A model generated the notes under the pieces. The model was not told the origin of the DNA. It did not search any database and saw only the letters and a program-made list of their open reading frames with translations. 62,136 nucleotides of DNA from Deltaproteobacteria bacterium (GTDB lineage Bacteria; Myxococcota_A; JAADFL01), in NCBI GenBank assembly GCA_013152945.1, contig JAADFL010000202.1:1-62136 (forward strand), written 5' to 3'. The position numbers and the translations under genes are program-made. Position 1 is the first letter of the stretch. The number at the start of each line of letters is the position of its first letter. Positions 1 to 62,136 of this stretch are shown one piece after another.

Positions 1-486
1 AAACCATGCGGCGACAAGGGCGCCCACTGCGAGAAAGACGCAGATTGTTGTAAACGGTTCGGTGGTTGTAATGGTGGAAAGTGCTGCGCACCGCTAGGAG
101 AGTACGGTTGCCTTGATGACAGCGAATGCTGTGAGGGTAGCTGTAAAGGTGATCCTGACAGAGGGGAGCACGGCTTGTATTGGCGTTGCTGTTTCACGAA
201 GGGGAAAAGCTGCTCGTCGGATCATGAGTGCTGCAGCGAGAACTGTGATCACGGCAAATGCGGCTGCCGGCCGACAGGGCTTCCCTGTGCAGTGTACGCG
301 GACTGCTGCGGGATATGTCGTGATGGCAAGTGTTACTCCAGACTCGGCGATCCCTGCTCCGACGTATCGGACTGCTTCTACTTGGAGTGTGTAGATGGAG
401 TTTGCTGCAGGGGGCGCGACAAGTACTGCGACAAAGATGGAGACTGCTGCGGGGATCTTACCTGCCGGGACGGGCACTGTCACTAG
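1..486 (+). CDS. Cysteine-rich knottin-like exported protein, C-terminal part (5' end outside window)
   Basis: The frame is open from base 1 to the TAG at 484-486, so only the last 161 codons are present. They hold about six short modules of the form Cys-x(5-6)-Asp-x-Asp/Glu-Cys-Cys-x(3-5)-Cys-x(2-3)-Gly-x-Cys, a spacing seen in knottin, dickkopf-like and EB-type disulfide modules. The cysteine density implies folding outside the cytoplasm. No anchor, catalytic motif or transmembrane segment is visible in this part. It resembles the giant Cys-rich protein at 18026-27616 in style but not in module sequence. The function is unknown. The following ~220 bp hold no convincing gene. Confidence 0.75.
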   Translation, partial: KPCGDKGAHCEKDADCCKRFGGCNGGKCCAPLGEYGCLDDSECCEGSCKGDPDRGEHGLYWRCCFTKGKSCSSDHECCSENCDHGKCGCRPTGLPCAVYADCCGICRDGKCYSRLGDPCSDVSDCFYLECVDGVCCRGRDKYCDKDGDCCGDLTCRDGHCH

Positions 487-639
487 GTGGATAAGATCCT
501 CCTTGAACGCAGTGTCATTTACATGGACGGACTCGTAGTAGTTAGGACCGGGGTCGTATTCAACCACACGTATATGGAGAACATCGTCGCAATATTACAT
601 GGGTTTTTTAACTATGACCAATCCACGGGAGCACCCTCC

Positions 640-665
640 GTCCCCTTGTGTGGTCCCCTTGTGTG
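640..665. repeat. 13-bp direct tandem repeat, two copies
   Basis: GTCCCCTTGTGTG occurs twice head to tail in the 220-bp convergent gap between the Cys-rich gene and the DUF4388 gene. It is short and has no evident role. Confidence 0.6.
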
Positions 666-706
666 GTTCGTGTTGTGTTGGCACGGCTGCTTGCAGGCGC
701 GCGTTT

Positions 707-2152
707 TCATAATTTTTGTCCGAGTTTCTTGTCCAAGGTATTTAATAGATGCCTGGCTTCACCATCGGAAGGCTTGATTTTCAGTGCCATGGTAAAGGCA
801 TTGTGCGCTTCCGCCCTTTTCTTCATGGCCCTGTATGCCAGGCCTGCGCAAATAAATGCCCTTGGAACATTTTTCCCGGCACTCATTGCCTGCTTGATAA
901 TTTCAAGGCCTTTTAAAAAGCCCTTCCTGTCAACAGGAAATGACTTCATGAAAATCGACAATCCAAGGAGTGCCTTTGCCTCGACATTGGGAGGAAATAT
1001 TTCTGTGCTGGAATAGAACAACTCGATTGCATTCTTGTAATCCTGCTTGAGGAACAATTCACTTTCCCCCTTACCTTGTTGCATTGTCGAGAATGTCCTG
1101 CACCTGGATTCGCCCGAAGTCTGTAACCTGTAACGGCGTCTCCTGTCATCTTCGATGAGGTAGTCCCTGGCCTTTTCCGCCAACTCCAGGAACTGGGCAG
1201 CCAGGGCCTGCACCTCGGGCGACCTGTTTGCAACAGCTTGCGGGCTGAAGAGCCCTGCCAGTCTTTCGAAGCCCTTTTCGACATCCCTGCGGCCCGATAT
1301 TTCGTGTATTTCCAGTATTTCGAAATATGTTTGACCAGGGGCTTTCTTTATGCGCTCGGAAAGCGCTGCCGGGTCATAGATTTCGGCCCCGAGGTCTTTT
1401 TGTATGTATTCAAAGTCCAGGATTCCCAACTCGTGTAACGCCCAAATTATCCTGAAAGTCTTGTGAGGAAGCATAGTGGAAAGCGGGAAGATCTCCCGTA
1501 GCCTCTTCGGTGGATCGAACAGGTTTTCGAACAGCCTTCTTTCAGCCTTTGGGAACCTGATGTAATTGGGATTGATATCTGTATTTTTTGTTGGAACCAC
1601 TGTCATGTCCATGAGAGCCTTCGAACGTTCCTTGAGCAACTCCGGATCCAAGTGTTGCTTGAGACCCCGGTATGCCAGATCTATGATATTGAGAGTCAGC
1701 ACCCTCTTTTTTACAGGAGTGTTATTGCTGAATGCGAATGAGCCGTCTTCCCATGAAAAGATATCCATAATCTTGATTTCGGCCTGCCATTTGAGGGACA
1801 GATCCCGCTCCTCGGGAGTTATTGCGCCGATTTCAATCAATATGTCTCCCTGGAACTTGTTGAGCGAGGTCTTGAGAAGCTTCAGGGACTCCTGATTTTG
1901 TTCCTTGGTTATCTTATTGGCCCTTAGCAGAAGCTTTCCAAGACATTCAGTAACCAGGTTCGAAGTCACATAAGTTGGTTCTCCCCCAAGAAAGAATATC
2001 TTTTTCTCGACAGGCTTGTCGTTTCTGGTTGTTCTCATAACCAGCGTGCCCGTGAAGCCGTGCTTCAGCGCCTCCACAAGAAGTGCGTGGAAAGGCCTTT
2101 TCGAGAGCCTTCCAGGTGACGGCGGCCAGGCTTGAGATTGTCGTTCCGGCAT
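707..2152 (-). CDS. DUF4388 - degenerate DnaJ-like - TPR protein
   Basis: Cytoplasmic, 481 residues, with no signal peptide. Residues ~15-155 fit the DUF4388 (PATAN-like) fold that is common in deltaproteobacterial regulators. Residues ~275-347 read like a J-domain (start TYFEILEI, end RRRRYR), but FSPQ stands where the HPD motif should be, so it probably does not stimulate Hsp70 normally. Residues ~360-480 are TPR-like helices. A GGGGG ribosome site lies just before the ATG. It follows the HEAT-like gene by 30 bp on the same strand, so co-transcription is likely. The family combination is typical of signalling or scaffold proteins in myxobacteria-like genomes; a specific role cannot be given. 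Confidence 0.8.
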   Translation of the reverse strand: MPERQSQAWPPSPGRLSKRPFHALLVEALKHGFTGTLVMRTTRNDKPVEKKIFFLGGEPTYVTSNLVTECLGKLLLRANKITKEQNQESLKLLKTSLNKFQGDILIEIGAITPEERDLSLKWQAEIKIMDIFSWEDGSFAFSNNTPVKKRVLTLNIIDLAYRGLKQHLDPELLKERSKALMDMTVVPTKNTDINPNYIRFPKAERRLFENLFDPPKRLREIFPLSTMLPHKTFRIIWALHELGILDFEYIQKDLGAEIYDPAALSERIKKAPGQTYFEILEIHEISGRRDVEKGFERLAGLFSPQAVANRSPEVQALAAQFLELAEKARDYLIEDDRRRRYRLQTSGESRCRTFSTMQQGKGESELFLKQDYKNAIELFYSSTEIFPPNVEAKALLGLSIFMKSFPVDRKGFLKGLEIIKQAMSAGKNVPRAFICAGLAYRAMKKRAEAHNAFTMALKIKPSDGEARHLLNTLDKKLGQKL

Positions 2153-2182
2153 TCATCCACCCCCTTGGCAAAAGAGCTGTGG

Positions 2183-3508
2183 TTATTTTCCACTCCTACG
2201 CAGTTTCAATTTTTTCTTTGCCGCAGTCGCCACCACGTTGGGAATATTCTTACTGTTAGCCACTTGCCTCAAGTCATTTTCCCGCAGATGGTTCAACAAT
2301 CTCAATGCCGAGCCTGTTGGAGTCTTCGGATTCATTACCAGGTTACACTTTACCTGGTACAGTTTCAAATAGTCGCGGTTGTTCGAAGCATAGCGTATGA
2401 CATCGTCCGTAACCGCCCGGCTGGCTGCAATATTGACCATCTCCCCCTCGGTGATCTTTGGACTCGAGGCGGCGGCCAGGGCGACAAGCTTGTTCGTATC
2501 CTTGACAAGGGCGGTCCTGATCGTCTTGTTGCCCATTGTTGCAAGCTTGATCTTTTCTGCAGGGCTCATCTTTGAGAGCATAGTTTCCAGGCCTTCACGT
2601 TCTTCGTCATCCCAGTCGCCGGTTTCATCTATCATGTAGGACGGGAATTCCAGGATCCGCTCCTGACCCGAGCCCTGGCCTTCCTCGTCCTCATCCTCGA
2701 TGGATTCATCCAGCATGGTCCTTTGGCGAACCTTGACCTCCCCGACGGTCTCTACCGCGGCTCCTCCGCGCACTTCGAACTGTAGATCGCCTCCGTATTC
2801 GTCATCCTCATCCTCGAACCCGCCTTCCTCGGTTTCTTCGAGAAGGGATCTCTGTCTCAAGGGGCCTGCGCCTAGGTCCGGTTCCTCCTGATCCCAAGCC
2901 TCTTCGGCTCCCTCGATCTCCTCTTCCATGGCCTGTTCAGGTTCAGAGGTATCCACTTGTTCGGTTGTCTTTTCGGGCTCCGGGGCGGCCGGTCCAAGGT
3001 CGATGCCGGATCTTGCAAGGAACTCTTTTACTCCCTCTGCAAGTGCGATTGAAGTGTTCGGATTTTCCAACACGGCCCAGGCAATAGCGGGTTTGCGTAG
3101 AATCCTCTGTTGGTTCCTTGCGATGATGTCCAATACATCGCCATTGGTAATACGAGCAAGCTTTTCAATGGTTTCATCCGAAGTATTGGCGTTGATAACC
3201 ACGGCTTTCAGGATATCGGCTTTGTCCAAAAGTCCCCGGGACAAGTAATCGAGGACGGCTGCAGGGAGCTTTGCCGAAACAGCCGGTTTCATGATATTGA
3301 CCGGGAGCTTTCTTAATGTTTGCAGGGCGGATAGCCGTACCTTTTCATCAGGGTCATAGAGCAAACAGAACAAGGAAAGCACCATGTCAGGCGGTCTCAA
3401 GGGAATCAGGCCCTGTGCGGCCATGAGACGTTGGCGCACGTTGGCCCCTTTCGATACATGTTTTCTTACAGTTTGCGGCAGTGATGATTCAGGAATCGGA
3501 CAAGGCAT
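2183..3508 (-). CDS. HEAT/ARM-like helical-repeat protein with acidic linker
   Basis: 441 residues. The N-terminal ~170 residues form repeated helical pairs (for example VRLSALQTLRKLP) of HEAT/ARM type. Residues ~180-320 are a strongly acidic, low-complexity linker. The last ~120 residues contain a second helical-repeat region built on phrases such as NPKTPTGSALRLLNHL and end in a basic tail. No enzyme motif is visible. It precedes the DUF4388 gene by 30 bp. A scaffold or protein-interaction role is inferred only from architecture. Reported as a conserved unknown. Confidence 0.7.
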   Translation of the reverse strand: MPCPIPESSLPQTVRKHVSKGANVRQRLMAAQGLIPLRPPDMVLSLFCLLYDPDEKVRLSALQTLRKLPVNIMKPAVSAKLPAAVLDYLSRGLLDKADILKAVVINANTSDETIEKLARITNGDVLDIIARNQQRILRKPAIAWAVLENPNTSIALAEGVKEFLARSGIDLGPAAPEPEKTTEQVDTSEPEQAMEEEIEGAEEAWDQEEPDLGAGPLRQRSLLEETEEGGFEDEDDEYGGDLQFEVRGGAAVETVGEVKVRQRTMLDESIEDEDEEGQGSGQERILEFPSYMIDETGDWDDEEREGLETMLSKMSPAEKIKLATMGNKTIRTALVKDTNKLVALAAASSPKITEGEMVNIAASRAVTDDVIRYASNNRDYLKLYQVKCNLVMNPKTPTGSALRLLNHLRENDLRQVANSKNIPNVVATAAKKKLKLRRSGK

Positions 3509-3650
3509 TTACTACACCTTAACTCTTATCTTCTATTCTACATTACATTGCCACAGGAATCTAGAGCCGGTTTCAGAGTAACGAAAACCAACAAACTTCA
3601 AGTCGAACCACTCGAGGCCGGGGAAGAACTTTGAACTCTCACCTGAAACT

Positions 3651-4565
3651 TCATCCCTTTTGTTTTTGGGAGAGGTGCAGCTTGAAGAAGGCCCGCATCA
3701 GGTCTTCCACACTGGTGCTGGCGATTATCACGTAGTCGTTGTTGTCCCAGAACTCGTTTTCTTCACTCAACTTCGGCATATCCTCGAGTTTACATTTTTC
3801 CGGCACTTCCAGGCCGCCAATCAAGTATACCAGGGCGCATGCCCTTTCCTTGTACGAATCCACGGCGGACTGGCGGGTATACACCCGGGCGTCGTCCTGG
3901 CTCATCTTGCTCTTGTCGGCAGGTTCATGGCCCACGCCTTCTATCATGAACCTGTATGTACCCGGGTCGTATTCGAACGGGACCTTGCCCTTTGTCTTTT
4001 CCTTGGAATATTTGCCGGCCCATTCTTCGATCGCCTTTAGCCTGGCGTCCAACTGGTTCTTTATGAAATCGGGTCTCCAATTCTTGTATTTTATTTCGAA
4101 GATTGCATTCCTGGCCTGGTCAGCGGCATTTTCTTTCTTGCATTCATAGCTTGCCGCTTTCTCGAACCACTTTATTGCTTCTTGGGCCTTGCTGGCGGCC
4201 TGGGCTTCACGGCCAAGACTGAAGAAGTACTTGGTCAGTTGGAACCTGGCCTCCTCGGCCATCTTGTTCTTTGGGTCCAGCTTGATGACTTTCTCGAGCT
4301 GCTCTATAGCCTTTTTCGGTTCCTTCTTGCTCAGGTATGCCAGGCCCAGACCGTACATGGCCGGAACATAGTTTGGATCCTTGTCCAAGGCTTCCTGAAA
4401 CTTGAATATCGCCAAGTCGTACCTTTGTGCAATATGTGCCAGTTTTCCTTGCTCGGTAAGGTCCTCCTTGGAGGCACAGCCGGTAAGAACGGCCAAAGAC
4501 AACAGCAAAGCCGTGGTCAACGAGAAGACTGTAATTACTCTTAATCCCGATCTTTCCTCAATCAT
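3651..4565 (-). CDS. TPR lipoprotein
   Basis: The start is placed at the ATG at 4565 because GGAGG lies 5 bases upstream and the product then begins with a standard signal peptide ending in the lipobox LTGC; a longer frame to 4646 has no such support. After the lipidated Cys come TPR units (AMYGLGLAYLSKKEPKKA and neighbours), then a C-terminal region with no recognisable domain. It should be an envelope lipoprotein acting as an interaction platform. It lies ~140 bp downstream of the HEAT-like gene, same strand but separated, so it may have its own promoter. Confidence 0.8.
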   Translation of the reverse strand: MIEERSGLRVITVFSLTTALLLSLAVLTGCASKEDLTEQGKLAHIAQRYDLAIFKFQEALDKDPNYVPAMYGLGLAYLSKKEPKKAIEQLEKVIKLDPKNKMAEEARFQLTKYFFSLGREAQAASKAQEAIKWFEKAASYECKKENAADQARNAIFEIKYKNWRPDFIKNQLDARLKAIEEWAGKYSKEKTKGKVPFEYDPGTYRFMIEGVGHEPADKSKMSQDDARVYTRQSAVDSYKERACALVYLIGGLEVPEKCKLEDMPKLSEENEFWDNNDYVIIASTSVEDLMRAFFKLHLSQKQKG

Positions 4566-4713
4566 GGATTCCTCCGATCCCCAAAGATGCCGCATCATTG
4601 CCTGCCATGCAGCATCCCACGGGATAACCAAGTGAATTCGGCGCAATGATAGCCAAGTGCACGGTCATGTCAAGCCGAGTCGAAAAAATATTTGAAATAG
4701 TCTCAAGAGTTTT

Positions 4714-5703
4714 CTATTTCCCTAGATTTATATAGGTATGGAAAAGTTTCTGCATCGATGCACTAAGTTCAGTGTGAAGTTTTGCAAGCCGTGACCGATC
4801 CCAGTTGTTCGGATCATTCCGGAGGAACGATGTCATGTCCGAACGATTGTCGAACCTTTCAGCAGGTATGTATATCTTTTGACCCTTGGCTTCCACCTCG
4901 ACTGTGCCCGGGTGGCTGGAACCTGCCAGAAGATGGTCCATGTCGTCACAGCCATAATCCTGTAGCATTACCTCTTCCGGAACACCGTGGTGAAGGATGG
5001 AACCGGGTTCGTCCGGGTTCGCCCGTTCCATGTTCTTTCTTCGTGATTCCTCGGGAGTGACCCAAACATAGAGTATGCTGGCTCGTGAGAGTAACTCCGG
5101 CGCCAGGTGGGACAGGGAATACTGGTACCCGAGGTACCCGTCAAGGGGCATTCGAGAGCCCTTGGGACCTCCACGGGCGAATTCGATGACAATGGTAGAG
5201 TGGTCCGTTTTTTCATTGATCATCGATGCCAGGTCGCGTTCCAATGCCCATGCTTCCTGATCGATTGCCTCTATTGCCGCCTTCCTTGCAGAGGAGTCGA
5301 GCCTGGTCAGTGGTGATTCGACTCTGATTTGTTCGTATCCCTGTTCTATTCTATCGAGCAATCTCCGGCCGGCTCCAGGACCTGCCGGAGGAAAGACGCC
5401 CTTTGAAAGGGCATTGAAATCCTGGTTCAGAAGTTCGGTTAAAAGTCCCCAAAAAGAAGGTTCCCTTGCAGGTCTGCCAGCTCCCTTGAAAAAACAGCGG
5501 CCGGTTCCAAGGTCTTCCAGCTTTTGATCCATGACCTGGATCAGGTGCACGTAAGGGAAATCGTCGAGTTGAAGCGTCGGAAAAAGGTGTAATTCTCTTT
5601 TCCTTCTATCTTCTTCAAGGCTGTCCATGTATTTTCGAAGCTCTGATTTTCCTGAAGCCGGAAGCGCCAACAATAGCAGCACGTCAAAGCATTCGATGCT
5701 CAT
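4714..5703 (-). CDS. P-loop NTPase/kinase-like protein of unknown role
   Basis: 329 residues, soluble. A hydrophobic strand near the N-terminus leads into LPASGKSE, a Walker-A-like GKS loop whose first Gly is replaced, as in several small-molecule and nucleotide kinases. A possible Walker B is less clear (STIVIEFARGG). Later text VWVTPEESRRKN has the Arg-rich lid look of AAA/adenylate-kinase-type enzymes. An AAAGGA ribosome site precedes the ATG. No substrate can be named. It sits between the TPR lipoprotein and the NtrC-type regulator on the same strand. Confidence 0.65.
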   Translation of the reverse strand: MSIECFDVLLLLALPASGKSELRKYMDSLEEDRRKRELHLFPTLQLDDFPYVHLIQVMDQKLEDLGTGRCFFKGAGRPAREPSFWGLLTELLNQDFNALSKGVFPPAGPGAGRRLLDRIEQGYEQIRVESPLTRLDSSARKAAIEAIDQEAWALERDLASMINEKTDHSTIVIEFARGGPKGSRMPLDGYLGYQYSLSHLAPELLSRASILYVWVTPEESRRKNMERANPDEPGSILHHGVPEEVMLQDYGCDDMDHLLAGSSHPGTVEVEAKGQKIYIPAERFDNRSDMTSFLRNDPNNWDRSRLAKLHTELSASMQKLFHTYINLGK

Positions 5704-5803
5704 CTGGTGTTCCTTTCGTTTACCCCCGGAACAAAATACTTACCAACTATCGGCACTTATGATTTGTAACCGGACGAGGTTTGTAGGTCAAGCGCGGAAT
5801 TGC

Positions 5804-7195
5804 TCACTCGGAAAGGTCGAACTTTTGGATTCTACGTAATAGAGCGTACCTTGTTATTCCGAGCAGTTTTGCAGCCTTGGTACGGTTACCGCCTGCCTTT
5901 TTCAGCGCATCCAGGATCATGTTTTTTTCGACCTGTCCCAACGTGTTGCCCGTGATCCTGCTTTCAACCGGTATTGCTTCAAAGGTAGGTCCGTCGTTTC
6001 TGACACGGTCCGGAAAATGTTCCGGCTCCAGGACAGTGCCCCTTGTCTTTACCATTGCCTGTTCAATGAGGTTCTTGAGTTCACGCACATTCCCGGGGAA
6101 ATCATAATTCTCGAGCAATGATGTCACGGTATCGGGGATGGGTGAGACCTGTTTTCCGAGGCGCTGATTAAAAAGAGATATGAACTCGTCGGCTAATAGC
6201 GGCAGGTCTTCTTTTCTCTCACGAAGGGGCGGCAGGTGAACGGGAAAGACTGCCAGCCTGTGATAGAGGTCGTGCCTGAACTTTCCTTGTTCAACGAGCT
6301 TGGCTAGATTCTGGTGAGTCGCAGCCACTACCCGGGCGTTCACGGGCAACTCCCTTGTTGAACCGAGTCGCCTGAAGGTCCTGTTCTCCAGGCAACGCAG
6401 GAGTTTTCCTTGCAGGTTGAAAGGCATGTCGCCGATCTCATCGAGAAAAATCGTTCCATCTCCCGCAGCCTCGAAATAACCGGAGTGACTGGAGACAGCG
6501 CCGGTAAATGAGCCCTTTTCATGGCCGAACAGGTGGCTTTCCGCGAGTTCGTTCGGAAGTGCGATGCAATCGACGGGAATGAAATCGGCCTTGTGTCCGC
6601 CGCTGGACACGTGCAGGAACCTGGCGGCTACTTCCTTGCCGGTGCCGCTTTCACCAAGCAAGAGGACTGTGGTCTTCGGCGCCATGGCCACCTCCTGGAG
6701 CTGTGCCATGGCATGCTTGATTGCAGAAGATTTGCCTGTGAGTGGATGACCGAATTCACCCAGGCCGGAGCGACCTGACCCGAGCATCCACCTGGACCGG
6801 ACCTCAATCGTCTTTTCGACCAGTGGATCCAGGGATGTGCTTTTAACGAGGTAATCTTCAGCGCCGTGTCTCATTGCCTCCACGGCACTGCTTATAGCCT
6901 CGTACGCCGTCATCATTACCACCCTGCAGTTGGGCAGGTTTCGCAATAATACCGGGACGAGATCCACTCCATTCGCATCAGGGAGACGCTGGTCGAGGAG
7001 CACCAGGTCATAACTGCGTATAACAGACATGGAAAGGGCCTGGGCGCCTGTCGAAGCCGTTGAAGTTTTCATGCCCATGCGGTTGAGTCTCTTGGCCAGC
7101 GAGCGTGCAAAGGTGGACTCATCGTCAACAACGAGTACCCTGAACTCATTTGCCGGTTTTTTTGATCGCACGGTATTCCGATTCTTGTCCAACAT
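5804..7195 (-). CDS. Sigma-54-dependent response regulator (NtrC family)
   Basis: 463 residues in classical order: receiver (acidic pair D24/D25, phospho-acceptor D68 in LLDQR, Lys in YLVKST), central AAA+ domain (Walker A GESGTGKE at 181-188; GSFTGA at ~228-233, the sigma-54 contact loop with Ser for Ala), and a Fis-type helix-turn-helix at the C-terminus (NRTKAAKLLGITRYALLRRI). It should activate RNA polymerase-sigma54 promoters after phosphorylation. No cognate histidine kinase is adjacent; the only kinase in the window is the hybrid at 32226-35213. Downstream genes on the same strand are possible but unproven targets. Confidence 0.95.
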   Translation of the reverse strand: MLDKNRNTVRSKKPANEFRVLVVDDESTFARSLAKRLNRMGMKTSTASTGAQALSMSVIRSYDLVLLDQRLPDANGVDLVPVLLRNLPNCRVVMMTAYEAISSAVEAMRHGAEDYLVKSTSLDPLVEKTIEVRSRWMLGSGRSGLGEFGHPLTGKSSAIKHAMAQLQEVAMAPKTTVLLLGESGTGKEVAARFLHVSSGGHKADFIPVDCIALPNELAESHLFGHEKGSFTGAVSSHSGYFEAAGDGTIFLDEIGDMPFNLQGKLLRCLENRTFRRLGSTRELPVNARVVAATHQNLAKLVEQGKFRHDLYHRLAVFPVHLPPLRERKEDLPLLADEFISLFNQRLGKQVSPIPDTVTSLLENYDFPGNVRELKNLIEQAMVKTRGTVLEPEHFPDRVRNDGPTFEAIPVESRITGNTLGQVEKNMILDALKKAGGNRTKAAKLLGITRYALLRRIQKFDLSE

Positions 7196-7281
7196 GGCAT
7201 AAGAGTATTAGGGAGGCATTGGTTTTGTGTCAAGCCCGCAAGCAATTATGGGGGGCAATTACACAGTAATAATTAAACGGC

Positions 7282-7316
7282 CGGCCATAGCCAAGAAAGG
7301 TATGGGCCGTTTTTTT
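7282..7316 (+). terminator. Hairpin with T7 tract, probably bidirectional terminator
   Basis: CGGCCATA (7282-7289) pairs, with one bulge, with TATGGGCCG (7301-7309), followed by seven T on the plus strand. On the minus strand the hairpin is preceded by A7 and followed by an AT-rich stretch. It lies 30-60 bp beyond the stop of the minus-strand beta-helix gene and before the NtrC-type regulator, so it may insulate the two. Confidence 0.45.
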
Positions 7317-7338
7317 GGGCCCCGGAAAAGTATTGTAA

Positions 7339-9249
7339 CTATCTTTTCCACCAGTTCGGCACGCAACCGTCCCAGTCCTGCGAATAGTACCTGGTCCCAA
7401 GCGTGTCCCTGGATGTGTCCACCCGCTGGGACCTGGAACCCATGGTATAGTCGTGTGTCCACTTGGCGCCGCACGATGTATTGGTGAATTTGGCTGTGTT
7501 TGAGACAGGGTTGTCATAGACCGCCATGTCGTGGACATCGTCGATAGCAAGACCTTGTTGAGCACTGGTTACTGCATTGTAGTAAACAAAACCGCCGAAT
7601 ACATCGGTTTTGTACCAGGCATCCGAGCCCAAATACAAGCCGAACCCGCACATGTGGCTTGAACCGCAGTCCACGGTGTTGCCCGTGACTGCCGTGCCCG
7701 TGTAATCACCGCTCGTGCTCGGCCATGCGTGAATCATGAGGGCTGCGAAAGAGCTGCCGGAGAAATCATCGGTATGGCTTATTTTATTGTTCGAGATCAT
7801 GCACTGCTTGCAGCCGCCGAATATCAGGTCCACATCGGTATTATCTATGAATGTATTACCTACGAAGCTGGAATTTTGATAGTCATGAACAGTCAGGCCG
7901 TCGGCCCAGAGCATACTCTTGTCGTGCCGGCCATTGAAGGCGACCGTATCGGCCTGTACCACTACACCACTTCCCTGGCCGGTCACCTCGCACCCGGTGC
8001 CGCACAGCGCCGCCTTTGTCACGCTGTTGGTGAGTGAGCATCGGCTGCATACAATGCGCATGTTGTACCCGTAACCGGTGTCGCCGGCAGTGCAGTCGTT
8101 TCCGGAAGGCGTGTTCTGTCTCTCTGTTTTATTTCCGTCAACCACTATGTGATCGACCGAAGTGCCTTCTGCGAGCAATTCCAGGATGCCCGGTGAATCG
8201 TGAAACACGGTTGATGCCTTGAGCACGGCGCATCCATCTCCTGACAAGGGGCACGGGGGATCGTTCATGTTTTTGCCTTCGGTCTGGAGGACAACGGGTT
8301 TGGTTTGGATACGCACGTGGTGGTCGAGCCTGTAAACACCGGGCGGCAGTTGCACGATACTGTTTTTCTGCGCCGAGTCAATGCAGGACTGGATGGTTGC
8401 AGATGCATCCTGCTCCTTGTATGCCAGGGAACGGGCAGGTTCACACACAGACACATTGGCCCCACTGACCAGGATTGCCCTGGTTGGCGAATAATCGCCG
8501 AACCATTCCACATGTTCTTTGAGCATCCTCCACGTAAAGGCATACATGCCCGGTAATGACGGGGCCTTGATGGTAAAGCGAAATACCTTGACCATGCCGG
8601 TGGTGATGATTTCACCTTGATTCATATCGACCCTGGATACCGACCACTTATCATTGTCCTGCGGGTTCTGTGATCCCAGCTTGTAGTCGTCCTGCCTGGT
8701 CCAGGCTTCACGCCCTATGTTTCTGAACGAGACGGTTACCTCGATAGATTTGCCGGGTTCTATTTGCGAAGGGACATCAAGAGAGACGAACTCGGAATCA
8801 CGTGGAACATCGGGGTACGTACTCGTGTCTGTGTCTGTATCCGTGTCTGTGTCAATGTCGGTGTCCGTGTCTGTGTCAATGTCGGTGTCCGTGTCTGTGT
8901 CAATGTCGGTGTCCGTGTCTGTATCCGTGTCCGTGTCTGTGTCCGTATCCGTGTCTGTGTCTGCATCCGTGTCAGTATCCGTATCCGTATCCGTGTCTGT
9001 GTCTGCATCCGTGTCTGTATCCGTGTCTGTGTCTGCATCCGTGTCTGTATCCGTGTCTGTGTCTGCATCCGTGTCCGTGTCTGTATCGGTATCAGTATCA
9101 GTGTCAGTGTCAGTGTCAGTGTCTGTGTCTATGTCTGTATCGCCACCAGGACTGCCTGTATTATTATGGCAATCCGAAACACCGAGCACCAACATTGCAA
9201 CCAATGCAACCAGTAATGAAAATCTAATTGATATCCTTTTTCTTCCCAT
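7339..9249 (-). CDS. Exported protein: Asp-Thr linker, NBR1-type Ig domain, parallel beta-helix
   Basis: The start at 9249 is chosen because GGAGGAG lies just upstream and the product then begins with a clean signal sequence; the longer frame to 9300 lacks this. The signal ends in VSDC, a poor lipobox with Asp at -1, so lipidation is uncertain. A ~100-residue Asp-Thr linker follows. Next comes an NBR1-type Ig-like domain (FRNIGREAWT, then SLPGMYAFTWRM), then a right-handed parallel beta-helix (LPPGVYRL; FVGNTFIDNT; MISNNKISH) like polysaccharide lyases and hydrolases. The product is a surface or secreted protein, perhaps carbohydrate-binding or carbohydrate-degrading; catalytic residues were not identified. 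Confidence 0.8.
   Translation of the reverse strand: MGRKRISIRFSLLVALVAMLVLGVSDCHNNTGSPGGDTDIDTDTDTDTDTDTDTDTDTDTDADTDTDTDTDADTDTDTDTDADTDTDTDTDTDTDADTDTDTDTDTDTDTDTDTDIDTDTDTDIDTDTDTDIDTDTDTDTDTSTYPDVPRDSEFVSLDVPSQIEPGKSIEVTVSFRNIGREAWTRQDDYKLGSQNPQDNDKWSVSRVDMNQGEIITTGMVKVFRFTIKAPSLPGMYAFTWRMLKEHVEWFGDYSPTRAILVSGANVSVCEPARSLAYKEQDASATIQSCIDSAQKNSIVQLPPGVYRLDHHVRIQTKPVVLQTEGKNMNDPPCPLSGDGCAVLKASTVFHDSPGILELLAEGTSVDHIVVDGNKTERQNTPSGNDCTAGDTGYGYNMRIVCSRCSLTNSVTKAALCGTGCEVTGQGSGVVVQADTVAFNGRHDKSMLWADGLTVHDYQNSSFVGNTFIDNTDVDLIFGGCKQCMISNNKISHTDDFSGSSFAALMIHAWPSTSGDYTGTAVTGNTVDCGSSHMCGFGLYLGSDAWYKTDVFGGFVYYNAVTSAQQGLAIDDVHDMAVYDNPVSNTAKFTNTSCGAKWTHDYTMGSRSQRVDTSRDTLGTRYYSQDWDGCVPNWWKR
8818..9140. 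repeat. Hexanucleotide-based low-complexity DNA coding an Asp-Thr linker
   Basis: An imperfect array of 6-bp units (gtgtct, gtatcc, gtgtcc and variants on the plus strand) encodes alternating Asp-Thr with occasional Ala or Ile on the minus strand. Longer internal duplications are visible (for example the recurring gtgtcaatgtcggtgtccgt). Such DNA is prone to slippage, so linker length may vary between strains. Confidence 0.85.
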
Positions 9250-9369
9250 TTTATCTCCTCCGGAATACGACATGTATCTTATTTTTGAATCATCTAACAA
9301 ACATTTTTCCCATTCAATGGCAATGAGAGATTGGGCAATCAGAAAATAGTGGGCCCTCGGTCCTCCCCT

Positions 9370-9413
9370 AAAGCCCTGAAGGGGCGTAATATGTTAGCCG
9401 GCGGCAATTCCCC
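9370..9413. repeat. Possible remnant of a dispersed palindromic element (GCCCTGAAGGGGC type)
   Basis: The 200-bp gap upstream of the beta-helix gene contains GCCCTGAAGGGGC (a small stem with TGAA loop), then a spacer ending in TAGCCGGCGG and a second G/C-rich block. This layout resembles dispersed 'AAGCCCTGAAAGGGC' elements I recall from other bacterial genomes. Only one copy is present here, so the assignment rests on recall and a visible hairpin. Confidence 0.3.
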
Positions 9414-9499
9414 TGGTATTTTGGCATTTTAATTCGGCTACCACATTATTAAAACATTCCCTTGATCTATTTACGAAAAGTAATCCTGGTGATGTTGAC

Positions 9500-11194
9500 C
9501 TATTTTTCCTGGTCGCTGGCTGAAAATGCAGGTTGCAGTAATTGAATACCAGGTTCGAAGGAAAATGACGGCACTCTTGACTTTTCCGCTTTTTGTACTG
9601 GGCGTGGCTGTTGGCCGGTGACAAATCGTGTTGATTGCGTCTCGCGGTCCATTTCCGAAAGAGCCATATTAAGCCTGGGCAGTACGTGATCTTGCGTGTA
9701 CCTGATCATGTGCTCCCCTTGAACTGCATGGATGATAGCCCATTTTAAGGTATGAGGGCTGGAATTGATGGCTTTGCCGAGTAAGCGCCAGAACAACTTA
9801 CGCCTTTTACTTCGAATACCAATCTTGTATACGGCCCGCATCAGGTTTTTAAGGTCTTCAACACCCTCTTTACCGCTCGTTGGAAGCGGCGCGGCCTTTT
9901 TTATGTAATTCTCACAGCGTGCATAGTAGGCTTTGGGATCGTAAAGGTCGGCCAGGAGGTTGCGGTACCCCTCGATCAGAGTACGCTCATCCATGGCAGG
10001 GATGAAATTAGGCCTGCCGAACTGGTCTCCGTTTGTGACTTCACGCAACCGTCCTTCTTTTTCAAGGCGTCGCCATAAAGCTGTTTCAGGCAGAGCAATT
10101 AGAATGCCTATCATGGCCAATGGAATCGCGCAGGATTGTATGAAAGTCCGTTGGGCTTCGAAGATTGCCGGTGTATCGGTATCAAAGCCGACTATAAATC
10201 CACCCATGACCTCCAAACCGCACTTGGTAAGGGAATCGATCGCTTCTTGGAGATTGACCGCCAGGTTTTGTTTTTTACCTGCTTCCTGGAGTGCTTCGGT
10301 CGATGGCGTTTCGATACCCACGAAAATCGAACGAAAGCCGGCGTTGATCATGTTTTGTATCAAGGCTGGATCGTCCGCAAGGTTTATACTGGCCTCTGTA
10401 TAGAAATCGAAGGGCCGCCCGTTGGCTTCCTGCCAATCGGCGATTTTCGGAAGGAGAGTCCTGACAGCACGCTTGTTCCCGATAAAGTTGTCGTCGACAA
10501 AGAAGATGCTGCCTTGAAAACCGAGCCTATTCAGGATAGTCAGTTCATTGATGACTTGATCGTCGGTCTTGACCCTTGAAGCGTGTCCGAAGATTTCCAC
10601 GATATCGCAGAATTCACAGTTGAAGGGACAACCCCGGGAGTACTGTATCGACATGCTGGTGTATTTGCCGATATCCAAGAGATCGAATCTCGGCGCCATG
10701 GCCTTTTTCATGTCCGGGTGGTTTTCGGGAGCACCAAGGCATACCGGGACGGCCGGCCCCGGTTCTGCAGCCAATCCATGTGCTTTCAAGGAAGATATGG
10801 CGTCAATTAATTCATCTTCCCGGTTTTCGACCTCACCCTGAACGATTAGGTCCACGTCCGAGAAGAGTTCCGGAGATGTAGTGGGCGCCGGACCGCCTAC
10901 AACAATCGGCCGGCCGATTCGGCGTGCCCGGTCTATTACCATCCTCATCGAGTCCATTTGTACCAGCATGCCGCCCATGAGCACGACATCCGCCCAGTAC
11001 AGATCTCTGTCCTCGACCGGGCTGATATTGAGATCAACCAATCGCATGTCCCAGTCGAGTGGCAGGTACGATGCCAATGTGATGAGCCCCAGGGGCGGCA
11101 GGGAAGCCTGTTTATTGACTATTGCAAGGCTTTCCTGGAATCCCCAGTAGGTGGTTGGAAATTCGGGGTGGACGAGTAATATTTTCTTTTTCAT
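9500..11194 (-). CDS. B12-binding-domain radical SAM enzyme (DUF4070-type C-terminus)
   Basis: 564 residues. Residues ~1-145 have the Rossmann-like cobalamin-binding fold (start KKKILLVHPEFPTTYWG; GGPAPTTSPE). The radical SAM [4Fe-4S] site is C189/C193/C196 in SRGCPFNCEFC. The C-terminal ~180 residues match the DUF4070 style of the family that includes hopanoid-modifying enzymes such as HpnP/HpnR and other methyltransferases. The canonical DxHxxG cobalamin loop was not seen, which is common in this class. The substrate is unknown; a lipid or secondary-metabolite C-methylation role is an inference from family membership. No good ribosome site precedes the ATG. Confidence 0.85.
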   Translation of the reverse strand: MKKKILLVHPEFPTTYWGFQESLAIVNKQASLPPLGLITLASYLPLDWDMRLVDLNISPVEDRDLYWADVVLMGGMLVQMDSMRMVIDRARRIGRPIVVGGPAPTTSPELFSDVDLIVQGEVENREDELIDAISSLKAHGLAAEPGPAVPVCLGAPENHPDMKKAMAPRFDLLDIGKYTSMSIQYSRGCPFNCEFCDIVEIFGHASRVKTDDQVINELTILNRLGFQGSIFFVDDNFIGNKRAVRTLLPKIADWQEANGRPFDFYTEASINLADDPALIQNMINAGFRSIFVGIETPSTEALQEAGKKQNLAVNLQEAIDSLTKCGLEVMGGFIVGFDTDTPAIFEAQRTFIQSCAIPLAMIGILIALPETALWRRLEKEGRLREVTNGDQFGRPNFIPAMDERTLIEGYRNLLADLYDPKAYYARCENYIKKAAPLPTSGKEGVEDLKNLMRAVYKIGIRSKRRKLFWRLLGKAINSSPHTLKWAIIHAVQGEHMIRYTQDHVLPRLNMALSEMDRETQSTRFVTGQQPRPVQKAEKSRVPSFSFEPGIQLLQPAFSASDQEK

Positions 11195-11300
11195 GGTAAG
11201 GAGTATGACAGGGAGATGTCATGAAATTGTCATGGATAAAAAATTTTTCAGCTATTTGATCATCCTACTTGTTCAGATAATGAAAAATCGCGTATGGCCG

Positions 11301-12095
11301 TCAGGTCCCGATTGTTATCTGACCGTGATGTGTCTTTACGGGCCTTATATTCTCTTCGTACCCGGGAGTTAGGCGCATCTCGATTTCAGCCATCAGGGCG
11401 GGCGAAAGCACTATATTGTTGTGTCCAAGTCCCGGGATGACCACACATTCGCTTCCATCAAGGCGCATACTCTCCCGTGGCAGGACAAACAGGTCCTTGT
11501 CACCGTACAGCGACACATAATGGACCTTGTCATGGATGTGGCTGCCGTCATTGAGTTCGGCCAGGAATTTCGAGTCTGGCAACATGGCGCATGTCACGGC
11601 TGTAGGGAAGTAATGCGCCAGGTGTGTGCCGTAATTCGGCGTGGAGATAAGAAAAACCCTTTTGACAGGATGCTGGTTTGGATAGAGCTGTAGATAGCGC
11701 CGGATGATGAGACCCCCAAGGCTGTGACCTATGAGGGTGAGCGGTTCCCCCGGACCAGGAGGAGCCTGCTCCAGTACCTTGTCCAGAAAGCACAGCAACC
11801 CGAATGCGGAATCATCGAAATCGGCGTTGGTATCGTAATCGAACGCAAAGCCGGCCCCGTGTCCCTTTGCAGCCTGGTAATAACGAAGCAGACCCAAGCT
11901 GCCGGATCCAACGCCGGTGCCGTGCAGGTAGACCACGGGTCTGCCGCCGTCCAGCCAGTGGTTGCAGCGCGATACTTGTCCCAGAAATGACAGCCCCAGC
12001 AAGGCCAGGCCCGAGCCGAACTCACGGGGCACGTTCCACGCCTGCGGCAAAAGTCCTCTTTTTTTCTCCTGACCGGTTTTTTCGTTCTTTTTCAT
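11301..12095 (-). CDS. Alpha/beta-hydrolase, triacylglycerol-lipase type
   Basis: 264 residues. VVYLHGTG gives the oxyanion-loop strand and GHSLGG is the nucleophile elbow with Ser. A late His is in PGLGHNNI, and an Asp in YGDKDLFV is a candidate third triad member. This is the PGAP1/lipase-like branch of the fold. A short hydrophobic stretch near residues 25-40 may be a signal anchor, but no clear cleavage site is seen. GGAG lies 8 bases before the ATG. It should hydrolyse lipid or carboxyl esters; the substrate is unknown. It lies ~100 bp upstream of the radical SAM gene on the same strand. Confidence 0.85.
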   Translation of the reverse strand: MKKNEKTGQEKKRGLLPQAWNVPREFGSGLALLGLSFLGQVSRCNHWLDGGRPVVYLHGTGVGSGSLGLLRYYQAAKGHGAGFAFDYDTNADFDDSAFGLLCFLDKVLEQAPPGPGEPLTLIGHSLGGLIIRRYLQLYPNQHPVKRVFLISTPNYGTHLAHYFPTAVTCAMLPDSKFLAELNDGSHIHDKVHYVSLYGDKDLFVLPRESMRLDGSECVVIPGLGHNNIVLSPALMAEIEMRLTPGYEENIRPVKTHHGQITIGT

Positions 12096-12182
12096 TGTTC
12101 GGCTCCTTACCTACAATATGTAATATAATAGATTACAAAATATTACAAGAAATAATTTTTTTTCAGTGTTATTGGCCTTACA

Positions 12183-12734
12183 TCAGGCAGGGTCTTTTTT
12201 TCGGGCAAGGGCTATTGCTGCTTCATAGCAACCAGTGCAGGCGAAAAACAATGGACGGCCATCCGGAGCCAGGCCCATTTGCACGTCCTGCCCCGGGTAC
12301 ATGGTGGTGCCGCATTTGCCGCATGCGAGCCTGCGGTTCAAGGTAACAGTCTGCCAGGCCACGGGTTGTTCCGCTTCAATGGACCGGTTTCGAACAAATG
12401 ACACAGCGACCGCAGGAGTATTGGACCGTGGCGCCTGACCAGGGCCGGGTCCTTGCTTGCTTGGTGTGTTGTCGCCTGCTGAAAGTGCCTCGGCAATGTT
12501 GACGCTCTCCTCGACCACGCCGTCCACGAGGTGCAACGAGTCTTCGAGCACTATCCGAATGAGGTTGGAAACCGGGATTTTCAATAACCTGGCTCGTTGC
12601 AGCACTTGTTGATAAAGTGATGGCGTGATGCGTGTCTGTACCAATCGATCCTTGCGTTCATTGCGGCTGCGGTGTTTCCCATCGCTTTCACCAGTGCTTT
12701 GTTCGTGTCTTCCCGGATTCCTTTTTCTTGCCAT
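12183..12734 (-). CDS. Ribbon-helix-helix plus zinc-knuckle small protein
   Basis: 183 residues. A basic N-terminus (ARKRNPGR; RSRNERKDR) leads into RLVQTRITPSLYQQVLQRA, followed by a helix pair, which fits an RHH DNA-binding domain at ~30-75. A Pro/Gly-rich linker follows. The C-terminus holds CGKC and CTGC 28 residues apart, a likely four-cysteine zinc site. It is probably a DNA-binding regulator, though the target is not visible. GGGAA precedes the ATG. Confidence 0.65.
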   Translation of the reverse strand: MARKRNPGRHEQSTGESDGKHRSRNERKDRLVQTRITPSLYQQVLQRARLLKIPVSNLIRIVLEDSLHLVDGVVEESVNIAEALSAGDNTPSKQGPGPGQAPRSNTPAVAVSFVRNRSIEAEQPVAWQTVTLNRRLACGKCGTTMYPGQDVQMGLAPDGRPLFFACTGCYEAAIALARKKDPA

Positions 12735-12850
12735 TTGTTTCCCTCAAGGCTTCAACGTATTACATTGTATTACTCCGGTGTAACTGCGTCAAGATAGGTG
12801 CCGACCGGCTTGCTTTTTAAAAGCGGAAACGGGCGGAAATAAATTTGGGC

Positions 12851-15310
12851 CTAGATATCCAGGAGCGTTATTGTCACGCCATTGCCGCCTTCCGATTGTT
12901 TTCCCTGTCGCCAGTCCTTGACATAGGTCAGGTTATCCAACAGGTCGCGAACCGATTGCCTCAAGGCTCCTGTGCCGTGTCCATGTATGATCATGGCAAA
13001 AGGTTCCTCGCGCCTGAACAAGTCATCAAGGAAGGATGTAACCCTTTCTCGTGCCTCTGAAACACGCATTCCCCGTACATCGCAAGTTGTTTCGGATGTT
13101 ACGTAAGCTTGTTCAAGATCAGCCTCGGCAGGAGTTAAAGAGAGATGCCTGTCAAACGTGGCTCCGTGTTTGTTATTCTTTAATTTTTCCGCCTTGTCCT
13201 TGTCTTCCGCCTTGTCCTCTTCCGCATTGTCACCAAGAATACGAATATCGGATAAATTAAACCTGCCTTCGATATTGCCGAGCCTGACGTTTACCTTGCC
13301 CCCTTTCGGGCTTGACAACACTTGTCCCGGCTTTCCCAAAGGCACTATGGTCACTTTCGTCCCTGGCAAAAGCAGGGATGGATTCTCTATGCTAAAGGAC
13401 CCGGTTGAAGCCCGTACATTTGCCTGGTGACCTTTTTGTCCTGAAACGCTTTTTGCCTGCTTTTTGAATTCTTGTAGTTGGTCCCTGGCCTTTTTGACAA
13501 GTTTCAGCGAACCTTTTTTCTGTGCCTCTCTTACCAGCACGGCAAGCTTGCTTTCGGTTTGCTCAAAGAGACTTTCCAGCTTTTCATATTGCTTTCGAAG
13601 TTTTTCCTCGTCGTCCTTGAGCTTTGCCTCCTTAAGGGAAAATCTTTGTTTCTCCTTTTCCACGATTCGCTCGAGTTCCTGTTTAGCGGCTTTTTTTTCT
13701 TTTTCCACTTCCCTGATTCGTTCATGAAGGTCTTCAAGCAATTTCTCCATGCCCATGGCCTTCGACCCGCACAGTTTTGACGCCCTGTCGATTATTGTAC
13801 CGGGCAAGCCGACTTTTTCAGCCAATCTGAAAGCATTGCTGGCTCCCGGAAGCCCATAGCTCAGTCTATATGTGGGCCTGTTTTTTTCAGGGTCCAGCGT
13901 TACGCTCGCATTTTCAAAGTCATCCCTGGTCTCTGCTATGGCTTTGAGCGCAAAATAGTGGGATGTCACAGCAAGGAAAGCCCCCTTTTCAGCCAAGTGC
14001 TCGACAATGGCAACCGCAAGGGCCGAGCCCTGTTCCGGGTCGGTGCCAACCGCCAGTTCATCCAATAGCAGGAGGTCGCCCGGGTTGGCTTTTCCGGCCA
14101 TCTCGGCAATGTTGGACAAGTGTGCTGAAAATGTGGACTTGGAGTCCAGCAGGCTTTGGTCATCACCCATGTCCGTGAATATGGATGAAGGGTGCGGTAA
14201 AACACAACCAGGCCCGGCAGGGATATGCAGGCCTGTGCCGGCCATCAGGGTGAGCAGCCCCAAGGTCTTGAGTGTAACCGTCTTACCCCCTGCATTGGCT
14301 CCGCTGATAATCAGAACATTAGATCCGCCACCCAGGCGGATATCGTTGGCAACGACTTTTTCCCCGGCAAGTTCCAACAGCGGATGTCGTGCCGACGGCA
14401 GGTTCCAGGAACAACCATCTTCCGGCTCTCCGGGTATTGCCGCGTTCAGTTCTTTGGACAGCAGGGCTGATGCACGGATTAGGTCCAATTCGGCCATTGA
14501 TGTTAAAATATCTTTTATTTCTTCGAGCCTGTTTGAAAGCTTTTGCGAAATACCCGCCAGGATTTTGAACTCCTCCCTCTCCAGGTCAGCCTTTGCGCCC
14601 AGGAGCTTGTTGTTGATTTCAACCATTTCCGGTGGTTCGAGGAACACGGTCTGCCCGGAATCCGAGTAGTGGTGGACTATTCCGCCCACCTTGTTCTTGT
14701 ACTCGGTCTTGACAGGTAATACATAACGTTCTCCCCTGACAGTGAAATAATCGTCTTGCAGGAACAATGCCATCTGGTTGGATTCTACGAGTTTTTCGAT
14801 TCTTGTTCTTGCAGTGCCCTGAAGGCCGTGCACCTTTTGTCTCAGCTCTGCGAGGCCCGGGCTTGCCCAGTCTACGAGGCGGGCGTTTTCATCGAATTTA
14901 TCCAGGATCTCGTCCGGCAATCCACCCATGTCCGGCATGTGTTCGGCCATTTCGGCAAGCCTGGGACACATGTCTTTCGATTCGAGCAGCATGAGCCTGG
15001 TCCTGGATGCTGCCGACAGGGCTACACATACAGCGGTTATCTCGTCCACATCCAGGGGCGCTTGTTTCTTAAGCCTGGAGAAGAGAGGAGCGAAGTCCAA
15101 GGATTCGCCAAAGGAGATATCCTTACCGGCGTCGAGCAGTTCTATCAGTTCTCCTACTGCATCGCTTCTTGCTTTTGCTGACGAGTGTTGCGCCAGTGGA
15201 AGCAGATGTCGACACAAGTTCCTTCCAGCCTCGGTGGCTGCATAGGATGCGAGGTGAGATGCGAGCCGTGACCATTCGAGGTCTCTTAAGGTTCTTTCAG
15301 TCGCTTGCAT
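12851..15310 (-). CDS. mutS2: MutS2 (endonuclease MutS2-type ATPase with Smr domain)
   Basis: 819 residues, within the usual length of ~780-820. It has the MutS core and clamp helices, a Walker A ISGANAGGKT near residue 340, and a Walker B/signature region LLLLDELAVGTDPEQGSALA. A long Lys/Glu-rich coiled coil covers ~520-640. The C-terminal Smr domain begins DVRGMRVSEA and includes IIHGHGTGALR (HGxGxGxLR motif). Family roles are suppression of recombination and rescue of collided ribosomes. Both ATPase and Smr motifs look intact, so it should be active. Confidence 0.97.
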   Translation of the reverse strand: MQATERTLRDLEWSRLASHLASYAATEAGRNLCRHLLPLAQHSSAKARSDAVGELIELLDAGKDISFGESLDFAPLFSRLKKQAPLDVDEITAVCVALSAASRTRLMLLESKDMCPRLAEMAEHMPDMGGLPDEILDKFDENARLVDWASPGLAELRQKVHGLQGTARTRIEKLVESNQMALFLQDDYFTVRGERYVLPVKTEYKNKVGGIVHHYSDSGQTVFLEPPEMVEINNKLLGAKADLEREEFKILAGISQKLSNRLEEIKDILTSMAELDLIRASALLSKELNAAIPGEPEDGCSWNLPSARHPLLELAGEKVVANDIRLGGGSNVLIISGANAGGKTVTLKTLGLLTLMAGTGLHIPAGPGCVLPHPSSIFTDMGDDQSLLDSKSTFSAHLSNIAEMAGKANPGDLLLLDELAVGTDPEQGSALAVAIVEHLAEKGAFLAVTSHYFALKAIAETRDDFENASVTLDPEKNRPTYRLSYGLPGASNAFRLAEKVGLPGTIIDRASKLCGSKAMGMEKLLEDLHERIREVEKEKKAAKQELERIVEKEKQRFSLKEAKLKDDEEKLRKQYEKLESLFEQTESKLAVLVREAQKKGSLKLVKKARDQLQEFKKQAKSVSGQKGHQANVRASTGSFSIENPSLLLPGTKVTIVPLGKPGQVLSSPKGGKVNVRLGNIEGRFNLSDIRILGDNAEEDKAEDKDKAEKLKNNKHGATFDRHLSLTPAEADLEQAYVTSETTCDVRGMRVSEARERVTSFLDDLFRREEPFAMIIHGHGTGALRQSVRDLLDNLTYVKDWRQGKQSEGGNGVTITLLDI

Positions 15311-15432
15311 TATATTTCAAGGCCGACCAAACAGGGCCGGGAAAGACTGTCGACGGCAATTCCAAAAACTAATGCACGGCTAAAAACCATAGTCCAAAAC
15401 ATCCGGCCATGGAAACCGCGGATTTTCAGGAG

Positions 15433-16077
15433 TTATTGTTCCGGAAAGAAGGCGTCGCAAGTGAAGTCTTTGATAGATGCCTTGCAATCTATTTCCTGTG
15501 CTTGCACGTAACCGTGCCAAAGAGGATTGGCCTTTCTACCGCCATCACCTATCAGGCAAAGCAACATGTTGTTTTCGTAGTAAGGTTTTGTCGAATCAAA
15601 CTGGCATAGACACGTGCGCCAGGTCAGTTCATCACACGGATTGCATTCATTGTCGGTCATCATTTGGATGAACTCTTTGGCAGCCCTTCTTTTTATACTA
15701 TCAGGGCATTTTGTTGCCACAAGCTCGTCCTGCCGGCACTCGTACAAAGGAGCGAGAAGGCTGACTCTGGTATCATAAAGAAGCTGCTCATGTTGACTTT
15801 TGGATAGGCTGGGATTGCAGGCGTCTTTATCGTCGCTCGGGTTGTAACAAATATGTTTGTCGCTGCAGACTTCGTCGACGAGACAGTCGAGTTTATCTTT
15901 GCAGGACCGGCAGAAGAAGCCGAAATCCATCTGCCTCAGCTTCAGCCAAACCGCGTCTTTAACATTATCACAGTCTGCATAACTTGCGATGGGTATAACT
16001 CCCAGGTCGTTGCAGGCTGGTACGATCAATGCCAGTAAACCCAGAGATGCAAGGAACTTTATATTTAAGTTTCTCAC
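15433..16077 (-). CDS. Cysteine-rich lipoprotein of unknown function
   Basis: The start is a GTG at 16077 with GGAGT five bases before it. The signal peptide ends in the lipobox VPAC near residue 22. The ~190-residue mature part contains about 16 Cys, including FFCRSCKDKLDCLVDEVC and CNPCDELTWRTCLC, implying disulfides in the periplasm or at the surface. No family recognised. The repeat array and the divergently transcribed GH16 gene lie just upstream. Confidence 0.7.
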   Translation of the reverse strand: MRNLNIKFLASLGLLALIVPACNDLGVIPIASYADCDNVKDAVWLKLRQMDFGFFCRSCKDKLDCLVDEVCSDKHICYNPSDDKDACNPSLSKSQHEQLLYDTRVSLLAPLYECRQDELVATKCPDSIKRRAAKEFIQMMTDNECNPCDELTWRTCLCQFDSTKPYYENNMLLCLIGDGGRKANPLWHGYVQAQEIDCKASIKDFTCDAFFPEQ

Positions 16078-16184
16078 GATTCACTCCTATCAGTACAAGG
16101 GACCGACATCCCAAACCTATTGAAAGCCGGATTTATCACCCTTTGTTTAGTTGTGTCAAGGCTTAAGTAAAGATTGTGTGGTAG

Positions 16185-16418
16185 TAGGGGCGGATTTGAT
16201 ATCCGCCCGATCGGATTTGATATCCGCCCGATCGGATTTGATATCCGCCCGATCGGATTTGATATCCGCCCCGGATTTGATATCCGCCCGATCGGATTTG
16301 ATATCCGCCCGATCGGATTTGATATCCGCCCGATCGGATTTGATATCCGCCCAATCGGATTTGATATCCGCCCAATCGGATTTGATATCCGCCCAATCGG
16401 ATTTGATATCCGCACCTA
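16185..16418. repeat. Tandem array of 11 palindromic 21-bp repeats
   Basis: Units begin at 16191, 16212, 16233, 16254, 16272, 16293, 16314, 16335, 16356, 16377 and 16398. The unit is CGGATTTGATATCCGCCCGAT; each can form a CGGAT/ATCCG stem with loop TTGAT. Unit 4 is 3 bp short (18 bp). Junctions read GAT in the first units (making a GATC site) and AAT in units 8-10. The first unit is preceded by GTAGGGG, giving an 8-bp stem GGGCGGAT/ATCCGCCC. The array fills most of the intergenic space and ends ~60 bp before the GH16 start codon. Confidence 0.97.
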
Positions 16419-16478
16419 GTGCTTGAGAAAAAGAAGATTATATTCCATTCATATATACTGCAAGAATGGAGGTCCCCC

Positions 16479-17813
16479 ATGAGGAACGCAACTATCCACT
16501 TCCTGGGAATATTACTCGTATTGTCCTCCCTTGGATGCAATAGCCGGTCTGATGAAATGTATTCTGATGCAGACGCTGATGCTGACACTGACGCAGGCAC
16601 GGAAATTGGCACCGACGCTGATGCTGATACTGATGCTGGCGCCGATGCAGACGCTGATGCTGACACTGACGCAGGCACGGAAATTGGCACCGACGCTGAT
16701 GCTGATACTGATGCTGGCGCCGATGCTGACGCTGATGCTGATGCTGACGCAGGCACGGAGATTGGCACCGACGCTGACGTTGATGCTGACGCTGACGCTA
16801 TTGCTGACGCAGGCACGGAGATTGGCAGCGACGCTGACGTTGATGCTGACGCTGACGCAGACGCTATTGCTGACGCAGGCACGGAGATTGGCGCCGACGC
16901 TGACGCAGACGCTGTTGCTGACGCTGACGCAGGCACGGAGACTGGTACGGATCCTTGTCTGGGTATCGACTGCTCTGGGCACGGGACCTGCTGCACGGGA
17001 GATACGGGCGCTTTCTGCGACTGTGATGAAGGGTACAGGCCTGAAGGTCTAACGTGCGTCCCAGATGTACCGGAGATAGGCACGGTCGGTCCTGACGGCC
17101 GGGTGCTGGTATGGAGCGACGAGTTCAACTCAGACTATCTCGACACCAACACGTGGAGCGTCGGCATTGGTGATGAGTCACTTGGCAGAGAGGCCTATGC
17201 AACCGATCGGTCTGTAAACCTACATGTCGTGGATGGCCATCTCGAGATCGTCGCACTGCACGAAGACTACCAAGGTAAGCATTACACTACATCGGGCATA
17301 CTGACGAAAGACGCCGGGTCATGGCAGTACGGCCGCATTGAGGCGAGCATGAAGGTGCCTGTCGGCAAGGGTTGCTGGCCGGCCTTTTGGATGATGCCGC
17401 AGTATAACATATACGGCTCCGGGCCGCCGTTCGGCTGGAGCTGGCCCCGTAACGGCGAGATAGACATCATGGAGTCGATAAGCCAAGAGCCAAGCCACGT
17501 ATATGGAACGATGCACTTCGTCGAAGAGGAGAAGCATGCATCACTTGGCGGGATGTACGAGCACGGCGGACCGATAGATGACGGTTACCATGTATATTCC
17601 ATAGTCTGGACCGAGGATGAGATAACCTGGTTTTTCGACGACCAGGAGTTTTATCGGGCCGATGCTGGCTCAGAACGTGACGGCATACTTCCCTTCCACC
17701 AAGAGTTTTACATATTGGTAAACCTTGCACTCGGCAGCCCATGGGCGGAGACACCCGAACCATCCGTCTATCCACAGGTCTTGCTCGTCGACTGGATTCG
17801 CGTCTGGCAGTAA
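16479..17813 (+). CDS. GH16 endo-beta-glucanase lipoprotein (laminarinase-like) with Asp-Ala linker
   Basis: The ATG at 16479 has GGAGG six bases upstream and gives a signal peptide ending in the lipobox SSLGC (Cys20). Residues ~30-155 are an Asp-Ala-Thr linker with internal 60-bp-scale duplications built on AGTEIGTDAD. A short EGF-like module follows (CSGHGTCC...CDCDEGY). The GH16 domain runs to the end: VLVWSDEFN at its start and the catalytic signature GEIDIMES with E327, D329 and E332 (nucleophile, helper, acid/base). Expected role: cell-surface hydrolysis of beta-1,3 or mixed-linkage glucans. The gene converges on the giant Cys-rich gene. Confidence 0.93.
   Translation: MRNATIHFLGILLVLSSLGCNSRSDEMYSDADADADTDAGTEIGTDADADTDAGADADADADTDAGTEIGTDADADTDAGADADADADADAGTEIGTDADVDADADAIADAGTEIGSDADVDADADADAIADAGTEIGADADADAVADADAGTETGTDPCLGIDCSGHGTCCTGDTGAFCDCDEGYRPEGLTCVPDVPEIGTVGPDGRVLVWSDEFNSDYLDTNTWSVGIGDESLGREAYATDRSVNLHVVDGHLEIVALHEDYQGKHYTTSGILTKDAGSWQYGRIEASMKVPVGKGCWPAFWMMPQYNIYGSGPPFGWSWPRNGEIDIMESISQEPSHVYGTMHFVEEEKHASLGGMYEHGGPIDDGYHVYSIVWTEDEITWFFDDQEFYRADAGSERDGILPFHQEFYILVNLALGSPWAETPEPSVYPQVLLVDWIRVWQ
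16556..16944. repeat. Low-complexity coding repeat (Asp-Ala linker of GH16 lipoprotein)
   Basis: Direct duplications of roughly 60-75 bp, each holding gacgcaggcacggaaattggcacc or a close variant separated by gctgatgct-type triplets, encode the linker. Repeated near-identical blocks indicate recent unequal duplication. Confidence 0.85.
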
Positions 17814-17928
17814 ACAACGAAGAGAAAGCACATCGGGCGATAATACCAGCAGGTACAGGAGGTTGTCATTCATGTGTTATTTCAATGGGATGACAGGTTT
17901 CGCTTGCGCCCTCCGGCCTTGGCGTGCT

Positions 17929-17958
17929 TGTTTTTTAGGTACCTTGAAAATCAACCTG
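17929..17958 (+). repeat. Third, partial copy (copy C) of the dispersed 'KINL' repeat
   Basis: TTTTTTAGGTACCT then TGAAAATCAACCTG matches the 3' half of the two repeats at 58428 and 61967. The reading frame after TTG is Lys-Ile-Asn-Leu-Gly-Gly-Glu-Gly and stops 12 codons later. Confidence 0.7.
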
Positions 17959-17992
17959 GGAGGGGAGGGCCGGTGGGGAGGGGAGGGCCGGT
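17957..17992. repeat. 18-bp G-rich tandem duplication
   Basis: GGGAGGGGAGGGCCGGTG occurs twice in a row directly after copy C of the KINL repeat. Runs of G could form a quadruplex on the plus strand, between the converging GH16 and giant Cys-rich genes. Confidence 0.7.
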
Positions 17993-18025
17993 GACGGCTT
18001 GTTTGCCCTGCGAGAAATTACCTGG

Positions 18026-21000
18026 TTATGCCCCGGTATTTTCGGGGTTGGAACCATGCTGCAACTGGTCCCCATGCTTGCTCTTGGATGAACGGATCCA
18101 GGCTATGAGGCCCACCAGCAGCAGGATCAGAATTGAGGCGTACCTGTCTTGTCCTGTTGTCGAGCACCCGCCTCCCGTGTCCACGAGCTTGACCTGGGCC
18201 TTCCTTGTCACCACCACCTCGACCTTGCCGTCAGCCGCAATTGTCTTCGTGTCCAGGACCACCAGGACGTCGCCCGGCTCGGTTCCTTCAAGATCCAGGG
18301 TGGTCATGAGGCCCTGCTGGTCCGCGAGCATGCTGCAGTGGCCGTGGCAGGCATCCAGTGTCCAAAGGAGAACGTCCAACGGCTGGGAAAGGGCCCGCGC
18401 CTCAACCGTGTAATCGCCGCCGGCCTCTGCGTTGAACACCAGGAACGCATCAGGTCCTGTTGATGAAGGTCCGTTACAGGTCCCGCCCGGCGAGGCGTCG
18501 TCCCACATGTGGGACAGGTCGATGGTAACCTTTTGCCCGAGTTCGAGACGGAGCGGATTGGTGCAGGCGTCACCCACGTCCAGTGAAACACACTCGCCTG
18601 ACAGGCATCGGCCGATGTCACCCTGACCGGTGGAACATGCCGATCCGTCCGGGGCAGGCTCCTCCACGCATCCTCCGGCATTCGAGTCGCAACGTGCGAC
18701 ACGGCATGTGCGATCCGTCTCGCAATGCACCTCGGCTCCCTGGGTGCAGGTGCCCTGGTTGCACGTGCCGGCAAGGTGACAGGCATCGGCCGGCCCGCAT
18801 TCTCCGCAAGACCCTCCGCATCCGTCGTCACCGCATTCCTTGCCCTTGCAGTCGGGCACGCAATAGTCGCTGCAGGAAAGCGGCAGGCTACCCGAGGGCT
18901 CGCCGGACAGGCTGACCTCTGTGAGGATGCCGCACGAGTACGAGCCCTCACTCGAGGTATCCCCGAAAGCGGTCCAGCCGCAAACCTCTCCGGACCAGGC
19001 GCAGTCGGTCCATACAGCCGTCCCGTCCATGCAAGTCAGCAGCCTGGTGCCGTCACAGCATCCCTGCTCGGTGACGCCTGACGAACACCAGTCGGAAATG
19101 CACCCAAAGGGTGAGCAAACCTGACCTGTGTCACAAGCACAGTCCTGCGGGCAGTTGGTGCAATTCTCCAGACCATCATCATCGCAAACGCCGTTGCCGC
19201 AGCCCGGCAATGTGCCGCACCCCCCGCAGTACGCCAGGCACATGAACTTGCACTGTTCGGACCAGGCTATATTGCAGCACTCCGGCGCCATTGCGCAGAC
19301 GCATTCCTCGCATGCGCACCCGCCGCAGCCCGTGCCCGGTTCGGGCCCGGTTTCATCTCTGGTAATGTCGCATCCAGGCCCCTTCCTGCAGGAACCCATG
19401 AAGCAAGTACTTCCGATGTCGCACTCTCCGCAAGACCCCCCGCACCCGTCATCGCCGCACTCCCTGCCCTTGCAGTCGGGCGTGCAGCAGCCGAACCAGG
19501 CACAGGTCTCGCCGTCTTCACACGAGCAGTCCTTGGCGCAGTTTGCACAGGTCTCGCGGTCCTCGGGAGAGCATTTGCCGTCACCACAGCCAGGCAGGTC
19601 GCCACAGCCGCCGCACCTGGTTGCGCACAGTGCAGCGCATCCCGAGTCCCATGCCGAATCCATGCAACCGGGTTCCAGGAACTGCACGCAAGGGCCGCAG
19701 GCGCAGCCGCCGCACCCCGGCGAGTCTTGTGACGAGGTGCAGCCTGCGCCGACGTGACATGCGCCATCCAGGCAAAGCCCATTACATTTTCCACAGGAGC
19801 CTCCGCACCCGTCGTCGCCGCACTCTTTGCCTGTGCAGTCCGGCGTACAGCAACCACTGTCGCTCGTGCAGACCTGGCCGGGGGCGCAGGTGCAATCCGA
19901 CGGACATGACGAGCACGTCTCGAGCTTCTCGGGCTGGCACGCCCCGTCGCCGCAACTCTCTATGGCGCCGCATCCTCCGCAGGAGAGGTTGCATATCGCC
20001 ACGCAGCCTTCGCCCCAAGAATCGGTGCAACATTCGGGTATCTGCGAACAGACGCATTCCTCGCATGCGCATCCGTCACATCCGGGAGATGATGACACCG
20101 AGCACCCCGGGCCACTCCTACAACGCCCCGAGATGCATAATCCCTGTTCGCATTTGCCGCACACGCCTCCGCACCCGTCCGGTCCGCAGTCCTTGCCTTC
20201 GCACTTCGGGGTGCAACATCCGGCAAGGGGGGTGCATTCCTGTCCCTGGTTGCAGCCGCAGTCAGCCGGACAATTGCTGCATGTCTCTCCCTGGTCCTGG
20301 GAGCAGGTTCCGTCACCGCAACCATCCAAGCCGCCGCAACCGCCGCAGAAAGCCCCGCAGAGCTGGACGCATTGCTGATCCCATGAGACCGTGCAGCATT
20401 CGGGCCTCTGACTGCATACGCACGGTTCGCACTTGCAGCCGAGGCAACCCGGCTCATCCGACGGGGCGCAGCCCAAACCTGATGTACATTTCCCTTCGAA
20501 GGCGTCGCAGATCGAACCCTGGCCACACTCTCCGCAAGAGCCTCCGCACCCGTCGTCGCCGCATTCCCTGCCCTTGCAGCCCGGGATGCAGCACATCCCG
20601 TTGTAACACTTTTCTCCGGTTGCACAGGAGCAGTCGGCCGCGCAGTTGTCGCAGTTCTCTCCCTTATCCTTGTCACAGTTACCGTTACCGCACGTGCTGC
20701 AGGTCACGAGATCCTGGCAGTGGTCACAACGGTCCGGGCAGCAATCGCCGCGTTCCATACACTTGTCGTCACACATGCATCCTGAGGGGGCCTGGCCTCC
20801 GCAGGAGCCCAGGCAAGATCCCGGTTCGGCGCACAGCCCGGCGCGCGAACAAGTGAGGTCGGACCCGCATGCTCCGCAGGAATTCCCGCATCCATCGTCG
20901 CCGCACTCCTTGCCCTCGCAGTCAGGCTCGCACTCGCAGATACCGTTTATACATTCGGCGTCGTCACCCTTACATGTTCCGCAGGATCCGCCGCAGCCGT

Positions 21001-24000
21001 CATTGCCGCACTCTTTACCGCTGCAGTCGGGCGCACAGCACTCCCCCTCTGCGCCGCACTTCTCGCCATCGCCGCACGGACAATCTACGAAGCAGTTGAT
21101 ACAGTTTTCTCCTGCATCCTTGTCACATATCGAGTCGCCGCAGTCCTTGGGGCAGGCCGGCACCTGGTCGCCGCAGAACTCGCACATGTCAGGACAACAG
21201 TCCCTCTTGTCCAGGCACCCTGGGTCGCACCAGCAATCGCCGTCGGACCTGCCTCCGCACAAGCCCTCGCAGGTGGGCGGCATGCAGGTGCCGTCATGGC
21301 ACACGAGACCTTCTCCCCCGGCACACGTTCCACAGGAGCCTCCGCAGCCGTCGTCACCACATTCTTTTCCGTTGCAGTCAGGGATGCACTCACACTTGCC
21401 CGAAACGCACTGATCGTTGGCATCGGCGCATGTTCCGCAGGAGGTTCCACATCCGTTGTCACCGCATTCCCTGCCCTCGCACGAGCATACCGAGCACTTC
21501 CCCTGGTAACAGGTCTCGCCGGCAGCACACCCGCAGTCGTCCGGGCAGGTGGCACAGTCCTCATCCGCATTTGTTTCGCAATAGTTGTTGCCGCACTCGG
21601 CGGTACCGTTTCCTCCGCAGGATTCCAGGCACAGAGACACGCATCGCTCGCTCCACACGGTCGCACAGCACTCGGGATCCTTGTTACACACGCACTCTTC
21701 GCATGCGCAGCCATTGCAGCCGGGCGTGCCGGAAATGGTGATGCCGTCACTCGGCGCCGAAGGCATGCATTTCTGGCTAACGCACACCTGACCGGCAGGA
21801 CATGTTCCGCAGGTTCCGCCGCAACCGTCGTCTCCGTCACACTCCACATCGCCAAGGCAGTTCGGCTTGCAGACGCACGCGCCGGATTCGCAGACGTCTT
21901 GACCCCCGGAGCACTGTCCACAAGAACCTCCACAGCCGTCGTCGCCGCACTGCTTGCCGGTGCAGTCCGGAATGCACTCGCATGAGCCGTCCAGGCACTG
22001 CTCCTGGGCTCCAGTGCAGGTCCCGCAAGAACCGCCGCAACCGTCGCCCCCACACTCCTTGCCTCCGCAGTCCGGCAGGCATTCGCACGTGCCGGTCGAG
22101 TCGTTGCAAGCGAATCCCGGTCCACATGCGCCGCAAGTGCCGTCGCACCCGTTGTCGCCGCACTCTTTCCCGGTGCAGTCCGGAACGCACACGCACGACC
22201 CGTCCTGGCACTGCTCCTGGGCCCCGGTGCAAGTCCCGCAGGATCCACCGCACCCATCATCGCCGCACTCTTTCCCGGTGCAGTCCGGAACGCACACGCA
22301 CGATCCGTCCTGGCATTGCTCCTGGGCGCCCGTGCAGGTTCCACAAGAGCCGCCACACCCGTCATCACCACACTCATTGCCCGTGCAGTCGGGCAGGCAG
22401 CACGTGCCGTCAGGCATGCATACCTTCTGGGAATCAGTGCAGCCACCACCTGACTCGCCGCAGAACATGGCGGGTTCGAAGGGCTGCAGAACGGTCCCGC
22501 ACTCCTTACCCGTGCAATCATCGACAATCGGGCAAATAATGCTGCCGGGGCATTGATCGCATAGATCCATGCAGCAATTCGAGCCTTGCTCCCCGGCCTG
22601 GGCACACTCCGAGTCGCAGCGGCAGTTCGTATCCGACCGGATTACACCCTGCAAGTCGCAGGCATCCGTGCAGGAGTCGACTGCGCAGAACCAGATGTTC
22701 TGGCCGACTTGCTTTGGTTGGGAAATCCCCGGACACGGGCACCAGCCGCCGCATCCGTCCGGACCGGTCAAGTATCCCTGGAATGGGTCGTAACCGTAAC
22801 TGCTGCAATCGGGCACGCACTCGGGATCGCAGAATGATACGGGACCGTAGTAGATGTGAGCCCTGTTCTGCGCCAACGCCGCCATGTCCGCATCTTCGAG
22901 TGCGCCTTCGAACACCGCCAAGTCATCCAGGTCGGCCTCCATGTCCTGGCCGATAACAGTGGATGTGTCTTCGTACTTGGAAGTGTCGGTGCCGGAAGTG
23001 CCATCCCGGGCCCCGTCCACGTACAGAAGAACGTTGCCCGAAGCAGTCCTTACAAAGCCCACATGACGCCACGTGCCGTCTGTTAACGATGACGCCGTGG
23101 AGGCCAGGGCCACACCGCCCTTGTCGTAGCTCAACCTGCCGTCCGGCAGCAGCCTCAAGCCGAACCTGTCGGGCGAGGATACGCCTTGATCCTGGCCGAT
23201 GACGGTTCCGCCCCCGGATGTGGCGCGAATCCATGCGTTGAAGCTCAAAGGGGTGTCCGCAGCGTTCGGGTCCAGGAGCGGGTCTGATACCTCGATATGG
23301 TCTATTGCAGCCAGGTGCAGAGCCCTTTCGAACTTTCCATCGGCCAGGGAGTGCTCGGACGAGTCCGAGGCCGTGAGTGTCGCTGTCCGGTCTTGCCTGG
23401 ACGAGTCGATGACCGGTGAGCCATTGGTGATGCTGGACTCGTCGAAGCGTAAGTCCAGCAAGGCGTTTGCTCCGCATTCGCAGGTCCCGGTGCAGCAATT
23501 GTCGAGGGTAGTACAGGCAGAGCCGCACATGCACGAACCGCCAGGGCCTGTCTTGAACAGGTCGTGGGAATCAGCAGGACAGTACCCGGCGCATGTGTCT
23601 GATGCCGCGCAGATTCCGCCGTCGCACACCTTTCCTGTCAGGCACGTTCCGCAGGTGCCCCCGCATCCGTCCGGTCCGCAGTCCTTTCCATTGCAGTCGG
23701 GAGTGCAACAGCTTCCTTGTACGGTGCAGGATTGGCCGTCCGGGCACTTGCAGTCCTCGGGGCACGATGCGCAGTCCTCTCCTGCAGTGAAGTCACACAA
23801 CCCCGTGCCGTTGGCGCAGTAACTACTGTCACAGCCGGTGGTGGAGTTCCTGCACAGCGAGACACAATAGTCGTCCCAAGCTTCGCTGCAGCAAGTCGGG
23901 TCGGTTGCGCAGACCTCTGACTCGCAGGCGCAGCCATTACACCCGGCCGAGCCCGTGGCCCGGCAGCCTGTTTCGAAGACCTCGCACACCTGGGAGGTGG

Positions 24001-27000
24001 AGCAGGCCTGCCCGTCGGTGCAGTCGCCGCAGGAGCCTCCGCATTTGTCGTCTCCGCAGTCCTTGCCGTCGCAGTCAGGCTGGCAAACGCACTGCCCCTG
24101 CAAGCACTCCGTGTTCTCGAAGGACGGGTCACACGTTCCACAGGAGCCGCCGCACCCATCGTCGCCGCACTCCTTGCCGTTGCAATCCGGCACGCATACG
24201 CACTTGTAAGCCTGGTCGTGGTCATCGAAACGGCACTCGTGCTGGGTCGGACATTCTCCGCAAGAACCGCCGCACCCGTCCGGGCCGCACTCGTACTTGT
24301 TTCCGGTCCGGCCTTCACACCGCGGGGCACACACGCACCTGCCGTCTGCGTCGCATGCAAACCCGAACTGGCAGCCACCCTTGAACTGGCCGCAGTAACC
24401 ACCGTAACCGTTTGGGCCGCACTGCTTGGACCAATAGGGCATGCTCTGGTCCTCGCACGCAACAGTGCCTGCGCAAACGCCCTTTGCCCGAAGAGTCTTT
24501 CCGTTCCACTCGCGCTCTATGGTCAGGCAGGGCTCGTCGTTCCCGGGGCAGGGCATTGTGTGGCCGCAGCCCCAGTCGCACTCCCGCCACTTGTACTTTT
24601 GCCAGTGCCACGGGATACCGGACGCGTTGTAGAAATCCCGGTTGATTCCGCTCGGGTGACACCTGCAGTGCCAGGGGTCCAGATGCGCATTCGCAGCTTG
24701 GGCTATATAGTCACAGGTATATTGTTCAGGACAGGTGCACCTGCCCCCGCAACCGTCGCTGGTGGCCCCGCACTTGAGCCCGAACTGGTCTTGATCGCGG
24801 CAATCCTCGTGAGGAGTGCAGGCGCATATATTGAAGTCCTGCAACCCGTAGTCAGGGTTGAATCGTATGAAAGTGTTGGGGCAGTAGTCACACAAGTCCG
24901 GGCAGCAAGGAAGGCCGTTGAACCCGCAGCCGTCTGCGCAGGAACACACTCCCAGGTCCGGGTTGGTTTCAGAGCCTATCGCCGGATCGCCGCACCGGGG
25001 CCTGCCGATGCTCCTATCCAGGCACGTTGCGCAGGCTCCGTCTACGCATGATACGCCGTCGCTGCAACCAGGGCCGCAGGTGCCTCCGCACCCGTCAGGG
25101 CCGCAGTGGTTCCAACGGCCCATCCTTCGGCTGCCGCCCCATGCGGGCGGATTGGGCCAATTCGAATGGGGAGTTATACAGATGGGCCTGCAATATGCCT
25201 CGCAGTGGGACTTGCCGTCTTCGTCGGCCTTGCATGTCTCGCCGTCGCCGCACGGCGGATTACAGATTATCTCGAGCCCGTTGCACTGGGGAACGCACTC
25301 CACGCATTCGGACACGATATCCTGGCAGTTCTCCCAGTTCGTGAAGTCCTTGTCCCTGCACTTCCTCTTGCACACGTCGCCTTCGCTGCATGGGGGATCG
25401 CATGATGCCTCGGGATCCGCAAGGCACTTTGTCGGATCCGGCGGCGCGGTGCCGAGGTACATGGCCTTTGCATAGGTGCTCATGCAGTGCAGCTTTTCAT
25501 TAATACACATGTACAGGTTGCCACGGTCGTCGCACGTAATGTCACTCGCCTTGTGAAGCGGGCACCAGTCCGAGATCTGTCCGATGCCCTTCTTTACCTG
25601 GCTGTACAGGACCAGGTTGTTCGGGCAGTCAGGCAGCTCGATCGGCACCAGGTCGCCGTCCTTGCAAGCCTGGTTGACAGGCACCCGATAGTCCACCCAG
25701 TGCCAGTGCTCTATCTCGTACTCGTCTGTTGCAGAGTATTCGCAGTGGCTTATGAAAGACTCGAAGCCGTCGCCTTTCCGGGTGCACCTGGTCTGGCCCT
25801 CGGAGCACTCGGGTACGAATTCACCGTCCTTGCAAATATGATCGGGAGGAGTACGCACAGGTTCCCATACGTACCACTTATAATCGTTGTCGCCGTACTC
25901 CAGGACCGTTCCCCACGAGCATTGCTCCAGGCGGCTCTCGCCTACGCACCTGGTATCGCCCAGCTTGCACTTCGGCAACGGGTCGAAAACGGCCACCCGG
26001 AGGTTATGCGGGCTCCCGGTGCAGGTGAGGTACGAGGTCTCGGTGACGAATGCGTTTATTCTCCGCTCCTGGACCGTGTACACGTACGCCGGAATGGGCA
26101 CTATCCTGCCTATCTCTCCTGTTGGGGCCGTTGCGACAACAGGCACGGTAAGCTCCAGGGCTTCGTACGGTGCAGGCCACAGTATTGTACCTAGCGGGTA
26201 TATCACGTACTCGTCGGTCTCGTCCGGAACGTGCAGGGTCGGGTCGCCCCACCCAACCGGGAACCCGGCCGGAAGCCTGCCGGCATGGGGCTTGCCCACG
26301 GCAAGCGCGGTAAGGCCAAGCTGGCCGAAATACACGGCAAGGTTGCCCAGGACGTCTATTGCATTTTTCACGATCTCAACGACCAAATTAATACGCTCGA
26401 GCTGGGCCGTGAGCCCACGGCCGGGGTATATCAGGGTGTCTATGTCCTCACCGATGTTTTTTATGTCCTTCGGGGTTGTAAAGCTGATGTCTATCTTCAA
26501 TATCTCCAAGATGTTGTGAATCACGTACAGGTGCCAGAGCGCAAAAAGAGTGATTTCGGTAGGTGAGCCGGGATTGGTCAGGTTCACCATGGGCAGGTCG
26601 TACTGCTTGGGGTCTATGGTGTCTTGGAATGATGTAAATGCAAGGTACAAGGCATCTGCCGCGCCGGGAGCAAAGATCTCGGACAGGAGCATGATTTCAC
26701 CCACCAGCGGCACCGGCATGGCCACGGGATCGGCCTTTAGCTTGATTCCATTGGTAACATCCGAAATTATCAGCGGCGTGATGACAGGTTCGCCTTGGTC
26801 GTTCTTTGGAACCATAAGGTACATCATGACGTACCCTGTGAACCTCAGCGACTCGTACGGCACCCAGCCTTCGCAGTTCTGCTTTGCCGCGTAGCAGGCG
26901 GCACAGTTGTGCAATCCCGAGCCAGTCCAGGAGCAACCTTCGCAGCTCGTGCACTCGAAATTCTTTATGCGCAGCTTGAACTTGAAGTCGCGTTGGTCCC

Positions 27001-27616
27001 CAACCTGCATGTACAGGAGGCTCGGAGATGCAGAGCTGTTGACCCTATACTCCCTCTTCTCCAAACCCAAGTCACATACCGCGTTCAGGAAGTCGAAGTT
27101 CAGGCCGAGATCGCACAGCTCGCCGTGCTTGGCCGAGTAGTGGGACGGATCGTCTATCTCCTGCTCCTCTCTGATGACCGGGGGCTCGATCATAGCGGTA
27201 ACGGATTTCCTGTACGTGCCTGGAGCATCACCGCGCAACCTTGCGAAGAACGTAACCCGGCCCGTCTCGTTTCCAATGATCCATCCGGCCGTGGCGGTTC
27301 CTGCGCTGCCGGTCCTGACGTTAATGGTCTGGCCTTCGCCGTTGACGAACACGCCGCGATCGGTCCAGATTCTAATCCTGATATTGGGCAACGCCCTACC
27401 GGTAACACTGTCAAAGGCCCATACGGTGATGTCGTTTACCATGTCGCTATGCACCGTTGTCCCGGCCCCTGTAGACGCTGGGCCGATAGGGGTTACGCTG
27501 TACGGGTTGAAGGTTAGGTTGGTTTCGGCATGAGCTGTGGCCCCGACTCCGATAGTGAGAGGAAGAAGGGCGGTCAGCATTAAAAAAACGTTACGGAGGA
27601 AAGAAGGGCGGGACAT
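18026..27616 (-). CDS. Giant cysteine-rich multidomain surface protein with MYXO-CTERM-like tail
   Basis: About 3,197 residues in one unbroken frame; ATG at 27616 (or GTG at 27619) with AGGAG upstream. A signal peptide ends in AHA near residue 31. Residues ~55-145 look like an invasin-type Big_1 domain (WIIGNETGRVTFFARL). From ~residue 700 the chain is disulfide modules: more than 20 copies of a CGDDGCGGSCGTC-type unit, six copies of a PGCDGCACEECVC...CC...W...C unit, about eight CGDGxC...ENCxNCxxDC units, and five somatomedin-B-like CDxxCxxRxDCCPD units. A LamG/concanavalin-type domain (LSFNAWIRATSGGGTVIGQD) sits mid-chain, and a PPC-like beta domain precedes the tail. The tail GGGCSTTGQ, a hydrophobic helix and Arg/Lys resemble MYXO-CTERM but extend ~20 residues further. 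Probably an adhesin or surface fibre; no catalytic motif. Confidence 0.92.
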   Translation of the reverse strand: MSRPSFLRNVFLMLTALLPLTIGVGATAHAETNLTFNPYSVTPIGPASTGAGTTVHSDMVNDITVWAFDSVTGRALPNIRIRIWTDRGVFVNGEGQTINVRTGSAGTATAGWIIGNETGRVTFFARLRGDAPGTYRKSVTAMIEPPVIREEQEIDDPSHYSAKHGELCDLGLNFDFLNAVCDLGLEKREYRVNSSASPSLLYMQVGDQRDFKFKLRIKNFECTSCEGCSWTGSGLHNCAACYAAKQNCEGWVPYESLRFTGYVMMYLMVPKNDQGEPVITPLIISDVTNGIKLKADPVAMPVPLVGEIMLLSEIFAPGAADALYLAFTSFQDTIDPKQYDLPMVNLTNPGSPTEITLFALWHLYVIHNILEILKIDISFTTPKDIKNIGEDIDTLIYPGRGLTAQLERINLVVEIVKNAIDVLGNLAVYFGQLGLTALAVGKPHAGRLPAGFPVGWGDPTLHVPDETDEYVIYPLGTILWPAPYEALELTVPVVATAPTGEIGRIVPIPAYVYTVQERRINAFVTETSYLTCTGSPHNLRVAVFDPLPKCKLGDTRCVGESRLEQCSWGTVLEYGDNDYKWYVWEPVRTPPDHICKDGEFVPECSEGQTRCTRKGDGFESFISHCEYSATDEYEIEHWHWVDYRVPVNQACKDGDLVPIELPDCPNNLVLYSQVKKGIGQISDWCPLHKASDITCDDRGNLYMCINEKLHCMSTYAKAMYLGTAPPDPTKCLADPEASCDPPCSEGDVCKRKCRDKDFTNWENCQDIVSECVECVPQCNGLEIICNPPCGDGETCKADEDGKSHCEAYCRPICITPHSNWPNPPAWGGSRRMGRWNHCGPDGCGGTCGPGCSDGVSCVDGACATCLDRSIGRPRCGDPAIGSETNPDLGVCSCADGCGFNGLPCCPDLCDYCPNTFIRFNPDYGLQDFNICACTPHEDCRDQDQFGLKCGATSDGCGGRCTCPEQYTCDYIAQAANAHLDPWHCRCHPSGINRDFYNASGIPWHWQKYKWRECDWGCGHTMPCPGNDEPCLTIEREWNGKTLRAKGVCAGTVACEDQSMPYWSKQCGPNGYGGYCGQFKGGCQFGFACDADGRCVCAPRCEGRTGNKYECGPDGCGGSCGECPTQHECRFDDHDQAYKCVCVPDCNGKECGDDGCGGSCGTCDPSFENTECLQGQCVCQPDCDGKDCGDDKCGGSCGDCTDGQACSTSQVCEVFETGCRATGSAGCNGCACESEVCATDPTCCSEAWDDYCVSLCRNSTTGCDSSYCANGTGLCDFTAGEDCASCPEDCKCPDGQSCTVQGSCCTPDCNGKDCGPDGCGGTCGTCLTGKVCDGGICAASDTCAGYCPADSHDLFKTGPGGSCMCGSACTTLDNCCTGTCECGANALLDLRFDESSITNGSPVIDSSRQDRTATLTASDSSEHSLADGKFERALHLAAIDHIEVSDPLLDPNAADTPLSFNAWIRATSGGGTVIGQDQGVSSPDRFGLRLLPDGRLSYDKGGVALASTASSLTDGTWRHVGFVRTASGNVLLYVDGARDGTSGTDTSKYEDTSTVIGQDMEADLDDLAVFEGALEDADMAALAQNRAHIYYGPVSFCDPECVPDCSSYGYDPFQGYLTGPDGCGGWCPCPGISQPKQVGQNIWFCAVDSCTDACDLQGVIRSDTNCRCDSECAQAGEQGSNCCMDLCDQCPGSIICPIVDDCTGKECGTVLQPFEPAMFCGESGGGCTDSQKVCMPDGTCCLPDCTGNECGDDGCGGSCGTCTGAQEQCQDGSCVCVPDCTGKECGDDGCGGSCGTCTGAQEQCQDGSCVCVPDCTGKECGDNGCDGTCGACGPGFACNDSTGTCECLPDCGGKECGGDGCGGSCGTCTGAQEQCLDGSCECIPDCTGKQCGDDGCGGSCGQCSGGQDVCESGACVCKPNCLGDVECDGDDGCGGTCGTCPAGQVCVSQKCMPSAPSDGITISGTPGCNGCACEECVCNKDPECCATVWSERCVSLCLESCGGNGTAECGNNYCETNADEDCATCPDDCGCAAGETCYQGKCSVCSCEGRECGDNGCGTSCGTCADANDQCVSGKCECIPDCNGKECGDDGCGGSCGTCAGGEGLVCHDGTCMPPTCEGLCGGRSDGDCWCDPGCLDKRDCCPDMCEFCGDQVPACPKDCGDSICDKDAGENCINCFVDCPCGDGEKCGAEGECCAPDCSGKECGNDGCGGSCGTCKGDDAECINGICECEPDCEGKECGDDGCGNSCGACGSDLTCSRAGLCAEPGSCLGSCGGQAPSGCMCDDKCMERGDCCPDRCDHCQDLVTCSTCGNGNCDKDKGENCDNCAADCSCATGEKCYNGMCCIPGCKGRECGDDGCGGSCGECGQGSICDAFEGKCTSGLGCAPSDEPGCLGCKCEPCVCSQRPECCTVSWDQQCVQLCGAFCGGCGGLDGCGDGTCSQDQGETCSNCPADCGCNQGQECTPLAGCCTPKCEGKDCGPDGCGGVCGKCEQGLCISGRCRSGPGCSVSSSPGCDGCACEECVCSQIPECCTDSWGEGCVAICNLSCGGCGAIESCGDGACQPEKLETCSSCPSDCTCAPGQVCTSDSGCCTPDCTGKECGDDGCGGSCGKCNGLCLDGACHVGAGCTSSQDSPGCGGCACGPCVQFLEPGCMDSAWDSGCAALCATRCGGCGDLPGCGDGKCSPEDRETCANCAKDCSCEDGETCAWFGCCTPDCKGRECGDDGCGGSCGECDIGSTCFMGSCRKGPGCDITRDETGPEPGTGCGGCACEECVCAMAPECCNIAWSEQCKFMCLAYCGGCGTLPGCGNGVCDDDGLENCTNCPQDCACDTGQVCSPFGCISDWCSSGVTEQGCCDGTRLLTCMDGTAVWTDCAWSGEVCGWTAFGDTSSEGSYSCGILTEVSLSGEPSGSLPLSCSDYCVPDCKGKECGDDGCGGSCGECGPADACHLAGTCNQGTCTQGAEVHCETDRTCRVARCDSNAGGCVEEPAPDGSACSTGQGDIGRCLSGECVSLDVGDACTNPLRLELGQKVTIDLSHMWDDASPGGTCNGPSSTGPDAFLVFNAEAGGDYTVEARALSQPLDVLLWTLDACHGHCSMLADQQGLMTTLDLEGTEPGDVLVVLDTKTIAADGKVEVVVTRKAQVKLVDTGGGCSTTGQDRYASILILLLVGLIAWIRSSKSKHGDQLQHGSNPENTGA

Positions 27617-27720
27617 CACGTGTTCTCCTTTCGAACCGGTAAGGACACATTGGTTGACGGCCCAATCAATCGGAGAACACCTTGGAAGAGGATAAGCTCC
27701 GACAAAAATGGTTAATTTAA

Positions 27721-27749
27721 ATTATAATTAATCATGTAGGGTAATACAA
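27721..27749 (-). promoter_or_regulatory. Possible promoter for the giant Cys-rich gene
   Basis: Read on the minus strand, TTGTAT (27744-27749) and TATAAT (27721-27726) are 17 bases apart, about 105 bp upstream of the start codon. The -35 match is weak and the region is AT-rich and symmetrical, so TATAAT can be read on both strands and might serve the divergent TPR gene instead. Confidence 0.3.
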
Positions 27750-27884
27750 TCGCTTTCTTCGTCATCACTTTCTTTGACAGGCTCAAATGAAGATATGTAG
27801 TTAGTGCGTGAAATGAACCAATTGTTGAATCATGATTGCCTATGGAACGTCTATGTTGTATGAACGTGGGTAGAGTCGGGTGAT

Positions 27885-28760
27885 ATGCGTAACAGGCATC
27901 GAAAAATACTGGAATCAATAGCTGGTTCGATGAAGGCCGATTCAGGGTCGACTATTTGTCTGTTCATGGTTGTGTGTTCCATAGTCTTGTCCTTGTTCTG
28001 GGTTTCCGCGGCTGCCGGTGGAGAAACAAAGGATGAAAAAAAGCTCGTGCAACAGTGGCGCCGGGAGCATTCCAACCTTGCGAGGTATTATGCTCCAGAA
28101 TGTTTCGACATGGCCGTGAGACTGGAGAGGTCCGGGAATATCGATGGAGCCAGGACCTATTACGAGAAAGCTGCAAGACTGTATCCGAAATGGGCCTTGC
28201 CCGGACTTCACTTGGGACTACTGCTGCTCGAATCAGGAAGGGAAGCGGATATCGAAAAGGCATTGGACGTGCTGAAAAGAGCATCCATATCCTCTCCCGA
28301 CAATCCCAGGGTACACAAGGCCTTATCCATGGCCCTGGAAAAGTGCGGCGAGTTCGATGAAGCCATAAAGGAATTGAAAAAAGCCGCAGAATTGAGGCCG
28401 GGTGCTTTCACCGGGATCGATAGCAGGTTGGGCGAGTTGTATTATAAGGCAGGCAAGGTCCTTGATGCGGCCAGGTTGTATGAAAAGGTGTATTCAAGCG
28501 GTCATGGGGATATCACCATCCTCGCCAGGTTGGCGGACATATTCGAGAAGGCAGGCCAATGGCAAAGGGCCGAGAAATACCTCAAGAAGTTGTTGAGTCA
28601 TAACCCGGACAAGGTGTATGCCCACTACCAGTTGGCTCGTTTCTATGGGAGGAAGGGCGACAAGAGGGCGGCCAAGAGAGAAATGCGGAAGGCAAGAATC
28701 CTGTCGAAAAAGGAAAAGAGAAAAAGAAAGTTGCGGCCCTTGCGACCATCGAGAAGGTAG
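27885..28760 (+). CDS. Exported or membrane-anchored TPR protein
   Basis: 291 residues. A hydrophobic segment near residues 24-45 (ICLFMVVCSIVLSLFWVSAAAG) is an uncleaved anchor or signal peptide; a start at Met16 (27930) would shorten the N-terminus to a standard signal. Then at least five TPR units (ARTYYEKAARLYPKWALPG; AIKELKKAAELRPGA; AARLYEKVYSSGH; AEKYLKKLLSHNPDKVYAHY) and a very basic C-terminus (KKEKRKRKLRPL). The Lys/Arg tail suggests contact with nucleic acid, phospholipid head groups or LPS; this is inference. It is divergent from the giant Cys-rich gene across ~265 bp. Confidence 0.75.
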   Translation: MRNRHRKILESIAGSMKADSGSTICLFMVVCSIVLSLFWVSAAAGGETKDEKKLVQQWRREHSNLARYYAPECFDMAVRLERSGNIDGARTYYEKAARLYPKWALPGLHLGLLLLESGREADIEKALDVLKRASISSPDNPRVHKALSMALEKCGEFDEAIKELKKAAELRPGAFTGIDSRLGELYYKAGKVLDAARLYEKVYSSGHGDITILARLADIFEKAGQWQRAEKYLKKLLSHNPDKVYAHYQLARFYGRKGDKRAAKREMRKARILSKKEKRKRKLRPLRPSRR

Positions 28761-28914
28761 TCGCCTTCGGCCGGGGTCCCTCCTTACTTCCTTACATTTC
28801 TTGGTTGACCATGAAAACAATACATTCTCCGGACCGGATTATTTGGTACATAATTTTGTAATTTTGCCGATGCCTGAACAAACAGGACAAACGGATTGGA
28901 GAAAGTGTTTTTGG

Positions 28915-29373
28915 TTATTTACAATGAACCGCTACTACAGGCACGGTAGCCTTGCGGATTACTTTTTGCGTCACACTGCCGAGCAATAATTCCGTGACCG
29001 TGGAATTTCTTTTCTTGGTCAGGACGACCAGGCAGTCTCCCATTTTTTCCGCATGGTTGACTATGGTCTCTGCCGGATCGCCTCCAAGCACCGTATAGAC
29101 CGGCTTCTTGGGGAGATCAGCGCCCCCTTCTTCTTCCAGCCACTTGGCCATTTTTTTACCAGCCTCTGCTTCCAGCTTTCTCTCCATCTTTTCCCAGTCC
29201 TGGTAATTTACACGAAGCATCACTTCCTGCTCGTCGTTCATTATCCTTTCATCGACGTGCAACAGCTCGAGCGGGACCCTGAGCTTCCTGGCAAGGTAGA
29301 TTGCGGTTTTCAGACCTGTCCTGCATTCTCCGGAAAGATCCAGTGGGGCCATTATGTAATCTATTTCTTTCAT
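28915..29373 (-). CDS. Universal stress protein (UspA family)
   Basis: 152 residues, one Usp domain. DYIMAPLDLSGECR at the N-terminus is the ATP-site strand and loop, and LLLGSVTQKVIRKATVPVVAV matches the C-terminal G-S/T-V-T-x-K-V-x-R-x-A family motif. The preceding G-2x-G part is degenerate (KKRNSTVTE), so nucleotide binding is uncertain. GGAG five bases before the ATG. It lies 19 bp downstream of the transporter gene and is almost certainly co-transcribed. Usp proteins often sit beside ion transporters and modulate them. Confidence 0.9.
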   Translation of the reverse strand: MKEIDYIMAPLDLSGECRTGLKTAIYLARKLRVPLELLHVDERIMNDEQEVMLRVNYQDWEKMERKLEAEAGKKMAKWLEEEGGADLPKKPVYTVLGGDPAETIVNHAEKMGDCLVVLTKKRNSTVTELLLGSVTQKVIRKATVPVVAVHCK

Positions 29374-29392
29374 TTTGACTCCTTTGTAAGCA

Positions 29393-31144
29393 TTACCTGA
29401 AGAATACCAAAGTGGTAATCAAAAACAAGGGAATGAGTATCATCCCCGACCATGCCATGTATCCGAAGAAAGACGGCATCTTGATTTCGCTTTCTTCGGC
29501 AATGGACTTGACCATGAAGTTCGGCGCATTGCCGATATAGGTGTTGGCGCCCATGAACACGGCTCCACACGATATTGCGGTGAGCATCTCTATGAACTCC
29601 GGGTTGGCGGCGACACCCGATACGTATCCCAGCATTGCGCGCACCTGTTCTTCGGATGCACCCAGCTTGCCGAGTGCTGTATTGAAGAAAGTCAGGTACG
29701 TCGGGGCGTTGTCCAGGAACGAGGAAAGTCCTCCTGTTATCCAGAAATAGTGCCAGGGCTTGTCCACGGCCCTGATCAGTCCGGCCAGTGCGCCATGCTC
29801 TCCTGCCCGAAGGATCGCCAGGGCAGGCACAATGGTCATGAAAATGCCTGCGAAAAGGTATGCGACCTCTTTAATAGGAAACCAGGTGAATCCGTTTTCC
29901 TTTCTCAGTGTCTTCTTCGTAGTGACCCAGGACAAGAGGCCCATGATAAGGATTATGGTGTCACGAAGCAGGTTTTGCGGTTCCAGGCGGACATGTCCGT
30001 AAACATGGATGCTGTTTATCCTGACTGCGCCGCTCATCAGGACCGCGCCGACTATTCCGGCAAGGAATATCAGGTTGTGAAGACCTGCCACACCGAGTGG
30101 TATTTTTTCTTCTTCATCGTCTTTTCGTACATGCCTGGTTCCGGGTCCGTTCTCCCTGCGATACAACAGGGTGTCGATGCCGAAGAACAGGAGCAATAGT
30201 AATATTGCAACAAAGGACATTTCAACCAGCACATGCTTGGTGGTCCAGAAGAACGGCACCTTGTGTAAAAATCCGAGGAACAGCGGGGGGTCACCCAGAG
30301 GTGTCAGGGAACCTCCTATGTTGGCCACGAGGAATATGAAGAAGATGATTACGTGGGATTTGCTCTTCCTGTGCTTGTTGGCTCTGATGACCGGCCTTAT
30401 GAACAACATGGCTGCGCCCGTGGTTCCAATCCACGAAGCGACAATGGTGGCGATAGCGAGCATTATCGTGTTCACTGCCGGGGTGCCTTTTAATGATCCC
30501 CTTATCACGATACCGCCGGCTGCCGTAAACAGGCCCCATAAAAGAATGATGAATGGAATATAGTCTATTAAATAGGTATGGAGTATGGCCTGGAATCCCT
30601 CCTTTCCGTACACGGCGATGAATGGCGCTCCAAGGGCAAGGGCCCATGCAGCGGATATCTTGCCGAAATGATGGTGCCAAAAGGCAGGAGCGAACAGGGG
30701 TATAATGGCTATTGAGAGCAATATGCCGATAAAGGGTATCACGCTCCAAAGGGGCAATATGGAACCAAGGCTGTTCTCACCTTGTTCTCCGCCCTGTTTG
30801 GATTCGGCTTCGCCGTTGCTTTTCGCTGTATTTTCGTGTGAGTTTTTTTTGTCGAAGTGCGTGTTTGCATCATTGACGTTCCCGGGCTTGGCGCTAGATG
30901 CAGGTATTTGCTCTTTCGACGCAGCTTGTACCAGACCTTTTGCTGACCTGGCTTTCTGGAGCAGGTGCATGAGCGGCATATCAGGCCTGCCATGTCCCGG
31001 GGACACGAGCCCGTCGCTATTTCCTTTCGCGCTCCCAGGATGAGTCTTTCCGCCCGTGACCGGCTCTCCGGCAATACCCGCCTGCGCATAGAATACCATC
31101 AAGACAGCAAGTGAGGATATTAGTTTTTTCGCGGCAACCAACAT
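29393..31144 (-). CDS. NhaD/CitMHS-type membrane transporter with long N-terminal extension
   Basis: 583 residues. A signal-like segment (LAVLMVFYAQAGIAG) is followed by a ~90-residue hydrophilic region rich in Lys, Ser, Glu and Gly, then about eleven membrane helices. The motif ANIGGSLTPLGDPPLFLGFL is the hairpin signature of the ArsB/NhaD ion-transporter superfamily (putative citrate/Na+:H+ antiporter branch). A second, similar hairpin near the C-terminus reads FMGANTYIGNAPNFMVK. It should exchange Na+ and H+ or carry a carboxylate; the ion cannot be decided from sequence. GGAG precedes the ATG. The UspA gene follows. Confidence 0.88.
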   Translation of the reverse strand: MLVAAKKLISSLAVLMVFYAQAGIAGEPVTGGKTHPGSAKGNSDGLVSPGHGRPDMPLMHLLQKARSAKGLVQAASKEQIPASSAKPGNVNDANTHFDKKNSHENTAKSNGEAESKQGGEQGENSLGSILPLWSVIPFIGILLSIAIIPLFAPAFWHHHFGKISAAWALALGAPFIAVYGKEGFQAILHTYLIDYIPFIILLWGLFTAAGGIVIRGSLKGTPAVNTIMLAIATIVASWIGTTGAAMLFIRPVIRANKHRKSKSHVIIFFIFLVANIGGSLTPLGDPPLFLGFLHKVPFFWTTKHVLVEMSFVAILLLLLFFGIDTLLYRRENGPGTRHVRKDDEEEKIPLGVAGLHNLIFLAGIVGAVLMSGAVRINSIHVYGHVRLEPQNLLRDTIILIMGLLSWVTTKKTLRKENGFTWFPIKEVAYLFAGIFMTIVPALAILRAGEHGALAGLIRAVDKPWHYFWITGGLSSFLDNAPTYLTFFNTALGKLGASEEQVRAMLGYVSGVAANPEFIEMLTAISCGAVFMGANTYIGNAPNFMVKSIAEESEIKMPSFFGYMAWSGMILIPLFLITTLVFFR

Positions 31145-31494
31145 GATTCTCCTTTTCCCGATTCACGGCTCGATCTTGAACAGCCTTGTTATCTTTTCAA
31201 ACAGAGCCCGAACACATGATCCCAGGTAATCGAGAAGATAGCCGCAATGAAAGGGCCGGTCAAGATTGTTGCCGGGCATAACATTGTCGGTGCGTTAGGT
31301 GTCCGGTATGTTCCACCTCGATGCCCCAAACAACAGGGCCGCTTCATCCCTGCCCGGCTTTCCTCCTTTACGTGTTTTCGAATCTCTTCCTGCTTTAATC
31401 GTCCCGGGCATTGCCCGAATTTGTCCTATTATCGAATAATACCTTTCCTCCATGACATCCACCAAGGGCGATTGACGAAAACAGTTGTGCTTTT
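31145..31494. other. 350-bp gap with no convincing gene
   Basis: Between the transporter and response-regulator genes, both on the minus strand. Apart from a weak 67-codon frame (separate entry) nothing was recognised: no clear hairpin-plus-T terminator and no repeat. The transporter promoter should be near 31150-31250. Confidence 0.5.
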
Positions 31495-31498
31495 TCAC
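31295..31498 (-). CDS. Weak small open frame, 67 codons
   Basis: A GTG at 31498 overlaps the response-regulator stop (GTGA), an arrangement seen in coupled genes. The product is basic, with no hydrophobic segment and no family recognised. There is no upstream ribosome site beyond the end of the previous gene. It may be spurious. Confidence 0.2.
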   Translation of the reverse strand: MKKHNCFRQSPLVDVMEERYYSIIGQIRAMPGTIKAGRDSKTRKGGKPGRDEAALLFGASRWNIPDT

Positions 31499-32199
31499 TT
31501 CCGGTCTTTTTCCTTTGCTATTTCTTCGGCCTCTTCAGGATAGTACTTTGCAAGGCATGTCGGACAAAGTCCGTGACTGAATTGCGCGTCACTGTGTTCA
31601 CAAATGTATTTTTCGAGTTTTTCCCAACTCTCATCATCTGTCCGAATCCTGTGGCAATGCATGCAGATCGGCAAAATGCCCTGTAATGTCTTGACATGCG
31701 CCAGGGCTTCCTCCAATTCCACGGCCCTCCTGGTCAATGCGTCTTCTAACGCCACGATACGCAGGCCGACGTTGACGCGGGCCTTGAGTTCTTCTGCATC
31801 GAACGGCTTGACAATGTAGTCATCGGCGCCTGATTCCAGGCCTGATGTTATGTCCTTCTTGGCATCCATGGATGTCAGGAGAATCAGGTACTTTGCCTTT
31901 ACGGCCGGCTTTTCAGACAGCCGGATCCTGCGGACAACATCCGGCCCGTGCATGCCCGGCATGAGCCAGTCGAGCACGGCAATGTCCGGGCTGTTGTTCC
32001 CGGAAAGGATTGATAGGGCCTGCTCGCCGTCATTAACATCGATTACCTCGAATTCCCACTTGGACAGCATGGCCTTGAGCATGACCCTGGATGTCAGGTC
32101 ATCGTCTGCAATCAGGATCCTCCTGACCGAAGGTTCCCCGTCATGCCCGGCATGACCGTTTTCATTGTCAGCCCTATCTGTTTTGGACGGGCCTTCCAT
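31495..32199 (-). CDS. Response regulator with C-terminal Cys/His motif
   Basis: 234 residues. Receiver ~25-145: acidic IADDD, phospho-Asp in AVLDWLMPG, Thr/Ser in LLTSMD, Lys in YIVKPFD. After a coiled-coil helix (residues ~150-180) comes ICMHCHRIRTDDESWEKLE, then AQFSHGLCPTC, a compact signature found at the ends of many sensor and GGDEF proteins that probably binds metal or stabilises a dimer. No DNA-binding domain, so it likely works through protein contact. GGAGG before the ATG; it follows the hybrid kinase by 26 bp, forming a two-gene operon. Confidence 0.92.
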   Translation of the reverse strand: MEGPSKTDRADNENGHAGHDGEPSVRRILIADDDLTSRVMLKAMLSKWEFEVIDVNDGEQALSILSGNNSPDIAVLDWLMPGMHGPDVVRRIRLSEKPAVKAKYLILLTSMDAKKDITSGLESGADDYIVKPFDAEELKARVNVGLRIVALEDALTRRAVELEEALAHVKTLQGILPICMHCHRIRTDDESWEKLEKYICEHSDAQFSHGLCPTCLAKYYPEEAEEIAKEKDRK

Positions 32200-32225
32200 G
32201 GCATCCTCCTTGGCAACCTTTGGGT

Positions 32226-35213
32226 TCAGCTTTTTTCCGCTCCTGTCAGGGATCTTACCTTGGGAGATGATTCAATTTCACTCAATATTTTCGACAAATC
32301 ATCTATTTTGTGTATCAGGTCGGATTTGATGGAGTCGAGATCGATACCCGGCTCTGCCGCCTTTTCGATTTCAAGTGCTTTTTCACGCAAGTGTTCTGCT
32401 CCCACGTTTGCAGCAGCGCCCTTCAAACTGTGGGCCAACCTGTGCGTCTCGTCTTTGTTACCATCGGAAAGCGCCGCCTTGAGCTGTTCCACCAGGTTGG
32501 GCGCATCGCCGAGGAAAGCCGTCATTACCTGGCCAGCCAGGAACCTGTCGCCCTGGAGCCTGTCGAGAAGGGCTTCCTCATCGAACAGGATTTTGGTGTT
32601 TTCATTTGTCCCGGCGGCATTGTCTTCTTTTATTGAATTTTCGCGCCTTTCGGGTCCTTTCCCGGCATTCTCGTGAGTTGGTATTTCTTTTGCCCCCCAT
32701 TTTTTCAGCATTTTCTCCAGCCCGGCCCCTCGTATCGGCTTGGCCAGATAGTCGTCCATGCCGGATTCAATACATTTTTCCCTGTCGCCTTCCATTGCAT
32801 ATGCCGTCATGGCAACTATCGGAACCTTTGAGCTGGTGGCGCCTCTGTCCAGCCTTCTGATTGCCCGGGTAGCCTCGTACCCGTCCATGCCGGGCATTTG
32901 GCAGTCCATGAAAACCAGGTCGTATTTTTCGGTTTTCACTTTATCCACGGCCTGTTGTCCGTTTTCCACTACATCTGCCGAGTAACCGAGCTTTTCGAGC
33001 ATGCGCAGGGCCACGATTTGATTCGTGCGGTTGTCTTCGGCCAGGAGTATTCGAAAGGCGTGCTTCTTTTTTTCTTCAAGAGAGTGCCTGGTGAGCATGG
33101 ATTTTTCCGGTTTTTCGAAATCCCCGGGTTCCCTGTTTGAATCCGTCTTGGCCGCATGTGTTCCTATTACTGTTGTGAGACAGTCGAACAGGACCTGTTT
33201 TTTCACAGGCTTTGTCAAGTACGCGTCAAAGCCGGCCTTTGCCAAGGCAGATGCATCTCCCCTTGCGCCGAAAGAGGTGAGCATAACCAGGGGAATGCCT
33301 GAAAGGCATTCCTCGGCCCTGATCCTGGAAGCCAGTTCGATGCCGTCCATTTCCGGCATCTGTGCGTCCATAATTACAATATCATAGGGTTGTCCGGCCT
33401 TTTGTGACCGGAACAAAAAGTCGAGCGCCGTCTTGCCGTCCGGAACTTCATCATGCATTGCCTTCCATGACTCCAGAAGCAAAGAGAGCCACAACCTGTT
33501 TGTCCGGTTGTCGTCAACGACCAGGACCTTGATCCCCTTGAGCGTATCGAGGCGCGTCTTTTTACCGGGCTTTGAACCGGTCCGTTGCTTGTACATCGGG
33601 ATTTTAAAGCTGAAACTGGAGCCATTACCCAATCGGCTTTCCACCTCGAGGTTTCCGCCCATGAGTTCGACCAGGCGCTTGCTGATTGCCAGCCCCAGTC
33701 CGGTTCCTCCGAATTTCCTGGTAGTGGAAGTGTCAGCCTGGGTAAACGGCTCGAACAACGCGGCTTGTTTTTCTTTTGATATTCCAATGCCGGTGTCCCT
33801 GACATTGAAGTTTATCCGTGCCTGGTTTTCATCTTCGGAGACAAGGCTGACATGGAGAACGACCTCTCCTTTTTCAGTGAACTTGATGGCATTGTTGAGT
33901 AGGTTGTTCAATACCTGTCGGAGTCTGCCCGGGTCTCCCCTGACCAGAGCAGGTACGTCCGGCTCTGTAATGAGGACGAGTTCCAGGTCTTTGTCGGCTG
34001 CGCGCTTTATGAAAAGGTCGGCCAGGGATTCAAGAGTCAAGCGAAGATCGAAGTCTATTTCCTCGAGCTCGATTTTTTCAGCCTCTATCTTGGAAAGGTC
34101 GAGAATGTCATTGAGTAGATTCAGCAAGGATTCAGCGCTGTTCATGACTATTTGGGCATACTCTGCCTGCTCGTCATCAAGCCCGGTATCCAGCAGAATC
34201 TCAACCATGCCGATTATTGCGTTCATGGGTGTTCGAATTTCATGGCTCATGTTCGCCAGGAAGGCGCTTTTTGCTTCGCTTGCCGCCGTTGCCCTGACAG
34301 CCAGTTCATTCGCCCGAACAATCTCTGCCTTAAGTTTTTGGTTGGCCTGTAATATTTCGTCTTTTGCCTTCCGAAGTTCGAGCTCGGCCAGTTTCTGCCG
34401 GGAAATGTCCTGGACAAGGCCGTCGAAATATTGTATTTCGCCGTTCTCTTGCCTGATGACCTTTGCTGTTACGGCCCCAAAAAAAGGTGTTCCATCCTTT
34501 TTTTTCAGGCTCAGCTCTTCTGAAACAATGCTGCCGAGGCGGAGCAGTTTCTCGGAAAATGCCGCTCGTTCTTCGGGATTTTGGTAAAGGGACGCAGTAG
34601 AGGCTTTCATAAACTCTTTTGGATCGTTGTACCCGAACATCTTTGCTATGGCCTTGTTTGCCATTATGAATTGTCCGGTGGGGCCGGGAGTATTGCGGTA
34701 CAAGCCGATTGGCAGGTTGTTGACCAGGCTCTTGTATTCCTCTTCAAGGTGTTTTTGCGCCTCGATGTCAATGGCGAGTTCGAAGCGCACGAATCTTCCG
34801 TCAGGCCATTTGATTGCCTTGTCAATGCACTGGTACCACCGGTTGTTGACCCTGTTTCTATGCTCCCAGATAAGGGTATCGCCGGTGTGTTCCCCGAATA
34901 TGGCTTGGTTCGTGCAAAAGGGGCAAGGGCTTTCAAACCCCTGGAGAACCTCGTAGCATTTTTTGTCGAGTATATCTTCACCGAAAGCGTCCTCTATTGC
35001 CTTGTTTACAAATAATAATTCGTAGGAATTCGGGTCTGCAACGTACACAGGTTGGCCAAGGCCGTCCAGCAGCGACTTCATCTGCTCCGAAAAGGTATTG
35101 CATCTGCCTTCCCCTTTTAACAATGGCAGGAATTTCATGGAGAAAAATAGGAGAAGGGCAAATCCAGCCGCCGACAGCAGTATCAAAACGAGGTTTGAAA
35201 ATACGAATCCCAT
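32226..35213 (-). CDS. Hybrid histidine kinase: TM-PAS-PAS-HisKA-HATPase-REC-REC-Hpt
   Basis: 995 residues. One N-terminal membrane helix (LVLILLSAAGFALLLFF). PAS domains at ~45-150 and ~155-275. HisKA with the phospho-His in FLANMSHEIRTPMNAI near residue 325. The HATPase_c N and G boxes are intact (NNLLNNAIKFTEKG; GTGLGLAIS). Receiver 1 has VLVVDDNRTN and VIMDAQMPEMDG; receiver 2 has ILLAEDNRTNQ and VFMDCQMPGMDG. The C-terminal Hpt has AHSLKGAAANVGA. This BarA/ArcB-like relay can pass phosphate His-Asp-His to a separate regulator, and the next gene is the obvious recipient. A PAS ligand is not predictable. Confidence 0.95.
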   Translation of the reverse strand: MGFVFSNLVLILLSAAGFALLLFFSMKFLPLLKGEGRCNTFSEQMKSLLDGLGQPVYVADPNSYELLFVNKAIEDAFGEDILDKKCYEVLQGFESPCPFCTNQAIFGEHTGDTLIWEHRNRVNNRWYQCIDKAIKWPDGRFVRFELAIDIEAQKHLEEEYKSLVNNLPIGLYRNTPGPTGQFIMANKAIAKMFGYNDPKEFMKASTASLYQNPEERAAFSEKLLRLGSIVSEELSLKKKDGTPFFGAVTAKVIRQENGEIQYFDGLVQDISRQKLAELELRKAKDEILQANQKLKAEIVRANELAVRATAASEAKSAFLANMSHEIRTPMNAIIGMVEILLDTGLDDEQAEYAQIVMNSAESLLNLLNDILDLSKIEAEKIELEEIDFDLRLTLESLADLFIKRAADKDLELVLITEPDVPALVRGDPGRLRQVLNNLLNNAIKFTEKGEVVLHVSLVSEDENQARINFNVRDTGIGISKEKQAALFEPFTQADTSTTRKFGGTGLGLAISKRLVELMGGNLEVESRLGNGSSFSFKIPMYKQRTGSKPGKKTRLDTLKGIKVLVVDDNRTNRLWLSLLLESWKAMHDEVPDGKTALDFLFRSQKAGQPYDIVIMDAQMPEMDGIELASRIRAEECLSGIPLVMLTSFGARGDASALAKAGFDAYLTKPVKKQVLFDCLTTVIGTHAAKTDSNREPGDFEKPEKSMLTRHSLEEKKKHAFRILLAEDNRTNQIVALRMLEKLGYSADVVENGQQAVDKVKTEKYDLVFMDCQMPGMDGYEATRAIRRLDRGATSSKVPIVAMTAYAMEGDREKCIESGMDDYLAKPIRGAGLEKMLKKWGAKEIPTHENAGKGPERRENSIKEDNAAGTNENTKILFDEEALLDRLQGDRFLAGQVMTAFLGDAPNLVEQLKAALSDGNKDETHRLAHSLKGAAANVGAEHLREKALEIEKAAEPGIDLDSIKSDLIHKIDDLSKILSEIESSPKVRSLTGAEKS

Positions 35214-35326
35214 GGCCTACCCCAAAGGTTACCAATACTACGTACTAAATTATCGTTCTGCACAAGATTTTCTTGAGTGATTCATGTTTCAGCATCAAGC
35301 TTGATTGGATTGCAGATAATGGCACC

Positions 35327-36049
35327 ATGGAATATATTTTATCCAGGCAACAAAATCTATTAGGGATTGTTGGTATGTGGGCACGTTTCTTGGGAAGGTT
35401 GATAGCATGGATATTAAGGCTTTTCCGCCTGACCTGGAGGAAACGAATAAAGGGTAAGAGAATCATCGAAGATGTGGACAGGTCCGGGAGGCCGGTGATC
35501 TGGGCTTTCTGGCATGGAAGACAGGCAATGCTATATGCCGCCAGAAGACCGAAGGGGCACGTGGTGCTGGTGTCCCACAGCAGGGACGGGGAGATACAAA
35601 CTGGCGTGCTTTCGTCTTTTGCCGCAACCATTGAAAGGGGCTCGTCCTCCCGTGGAGGAGCAGGAGGTATGCTGCGGCTTGCAAGGCACCTGAAAGCCGG
35701 TACTCACGCAGCCCTTGCTGCTGACGGTCCAAAGGGGCCGGCCCTTGCGGCAAAACCAGGGGCTGCAGCGCTTGCAGGAGCAACCGGGGCTTTCATCGTG
35801 CCGATTTCAGCGGCTGCAGGCAGGTGTATCGAGTTTCGAAGGTCCTGGGATGATTTCCGGTTGCCATTGCCGTTTTCCAGGGTTTGCGTGGTTGTTGGAG
35901 ATCCGATAGTTGTAGATTCAACGAGCAGAAAGGATATCGAGGCTGCAACGAGGCGGCTTGAAAGAGCCCTGAACGATGTGACACGGCAATCCCTTGAAAT
36001 GATAGGGGAAAGCTTGGAATCCAGGCTGCCTGAAAAAGGAGATGAATAG
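35327..36049 (+). CDS. DUF374 lysophospholipid/lipid A acyltransferase-like protein
   Basis: The ATG at 35327 is chosen over an upstream TTG at 35273. The product (~240 residues) has WAFWHGRQAML (the acyltransferase H-G/R block), VSHSRDGE, RGSSSRGGAGG and AADGPKGP, the conserved blocks of DUF374, a PlsC/LpxL-like family beside LPS genes. A basic amphipathic N-terminus suggests peripheral membrane association. Its TAG stop shares a base with the GTG start of lpxK, so the genes are coupled. Likely role: acyl transfer to a lipid A or Kdo-lipid intermediate. First gene of the envelope operon. Confidence 0.85.
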   Translation: MEYILSRQQNLLGIVGMWARFLGRLIAWILRLFRLTWRKRIKGKRIIEDVDRSGRPVIWAFWHGRQAMLYAARRPKGHVVLVSHSRDGEIQTGVLSSFAATIERGSSSRGGAGGMLRLARHLKAGTHAALAADGPKGPALAAKPGAAALAGATGAFIVPISAAAGRCIEFRRSWDDFRLPLPFSRVCVVVGDPIVVDSTSRKDIEAATRRLERALNDVTRQSLEMIGESLESRLPEKGDE

Positions 36050-37161
36050 TGTTGCCCGGGTGGTGGAAGCAAGACGGCAGGCAGCCTGTATTGAAAGCAT
36101 TGCTTTCACCTGCCGAAGCGCTGTTCCGGGCCGGGGTTGCAATGAAAAACGCTTACATGGATGCGTCTGGAGTTGAAAATCACGCCGATCTTCCCATCCC
36201 AGTAGTATCTGTAGGATCGCTCACTGTTGGAGGAGCAGGAAAGACACCAGCAGCCCTCAAAGTGGTGCATATCCTGGAAGACTTGGGCAAGAGCACTGCC
36301 CTGATATTCAGGGGATACAAGTCAATGGCCAAAAAAGGCCGGGGAACCAGGCTGGTGACCAACCAGGTTTCCTGGCAGGAGGTGGGCGACGAAGCGTTCA
36401 TGGCCTACAAGGTATTGAAACAATCAACTGACAGCTCGCGTGACTTCATGGTATTGGCCGATCCATCCAGGGCCGGCGCGGTTCAAGAGGCTGCCCGAAT
36501 GGGTGCACAGGTTGCTGTATTGGATGACGGCTTTCAGCACAGGAAACTGCACCGCGACTTGGACATTTTGGTACTGGATGCACTTTACCCGTTTGGAAAT
36601 CACAGGATGTTGCCTGCAGGACCTTTACGGGAGCCAATCAAGGCATTGAAAAGGGCTGACATTATTTGGATTGCCGGCACGGATAGGCCTGCCGGTCCAA
36701 TGCTCGAAAATCTGTTTGCTGAATTGTCGTCCGTGAAAAGATCCGGGCAGGAGATCGTGATGTCGCGGGAAAGACTGTCTTTTTTCCTGGACCTTGCAAA
36801 CGGCAAAAGGATGGATCCGGGTTCCCTGGCGCAAATGAGCGTGTTCCTCGTGGCAGGAATAGCGGTTCCCGAGAAATTCGAAAAGGATATTCGCAGCCTG
36901 GGCCTGGACATAAAGGGAACCATGTGGTTTCAGGACCATCATTCATATTCATTGGGCGACTGGCAGGAGGCTGTTGCCGGGGCACAGGCATGTGGAGCAA
37001 AAATCATGATTACCACGCAAAAGGATGCGGTGAAGATCGAACCGCACTGGGTTGAAGGGCCGGGACAGCCGCGAGTGCTTGCCGGAGTCCTTGAGACACG
37101 CATAACAGACAACTATGAAACTATTAGGTCCATGTTGCTCGAGCTTTTCGACCATGGGTAG
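36049..37161 (+). CDS. lpxK: Tetraacyldisaccharide 4'-kinase (LpxK)
   Basis: 370 residues, GTG start with AAGGAG seven bases upstream. Walker A GGAGKTP at residues 61-67; IFRGYKSMAKKGRGTRLV and AVLDDGFQHRKLHRDLDILV match LpxK blocks, the latter containing the DDGFQH motif. An N-terminal hydrophobic or amphipathic helix anchors it to the inner membrane. It phosphorylates the 4' position of the lipid A disaccharide using ATP. All key motifs are present, so it should be functional. Confidence 0.96.
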   Translation: MLPGWWKQDGRQPVLKALLSPAEALFRAGVAMKNAYMDASGVENHADLPIPVVSVGSLTVGGAGKTPAALKVVHILEDLGKSTALIFRGYKSMAKKGRGTRLVTNQVSWQEVGDEAFMAYKVLKQSTDSSRDFMVLADPSRAGAVQEAARMGAQVAVLDDGFQHRKLHRDLDILVLDALYPFGNHRMLPAGPLREPIKALKRADIIWIAGTDRPAGPMLENLFAELSSVKRSGQEIVMSRERLSFFLDLANGKRMDPGSLAQMSVFLVAGIAVPEKFEKDIRSLGLDIKGTMWFQDHHSYSLGDWQEAVAGAQACGAKIMITTQKDAVKIEPHWVEGPGQPRVLAGVLETRITDNYETIRSMLLELFDHG

Positions 37162-37284
37162 TATATCATGCTATGATTATTGATATATTTTTTATAGGCC
37201 GGGCGGAACGGTGATAATGAAATGAATGTAATTGCTGTAATAACAAAGGATTATACTAATACTTATAGAAAAAAGATTGGTTAA

Positions 37285-38157
37285 ATGTATTATCTGCTTA
37301 AAATAATGTCATATTTAGCATCATTATTACCCTATGGTATGCTTTTGTGGCTTGGCAAGACCCTGGGCTATTTATGGTTCTTCGTGGTCCGGATCCGGAG
37401 AAAAGTGGTCCTTGCCAATCTGGAAAAGGGTCTTCCCTATCTTGGAAAAGGCGAGCAAAAAAAAATAGCGCTCGGGTGTTATTGCAACCTGTGCATGTCG
37501 GCAATGGAGTTCCTGGTCCTTGCCAGCCCGGGGAGGGCTGGAAAGATAATTTCCAGGGTTGATATCCATGGCCGGAAAATACTGGAACGTGAGCTTGGCC
37601 GCGGAAAGGGCGTGATAGTCGTATCCGGCCATGTTGGTAACTGGGACTTGTTGGCCGTGACCCATGCTGTTGCCGGGTTTCCCGTGTACGTTGTTACAAA
37701 GGCGCTCAAGAAAAGAGGCATAGACAGGTTCTGGCATGAGGCGCGAAGCCGGCTTGGTGTGAATTTACTTGCAGACAAAGGCTCGCTTGCCTCATTATTC
37801 GAGGTTTTGAAGGCCGGTGGTATACTTGCCCTGGTGGTTGATCAACACGATCCAAGGCCGTCGGCTTCGGTAGTATCTTTTTTGGGTCGAAAAGCCGCGG
37901 CTACTTCTGCACCTGCTGTTTTGGCATTGCGAACCGGTGCTCCGGTGGTTCCTGTTTTTATAAACAGGCACAATGGCGACAGGAACAAAAGTTCTGGCCA
38001 TGTCGTCACCGTGCATGAACCCCTCAATATACCTGAATCAGGTAATTTCAAGCAGGACGTGCTCGAGCTTACGCAGTTGATACAACAGAAGGTCGAACAG
38101 GCAGTGCTCGAAAATCCGCCGGACTGGCTTTGGTTGCACAGGAGATGGAAAAAATAG
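37285..38157 (+). CDS. lpxL: Lipid A late acyltransferase, LpxL/HtrB family
   Basis: 290 residues. N-terminal membrane helix, then the catalytic H(x4)D in SGHVGNWDLL (H116, D121), VVTKALKKRGIDRFWHEAR and the substrate-site VVDQHDPRPSASVVSFLG. These are the four blocks of the LpxL/LpxM family, which adds a secondary acyl chain from acyl-ACP. LpxL versus LpxM cannot be told from sequence alone. A ~120-bp AT-rich gap separates it from lpxK, possibly with an internal promoter. Confidence 0.88.
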   Translation: MYYLLKIMSYLASLLPYGMLLWLGKTLGYLWFFVVRIRRKVVLANLEKGLPYLGKGEQKKIALGCYCNLCMSAMEFLVLASPGRAGKIISRVDIHGRKILERELGRGKGVIVVSGHVGNWDLLAVTHAVAGFPVYVVTKALKKRGIDRFWHEARSRLGVNLLADKGSLASLFEVLKAGGILALVVDQHDPRPSASVVSFLGRKAAATSAPAVLALRTGAPVVPVFINRHNGDRNKSSGHVVTVHEPLNIPESGNFKQDVLELTQLIQQKVEQAVLENPPDWLWLHRRWKK

Positions 38158-38222
38158 TAAAACATGAAGAAACCGGAGTTAGGAGCATTGAATAATTATG
38201 AAAGCAATTTTGTATTCACCGC

Positions 38223-39272
38223 ATGACATACAGCATGGATGAACATATGGAACATATGGAACACATGGAACTGCCCGGGGGCATAACCAGGGAAGGTTTA
38301 AAATCAGCCGTAAAGGCCATGAAGGGAAATGACATAATTGTGCTTGGTGATTTCGTTCTGGACCGGTACCTGTATGGCCGTACATCCAGGATATCCAGGG
38401 AAGCTCCCGTTCTTATCGTGGAGCAGGAGAAGGAAGATTACAGGCTCGGCGGTGCCGCCAACGTGGCTCTCAACCTTGCCATGATGGGTGCAAGGGTCTT
38501 TGCCGTGTCCCTTTTGGGCACGGACCGGACAGCAAACACGCTGGAAAATCTCTGCAAGGAGCAAGGAATTGACACAAACGGCTTGATTCGAGTACCCGGG
38601 CGCAAAACGCCTGTAAAAACCAGGGTCATGGCCGGCGGTGTTAATACGGCCAGGCAGCAGATGCTTCGAATAGACAAAGGGGGAGGCTTTGATCCGGAAT
38701 TTATGACACATGATGCCATTCAATACCTTGAAGACTTGTCCGAAAGAGCCGATGCACTTGTCGTATCCGACTATGGCCTCGGAAGTGTAAATGATTCCTT
38801 TCTGGATTTCGCCCTTGGGCTTGCACGGAAACAACGGGTAATCGGGGATTCAAGGTACCATGTCGAGCGATTCAGGCATTTAACGGCAGTGACGCCCAAT
38901 GAACCCGAGGCCGGGCAGGCAACAGGAATGCATTTTTCAAATACCAGTGATGCGATTTCAGCAGGCCTTTTATTGTTGAACATGTTGGAAGTTGATCATG
39001 TTCTCCTCAAGAGGGGAAGGCTGGGAATGATCTTGTGCGACAAGAGTAAGGAGCCTGTGGTAATCGGTCCATTTGGAAAAGCAGGCCGGGTCGTGGATGT
39101 CACCGGAGCCGGTGACACGGTATTGGCTGTTTTCAGCCTGGCACTGGCTGCAGGTGTCAGCCCAATCGAATCGGCATTGCTTTCCAATATTGCCGGCGGC
39201 CTGGTTGTGCTCAAGCCGGGACCTGCAGGGATCACCCCGGCTGAACTCGAATCCGCAGTGGGAGAAATCTAG
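38223..39272 (+). CDS. hldE1: D-glycero-beta-D-manno-heptose-7-phosphate kinase (HldE domain 1, RfaE1)
   Basis: 349 residues of PfkB fold. IIVLGDFVLDRYLYG, RISREAPVLIVE and LGGAANVALNLAMMGA are the HldE kinase N-terminal signatures; DVTGAGDTVLAVFSLALAAG is the PfkB signature 2 with the catalytic Asp. The N-terminus carries a Met-rich repeat (HMEHMEHME) from a short DNA repeat, so the exact start is uncertain. It makes heptose-1,7-bisphosphate for the LPS core. In many bacteria it is fused to the adenylyltransferase; here an in-frame TAG separates them with no spacer. Confidence 0.95.
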   Translation: MTYSMDEHMEHMEHMELPGGITREGLKSAVKAMKGNDIIVLGDFVLDRYLYGRTSRISREAPVLIVEQEKEDYRLGGAANVALNLAMMGARVFAVSLLGTDRTANTLENLCKEQGIDTNGLIRVPGRKTPVKTRVMAGGVNTARQQMLRIDKGGGFDPEFMTHDAIQYLEDLSERADALVVSDYGLGSVNDSFLDFALGLARKQRVIGDSRYHVERFRHLTAVTPNEPEAGQATGMHFSNTSDAISAGLLLLNMLEVDHVLLKRGRLGMILCDKSKEPVVIGPFGKAGRVVDVTGAGDTVLAVFSLALAAGVSPIESALLSNIAGGLVVLKPGPAGITPAELESAVGEI

Positions 39273-39755
39273 TTGAACGCCGGGGAAAAACTGGTCACAA
39301 TCGACGAACTGGCCGAATGGAGATCCGGATTGCGGCATGCAGGCATTACATTGGCATTGGCGAACGGTATCTTCGATATCTTGCACGTGGGGCATTTGAG
39401 GTACCTCGAGGGCGCATCGAGGCTTGCTGACCGGCTCGTGGTGGCGGTCAATTCCGACAGGACCGCATGTGCGCAAAAAGGTCCCGGAAGGCCCATAATG
39501 CCGGAAAAGGAAAGGGCGGAGTTGATAGCAGGTATCTATTGTGTCGACAGGGTCTGTATCGTAGACGACATGGATATGAGATCCCTGATCAGGCGGATTG
39601 AACCCGATGTCCATGTAAAGGGCACAGACTATACTCCGGACACAGTGCCCGAGGCGGACGAGGTCAGGAAGCACGGTGGAATAGTCGAGGTGGCCGGTGA
39701 CCAAAAGAAACACTCGGCATCGGGAATAATCGAAAAAATCAGGAATAATAAATGA
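39273..39755 (+). CDS. hldE2: Heptose-1-phosphate adenylyltransferase (HldE domain 2, RfaE2)
   Basis: 160 residues, TTG start immediately after the TAG of the kinase gene; GGGAG eight bases upstream. Nucleotidyltransferase signature LALANGIFDILHVGHLRYL (HxGH), then VVAVNSDRT and DYTPDTVPEADEV. It converts heptose-1-phosphate to ADP-heptose. It overlaps the GT2 gene by four bases (ATGA). Confidence 0.95.
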   Translation: MNAGEKLVTIDELAEWRSGLRHAGITLALANGIFDILHVGHLRYLEGASRLADRLVVAVNSDRTACAQKGPGRPIMPEKERAELIAGIYCVDRVCIVDDMDMRSLIRRIEPDVHVKGTDYTPDTVPEADEVRKHGGIVEVAGDQKKHSASGIIEKIRNNK

Positions 39756-40543
39756 CAGCCGGTGGTCCCAAGAAACAGTTTCTATCTGCAATTGTCATTG
39801 CCCAGGACGAGGAGGGCAACATAGAGAGATGCCTTTCTTCTCTTGGATTCTGCGACGAGATTGTTGTCGTGGACGGCGGCAGCAAGGACAGGACTCCGGA
39901 CATCGCCCGGGCAATGGGCGCAAAGGTATTGGAACATCCCTTTGACAATATGAATGCGCAAAAGGACAGGGCGAGGAAGGCTGCAAGAGGTGAATGGGTA
40001 TTCAACCTGGATGCAGACGAAGTAGTGCCTGGATCCTTGGCAATCGAGATCAGGGAAACCATCAAGGGATCAGACCCGGAGATTGGAGGTTTCCTCGTGC
40101 CGAGAAAGACTTTATTGAACGGCAAATGGCTGCGGTGGGGAGGGTACTACCCGGACAGGCAATTGAGGTTGGTGAGAAAAGAACGGGCAAGATGGGACGA
40201 AAGGTACGACCCGCATGACAAGGTGGTTTTGCAGGGCAGTGTCCGAAAATTGAAGAATCCGATGTTGCACTATGCTGCAAGAGATATGGATTACTTGAAA
40301 AAGAGGGCCCAACGTTATGGATTGAAGGCAGCCGTTTCCATGCACGAAAGGGGCGTGGAATGTAATTTCCTTACGCCGGCACTGCATTCTGCGGCCCGTT
40401 TCTTGAAGAGTTTTTTTTTGAAGGGGGGTATGCTCATGGGAGGTCGCGGCTTGACTTTGGCCGGTTATCAAGCATATGAAGTGTTGGTCAAGTACAAGGG
40501 CCTGGCTGAACTGAACAAGAATGGCAGGGCCGGGCGGATCTGA
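39752..40543 (+). CDS. waaE: GT2 glycosyltransferase, WaaE/KdtX-like
   Basis: 263 residues. SAIVIAQDEEGNIERCL, EIVVVDGGSKDRT and FNLDADEVVP (DxD-like metal site) with a Lys-rich tract AQKDRARKAARGEW define the LPS-core beta-1,4-glucosyltransferase branch of GT2. A C-terminal hydrophobic/basic segment may bind the inner membrane. The sugar is likely glucose on heptose I, inferred from family. Confidence 0.88.
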   Translation: MTAGGPKKQFLSAIVIAQDEEGNIERCLSSLGFCDEIVVVDGGSKDRTPDIARAMGAKVLEHPFDNMNAQKDRARKAARGEWVFNLDADEVVPGSLAIEIRETIKGSDPEIGGFLVPRKTLLNGKWLRWGGYYPDRQLRLVRKERARWDERYDPHDKVVLQGSVRKLKNPMLHYAARDMDYLKKRAQRYGLKAAVSMHERGVECNFLTPALHSAARFLKSFFLKGGMLMGGRGLTLAGYQAYEVLVKYKGLAELNKNGRAGRI

Positions 40544-40559
40544 AAATGGAGGATGGATC

Positions 40560-40928
40560 GTGGCTATAGACAAGGAACTCCTGGATATACTCGCTTGTCC
40601 CAAGTGCAAGGGTGAAATTTCTTTGAACAAGGCCCAAGACGGACTTTTGTGTTTTTCCTGCAAGCTCCTTTACGAGATAGAGGATGACATCCCAATCATG
40701 CTGATAGATGAGGCAAAGCCCTTTGACCAGGTGCCGAAGGAGAGGCTGCGGGTAAAGGCGGGGCCTGGCGCGAAGAAGGCGGGTACGGGGAAAAAGGCAA
40801 GGAAGGCAGGCCGGAAGAGGACTGTTGCAAGGAAACCTGCAACAAAGAAAACCGCAACAAAGAAAAAAAGTCCTGCCAAGAAAAAGACCAAGACTGTAAG
40901 GGCAGGAAAGAAAAGCAGGACCACATAG
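40560..40928 (+). CDS. Trm112/YcaR-like zinc protein fused to histone-H1-like Lys-Ala tail
   Basis: GTG at 40560 has GGAGG seven bases upstream and lies past the GT2 stop, so it is preferred over the ATG at 40521. Residues ~5-55 are a Trm112p-like fold (LLDILACPKCKGEI; LLCFSCKLLYEIEDDIPIML) with four zinc Cys. The remaining ~65 residues are almost only Lys, Ala, Arg, Thr and Gly (KKTATKKKSPAKKKTK), like histone H1 or AlgP tails. In E. coli ycaR lies next to lpxK and kdsB, which agrees with this position. The tail is unusual for the family and should bind nucleic acid or another polyanion such as LPS phosphate. Confidence 0.85.
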   Translation: MAIDKELLDILACPKCKGEISLNKAQDGLLCFSCKLLYEIEDDIPIMLIDEAKPFDQVPKERLRVKAGPGAKKAGTGKKARKAGRKRTVARKPATKKTATKKKSPAKKKTKTVRAGKKSRTT

Positions 40929-40929
40929 T

Positions 40930-42012
40930 ATGTCCGAACAGAAATTGAGCCCTATTATCCGGCCCAAGCTGGTGCCTGCAAAGATACTGATTGTCAGGCT
41001 TGGCGCTGTCGGTGACGTAATACAGGCTCTGCCGGCTCTTTATGCACTTCGAAACGAGTATCCAAGGTCTCACATTGCATGGGTGGTGGAGGAACAGGCT
41101 GCTGAAATCGTCAAGGCCCAACCCGAAGTGGACGAGGTCTTTGTGTTCGAGCGCAGGAAACTGCGAAACCTGTTCAAGCTCGGAACCGCTGCCTGGGCCT
41201 TTCAACTCTTTAAATCATTTATCAGGCTTTTGCGGGGGCGCAAGTTTTCACTTGCCATAGATTTGCACAACATATTCAGAAGCGGTCTCATATCAAAGCT
41301 CTCCAGGGCGCCTGCCAGGCTGGTTGCCAGGCCGTCGAGGGAGGGTAACTGGTTCTTCAACAATTGGCGCTTCAGGTTGCCAAAGTCCCTGGTGCATACA
41401 ACCGACAGGCATGTGGGGCTATTGAGGAAACTGGGGGTTAAGAGGGAACCGGAGGTTCCCAGGGTTCCCATAGACCCTGCAGACCGGGAATTCGTGCAAA
41501 CCTTTTTCGAAAGAAAGAAGTTGGATCCGGAAAGGGTCGTGGTGATTCATCCCGGGGCCAATTGGAGCAGCAAGAGATGGCCCGAGGAGCGATATGGAGA
41601 ATTGGCCGAGCGATTGAACTCGGAACTTGACTACATACCCGTGATCACCTGGGGGCCGGGGGAAGAACATCTGGCCAAGAGGGTTGTAAAGCTGTCGCAC
41701 GAAAAGGCTGTAATGGCATATCCGACCACCTTGAAACAGCTTGCTTCCCTTTGCAAGAGTTCCAGGTTGTTCGTGGGGCCTGACACGGGTCCCTTGCACC
41801 TGGCCTCGGCCGTGGGAACGCCTTCGGTGGCTCTTTACGGGCCGACCAGCCCTGCGAGGTTCAGTCCCAGGGGCGGGAAAGTCAAGATAGTGGCAAGGGA
41901 TATCAAGTGCAGCGGCTGTATGCGGAGAAAGTGCAGGAAACTGGATTGCATGAAGAGGATCACGGTTCACGAGGTCTTCATGGTTGCCCGGGAAATGGTT
42001 GGTTCCGCCTGA
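40930..42012 (+). CDS. waaF: ADP-heptose:LPS heptosyltransferase (GT9)
   Basis: 360 residues starting two bases after the previous stop. ILIVRLGAVGDVIQALPAL is the GT9 N-terminal block. VVIHPGANWSSKRWPEERY and GPDTGPLHLASAVGTPSVAL form the ADP-heptose site. It transfers heptose to the Kdo or heptose of the inner core. WaaC or WaaF cannot be separated with certainty. It uses the product of the two hldE genes just upstream. Confidence 0.92.
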   Translation: MSEQKLSPIIRPKLVPAKILIVRLGAVGDVIQALPALYALRNEYPRSHIAWVVEEQAAEIVKAQPEVDEVFVFERRKLRNLFKLGTAAWAFQLFKSFIRLLRGRKFSLAIDLHNIFRSGLISKLSRAPARLVARPSREGNWFFNNWRFRLPKSLVHTTDRHVGLLRKLGVKREPEVPRVPIDPADREFVQTFFERKKLDPERVVVIHPGANWSSKRWPEERYGELAERLNSELDYIPVITWGPGEEHLAKRVVKLSHEKAVMAYPTTLKQLASLCKSSRLFVGPDTGPLHLASAVGTPSVALYGPTSPARFSPRGGKVKIVARDIKCSGCMRRKCRKLDCMKRITVHEVFMVAREMVGSA

Positions 42013-42033
42013 CCGGGTTTTGAGGGATTCTGT

Positions 42034-43188
42034 ATAATCAAGATTTGGCACACCCTTTCAAGTTCCAGGTACACCGGGGCTGCCGAGCCTGTGCTGACCC
42101 TCTGTAACGGCCTGAAGCATCTCGGTAATGATGTTGACCTGTTCCTGGAGACCAAGAGAAAGGGCGATCTGGCTGAAACGGCCCTGACCCGCTTCGACTT
42201 GGAGCCCAGAACGGATCTCTCGTTATCCGTCAAGTCGGGGCCCATGGATTTTGTACATGACCTCAAGTTTCTTGCAGCATCCTTCGAATCCAAAGACAGG
42301 CCGAAAATAGTCCATTGCCACGCTTCCCACGATCATGTGCTTTCAGCCCTGGCTCGTTTGAAAACTCGTTTAAGAGCAACTGGTGCCCCGGTCATTGTGA
42401 GACACCTTCATACGGATGGAGCGGCTAAATCATCCATGCTCTATTATCGGCTCTGGAAAAAGACGGATGGTGTTGTGACCGCCTCCTTGCAGATTGCCGA
42501 ACAATTGAAACACAACCACGGGTTCCCGCAGGATAGGATTCTTGTTCTGCAAAACAGCGTGGACCCTGATCTTTTTACGCCGAATGGCCCGGGCCGTGAC
42601 GAGATTCGGGCGTCTTTAGGGCTTGTTGACGGTGATTTTCTTTTCGGCATGGTGGCAAGGTTCAGGCCGCAGAGGGGACACGGGGATCTGGTGCATGCCT
42701 TTTATCGGCGCTTGAAACAGGTCAAGAGGCTTCATCTCGTGCTCGTGGGCAGGGGAGAGGAACACGAGCGCATTGCCGGTTTGTGCCGTGAGCTTGGACT
42801 CGATGACAGGGTGCATCTCGCGGGTTTCGTGAAGCAAGAGAATCTGCCTGAAATTTATCGTGCCATGGATGCGGCCTTGTTGATGAGAGAGGGGAGTGAT
42901 GCAGGGTGCAGGGCCGTGTTGGAAGCCATGGCTTGCGGACTGCCTGTAATCGGCACGAACAGGGCTTCCATGCCTGCACTTATTGATGACGGAGTAACCG
43001 GGATGGTCGTGCCCGGGGATGACGCAGATGAGGTGGCAAGGGTCATGCTGGAAATGTTTTCATCAGGGAAAAGGGCAAAGGAAATGGGAGTAGCCGCCCG
43101 GAACAGGGTCCTTTCCGGTTTTTCACAAGCCGGGCGTGCTGCGCGCTGCCAGGATTTTTATTATTCGTTGTTGTCAAATTCGCAATAA
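42034..43188 (+). CDS. GT4 glycosyltransferase with probable AUA start codon
   Basis: The coding frame is open from directly after the heptosyltransferase TGA (42010-42012) in the same frame. Translation from 42034 gives (M)IKIWHTLSSSRYTGAAEP, the expected GT4 N-terminus; the first ATG/GTG/TTG is the GTG at 42091, which would delete this beta strand and the ligand loop. GAGGGA (42022-42027) lies six bases before ATA at 42034, a proper ribosome-site distance. Later motifs: LVGRGEEHERIAGLC and the retaining-GT region DAALLMREGSDAGCRAVLEAMACGLPVI. Probable LPS-core or O-chain sugar transferase. ATC at 42037 is an alternative; a G-to-A sequence error is possible. Confidence 0.85.
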   Translation: MIKIWHTLSSSRYTGAAEPVLTLCNGLKHLGNDVDLFLETKRKGDLAETALTRFDLEPRTDLSLSVKSGPMDFVHDLKFLAASFESKDRPKIVHCHASHDHVLSALARLKTRLRATGAPVIVRHLHTDGAAKSSMLYYRLWKKTDGVVTASLQIAEQLKHNHGFPQDRILVLQNSVDPDLFTPNGPGRDEIRASLGLVDGDFLFGMVARFRPQRGHGDLVHAFYRRLKQVKRLHLVLVGRGEEHERIAGLCRELGLDDRVHLAGFVKQENLPEIYRAMDAALLMREGSDAGCRAVLEAMACGLPVIGTNRASMPALIDDGVTGMVVPGDDADEVARVMLEMFSSGKRAKEMGVAARNRVLSGFSQAGRAARCQDFYYSLLSNSQ

Positions 43189-43400
43189 GCCCAACCCCGC
43201 CATTCTCCCGGGCGACACAACCTGCGTCAAAATATTACACGGCGGATAAGAACATGTTCCGTAAAACGCCGCCTGCCGTATTACCCGCCGTTCAGAGAAA
43301 AGAAAAATATTTCCTAACGATCGTTGGAAGCACAACCGGTTTGAAATTATTTCCGATAACGTTTATTACAATCATGAGAACAGTGCATGGAGGTGGATGA

Positions 43401-43718
43401 ATGATTTTGACTAATACGGAGGAAATACCAGGTTACCGGATTTCCAAATACCTGGGACTGGTTCAGGGAAATACGATACGGGCCAAGAACATCGGGCGTG
43501 ACTTGATGGCAGGTCTCAAGAACTTGGTGGGAGGAGAGATCAAGGGCTATACAGAACTCATGAAAGAGGCCAGGACCGAGGCAACAGCCAGGATGATCGA
43601 ACAGGCTGAAACGCTGGGGGCGGACGCAATAATAAATATTCGTTTCGCCACATCGTCGGTGATGCAGGGTGCTTCAGAGCTGTTTGCCTATGGCACCGCG
43701 GTAAAAATATCGAAATAA
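43401..43718 (+). CDS. YbjQ-family protein (UPF0145)
   Basis: 105 residues, whole-length match in style to YbjQ: TNTEEIPGYRISKYLGLVQG at the start, GGEIKGYTELMKEARTEA in the middle, LGADAIINIRFATS at the end. The family forms pentameric rings of unknown function and is named 'heavy-metal-binding' without proof. Good GGAGG site. A second paralogue follows. Confidence 0.92.
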   Translation: MILTNTEEIPGYRISKYLGLVQGNTIRAKNIGRDLMAGLKNLVGGEIKGYTELMKEARTEATARMIEQAETLGADAIINIRFATSSVMQGASELFAYGTAVKISK

Positions 43719-43779
43719 GATACTGCAATAGAGATAGTCCGGGCGAAAACGAGTGACAGGCGGGAAGGGGTGAGATTGA

Positions 43780-44250
43780 ATGTCTGAATTGATAGTGATT
43801 CTAATATACTTGTCGAGTTTTATATTCTTTTTCTATGCAATCGGGAAAATCATCGAGATCCGGCATCTGAAGAACCTGGAAAGTAGGGAAAAGGCTCTTT
43901 CCGGTATGGTGTTGACAAATACAAAGAAATTACCGGGCGATTTGATCGGTGAAAAAGCGTGGTTATGCCAGGGTTCGGTGGTCATAGGTGCGGACCACTT
44001 CAAGAGATTGGCTGCAGGCCTACGCAATATCGTGGGCGGCAGAATGAAATCGATCGAGAGCGTTCTGGATAGGGCCAGGCGCGAAGCTGTCTTGAGAATG
44101 GCGGAACAAGCCAAGCTCGATGGTGCTTCGGCACTGATAAACATTCGTCTCGAGACCTCTACTATCGGTACAGCAGGCAATGGAAATGGTTTGATGATAG
44201 CCGAAGTTTTGGCCTATGGAACAGCTTTCAGGGCAAGGGCCAAATTTTGA
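43780..44250 (+). CDS. Membrane-anchored YbjQ paralogue
   Basis: 156 residues. A single N-terminal helix (LIVILIYLSSFIFFFYAIG) precedes a YbjQ domain with the same blocks as the previous gene: MVLTNTKKLPGDLIGE, GGRMKSIESVLDRARREA and LDGASALINIRLETS. A basic patch after the helix places the domain in the cytoplasm. Its association with the soluble paralogue and the kinase gene suggests a membrane complex; this is inference. GGGGTGA lies just before the ATG. Confidence 0.9.
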   Translation: MSELIVILIYLSSFIFFFYAIGKIIEIRHLKNLESREKALSGMVLTNTKKLPGDLIGEKAWLCQGSVVIGADHFKRLAAGLRNIVGGRMKSIESVLDRARREAVLRMAEQAKLDGASALINIRLETSTIGTAGNGNGLMIAEVLAYGTAFRARAKF

Positions 44251-44434
44251 AGCTGAATGACTCTTTAATAGAGTTGCTTTTGCAAAAAGGCGATAGGGGC
44301 TTCGTGGAACGGCACATCCCGGTCTCTTTGTCAGGCTCTTTTTCAAAGGTCTTCCCAAATGTCCCGCGAACCGCAGCGCATCCCCCGGTTTTTTACAAAG
44401 CCGCCGGTAGATTGATGCCTCATTTGGAGTTGTC

Positions 44435-46270
44435 GTGCGTTGCTTGATTTGCCAGGCCGAAATTGAAGATGCTTCAAAGACATGCCCGGTATGCGGTTCT
44501 GTGCAGAGCAAGTTTGCAGCACCTGAAGATGGAAACGATCCTCTTATTGGAAAAAAGATAGGCAAGCGTTTCCTGGCAAAAGAGTTATTGGGTGTGGGAG
44601 GCATGGGCAAGGTATTCCTTGTCCTGGACGAAGCCATGGGCAAGGATGCCGTGGTCAAGGTTTTGCACGATTATCTGGCTTCCGAGAAAAAGCTGGTCTT
44701 GAGGTTCGGCCGGGAGTGGAGGGCGCTCCGTAGAATCAACCATCCCAATATCGTTAAGGTGCTGGATTTTTCCCTGGAAGAAGGCGGCCTTTGTTACATG
44801 GCCATGGAATACATCGACGGTGTCGACTTGACCGCTCTTTTCAATACAAACGCCGAGGTATCCGAAAAGCGAATCATCAGGATCGGAATCCAGGTATGTC
44901 GTGCACTCGCAGCAGCCCATGGCAGCAAGGTGATACACAGGGATCTCAAGCCCGAGAATATCATGCTCACCCGGGCTTTCGGCATGGACGATTTCGTAAA
45001 GGTGTTGGATTTCGGTATCGCCAAGATACAGGACCCGGACGATGCAACAGGGGTTACCCTTACAATGGCCGGCGAGGCCTTCGGTACTTTCGAGTACATG
45101 AGCCCGGAGCAGGCACAAGGCGTCAAGGGGCGGGACCTGGACGGCCGCAGCGATCTATACCAACTCGGTGTCATGTTATACGAGTTGATTACAAAGCAAT
45201 TGCCGTTTACTTCAGAGAATCCTCTTGAAATCCTGAATATGATACAAGATGAACAAGTTGTTCCTCCTTCCGTGAAAGTTCCGGGCCTTCAAATATCCAA
45301 GGACTTCGAGAACATTATTTTAAAGGTTCTGGAAAAGAAAAGAGAAAACAGGTTCGAAAGCGCCGTGCACATGGAAAAGGCCCTGTCACGTTTGCTGGCT
45401 CCCGCCGACCTGCCGCGCGTGGTCGAAAGGCATGAAGAGCCGCGGTCCATGGCAAAGGGCAGGGGGATGCATTTCGATGCAGGTAAGGCGGCTTATTTTT
45501 CCGGTTCCCGGGGAAGGCAGTGGAACAGGGCGGCCTCGATTGCCCGCTTTCTGTTTTCATGTATAACAGGATCGAAATTCAGAATTGCCCTGGCTTCGAT
45601 AGTGGTTGCGTTACTGCTTGGGATTACTCTGGTACTGGCCGCACTGACAAGGGGAGAATACCATGAAGTCCGGGAGGCGATAGATGACGGGCATCCTGTT
45701 ATCGCCCTGAAGTTGTTGTCTGCAAAAAGGGATGAGAAAGGTAAACCCATGTGGTTCGTGATGAAGGCCCGGGCTTACCTGGCTTTTCGCAGGCCCAGGT
45801 ACGCAAAGGCGGCCTATTTTCTTCAAAGAGCTATCAAGTTATCCAGGGAACGGGTGTTGGCGGATGATGACGGCATCGGCAAAGACCTGGTGTTCGTCCT
45901 GAACAGGCCGGGTGGAAGGAGTTACATGAAATTCCTTTCTTCCATTAAGCACAAGGAGTCTTTGATCGAGCCTTTGCTTAGAGGCATGAAGAGCCGGAGA
46001 TATTGGCTCCGTTGGAACAGTATCGCGGTGTTGAGGCGCATGGGACTTGGTGACAAGGTGGACCTGACCCTGGCATACATTGAAGATCTAAAAGGCAGGG
46101 CGTCATGTGCCGTAAAAAAGAGAGCACTGGGTAAGCTCGTCGCCATGCATGACAGGCGCGCACTGGAGACAATCAGGAAACTTGCAGCCCGGGGCGGTGG
46201 AAAGACGAAGTGTTTTTCCGTTGAAGAATTGAAAAGAGCCTCCGGCATGATTGGAGACCAGGGCCTGTAA
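44435..46270 (+). CDS. Ser/Thr protein kinase with N-terminal zinc ribbon and membrane anchor
   Basis: 611 residues, GTG start with GGAG five bases before. Residues 3-21 are a zinc ribbon (CLICQ...CPVCG). Kinase domain ~40-300: glycine loop GVGGMGKV, Lys75, HRDLKPEN with D170, DFG with D192, and SPE in place of APE. One membrane helix ~381-403. The ~200-residue outer part starts with TPR/HEAT-like helices (MVKARAYLAFRRPRYAKAAY) and ends in HEAT-like turns. All catalytic residues are present. Typical of myxobacteria-type signalling kinases; the zinc ribbon at the extreme N-terminus is common in deltaproteobacterial kinases. Confidence 0.94.
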   Translation: MRCLICQAEIEDASKTCPVCGSVQSKFAAPEDGNDPLIGKKIGKRFLAKELLGVGGMGKVFLVLDEAMGKDAVVKVLHDYLASEKKLVLRFGREWRALRRINHPNIVKVLDFSLEEGGLCYMAMEYIDGVDLTALFNTNAEVSEKRIIRIGIQVCRALAAAHGSKVIHRDLKPENIMLTRAFGMDDFVKVLDFGIAKIQDPDDATGVTLTMAGEAFGTFEYMSPEQAQGVKGRDLDGRSDLYQLGVMLYELITKQLPFTSENPLEILNMIQDEQVVPPSVKVPGLQISKDFENIILKVLEKKRENRFESAVHMEKALSRLLAPADLPRVVERHEEPRSMAKGRGMHFDAGKAAYFSGSRGRQWNRAASIARFLFSCITGSKFRIALASIVVALLLGITLVLAALTRGEYHEVREAIDDGHPVIALKLLSAKRDEKGKPMWFVMKARAYLAFRRPRYAKAAYFLQRAIKLSRERVLADDDGIGKDLVFVLNRPGGRSYMKFLSSIKHKESLIEPLLRGMKSRRYWLRWNSIAVLRRMGLGDKVDLTLAYIEDLKGRASCAVKKRALGKLVAMHDRRALETIRKLAARGGGKTKCFSVEELKRASGMIGDQGL

Positions 46271-46271
46271 T

Positions 46272-46952
46272 TCAAGGAAGTAACGAATACAGGCTTTTCG
46301 CTCCTTCACAGATCAGCGCCGTCTTGACCTTGAGCCAATTCCTGCCCTTGAAGATCTTTGTCGGAGCTGTGCTGAACGAAAAATACTTCAAGCCGGGGCA
46401 TTGCTTGATGAAGAGTCTCAACGCTCTTCCGGAATGATATGGCGAGGTAATGATTCCGGCTCTCGATATTTTCTTCTTTCGCAAGGCCGGGCATATGCCT
46501 GCAACATTGTCGGATGTGCTGAACGAACTTTTGTCTATCACGATTACCTTTCTTTCAATGCCCTGTTCCAGGAGGTAATCTTTCATCCTCGGAGCTGTTC
46601 CCGGGCCGCCGCTGATGAAAATAGTGCAACCCGGCCTGTACAACTGAACTGCCTTGTTCAGGCGTTCCGTGGTGGTTATCCCAAGGCTTCCATCCCGGCT
46701 CAAGCCGCCTCCCAGTACTACCAAGCCGTCGATTGCGCCGGGAGTTTCCAGCCCTGCACGGAGCCCGTACAGCAGCCACTGGTTGGGTATCATGAGTGGA
46801 GCGGCACTTACTAAAAGAACAATCGATTCGAAGAGGATTTTCTTACGCGGCCTGTCCTTTTTCTTTGAAAGAATATTTTTGGCAAGGGCGAACAATGCCC
46901 ATGCGGTGAGAGTAAAAAGGCAGCCCGTAATCATGAAGCAGAACCATTCCAT
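46272..46952 (-). CDS. DUF218/YdcF-type membrane protein
   Basis: The start at Met 46952 gives two N-terminal helices (FMITGCLFTLTAWALFALA; ESIVLLVSAAPLM) followed by a DUF218 domain with the blocks GLVVLGGGLSRDGS, TIFISGGPG, KSSFSTSDNVAGI and IITSPYHSGRA. E. coli members (ElyC/SanA, YdcF) act in envelope maintenance and undecaprenyl-phosphate handling. A periplasmic domain is predicted. Its stop is one base from the convergent kinase stop; upstream it lies 14 bp from the receiver-protein gene. Confidence 0.85.
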   Translation of the reverse strand: MEWFCFMITGCLFTLTAWALFALAKNILSKKKDRPRKKILFESIVLLVSAAPLMIPNQWLLYGLRAGLETPGAIDGLVVLGGGLSRDGSLGITTTERLNKAVQLYRPGCTIFISGGPGTAPRMKDYLLEQGIERKVIVIDKSSFSTSDNVAGICPALRKKKISRAGIITSPYHSGRALRLFIKQCPGLKYFSFSTAPTKIFKGRNWLKVKTALICEGAKSLYSLLP

Positions 46953-46966
46953 TGTTCCAGCCGGTG

Positions 46967-48202
46967 TTATGCCAGGCCGATTTTCCGGAAGGCGCTTATC
47001 AGCTTTTCCTTGTCCAGGGGCTTGACGATATATGCCTGGGCGGCCCATGAGGATTGTTTGTCCTGCTTGATGGTTTCCTGGGTCGTTCCCTCGGGCATGA
47101 TTGCAATGAGCGGGACACTTGCGGTATCCGGAAAGCTCTTCAACCTCGAGCAGACCGCGTAGGGATTACGGCCTCCAAGATCGAAATCCATTATCAGGGC
47201 CGCATGGTATGCAGGCTTGACCTTGTCGAAGAGATCGTTCACCGAATTAATGGTGTCCTTTTTTTTACCGATTGCGGTAATGAAGCCGCCAATGAAATTT
47301 GATAACGCCGGATTGAGTTCCAGGACGGCAATCATGTTGCTCTTGCTGCTCGAAGGCGGCGTGGTCGGCTGCCTGTCGATTTTGCGCAGCTTGCGTCCCA
47401 CTTCGTCCATCTTGGCCAGGTCTTGCTTGTCGTGATACAAGCCCTCGGCCTGTCCATAGAGTTCCTTGGCCCGTTCGATATTGCCTGCGGCCTGGTATGC
47501 ATCGGCCAGGGCCTCGATGAGCGTGGCATCCTGCCGGTTGACCCTCAGTGCCTTTTCAAGTGCAGGTATCTGTGATGGATCGGCAACCTTGGGACTCTGT
47601 TTCGGTGCCGCCTTGGCGTCTTGGACTGTTTCATGAGAAGCGGGAGGAGCGGGACGGCGCCGGGGTTGGGCCTGTCCGGGCTTGAGCCCGGCCATTCCCG
47701 GGATCGTGCCGCCGCGTCTCGGAAGTATTGCAGCCTTTCCATTGCGATTGACCACGTCGAATTCAACACTGTTCCATCCGAATTTCTCCATGCAGGATCG
47801 CCTGGAGGCATCGAGCTGGGTCTTGAAATCCTTGAAAACGAAGCCATCTGCGACCTGGCCGCATTCGCGCCTGATTTTGAGGTAGGCCTCGAATACATCA
47901 CGGTCGGGATCGTCGGTTGTCTTGGGAACGGCCTTTGGCATGCCGGTTTGGGTGCTGTGTTGTGCGGTTATCAACTGGGGTTGGATCGCCGGCTTGTTGT
48001 TTCTCATCACAACAGAGAATACAACATCTCTGCATTTGTGCTGCTCGATGAGTTGCATTCTTTGATCTTCCAAAAGCTTGATGAATCTTTCCAAGCCGAC
48101 GCCCTGGGACCCGGACCCGGACTGTGAAAGCATGTTTGTATACTCCTGGTGCAGCTTCTTGTATTGTTCTTCCCGATTTGAACTCACATCATCTCCTGTC
48201 AA
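46967..48202 (-). CDS. Tandem MXAN_5187_C-like modules - TPR - degenerate receiver protein
   Basis: 411 residues, cytoplasmic. Two related ~65-residue modules (FIKLLEDQRMQLIEQHKCRDVVFSV and FKTQLDASRRSCMEKFGWNSVEFDV) resemble the C-terminal domain of Myxococcus MXAN_5187-type proteins. Residues ~205-275 are TPR-like (LEKALRVNRQDATLIEALADA). The last ~125 are a receiver with the central Asp (ALIMDFDLGG) and Lys (IVKPLD), but the acidic pair is reduced (VLELNPA), so Mg-dependent phosphorylation is doubtful. Homology to MXAN_5187 is from recalled family appearance, not a search. Confidence 0.7.
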   Translation of the reverse strand: MTGDDVSSNREEQYKKLHQEYTNMLSQSGSGSQGVGLERFIKLLEDQRMQLIEQHKCRDVVFSVVMRNNKPAIQPQLITAQHSTQTGMPKAVPKTTDDPDRDVFEAYLKIRRECGQVADGFVFKDFKTQLDASRRSCMEKFGWNSVEFDVVNRNGKAAILPRRGGTIPGMAGLKPGQAQPRRRPAPPASHETVQDAKAAPKQSPKVADPSQIPALEKALRVNRQDATLIEALADAYQAAGNIERAKELYGQAEGLYHDKQDLAKMDEVGRKLRKIDRQPTTPPSSSKSNMIAVLELNPALSNFIGGFITAIGKKKDTINSVNDLFDKVKPAYHAALIMDFDLGGRNPYAVCSRLKSFPDTASVPLIAIMPEGTTQETIKQDKQSSWAAQAYIVKPLDKEKLISAFRKIGLA

Positions 48203-48301
48203 GAACGAGACCTCAAAAGTGAGAGGATATTAACAATCACATAAGGCATGGTCAATTCCAAGATTTACAGAGCCGTCAATATAGGAAAACGGTTCTTTTG
48301 G

Positions 48302-49099
48302 TCAAAGAACACCCAGTATCCAGCCCTCCCGCTTCACTGTTTCGATTTCAACAGGTTCGAGCAGGAGATGGAGGTAATCGTCGATGTAACCGTTTTCATC
48401 TTTTTCAGCCAGCCAGGATGCGCCTGAAAAGGCATCGAGGATGTGTGTCCTTTGGCGGTTTCCTGCATGTTCGGCCGGAAGGGCTTTTTCGTACCGTGCT
48501 CTCAACATGGGCGGAAATACTTCTGCAACCAGGGATTTCCAGTCAGGCACATCGAAACCGTCGAAGGGCCAGAAATGTGCTCTTCCACCAGCTTTCCCGT
48601 GAATCTTCGCAAGCCATGGCAAACCGGCCCTGGCCGAGTGATAGACCGATCCCGGCCCCTTGTAATGGAAGACGCTCTTGGCCGAGGATGTCCATTTCTC
48701 GCAAAGCCTCAGCTTGTGACTGGAGTTGAATAACTCTGATTCGAGGGCGACCCAGTCACCTGCTTCCTCACGCCCTTGTTCCACGGATTTGCTGTCTGTC
48801 TTCCAGGCCTGTTCAAAGCTTTCCAGGAAAGCGGGCCAGTCGGCAATACCCATTCGCCTGAAGAATTCTTCCGGAAAGGAGAAGGCATGGCCGACAGCGA
48901 CTGCAACTCTGCTGGGACCGAGCAGCTTGGCTGTCAGCCATTCAGCCAGTTCCTTCCTTGTCCAACCCCGCTTGTCGGATGGGTCGACAAGAGCCAGGCC
49001 CGAATCTTCTCTGCTCGAAAAGACCCTGATGCCTTCTGTCGGCGATGTCGGAGATCCTGCGCCTGAATAGGCTATTCCAATGTGTTCGGAAAAAAGCAT
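48302..49099 (-). CDS. Conserved protein, possible DUF429-like RNase-H-fold
   Basis: 265 residues. IGIAYSGAGSPTSPTEGIRV, WTRKELAEWL, VAVGHAFSFPEEFF, AKSVFHYKGPGSVYHSARAG, LPWLAKI and HFWPFDGFDVP form a pattern I recall from a conserved bacterial family with an RNase-H-like (DUF429-like) start. No function is known. Two bases separate it from the GH35 stop and an AGAGGGGG site precedes the ATG, so it ends the sugar operon. Confidence 0.65.
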   Translation of the reverse strand: MLFSEHIGIAYSGAGSPTSPTEGIRVFSSREDSGLALVDPSDKRGWTRKELAEWLTAKLLGPSRVAVAVGHAFSFPEEFFRRMGIADWPAFLESFEQAWKTDSKSVEQGREEAGDWVALESELFNSSHKLRLCEKWTSSAKSVFHYKGPGSVYHSARAGLPWLAKIHGKAGGRAHFWPFDGFDVPDWKSLVAEVFPPMLRARYEKALPAEHAGNRQRTHILDAFSGASWLAEKDENGYIDDYLHLLLEPVEIETVKREGWILGVL

Positions 49100-49101
49100 T
49101 C

Positions 49102-51342
49102 TTACCCCCTCTTGAACCAGAGTGTGTCGCCCTTGCCTTCAAGCCTGGAACTCGCGGTTGCGATACTCCAGCCGGCTTCTATGCCTTCATATTCATTGGT
49201 CGCCTTGATGAACAGCGAGAGTATTTCATCTCCTGCAAGGTGGATGACACCGGATGACCGCGGACCGAGTCTCATGCGGATTTCCCTGTCACCGACCGTG
49301 ATCGTTTTTTCTGCATCTTCAGTGGATTCCAAATGGAAGAAGAACAAGAAACCGTGCTCTGTTCTTTCGTTTCCAAATAAATAGGCTGCAACGCCCTGGG
49401 GCAAGGTTATTTCGCTTTCCACGCCAAACTCTTGCAGGATGGCCTTCAACCGGTTTGTATCGCTTATGTCTTCACTGGTTATCTTTACGGCTCTATGGGG
49501 TCCGGCCCGGGCCGGACCTTCGAGTTGTTCGATCTTGTCTTTCAATATTTTGCATGGCTGCATCTTGTCATCCAGGAAAGGAAGTTCGCCGGCAAACAAC
49601 ATGTTTGCCCCTGCCTCCAGCGCTCCAGCAAGGATCTCCTGTTCATTTCTCGACATGAAAAAAGCGGAAGGGACCAGCACGGCCCTGTAAGAACAAAGTA
49701 TATCCCTCGATGCCGCAGGCGAGTCGATGATTGAAAACGGGATCCCGGATTGTGCCAGACTCATGGAGGCCGGTTCCAGGACAGAGTAACCCACCCTGGG
49801 GATTTTCGCATCAACCTTCCATTGTTCTTCACCGGGTACAAACGAGGATACAGCCGCCTGGTCAGGCATGGACAGCAGGCAAACCCGGCTCAAAGGCTCT
49901 GTTTCGAGAAAGGCCTTTCCTTCCTTTTGAAACCATTCGTTGAGCATGCACAAGACATTGTACATGCCGCCTGTATCTCCATTCGGACCAATCGGGGCAT
50001 CCGAGGGAAAGGTGTCTGAGATTTTTTTGGTAATACGGTCCAATTCCGGGTCCCAGTATTTGTGGCTTACAGCCGTGAAGGCCACGTAACCGGTACAACC
50101 GCCTGCAACGGAAACCAGCGTTTGGAATACCGGTATGAAAGGGTACTTGGACATGGGATGGTATAACTTGGCGAATCCCCAGTTTTCCTCCATGTTGATT
50201 CCCCTGCGTCTTCGCGCCGTGTTGATGTACCTGTAGAATACCTTATTCTCCCTGTTCTTCCCGTCCGGCATGGATCGGGCGTCTTCAATCCCGTACGCTG
50301 CTACGCCCAGCCAGGAGATGATGCCATAGTGGTAGATGTCCTCATCCAGGTCCACCCGGTTCTGGGCCAGCCACCATTCGCTGTACAGCTTGTCATAGTT
50401 TGTATCCGGCCTCTTTGCTTTTTGTTTGTCCTTGCCCGGCACGTTTTCTTCTATAGGAGGAGTTATTCCCGCAAAGTTGCTCAGGCAGGGCAGATCAACA
50501 CCCAGGTATCGCTTATACCTGGCATAGGCATCTCTTCTAAGTTTCCACTGGAACTTACCCCAGTCCTTGTATTGTAAGGCATCCTTTAAATTCATGACTG
50601 CGGGTTTTCCCGGACCGAGCTTCGGAGGCTGAACAAGGCACAGCGATTCGTGATTTGTGTTGTGTGCCGTGTTGTACGCTTCCAGGGAACCATATTCCTT
50701 GAGCAGCATTTCATGGTATGCCTTTATGGAAGGTGCTTCGTAACCAAAGGACCACGGCGGGGAGTTGGATGTGCAATACAAAGTCTCATCCAGCAATTGT
50801 AACGCGATTATTCCGCCCCCTGGGGATGCATGGGGCCGCAAAACCCGGCCCACGTTCGAGAGCCATTCTTGTGCCATTTCATCGAAACCGGGATCGAAAA
50901 CAGAAGGCAGGGCGGTATCGTCGTAATCCCAAAGCAATTCTTGGCCGTCATGCATCCTGACACTGCATATTTCTTTGTTGAAAGTCGGTGACGTTACGTC
51001 GGGAAGGCCGCCGATATTGAGTTCTGAGTGAACGAACGGCCCGGGTTTGGCAATCATGAAGAGGCCTTTTTTTTCACAAAGCTCGATAAAAGACAAAAGG
51101 TCGCGTGAAGGCTTGGTATGTCCGCCGAAGTCGTACATGAATTCGCCGCCCGGCCCGTGTGTCAAGTGGTGCCGCCAAGGTATGTAAAAGGTCACCACGT
51201 TTACGCCGGCTTTTTTAATCTGGTCGAGCCTCGGTCCCCAGTTTTCAGGGAGGTCACGGTAGTATTGATACTCGGCGCCGATAACGAAAAAAGGCTCATT
51301 GTCCTTGTAGAATCGTCCATTTCTGTATTCAAACCTGCTCAT
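49102..51342 (-). CDS. GH35-like beta-galactosidase
   Basis: 746 residues, cytoplasmic. The TIM-barrel start reads GRFYKDNEPFFVIGAEYQYY, then WGPRLDQIKKAGVNVVTFYI and KPGPFVHSELNIGGLPD, the GH35 GP(Y/F)...E..GGLP block. ALQLLDETLY aligns with VQxENEYG, keeping the acid/base Glu. YSEWWLAQN is the likely nucleophile block. The last ~250 residues form all-beta extra domains. No signal peptide, so it acts on imported galactosides. It follows the phosphofructokinase by 13 bp in the same operon. Exact substrate unknown. Confidence 0.85.
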   Translation of the reverse strand: MSRFEYRNGRFYKDNEPFFVIGAEYQYYRDLPENWGPRLDQIKKAGVNVVTFYIPWRHHLTHGPGGEFMYDFGGHTKPSRDLLSFIELCEKKGLFMIAKPGPFVHSELNIGGLPDVTSPTFNKEICSVRMHDGQELLWDYDDTALPSVFDPGFDEMAQEWLSNVGRVLRPHASPGGGIIALQLLDETLYCTSNSPPWSFGYEAPSIKAYHEMLLKEYGSLEAYNTAHNTNHESLCLVQPPKLGPGKPAVMNLKDALQYKDWGKFQWKLRRDAYARYKRYLGVDLPCLSNFAGITPPIEENVPGKDKQKAKRPDTNYDKLYSEWWLAQNRVDLDEDIYHYGIISWLGVAAYGIEDARSMPDGKNRENKVFYRYINTARRRRGINMEENWGFAKLYHPMSKYPFIPVFQTLVSVAGGCTGYVAFTAVSHKYWDPELDRITKKISDTFPSDAPIGPNGDTGGMYNVLCMLNEWFQKEGKAFLETEPLSRVCLLSMPDQAAVSSFVPGEEQWKVDAKIPRVGYSVLEPASMSLAQSGIPFSIIDSPAASRDILCSYRAVLVPSAFFMSRNEQEILAGALEAGANMLFAGELPFLDDKMQPCKILKDKIEQLEGPARAGPHRAVKITSEDISDTNRLKAILQEFGVESEITLPQGVAAYLFGNERTEHGFLFFFHLESTEDAEKTITVGDREIRMRLGPRSSGVIHLAGDEILSLFIKATNEYEGIEAGWSIATASSRLEGKGDTLWFKRG

Positions 51343-51355
51343 GGCCGTCCGCCTT

Positions 51356-52576
51356 TCACGAATGCCGTATTCCTGGTTTTACTTTTATGAATTCAAGATC
51401 TCCATAGGCAGGAACCGGACCTGCCAGAGGACGCACGTAGTCCAGGAAAGCCTTTGTCGGGAAGTTGCCTGCCTGGTTGATGAACTCGTCAGGCATGGTC
51501 TTTTTGCTCTCATTGACCTTCTGCAACGGAACAGCAGTGATGTTACACTTGTATTCGACTCCGGGCGCTCGTTCAAAGGCCACCATCAGTCCTGTCTTTC
51601 CGCCCGCGGCCAGACGGACTGCTTCCTCACCCGCCCTGTATGCCTCCTCGAAGTCTGTCTCCGAGACACGGTCCGCTGCGCACATCTGGAGGCTCTCCAC
51701 AACCTGAAACTCACCCCTCACTCCGAGCGCTTTGCAAACCATGTCTTTTACAATGACGGCCGCCGATGTTCCACCCATGGCGCCGAACTCGGGATTGCCG
51801 AACTTGTCACGCACAATCGTTCCGCTCACAGGCTTTGAGTCCTTGTACGTGATGCCTTCTCCCACGACCACGGACACGAATCCGAATCTCTTGATACATA
51901 GCTCCGCGTCTTTAATGAAACGTTCCCTTTCAAAGGGTTTTTCAGGCACATAGATCAGGTGTGGCGGGTCTTGTTCCCTTGCTCTTGCAAGGGCCGCCGA
52001 TGCAGCGAGCCAGCCTGCGTCTCTTCCGACAGCCTGGTAAACCGACACCGGGTCCACTTTCTGCATGTCCCTGGCCAGTCTGCCTCCCTGGAGCATGGAC
52101 AATGCCACGTACCTGGCGGCTGAACCATATCCCGGGGTGTGATCGGTTCCATAGAGGTCGTTGTCCACTGTTTTCGGAATCCCTATGCCAAGGCATTCGT
52201 ATCCTTCGTGTTCGCAGAACCCGGCTACCCTGTACGTGGTGTTCTGGGTGTCATCCCCGCCTATCATGAGGAAGTAGTGTATGTCGTACTTTTTCAGGAC
52301 TTCCAGGATCCTGGGCAGATCCTCGTCGCCCACCTTGTGCCGGCACGATCCAAGGCAGGACGATGGAGCCCTGGCAACAAGGTCCAGTGTTTCCTCGCGC
52401 TCCCTCGAAAGGTCCACGAGTTCTTCCTGCATGAACCCCTGGATTCCCCAGCGCATGCCATAGACTTCCCCGAAACAATCGTGTTTCTCTGCCTCCTTGA
52501 CCGCACCTATCAGTGATGCGTTTATTACAGGCGTAGGCCCGCCCGACTGTCCGATTACGAGATTGCCTTTGCCCAT
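51356..52576 (-). CDS. pfp: Pyrophosphate-dependent 6-phosphofructokinase
   Basis: 406 residues. SGGPTPVINASLIGAV is the nucleotide/PPi loop. GGDDTQNT at ~106-113 and PKTVDND at 133-139 carry the Asp and Lys that mark PPi instead of ATP use (ATP enzymes have GGxGS). GYGSAARY is the fructose-6-phosphate site. GGAGG five bases before the ATG. It reversibly phosphorylates fructose-6-phosphate and fits between the sugar kinase and GH35 genes as a glycolytic exit for released hexoses. Confidence 0.92.
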   Translation of the reverse strand: MGKGNLVIGQSGGPTPVINASLIGAVKEAEKHDCFGEVYGMRWGIQGFMQEELVDLSREREETLDLVARAPSSCLGSCRHKVGDEDLPRILEVLKKYDIHYFLMIGGDDTQNTTYRVAGFCEHEGYECLGIGIPKTVDNDLYGTDHTPGYGSAARYVALSMLQGGRLARDMQKVDPVSVYQAVGRDAGWLAASAALARAREQDPPHLIYVPEKPFERERFIKDAELCIKRFGFVSVVVGEGITYKDSKPVSGTIVRDKFGNPEFGAMGGTSAAVIVKDMVCKALGVRGEFQVVESLQMCAADRVSETDFEEAYRAGEEAVRLAAGGKTGLMVAFERAPGVEYKCNITAVPLQKVNESKKTMPDEFINQAGNFPTKAFLDYVRPLAGPVPAYGDLEFIKVKPGIRHS

Positions 52577-52590
52577 TCGAACCTCCCTTG

Positions 52591-53559
52591 TTATTCCTGT
52601 TTGTTGACTCTTGCATAATCCAGGCTGGAAAGGAGTGCTCTTACGTCATGGCCGGAATTGAAGGCGGCCATCACGGCCGCGCCGATGCAGGGCTGTGCCA
52701 CCGGGCGCCTGATGATCAACCCGGGATGTGTTTTTTTGACATGGTATTCGATTTCATGTGCAAGAAGCATCGGGCCGTTCAGCAGCAGTCCTCCTCCGAG
52801 CACAGCCTCTGCAATTCCACCTCCCATTTTTTCGAGCATGCATGAGATATCTTCTGCGTATTCCATGGCTGCATTAACCACCAATCTCCTGGCCAGGAAA
52901 TCTCCCTCTTTCAAAGCGGGTTCGAGCACGTCGACGACCCGCAGGGCGGTTTGCTTGTCATAGTCCCTGGTTGTCGCCATCTTTCTCAATGTATCGGGGT
53001 CGGTGGTTCCGAAGTGGCGCATGACAAGGTCCAGGATGGGTGTTCCCGGCTCCCTCCCTTCCAGTGCCCTGAACGCGGTCGTGACAATCTCTCTCCGGAG
53101 ATCCACGTATTGCCCCAGGTTGTGGTGGTCGAAAGCGACTTCCTTGCCGAAATCGAGCCTGTAGGCCGCAGTGTAAGCCGATCCTACCTGCACGATCATC
53201 GCCCTTGGCTCCAAGGAACCTCCCCAGAGGGCGGCCACACCGTCGTTCATTACAAAAGATCGATTTTTCGGCAGTCCGCAAGTTTCGGCAATCAGCCGGT
53301 GCTGGTCATCTTCCCGGTCGGGAAAATCAATACCCGAGACGCCAAAACCCGAAGCAACCAATTCGCCTGCCTCGATACCTGCTTCAGCACAGGTTTCTTG
53401 CACCAGCTTTTTTAATGTTTCCAGTGATTCCCGGGAGACAGGCTCGTGTAATGTAACAGGCCCGGATGCGGTAAAGGCCATGACCCTGCCGTTCGAACAA
53501 AGGATCGCTGCCTCACTTTTGCTGGCGCCGCCGTCGAATCCAAGGAAGCAGTTACTCAT
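52591..53559 (-). CDS. BadF/BadG/BcrA-type N-acetylglucosamine kinase-like ATPase
   Basis: ~322 residues from Met 53559. FLGFDGGASKSEAAILCSNG is the ASKHA phosphate-1 loop; VASGFGVSGIDFPDRED, RSFVMNDGVAALWGG and GSAYTAAYR complete the fold. GGGIAEAVLGGGLLLNG is the adenosine motif. Family members phosphorylate hexosamines such as GlcNAc; activators of benzoyl-CoA reductase need cysteine ligands not seen here. First gene of the sugar operon, divergent from the AmrS-type gene. No clear ribosome site. Confidence 0.85.
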   Translation of the reverse strand: MSNCFLGFDGGASKSEAAILCSNGRVMAFTASGPVTLHEPVSRESLETLKKLVQETCAEAGIEAGELVASGFGVSGIDFPDREDDQHRLIAETCGLPKNRSFVMNDGVAALWGGSLEPRAMIVQVGSAYTAAYRLDFGKEVAFDHHNLGQYVDLRREIVTTAFRALEGREPGTPILDLVMRHFGTTDPDTLRKMATTRDYDKQTALRVVDVLEPALKEGDFLARRLVVNAAMEYAEDISCMLEKMGGGIAEAVLGGGLLLNGPMLLAHEIEYHVKKTHPGLIIRRPVAQPCIGAAVMAAFNSGHDVRALLSSLDYARVNKQE

Positions 53560-53684
53560 TTGTGGACTTATTATCACACCATGGGTGGCTATTTGAAGAG
53601 AAACTTTGCTCGACATGCATTGACCGATTGCTTCAAGATGTCTATATGTTTTCTTTGGGAGAGGGAGGATGGGAGAAAGGGGAT

Positions 53685-54788
53685 ATGAAGCGAAGAGATT
53701 TTATCAAGGGCGCCGCCGCCATAGGGCTTGGAACATATGTTTTAGGCAAGGCCGTACCTGCCAGGCCTTCAGCAGGTATGAACATGCCGGCCAGGTTCTA
53801 CAAGAAGTTGAGCCGCAACAGGGTGCAGTGCAGGTTGTGCCCTCAGAAGTGCAAGGTAAAGCCCGGTGAGAGGGGCGACTGCGAGGTAAGGGAGAACAGG
53901 GGAGGGGAATACTATACCCTTGATTACGGCAATCCCTGTGCAGTGCATAATGATCCCATCGAGAAGAAACCGCTGTTTCATTTTTTGCCTGGAACGCTTG
54001 CTTTCTCCATGGCTTGTGCAGGCTGCAACATCGAGTGTGAATTCTGCCAGAATTGGCGTATTTCCCAGACAAGACCACAGATGGTCGAAACCTATGATAT
54101 TCCTCCCGGCAAGGCGGTCGAACTGGCCCGAAAGTACAACTCCAAGTCCATAGCAATGACCTATACCGAACCGGTCATCTTCTATGAGTACGTGTACGAC
54201 ACTGCCGCGGAGTCGAAGAAGCAGGGCTTGCCCACGGTCATGATCTCCAACGGTTACATCGAAAGGGAGCCCATGAAAGAGCTTTGCAAGGTGCTTGGCG
54301 CAGTGAAGATAGATTTCAAGGCCTTTTCCCAAAAGTTCTACGACGAATATTGCGGCGGTGATTTGCAACCCGTACTCGATACGTTGAAATTGCTGAAGGA
54401 GGAGGGCATTTGGTTCGAAATGGTCCATTTGACCATTCCCACCTTGAACGATTCTCCAAAAGAGACCGGGGAACTTTGCAAGTGGATAATCAAGAACCTC
54501 GGACCTGACGTGCCCTTGCACTTTACCAGGTTCCATCCGGACTACAAGTTGAGGAACCTTCCTCCGACACCGATAAAGACGCTCGAACGCCAGAGGAAGC
54601 AGGCCATGGATGCAGGTATACACTATGTGTACGCAGGCAATGTTCCCGGCCACCCCGGGGAAAATACCTATTGCCATTCCTGCAGGGAAATGCTTATACA
54701 GCGGGTCGGTTTCAGCATCGTCAAGAACATAATAAAAGACGGCAAATGCCCGAAATGCGGGGCAAAGATTCCCGGTGTCTGGAAATAA
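53685..54788 (+). CDS. amrS: AmrS-type radical SAM enzyme with Tat signal
   Basis: The ATG at 53685 has AAAGGGG just upstream and yields a twin-arginine start (KRRDFIKGAAAIGLG), so the enzyme is exported folded. CRLCPQKCKV and GDCEVRENRGG come next, then the radical SAM cluster CNIECEFC in CAGCNIECEFCQNW. MTYTEPVIFYEYVYDTA, a PTLNDSP block and a terminal Cys pair (CPKCG; preceded by CHSC) complete the AmmeMemoRadiSam family pattern. The usual Memo and AMMECR1 partners are not in the window. Substrate unknown; a periplasmic or membrane-facing radical SAM protein is unusual. Confidence 0.92.
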   Translation: MKRRDFIKGAAAIGLGTYVLGKAVPARPSAGMNMPARFYKKLSRNRVQCRLCPQKCKVKPGERGDCEVRENRGGEYYTLDYGNPCAVHNDPIEKKPLFHFLPGTLAFSMACAGCNIECEFCQNWRISQTRPQMVETYDIPPGKAVELARKYNSKSIAMTYTEPVIFYEYVYDTAAESKKQGLPTVMISNGYIEREPMKELCKVLGAVKIDFKAFSQKFYDEYCGGDLQPVLDTLKLLKEEGIWFEMVHLTIPTLNDSPKETGELCKWIIKNLGPDVPLHFTRFHPDYKLRNLPPTPIKTLERQRKQAMDAGIHYVYAGNVPGHPGENTYCHSCREMLIQRVGFSIVKNIIKDGKCPKCGAKIPGVWK

Positions 54789-54843
54789 CACTTTCGGCAA
54801 CGGCTCCGGTCTTCATGCCCGGGACGATTACGATCCTGGCGTT

Positions 54844-56466
54844 CTATTCGGATCGTCTAACCACCCATCCTGAATCAAGGCACGTGTTTTCAATGGCTCG
54901 CCATTTGCCGTCCGGTTCGGGGACCATTATTTTTTCGAACAATGCGGGCACGCCCTGGCAATACGGTGATTCGCCGCTATAGACTTCCATCCGCAGGTGA
55001 GGCTCGGTGGAACGGCCCGAATTGCCCACGAGAGCGATGAGACTTCCCTTTTCAACCTTGTCGCCCGGCTTGACATGTATCGATCCGGATGCCAGGTGGC
55101 CAAGGACCAGATAGTAACCGGTTCCCGCAATTTTCATTCTTACCATGTTGCCGAGCGGCGGGTCCGCTCCGTTCGACCCGGGTGGGTTGTCCGCCATGTC
55201 GCTGCGAACCTGGACGATCGTGCCGCTTGCAGGAGCCATAACCTTTTCTTTGAAAGCCGGGTAATCCCTGTTCCGGGCGGCTCTCTTCGGGCGTTCACCC
55301 CTGGCGTCCACCTTTACAAGGTCAAGGGCGAACCTGTGACACAGGTAGAATCGATCGTTGAAGAACTCGAGGCTCCTCCTCAAGGGATTTCCGTCGCTTG
55401 GCCCCCTGACCACGCGCCAGGTTCCGGTCATGGGAAAGGCCAGCAAGGAATTTCGGGGAATCTTCCTGGGCCTGATACTTGTCACGATATTTTTTTGTGA
55501 TTCATCCTCCCCTATTATCCGGACCCGGACCAGGCATCCCTCCTTGAGGAAACCGGGAGGCAGTTTGATGCGGGGAAGAAAGAGCACTCCCCTGCCGCGG
55601 GCCGGTATAATCGTGCTGAAATGCGCCCTATCTCCAAGAGGTCCGAACATGGAATACCTGTATGCAAGCTCGTTTCCTTCAATCCACTTGAAGAACAAGG
55701 CCCTTGACCTGCGAGAGCGGGCTGCTACTCTTACCCCCGAGCATTCCATGCCTCTGTCACCCCCGGAAACCTCGATCTCGGGCGATACCATGAGTTCGCC
55801 GTCCAGGGGCCATGCGTACACCGGTGGCCCGATAACCCTGGCTGCGGCCCGGCCATGTGTTGCAAAAGGGCTGGTTGCCGCGTTTCTTGTAACTTCATCC
55901 GGGAGCTTGAATGTCTTGGCAATGTCTTTGAATCGTTTCCTGTATACCGGGAACTTGTCCTTGTCGGAGGAAAGCCCGAGCAAGATTGTGTAAGGGCCTG
56001 CCTGCAAGGTATAGCGCAGGAATGTTTTGCCGCCTGCATCGAAAAGGACCTCGTGGCCCGGAACTCCTGCTATAAGCTTGCTTGACTGCCGATGAATCGT
56101 GAGCCTGCCGTATATGAGGGCTATCCTCCTGCTGTCATGCTCGAAGGCCTGCTTTGGAGTTTCTTCGCCGGGTTGCCTGGGCCGGAGCGTGAGGAATATC
56201 TCCGCCTTGTCCGGTGCGTCCCTGGGGTGCATGAGCAGGCTTCCGCCGGGACCCATTCTGCGGGTTTCCACTGACCAGAAGGTCTTGTCGATGTCTATTG
56301 AACATTTCCATGCCGGGCAATCCGTCCTGGTCATTGTCTGCCCGGATAGGGCATCGATGCTCATAAAGGAACAAAAGACCAAGGTAATCGATGACAGCAG
56401 GACAATCCGCACAATGGATTTCGAACCTTTTATTTCTGATTGGTTGAACATATCTCCAGGATTCAT
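54844..56466 (-). CDS. Exported M23-family (LytM-like) protein, divergent active site
   Basis: 540 residues, GGAGG five bases before the ATG. An N-terminal hydrophobic segment (IVLLSSITLVFCSFMSIDAL) is the signal or anchor. The N-terminal half is beta-rich with no named domain. The C-terminal M23 domain is recognisable from LGHLASGSIHVKPGDKVEKG and ALVGNSGRSTEPHLRMEV. The usual zinc motif HLH reads HLR, and HxxxD reads HRFALD, so at least one ligand is replaced. It may be a non-catalytic regulator of peptidoglycan hydrolases or a divergent enzyme. Confidence 0.8.
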   Translation of the reverse strand: MNPGDMFNQSEIKGSKSIVRIVLLSSITLVFCSFMSIDALSGQTMTRTDCPAWKCSIDIDKTFWSVETRRMGPGGSLLMHPRDAPDKAEIFLTLRPRQPGEETPKQAFEHDSRRIALIYGRLTIHRQSSKLIAGVPGHEVLFDAGGKTFLRYTLQAGPYTILLGLSSDKDKFPVYRKRFKDIAKTFKLPDEVTRNAATSPFATHGRAAARVIGPPVYAWPLDGELMVSPEIEVSGGDRGMECSGVRVAARSRRSRALFFKWIEGNELAYRYSMFGPLGDRAHFSTIIPARGRGVLFLPRIKLPPGFLKEGCLVRVRIIGEDESQKNIVTSIRPRKIPRNSLLAFPMTGTWRVVRGPSDGNPLRRSLEFFNDRFYLCHRFALDLVKVDARGERPKRAARNRDYPAFKEKVMAPASGTIVQVRSDMADNPPGSNGADPPLGNMVRMKIAGTGYYLVLGHLASGSIHVKPGDKVEKGSLIALVGNSGRSTEPHLRMEVYSGESPYCQGVPALFEKIMVPEPDGKWRAIENTCLDSGWVVRRSE

Positions 56467-56594
56467 TACCGCCTCCCTGACATGTGGAACTCAATATATC
56501 ACCGGCTCGCCTTTATCGAAAGTCTTGTGGTCAGACCGGGTCTGCTGGCAGAAGCTTATGAAAAATCAAAGAAATAAATAAAAAATTAAAAAAT

Positions 56595-58277
56595 TCATTC
56601 CTTGGCGCCCACGAATAGCTGGCAGTTCGGGTCTCCCGCTCCTGCACATTCAAGGCCGTAGAAAAGGTCTGACCCCGGATCGTACACGATCTTGTCCATT
56701 GGCGAAGACCACATCTTTACCGGCTCCAATGTGTCGAGGTCATACCTGTACCAGCGTTCACAGCGCATCAAGAGGCTATGACCATCTCCTTTTGCCAACT
56801 CGAATACCCAGGATTTCAACTTGTTCCTGAAATTGTCGAGAATCGACCAGGAGCCTGATTTTGGATCTATCCGGAGCATGATCCAACCCCGCCATTCAAT
56901 GGAATATATCTTGCCGTCCTTTTCCACCATCTGGAAAGTCTCTCTCGCTTCCGGGGCAAGTTTTTGTTTTATTTCAGGAAACATGTTCGTAACGTCGCCG
57001 GAAACCAGGTCGATGAACCCGAGATGGTCTTTGCCTGAATAGTAGAGCTTATCATCCGCTATTACCAATGACCGGATTACTCCCTGGGAACCGTCGTTCA
57101 AGGCAAATGTTCTAAGGCTGGTTCCTGTCTGTGAATCGAATTCTATGATTCCTGCTGTATAAGCCTGGTTCGTGCCGGTATATATTCGATCTCCATGCAC
57201 CAGTATGCCGGACAGGTCATAGTTATTGCCTCCTGTGTCGAATTTCGGGCTCTTCTTGTAACTCAAGGCGGCATTGTTCGAGAGCTTGGTAAAGGTAAGA
57301 ACGGTATTCGTGTACGACGTGTTACAATCGCCCGGGCCGTTGAAAGGGCAATTTACATGGTGCACGAGAAGATAATATTCTTCAGCATCCGGTGATACTG
57401 CCAAATCCATTAGGGAATAGATGTAATCTTTCCTGTATTCGAGAGGAGAAAACGGAGACGACGCGTGCACTGACAGACTGTTTGCACCAGCCGTAATAGT
57501 TCCTATCAGGTGCTTGGGAGTTCGGTTGGTAACCACTGCCCGGTCAAAGAGAGTGCCCATTCCGAAAAAATATATTTTTCCATCAATCTCCCTGAAATCG
57601 ATGTTGTTCCTTACATATTGCCGTAGATTTGACAGGGGCGCCATTTTCAGGAGGTCTTGCTCATCAGGTTTGAAATAGGCATCTTTTGAAGGCATGGGTA
57701 TTGTGCGCTCATCATACTCTCCCGTGGCATTACAGGCATGGTTCATGACCAGGTAGTTGCCAGGGTCGTTTTTTGGCCCGTTTTCGTTTATAATGCAGCA
57801 AAATTTTTGTGAACCTTTAGGAATGATGTCATTGCCGCACGTGCATGGAACCTTGTCGGTAAGCAAGGCCCCTGCCGGGCATTCAGTATAACCTGTATCC
57901 GTATCCGTGTCGGTATCCGTGTCGGTATCTGTATCAATATCTGTATCCGTATCTGTATCCGTGTCGGTATCAATGTCTGTATCGGTATCAGTGTCTATGT
58001 CTGTGTCCGTGTCGGTATCAATATCAGTGTCGGTGTCGGTATCAATGTCTGTGTCCGTGTCGGTATCAATGTCTGTGTCGGTGTCGGTGTCTGTGTCGGT
58101 GTCGGTGTCTGTGTCCGTGTCGGTATCAATGTCTGTGTCCGTGTCCGTATCCGTATCGGTATCTGTATCTACATCCGTGTCAGCATTGGGTTTGGTATTA
58201 TTCGATGAGCAACCAATAAAAAAGAGAAAGAGACCAGCCAGCGTTATTGTCAAAAACCATGTTTTGTTGCTTTTCAT
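56595..58277 (-). CDS. Asp-Thr-linker lipoprotein with beta-propeller-like domain
   Basis: 560 residues. The signal peptide ends in the lipobox FFIGC. Then ~100 residues of alternating Asp-Thr, a short Cys module (CPAGALLTDKVPCTCG...CC) and a ~400-residue domain of repeated beta strands (GKIYFFGMGTL; DRIYTGTNQAYTAG; DKLYYSGKDHLGFI; GKIYSIEWRGW) that looks like a beta-propeller. No catalytic residues recognised. Architecture parallels the beta-helix protein at 7339-9249. GGAGG precedes the ATG. A surface-displayed binding or recognition role is inferred. Confidence 0.8.
   Translation of the reverse strand: MKSNKTWFLTITLAGLFLFFIGCSSNNTKPNADTDVDTDTDTDTDTDTDIDTDTDTDTDTDTDTDTDTDIDTDTDTDIDTDTDTDIDTDTDTDIDTDTDTDIDTDTDTDTDTDIDTDTDTDTDTDTDTGYTECPAGALLTDKVPCTCGNDIIPKGSQKFCCIINENGPKNDPGNYLVMNHACNATGEYDERTIPMPSKDAYFKPDEQDLLKMAPLSNLRQYVRNNIDFREIDGKIYFFGMGTLFDRAVVTNRTPKHLIGTITAGANSLSVHASSPFSPLEYRKDYIYSLMDLAVSPDAEEYYLLVHHVNCPFNGPGDCNTSYTNTVLTFTKLSNNAALSYKKSPKFDTGGNNYDLSGILVHGDRIYTGTNQAYTAGIIEFDSQTGTSLRTFALNDGSQGVIRSLVIADDKLYYSGKDHLGFIDLVSGDVTNMFPEIKQKLAPEARETFQMVEKDGKIYSIEWRGWIMLRIDPKSGSWSILDNFRNKLKSWVFELAKGDGHSLLMRCERWYRYDLDTLEPVKMWSSPMDKIVYDPGSDLFYGLECAGAGDPNCQLFVGAKE
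57898..58182. repeat. Hexanucleotide low-complexity DNA coding an Asp-Thr linker
   Basis: Units gtgtcg, gtatcc, gtgtcc, gtatca and variants on the plus strand encode Asp-Thr with occasional Ile and Val. Same style as 8818-9140 but in a different gene with a different attached domain. Confidence 0.85.
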
Positions 58278-58427
58278 TTGCCGTCCTCCGGGTTGAAACC
58301 TTTTGTGCCTGAAAATTGTTTGTACTATAAACCGGAGTTACCTGCCAAGTTGTTAGATGTTGTAATGCCTGCATATCACCATATGCCCGGCACTGATCTC
58401 GCTTCAATGGGACCCTGTCTTTTCTGA

Positions 58428-58478
58428 GGAAACTTCCTGAAATGACTGGACGTTTTTGATCCAGTGAAAATCAACCTG
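58428..58478 (+). repeat. Dispersed 'KINL' repeat, copy A
   Basis: The sequence runs from GGAAACTTCCTGAAATGACT through ACGTTTTTGAT to GTGAAAATCAACCTG. It matches copy B (61967-62017) at almost every position except two short variable spots. The last codons read GTG-Lys-Ile-Asn-Leu and are continuous with the helicase scrap downstream. Confidence 0.9.
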
Positions 58479-58853
58479 GGTGGGGAGGCTGCAGGGTCCA
58501 TAGCAGTTGCGCTTGAAGCACTTAGTAAAATCCAGGGGGTGATGGTATATAGATGGGAATTATTGGAGGAGATGAAGAAGGCCGTCAAAACCGTAGAAGT
58601 TGGAGATGCCACAAGCTTAAAGGAGGCAATATGGCAGGTAAGGAATCGCACTCGCCAGATAGGTCGTCGATTATCTCGATGTACGCTAGGAACAACGTTA
58701 TTGGTTAAAGGCTTAGAATTTGATCACGCCATAGTACTTGATGGCGATTCAATGGATGTGAAAAATTCATATGTCGCTATTACAAAGGGAGCAAAAATGT
58801 TAACAATAGTTTCAGAATCAGGAAAGATTAGGCCTGTAAAAAGTAATATTTGA
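58464..58853 (+). pseudogene. C-terminal remnant of a UvrD-type DNA helicase
   Basis: The frame starts with the repeat-derived GTG-AAA-ATC-AAC-CTG and continues 129 codons. RNRTRQIGRRLSRC, GTTLLVKGLEFDHAIVLDGD and NSYVAITKGAKMLTIVS are motifs V and VI of UvrD/Rep-type helicases, with Lys in place of the catalytic Arg of YVALTRA. Walker A, motifs Ia-IV and several hundred residues are absent, so no helicase activity is possible. The truncation point coincides with the repeat. The end overlaps the next gene (TGATG). Confidence 0.8.
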
Positions 58854-59767
58854 TGGTTTGGAAAAGCTGGGAACTGGCTATGGATGATAAAATATTTTTA
58901 TTACGTCCCCTTGAAAGAAGAGTTGAAATAGTCGTAAAGAATTACTTGAGATGCGCACAAGAAACGGTAAAGGAAATGACTACTAATTATCACAGGATAA
59001 AAAAATATGAGATGATAGAAGAACTCATACATGAAGGTATATTTTATGATTTTATGCCCTATGACATTGAAAAACTAAGCCCACTATGGTTCTCGACAAT
59101 TAACGAAATAAATTATGAGTTGTCTGAATTAATTAATAAAATATTAATTTGCAATTATAAGTCTTCTTACGACAGCTTGAGAAGGATTCTAGAACTAGCT
59201 ATTATTACATTGTATTTTCTAAACTTAGAGAACGATAAAACAAAAGTGATAAATTGGTTGAAATCAAGGGAGAATACACCTCGTTTTTCTGATATGTTAA
59301 GAAAACTTGTTTCTATTAGTTTTTTTAAAGAAATCAATGATCAAATCGGACTAGAAGGCAAGATAAAAAAACTTTATTGGAGCTTATCTGACATAGTTCA
59401 TACCAAAGGAGAAGAATACTATATTGATAAGTTGCAAAAAACGCGATTGATTGTAAGTATGCTTAGGTTACCAGAATTGAACAAAGAAATACTATTTCGG
59501 ACGTTAGATAAATATATTGAATTGATAGAGATTATATTCTTACTATTTGCCGTTAATCAACCTGTCTTATTGGTAGGTTTGCCATTAGAAAAGAAATTCA
59601 TGGCAGAAGAATTACCATTGTGCGGCTATCTTATGGAATATCAAGCGGAAAGGTTATGGGAGATAATACCAGATGAATACCATAAGATTCTAAAAGAAAT
59701 CATAAAAGATGATAAAGGGGTTCAGTCAATGGTGGAATGGGTCAATAGTAGAGAAGATATAATCTAG
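58853..59767 (+). CDS. AT-rich orphan protein of unknown function
   Basis: 304 residues from the ATG at 58853 (TGATG overlap with the helicase scrap); Met at 58880 is an alternative. Mostly helical, rich in Lys, Ile and Leu, no signal peptide. Phrases such as YDSLRRILELAIITLYFLN and LYWSLSDIVHTKGEEYY resemble helical accessory proteins of abortive-infection type, but no HEPN R(x4-6)H or other catalytic motif is visible. Base composition is far lower in G+C than every neighbour, and the gene has codons such as ATA and TTA rarely used nearby, so recent transfer is likely. Confidence 0.65.
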   Translation: MVWKSWELAMDDKIFLLRPLERRVEIVVKNYLRCAQETVKEMTTNYHRIKKYEMIEELIHEGIFYDFMPYDIEKLSPLWFSTINEINYELSELINKILICNYKSSYDSLRRILELAIITLYFLNLENDKTKVINWLKSRENTPRFSDMLRKLVSISFFKEINDQIGLEGKIKKLYWSLSDIVHTKGEEYYIDKLQKTRLIVSMLRLPELNKEILFRTLDKYIELIEIIFLLFAVNQPVLLVGLPLEKKFMAEELPLCGYLMEYQAERLWEIIPDEYHKILKEIIKDDKGVQSMVEWVNSREDII

Positions 59768-60222
59768 CGAAAATGTGATAAAAATAGCTAAATAGTTAAC
59801 TCACTTTGTTTTGAGTCAATTGGAACGTGACTTCATTTGATTCCATTATAAGAGCCGGATGGAGCCTTTAATGACGAAACGCAAGAAGATGAGAAGGTAT
59901 TGGGAGCGGCGTACATCAAACGCCGAGTAGAAGGCGGAAAATTTTTACCGAAACATCAAGGATAAGGAGTATACTATTAAAAAGTTCTAGACATGGTTGC
60001 CAGCCTTCGATGTATGGCTCTAACAGGGTTGTTTGTCGCCCTAAGACCCTTTTGTCATCTTTTCTGACAGTGTGGGGTAAGGTAGTTACTAATTGATAAA
60101 TATAGATACACGGAATTGTCGTAATTATGCCCGGTCGTAGGGGCGGTTCGCGAAACGCCCCAAAGTGATTATCTCCTCCCACAGGTCTTGGACCGCCAGG
60201 GGCCGGTAACTACCTGACACCA
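59768..60222. other. 455-bp gap without a gene
   Basis: Between the AT-rich orphan and the HsdS remnant. It has a 17-codon frame near 59872 with no support, and the GTAGGGGCGG palindrome at 60137-60161. It looks like decayed DNA. Confidence 0.6.
60137..60161. repeat. Dispersed GTAGGGGCGG palindrome
   Basis: GTAGGGGCGGTTCGCGAAACGCCCC folds as GGGGCG/CGCCCC around the self-complementary TTCGCGAA. Its first ten bases are the same GTAGGGGCGG that leads the array at 16185. Only the inner bases differ (TTCGCGAA here, ATTTGATAT there). Confidence 0.85.
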
Positions 60223-60477
60223 ATGATCAATTTGAATACGTTTAAGGCATGCCATGTTCCATGTCTCCATCCAAGAGCATGGGCTTGCCCGTATATGTTC
60301 CCTCCTCCCCATCTCTCCTCCTCCGGCCCCCTCCTACCCCTTGATGCTGAGGCTTACAAAATTGATGCCCTTGCTCGCAAGATCCAGGAGCCGATAAATA
60401 CGCTCGGCGAATACTGTACGGCCTTGATTTCTGCTGCTGTAAAAGGGAAGATTGATGTGCGGGGAGAGACGACATGA
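60223..60477 (+). pseudogene. C-terminal remnant of type I restriction HsdS subunit
   Basis: From ~60346 the frame reads YKIDALARKIQEPINTLGEY and CTALISAAVKGKIDVR, the near-invariant end of type I specificity subunits (coiled coil plus ALISAAVTGKIDVR). The two target-recognition domains are missing; the preceding ~40 codons are Pro/Ser-rich and foreign. Its stop overlaps the ImmA start (ATGA), a normal arrangement where HsdS was followed by this toxin-antitoxin pair. Confidence 0.8.
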
Positions 60478-61622
60478 TACGAGTGGAGGTCAAGCCAGAG
60501 TTGCTCCGTTGGGCTCTTGACCGAGCAGGTCGGAGCATAGAAAGCCTGCGCAATAAGTTTCCCAAAATCGAGCAGTGGATACGCGGCGAGGTTAAACCAA
60601 CGCTCAAACAACTTGAAAAATTCGCAAAGACTGTGTGTGTGCCCATGGGTTACCTATTTTTACCCAGTCCACCAGAGGAACGAATCCCGATTCCTGATCT
60701 ACGTACACTACCTAACCAGGGAATCAGCAGACCGAGTCCTGATCTCTTGGATACGATTTATGCAATGCAACGGCGGCAGGCATGGCTTCGCGAGGAGTTG
60801 CTCGAATGCGAAGCTGAACCTTTGTATTTCGCTGGAAGTGCTCGTTTGACGGATGACCCGGAAGCGGTGGGAAAAGAAATGCGACGCATTGTCGGCCTGG
60901 ACCAAGGTTGGGCCATGAATGTCAGAACATGGACAGACGCAGTCGGTGAACTTCGGCGGGCCATCGAAAAGCTTGGTGTCATGGCGATCATTAATGGAGT
61001 AGTGGGCAACAACACGCGTCGGAAATTGAACGTTGAGGAGTTTCGTGGGTTTGCCCTTAGCGACGAGTACGCGCCCCTCGTTTTTGTCAATGGGGCCGAT
61101 GCGAAATCTGCACAAATGTTCACGCTGGCACATGAGCTGGCGCACATATGGCTGGGGGAAAGCGCGTTAACGGATACCGGCTTGGTTTCTCGACCATCGC
61201 AGGACATCGAAAAGTGGTGCGACCGTGCGGCAGCAGAATTCCTTGTTCCGGCGCAGGAGTTGAAAGTATGCTGGCGGAATTTCAGGCGCGAAGGAGCGCC
61301 ATTCGAAGCTATCGCACGGCATTTCAAAGTCAGCCCCATTGTAATCGGCCGCCGGGCAATGAACCTACGGCTCGTAGATAGGGAGGCATTTTTCGCATTC
61401 TACAAAGAGTACATGGAAAGAGAGCGAACGAGGCGTCCATATACAGGGGGAGGCGACTATTACAACAACCAAAATACAAGAGTTGGCGAGTTTTTCGCTG
61501 TATACGTTATCGGTGCCGCTATGGAAGGCCGCTTAAGCTTCAAGGAAGCCTACGATCTTACCGGGCTACGTGGAGGAACATTCCAAGAGTATACCCAACG
61601 CCTGGGGTTTGACCTGCCATGA
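60474..61622 (+). CDS. HTH plus ImmA/IrrE metallopeptidase
   Basis: 382 residues. The N-terminus (LLRWALDRAGRSIESLRNKF, then WIRGEVKPTLKQLEKFAKTV) is an XRE-like helix-turn-helix; PMGYLFLPSPPEERIPIPDL is a typical linker. The zinc site HELAH is at residues 220-224 within FTLAHELAHIWLGES, with a third ligand expected near CDRAAAEFLVPAQEL. The C-terminal ~60 residues are the usual family end. Members cleave repressors or act as antitoxins beside a DUF4411 PIN-like protein, whose broken remnant follows with an ATGA overlap. The metallopeptidase itself appears intact. Confidence 0.93.
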   Translation: MIRVEVKPELLRWALDRAGRSIESLRNKFPKIEQWIRGEVKPTLKQLEKFAKTVCVPMGYLFLPSPPEERIPIPDLRTLPNQGISRPSPDLLDTIYAMQRRQAWLREELLECEAEPLYFAGSARLTDDPEAVGKEMRRIVGLDQGWAMNVRTWTDAVGELRRAIEKLGVMAIINGVVGNNTRRKLNVEEFRGFALSDEYAPLVFVNGADAKSAQMFTLAHELAHIWLGESALTDTGLVSRPSQDIEKWCDRAAAEFLVPAQELKVCWRNFRREGAPFEAIARHFKVSPIVIGRRAMNLRLVDREAFFAFYKEYMERERTRRPYTGGGDYYNNQNTRVGEFFAVYVIGAAMEGRLSFKEAYDLTGLRGGTFQEYTQRLGFDLP

Positions 61623-61806
61623 GCACACGAAGCACCTCTATGTGGTGGACTCGGATGTCCTAATCGCGGCGAAGAATGCGTATTATGCCTTTGAAATATG
61701 CCCTGGCTTCTGGAAGGGTTTGATCTACGGGTCCGAAGGGGACGGAGGCAGGTACCCTATTGATAATACCGGCAATTTGAGCCGCGAGTGTAAGCCGAAG
61801 GGATAG
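61619..61806 (+). pseudogene. Frameshifted and truncated DUF4411 (PIN-like) gene
   Basis: HLYVVDSDVLIAAKNAYYAF and EICPGFWKGLI match the first ~35 residues of DUF4411 proteins, with the first acidic pair of the PIN fold. The natural start, the ATG at 61619 (overlapping the ImmA stop), is in a different frame and stops after 14 codons; the DUF4411 frame lacks a start there, so a one-base change lies between 61619 and ~61640. Homology ends after GLIYG; the remaining ~20 codons are unrelated. The usual full protein is ~150-170 residues, so it is inactive. Confidence 0.8.
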
Positions 61807-61966
61807 GCGAAAAGCGATAAGGTGGTAGTTCGTAGCTGGTAGCTGAAATCCCGAATCCCAAATCCAATTTAGTACGGAAATCCAACATGTGGATTGTTTT
61901 GTTTTATTTGGATTGAGCATGGTGCGAGTGACCAATGTTTGTATGTTAATGGAATTTTTGCTGATG

Positions 61967-62017
61967 GGAAACTTCCTGAAATGACTACACGTTTTTGATG
62001 CCCTGAAAATCAACCTG
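61967..62017 (+). repeat. Dispersed 'KINL' repeat, copy B
   Basis: Direct repeat of copy A at 58428: GGAAACTTCCTGAAATGACT, ACGTTTTTGAT and TGAAAATCAACCTG are all identical. Here the start position reads CTG. After CCTG the sequence departs into a G/C-rich coding-like stretch. Confidence 0.9.
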
Positions 62018-62136
62018 AGGCCGGGCCGGGCCGAGGCCGAGGCCGAGCTCTGGCAGGCGCTGCACCTCATCGATTACCATGCCGGAGGTCTTGGCCTGGC
62101 CAAGAAAGCCGCGAGGGTCTGCAGCAGCAGCAGCGC
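62003..62136 (+). other. Open frame from repeat B to window edge
   Basis: From CTG-AAA-ATC-AAC-CTG the frame stays open to the last base (44 codons): an Ala/Glu-rich start (GRAEAEAELWQALHLIDYHA) then GGLGLAKKAARVC, ending in a serine (AGC) run. It reads like protein but no family is recognised. It may be the 5' end of a gene fused to the repeat or a fragment. Confidence 0.3.

What the first reader, a model, noticed from the sequence alone, without database searches (positions are those of the whole stretch)
42013..42093. Glycosyltransferase gene that appears to start at AUA
Seen: the GT4 N-terminal strand and loop (IKIWHTLSSSRYTGAAEP) is encoded upstream of the first ATG/GTG/TTG (GTG 42091). 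Between the preceding in-frame TGA (42010) and 42091 the only start-like codons are ATA 42034, ATC 42037 and ATT 42043. GAGGGA sits six bases before ATA. Known: GT4 enzymes need this first strand and glycine-containing loop. Inference: initiation at AUA (or AUC), perhaps keeping expression low, or an ATG-to-ATA change or error. A fusion by UGA readthrough from the heptosyltransferase (same frame) is a third option.
Basis: partly seen in the sequence, partly recalled or inferred. Interest (0 to 1): 0.6.

Follow-up and report, generated by a model that had tools for sequence, protein, structure and literature searches.

The report
Sugar-transferase gene lacking normal start codon
A gene for a lipopolysaccharide-type sugar transferase has AUC (or the AUA just before it) exactly where related bacteria have their normal start codon, so it is either read weakly from a rare start codon, recently damaged, or misread in the assembly; such starts are rare but already known.

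Summary
In frame, no ATG, GTG, TTG or CTG lies between TGA 42010 and GTG 42091, yet the intervening codons encode the conserved GT4 N-terminus. None of 85,624 18-residue stretches from the sampled own genome fits the relatives' N-terminal profile as well. Residues T13, G14 and P18, encoded before GTG 42091, are invariant in 33 sequences, so a GTG start is unlikely.

The interpretation needs one correction. In 29 of 34 relatives ATG, GTG or TTG sits in the column of ATC 42037; none has a start in the column of ATA 42034. The ancestral start was therefore at 42037 and reads AUC today. AUA 42034 is nearer the weak Shine-Dalgarno (GAGG), so either codon could be used now.

Fusion with the upstream heptosyltransferase is not supported: in the two relatives that keep the gene pair, the genes are separate, in different frames, and the GT4 gene starts with ATG.

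The source is a 218-contig draft genome with no relative below phylum in the held set, so an assembly error, population variant or start-loss mutation cannot be excluded. Natural AUA, AUC, AUU and GUC starts are already described. If real, this is one more case of a known kind.

The parts
40930..42012 (+). Upstream GT9 heptosyltransferase gene (360 aa), ATG start, TGA stop 42010-42012, same frame as the GT4 gene
   Evidence: PF01075 E 2.5e-41; TIGR02193/02201/02195 below cut-off
42022..42025 (+). Weak Shine-Dalgarno GAGG (inside GAGGGA), 8 nt before ATA 42034 and 11 nt before ATC 42037 counted from its last G
   Evidence: core anti-SD duplex -6.1 kcal/mol; 17-18% of random coding positions equal it
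42034..42036 (+).
42037..42039 (+). ATC, at the column where 29 of 34 relatives have ATG, GTG or TTG; most likely ancestral start position
42037..42090 (+). Coding sequence of GT4 N-terminal strand and loop IKIWHTLSSSRYTGAAEP upstream of the first canonical start
   Evidence: profile score 20.7 bits, 0 of 85,624 own-genome 18-mers as high; invariant T13, G14, P18
42091..42093 (+). GTG, first canonical start in frame; corresponds to residue 19, within the EPML/EPVL segment just after the loop, so unlikely to be the start
   Evidence: solo fold puts it in a helix but with pLDDT 42, not usable
42037..43188 (+). GT4 glycosyltransferase gene, open through 383 codons to the stop
   Evidence: PF00534 E 1.2e-32, PF13439 E 6.2e-16, PF13579 E 1e-9

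Best explanation
This is an intact GT4 glycosyltransferase gene, last of an LPS-core-like cluster (hldE kinase half, hldE nucleotidyltransferase half, GT2, Trm112-like, GT9 heptosyltransferase, GT4), whose start codon is not canonical. The ancestral start lay at 42037 and now reads AUC. Ribosomes most likely still make the full-length enzyme at a low rate from AUC 42037, or from AUA 42034 one codon earlier, using the weak GAGG and the ribosomes that finish the heptosyltransferase 21-24 nt upstream. Shown: no canonical start; the N-terminus is conserved coding sequence; the start column of relatives is 42037. Inferred: that the sequence is correct, that initiation happens there, and that it is weak.
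For: Codons as described. 29 of 34 relatives have ATG (7), GTG (13) or TTG (9) exactly at this column. The window's N-terminal 18 residues fit the relatives' profile better than any of 85,624 own-genome 18-mers. Residues upstream of GTG 42091 (T13, G14, P18) are invariant in 33 sequences. The frame is open for 383 codons with GT4 domains above cut-off, and the genome has no close paralogue (next best E 1e-8). Precedents: AUA starts of S. aureus infC, ccpN and citZ, with reporters at about 10% of AUG in poor medium and up to 30% for ccpN in rich medium (PMC13009471); ATC as start of Streptomyces infC and GTC of sigR (PMC5472188).
Against: No expression data. The Shine-Dalgarno is ordinary to weak, whereas the conserved natural AUA/AUU starts described in S. 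aureus have extended ones (PMC13009471). A draft genome with one copy of the sequence and no relative below phylum cannot rule out a base error, a minority variant or a start-loss mutation.
Confidence: 0.5

Rival explanations
1. Assembly or consensus error, or a minority strain variant fixed in the consensus: the real start is canonical at 42037 (or 42034).
For: The window lies in a 218-contig draft genome; one base change at 42039 or 42036 suffices; the start column is canonical in 29 of 34 relatives.
Against: The site is in the interior of a 62 kb contig with no homopolymer; the rest of the frame is clean. Expected number of consensus errors at start codons in one genome is small (inference, no reads seen).
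Confidence: 0.22
2. Start-loss allele: a real recent mutation has silenced or nearly silenced an otherwise intact gene.
For: A single substitution in the start column would do it; the frame is otherwise intact, as expected for a young lesion.
Against: No second disruption; no paralogue to take over; some product would still be made from AUC or AUA.
Confidence: 0.18
3. Initiation at GTG 42091 gives a functional shortened protein, perhaps from a promoter whose TATAAT overlaps the ATA ATC codons.
For: GTG 42091 is the first canonical start; CTGACC-18-TATAAT (10 of 12) at 42009-42038 is the best promoter-like site in the 6 kb scanned.
Against: It would drop the first strand and the invariant T13, G14, P18; no homologue starts there; its Shine-Dalgarno is weaker and its start region more folded than 95% of sampled genes. 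Promoter-like sites number 6 against 4.2 in shuffles.
Confidence: 0.05
4. Read-through of UGA 42010 makes a GT9-GT4 fusion.
For: Both genes are in the same frame with 21-24 nt between stop and start column.
Against: In the two relatives with the GT9-GT4 pair (L002, L015) the genes are separate, in different frames, and GT4 starts with ATG. Long open frames upstream of GT4 in other high-G+C relatives hold no match to the GT9 and look like wrong-frame sequence.
Confidence: 0.03

Closest known systems
Natural AUA start codons of Staphylococcus aureus infC, ccpN and citZ (PMC13009471)
   Same: Near-cognate AUH codon in the start position of an intact gene; in citZ it is confined to one lineage, as an isolated change.
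   Different: Those sites have start-site ribosome profiling and reporter support, and infC and ccpN have extended Shine-Dalgarno pairing; here pairing is short and there are no expression data.
infC with AUU (E. coli) or AUC (Streptomyces) and sigR with GUC in Streptomyces, repressed by IF3 (PMC5472188)
   Same: A non-canonical start that should make translation low and sensitive to IF3.
   Different: Those are regulators with demonstrated control; this is a glycosyltransferase without a known reason for such control. This genome's own infC frame has a GTG start after AGGAGG.
rpoS ATG to ATA laboratory mutation in E. coli (PMC12864459)
   Same: A single base change in the start codon leaves reduced, not zero, product (up to 5-fold less RpoS).
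   Different: Known recent mutation with the parent strain at hand; here the history is inferred from distant relatives.

Membership tests
Glycosyltransferase family GT4 (GT-B fold) | GT4 N-terminal and Glycos_transf_1 C-terminal domains | tested here: met
   PF13439 59.3 bits (cut-off 28.5), PF13579 39.4 (29.7), PF00534 113.2 (26.4); family profile finds solved BshA-, PimB- and MshA-type structures at E 1e-40 to 1e-33
Glycosyltransferase family GT4 (GT-B fold) | First strand and glycine-containing loop at the N-terminus | tested here: met
   Only if translation starts before 42091: invariant T13 G14 P18, 20.7-bit profile match
Gene with near-cognate (AUH) start codon | No canonical start codon at the homology-defined N-terminus | tested here: met
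Gene with near-cognate (AUH) start codon | Same near-cognate codon kept in relatives (seen in some, not all, known cases) | tested here: not met
   All relatives held are phylum-level; 29 of 34 have canonical starts at this column and none has ATA, ATC or ATT there
Gene with near-cognate (AUH) start codon | Strong or extended Shine-Dalgarno | tested here: inconclusive
   -6.1 kcal/mol core, -8.4 to -9.1 with longer tails; 4-18% of random coding positions as good
Gene with near-cognate (AUH) start codon | Initiation shown by protein N-terminus or ribosome profiling | not testable with these tools
   no expression data
GT9-GT4 fusion protein | One reading frame for both domains in relatives | tested here: not met

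The most novel reading that the evidence does not exclude
The AUC/AUA start is genuine and kept by selection as a brake on the last sugar transfer of an LPS-core-like pathway, set by IF3 and coupled to heptosyltransferase translation, which would be a near-cognate start acting on an envelope enzyme rather than a regulator.
Probability: 0.12. Interest if true: 0.45.

Novelty: new member of a known kind. Interest (0 to 1): 0.25.

Why it matters
Gene finders accept only ATG, GTG and TTG, so such genes are annotated with the wrong N-terminus, here without the conserved first strand and loop. If the start is real it adds an envelope enzyme to the short list of genes with AUC or AUA starts. If it is an error or a lesion, it is a reminder to fix N-termini by homology in draft genomes.

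Tried and rejected
(1) GT9-GT4 fusion: several relatives have 530-790-codon open frames around GT4, which looked like fusions; tblastn of the window's GT9 found none in frame, and the upstream residues look like off-frame shadow in high-G+C DNA. (2) Codon-usage test of the upstream codons: no power, the target ranks 56 of 238. (3) Start-less genes elsewhere in 379 kb of the same genome: the 22 highest-scoring upstream stretches were listed and inspected by eye only; none stood out. (4) Extended anti-SD pairing: the 16S fragment in this genome ends GGAAUACCUCC instead of GGAUCACCUCC and pairs further with GAGGGATTC (-9.1 kcal/mol, 4% of random positions), but the genome's genes show no use of that extension (GGTATT in 0 of 658 start regions), so I do not rely on it. 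(5) A closer relative: genome contigs, class and a viral contigs pattern gave none. (6) Structure of the window protein alone: pLDDT 42, not used. (8) One duplex run read the wrong record for the window and was repeated correctly.

Full report
Observation. The sequence between the heptosyltransferase stop (TGA 42010-42012) and GTG 42091 was read codon by codon. It contains ATA 42034, ATC 42037 and ATT 42043 and no ATG, GTG, TTG or CTG in frame. GAGGGA stands six bases before ATA.

What the gene is. The frame encodes a GT4 glycosyltransferase with both domains well above Pfam cut-offs; a family profile finds solved BshA-, PimB- and MshA-type structures. NCBIfam gives no equivalog above cut-off, so the substrate is unknown. 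Upstream on the same strand are the two halves of HldE, a GT2, a Trm112-like protein and a GT9 heptosyltransferase, which suggests LPS core synthesis (inference). The genome has no close paralogue.

Where the protein begins. 34 relatives, all phylum-level and most about 27-37% identical, were fetched. Extended to their N-termini and aligned, 29 have a canonical start (GTG 13, TTG 9, ATG 7) in one single column. That column is ATC 42037 in the window. The column of ATA 42034 holds no start codon in any of the 34. The five exceptions have a canonical codon close by: L011 and L043 three codons upstream, L012 five upstream, L003 two downstream, and L024, a more distant GT4, one downstream. The residues encoded before GTG 42091 include T13, G14 and P18, invariant in 33 sequences. 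A profile of the relatives' first 18 residues, start column left out, gives the window 20.7 bits, more than any of 85,624 18-mers from the sampled own genome (maximum 15.7), and only in this register. So the N-terminus is real coding sequence and the ancestral start was most likely at 42037.

Which codon might be used now. The Shine-Dalgarno is GAGG, -6.1 kcal/mol against the core anti-SD, weaker than that of about 70% of sampled genes at their best start, and matched by 17-18% of random coding positions. Its spacing as computed is 7 nt to ATA and 10 nt to ATC; sampled genes have a median of 5 and a 10th-90th percentile range of 1-10. Homology therefore favours AUC as the ancestral site, and spacing mildly favours AUA as the present one. 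I cannot separate them.

Rivals. Fusion by UGA read-through looked attractive when long open frames were seen upstream of GT4 in relatives, but these carry no GT9 match; in L002 (the closest relative) and L015 the GT9 gene is in another frame and GT4 starts with ATG. A GTG 42091 start would remove invariant residues. The best promoter-like site of the 6 kb scanned, with TATAAT at 42033-42038, overlaps the candidate codons, but such sites are about as common as in shuffles (6 against 4.2 +- 1.8). Base error, population variant and start-loss mutation remain open: the assembly is a 218-contig draft, and no other member of its class is held.

Literature. AUA starts are shown by ribosome profiling in S. 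aureus infC and ccpN, and in citZ of the NCTC 8325 lineage; reporters gave about 10% of AUG in poor medium and up to 30% for ccpN in rich medium (PMC13009471). infC starts with ATT in E. coli and ATC in Streptomyces, and sigR with GTC under IF3 control (PMC5472188). An rpoS ATG to ATA mutation lowered RpoS up to 5-fold although ATA is credited there with at most 1% of ATG efficiency (PMC12864459). In vitro, IF3 disfavours weak third-base pairs (PMC10158994). A near-cognate start here would thus be a new case of a known kind.

Verdict. Observation confirmed; interpretation partly supported, with the start column moved from ATA 42034 to ATC 42037 and the fusion option set aside. Interest is modest because nothing at hand shows that the codon is read or even that the base is right.

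Noticed in passing
L078 (G000 contig C176: 3135-3177, minus strand); L055, L056: The only 16S fragment of this genome ends GGCTGGAATACCTCC, whereas all 19 phylum relatives that match the search pattern have GGATCACCTCC. Either an unusual anti-Shine-Dalgarno flank or a mis-binned rRNA contig; sampled genes show no use of the changed extension.
   Followed up: partly
window 40560-40928: Trm112/YcaR-like protein (GTG start, good Shine-Dalgarno) carries a long lysine-rich, histone H1-like C-terminal tail (KKTATKKKSPAKKKTKTVRAGKKSRTT).
   Followed up: no
window 42009-42038: CTGACC-18-TATAAT, the best sigma-70-like match in 38000-44000, overlaps the candidate start codons.
   Followed up: partly
window 38223-39755: HldE is split into separate kinase and nucleotidyltransferase genes; the second begins with TTG immediately after the stop codon of the first.
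   Followed up: no
L002-L054, start column: The GT4 gene starts with GTG or TTG in 22 of 29 relatives with a canonical start in the column, so weak start codons are usual for this gene in the phylum; whether more than those genomes' average was not tested.
   Followed up: no
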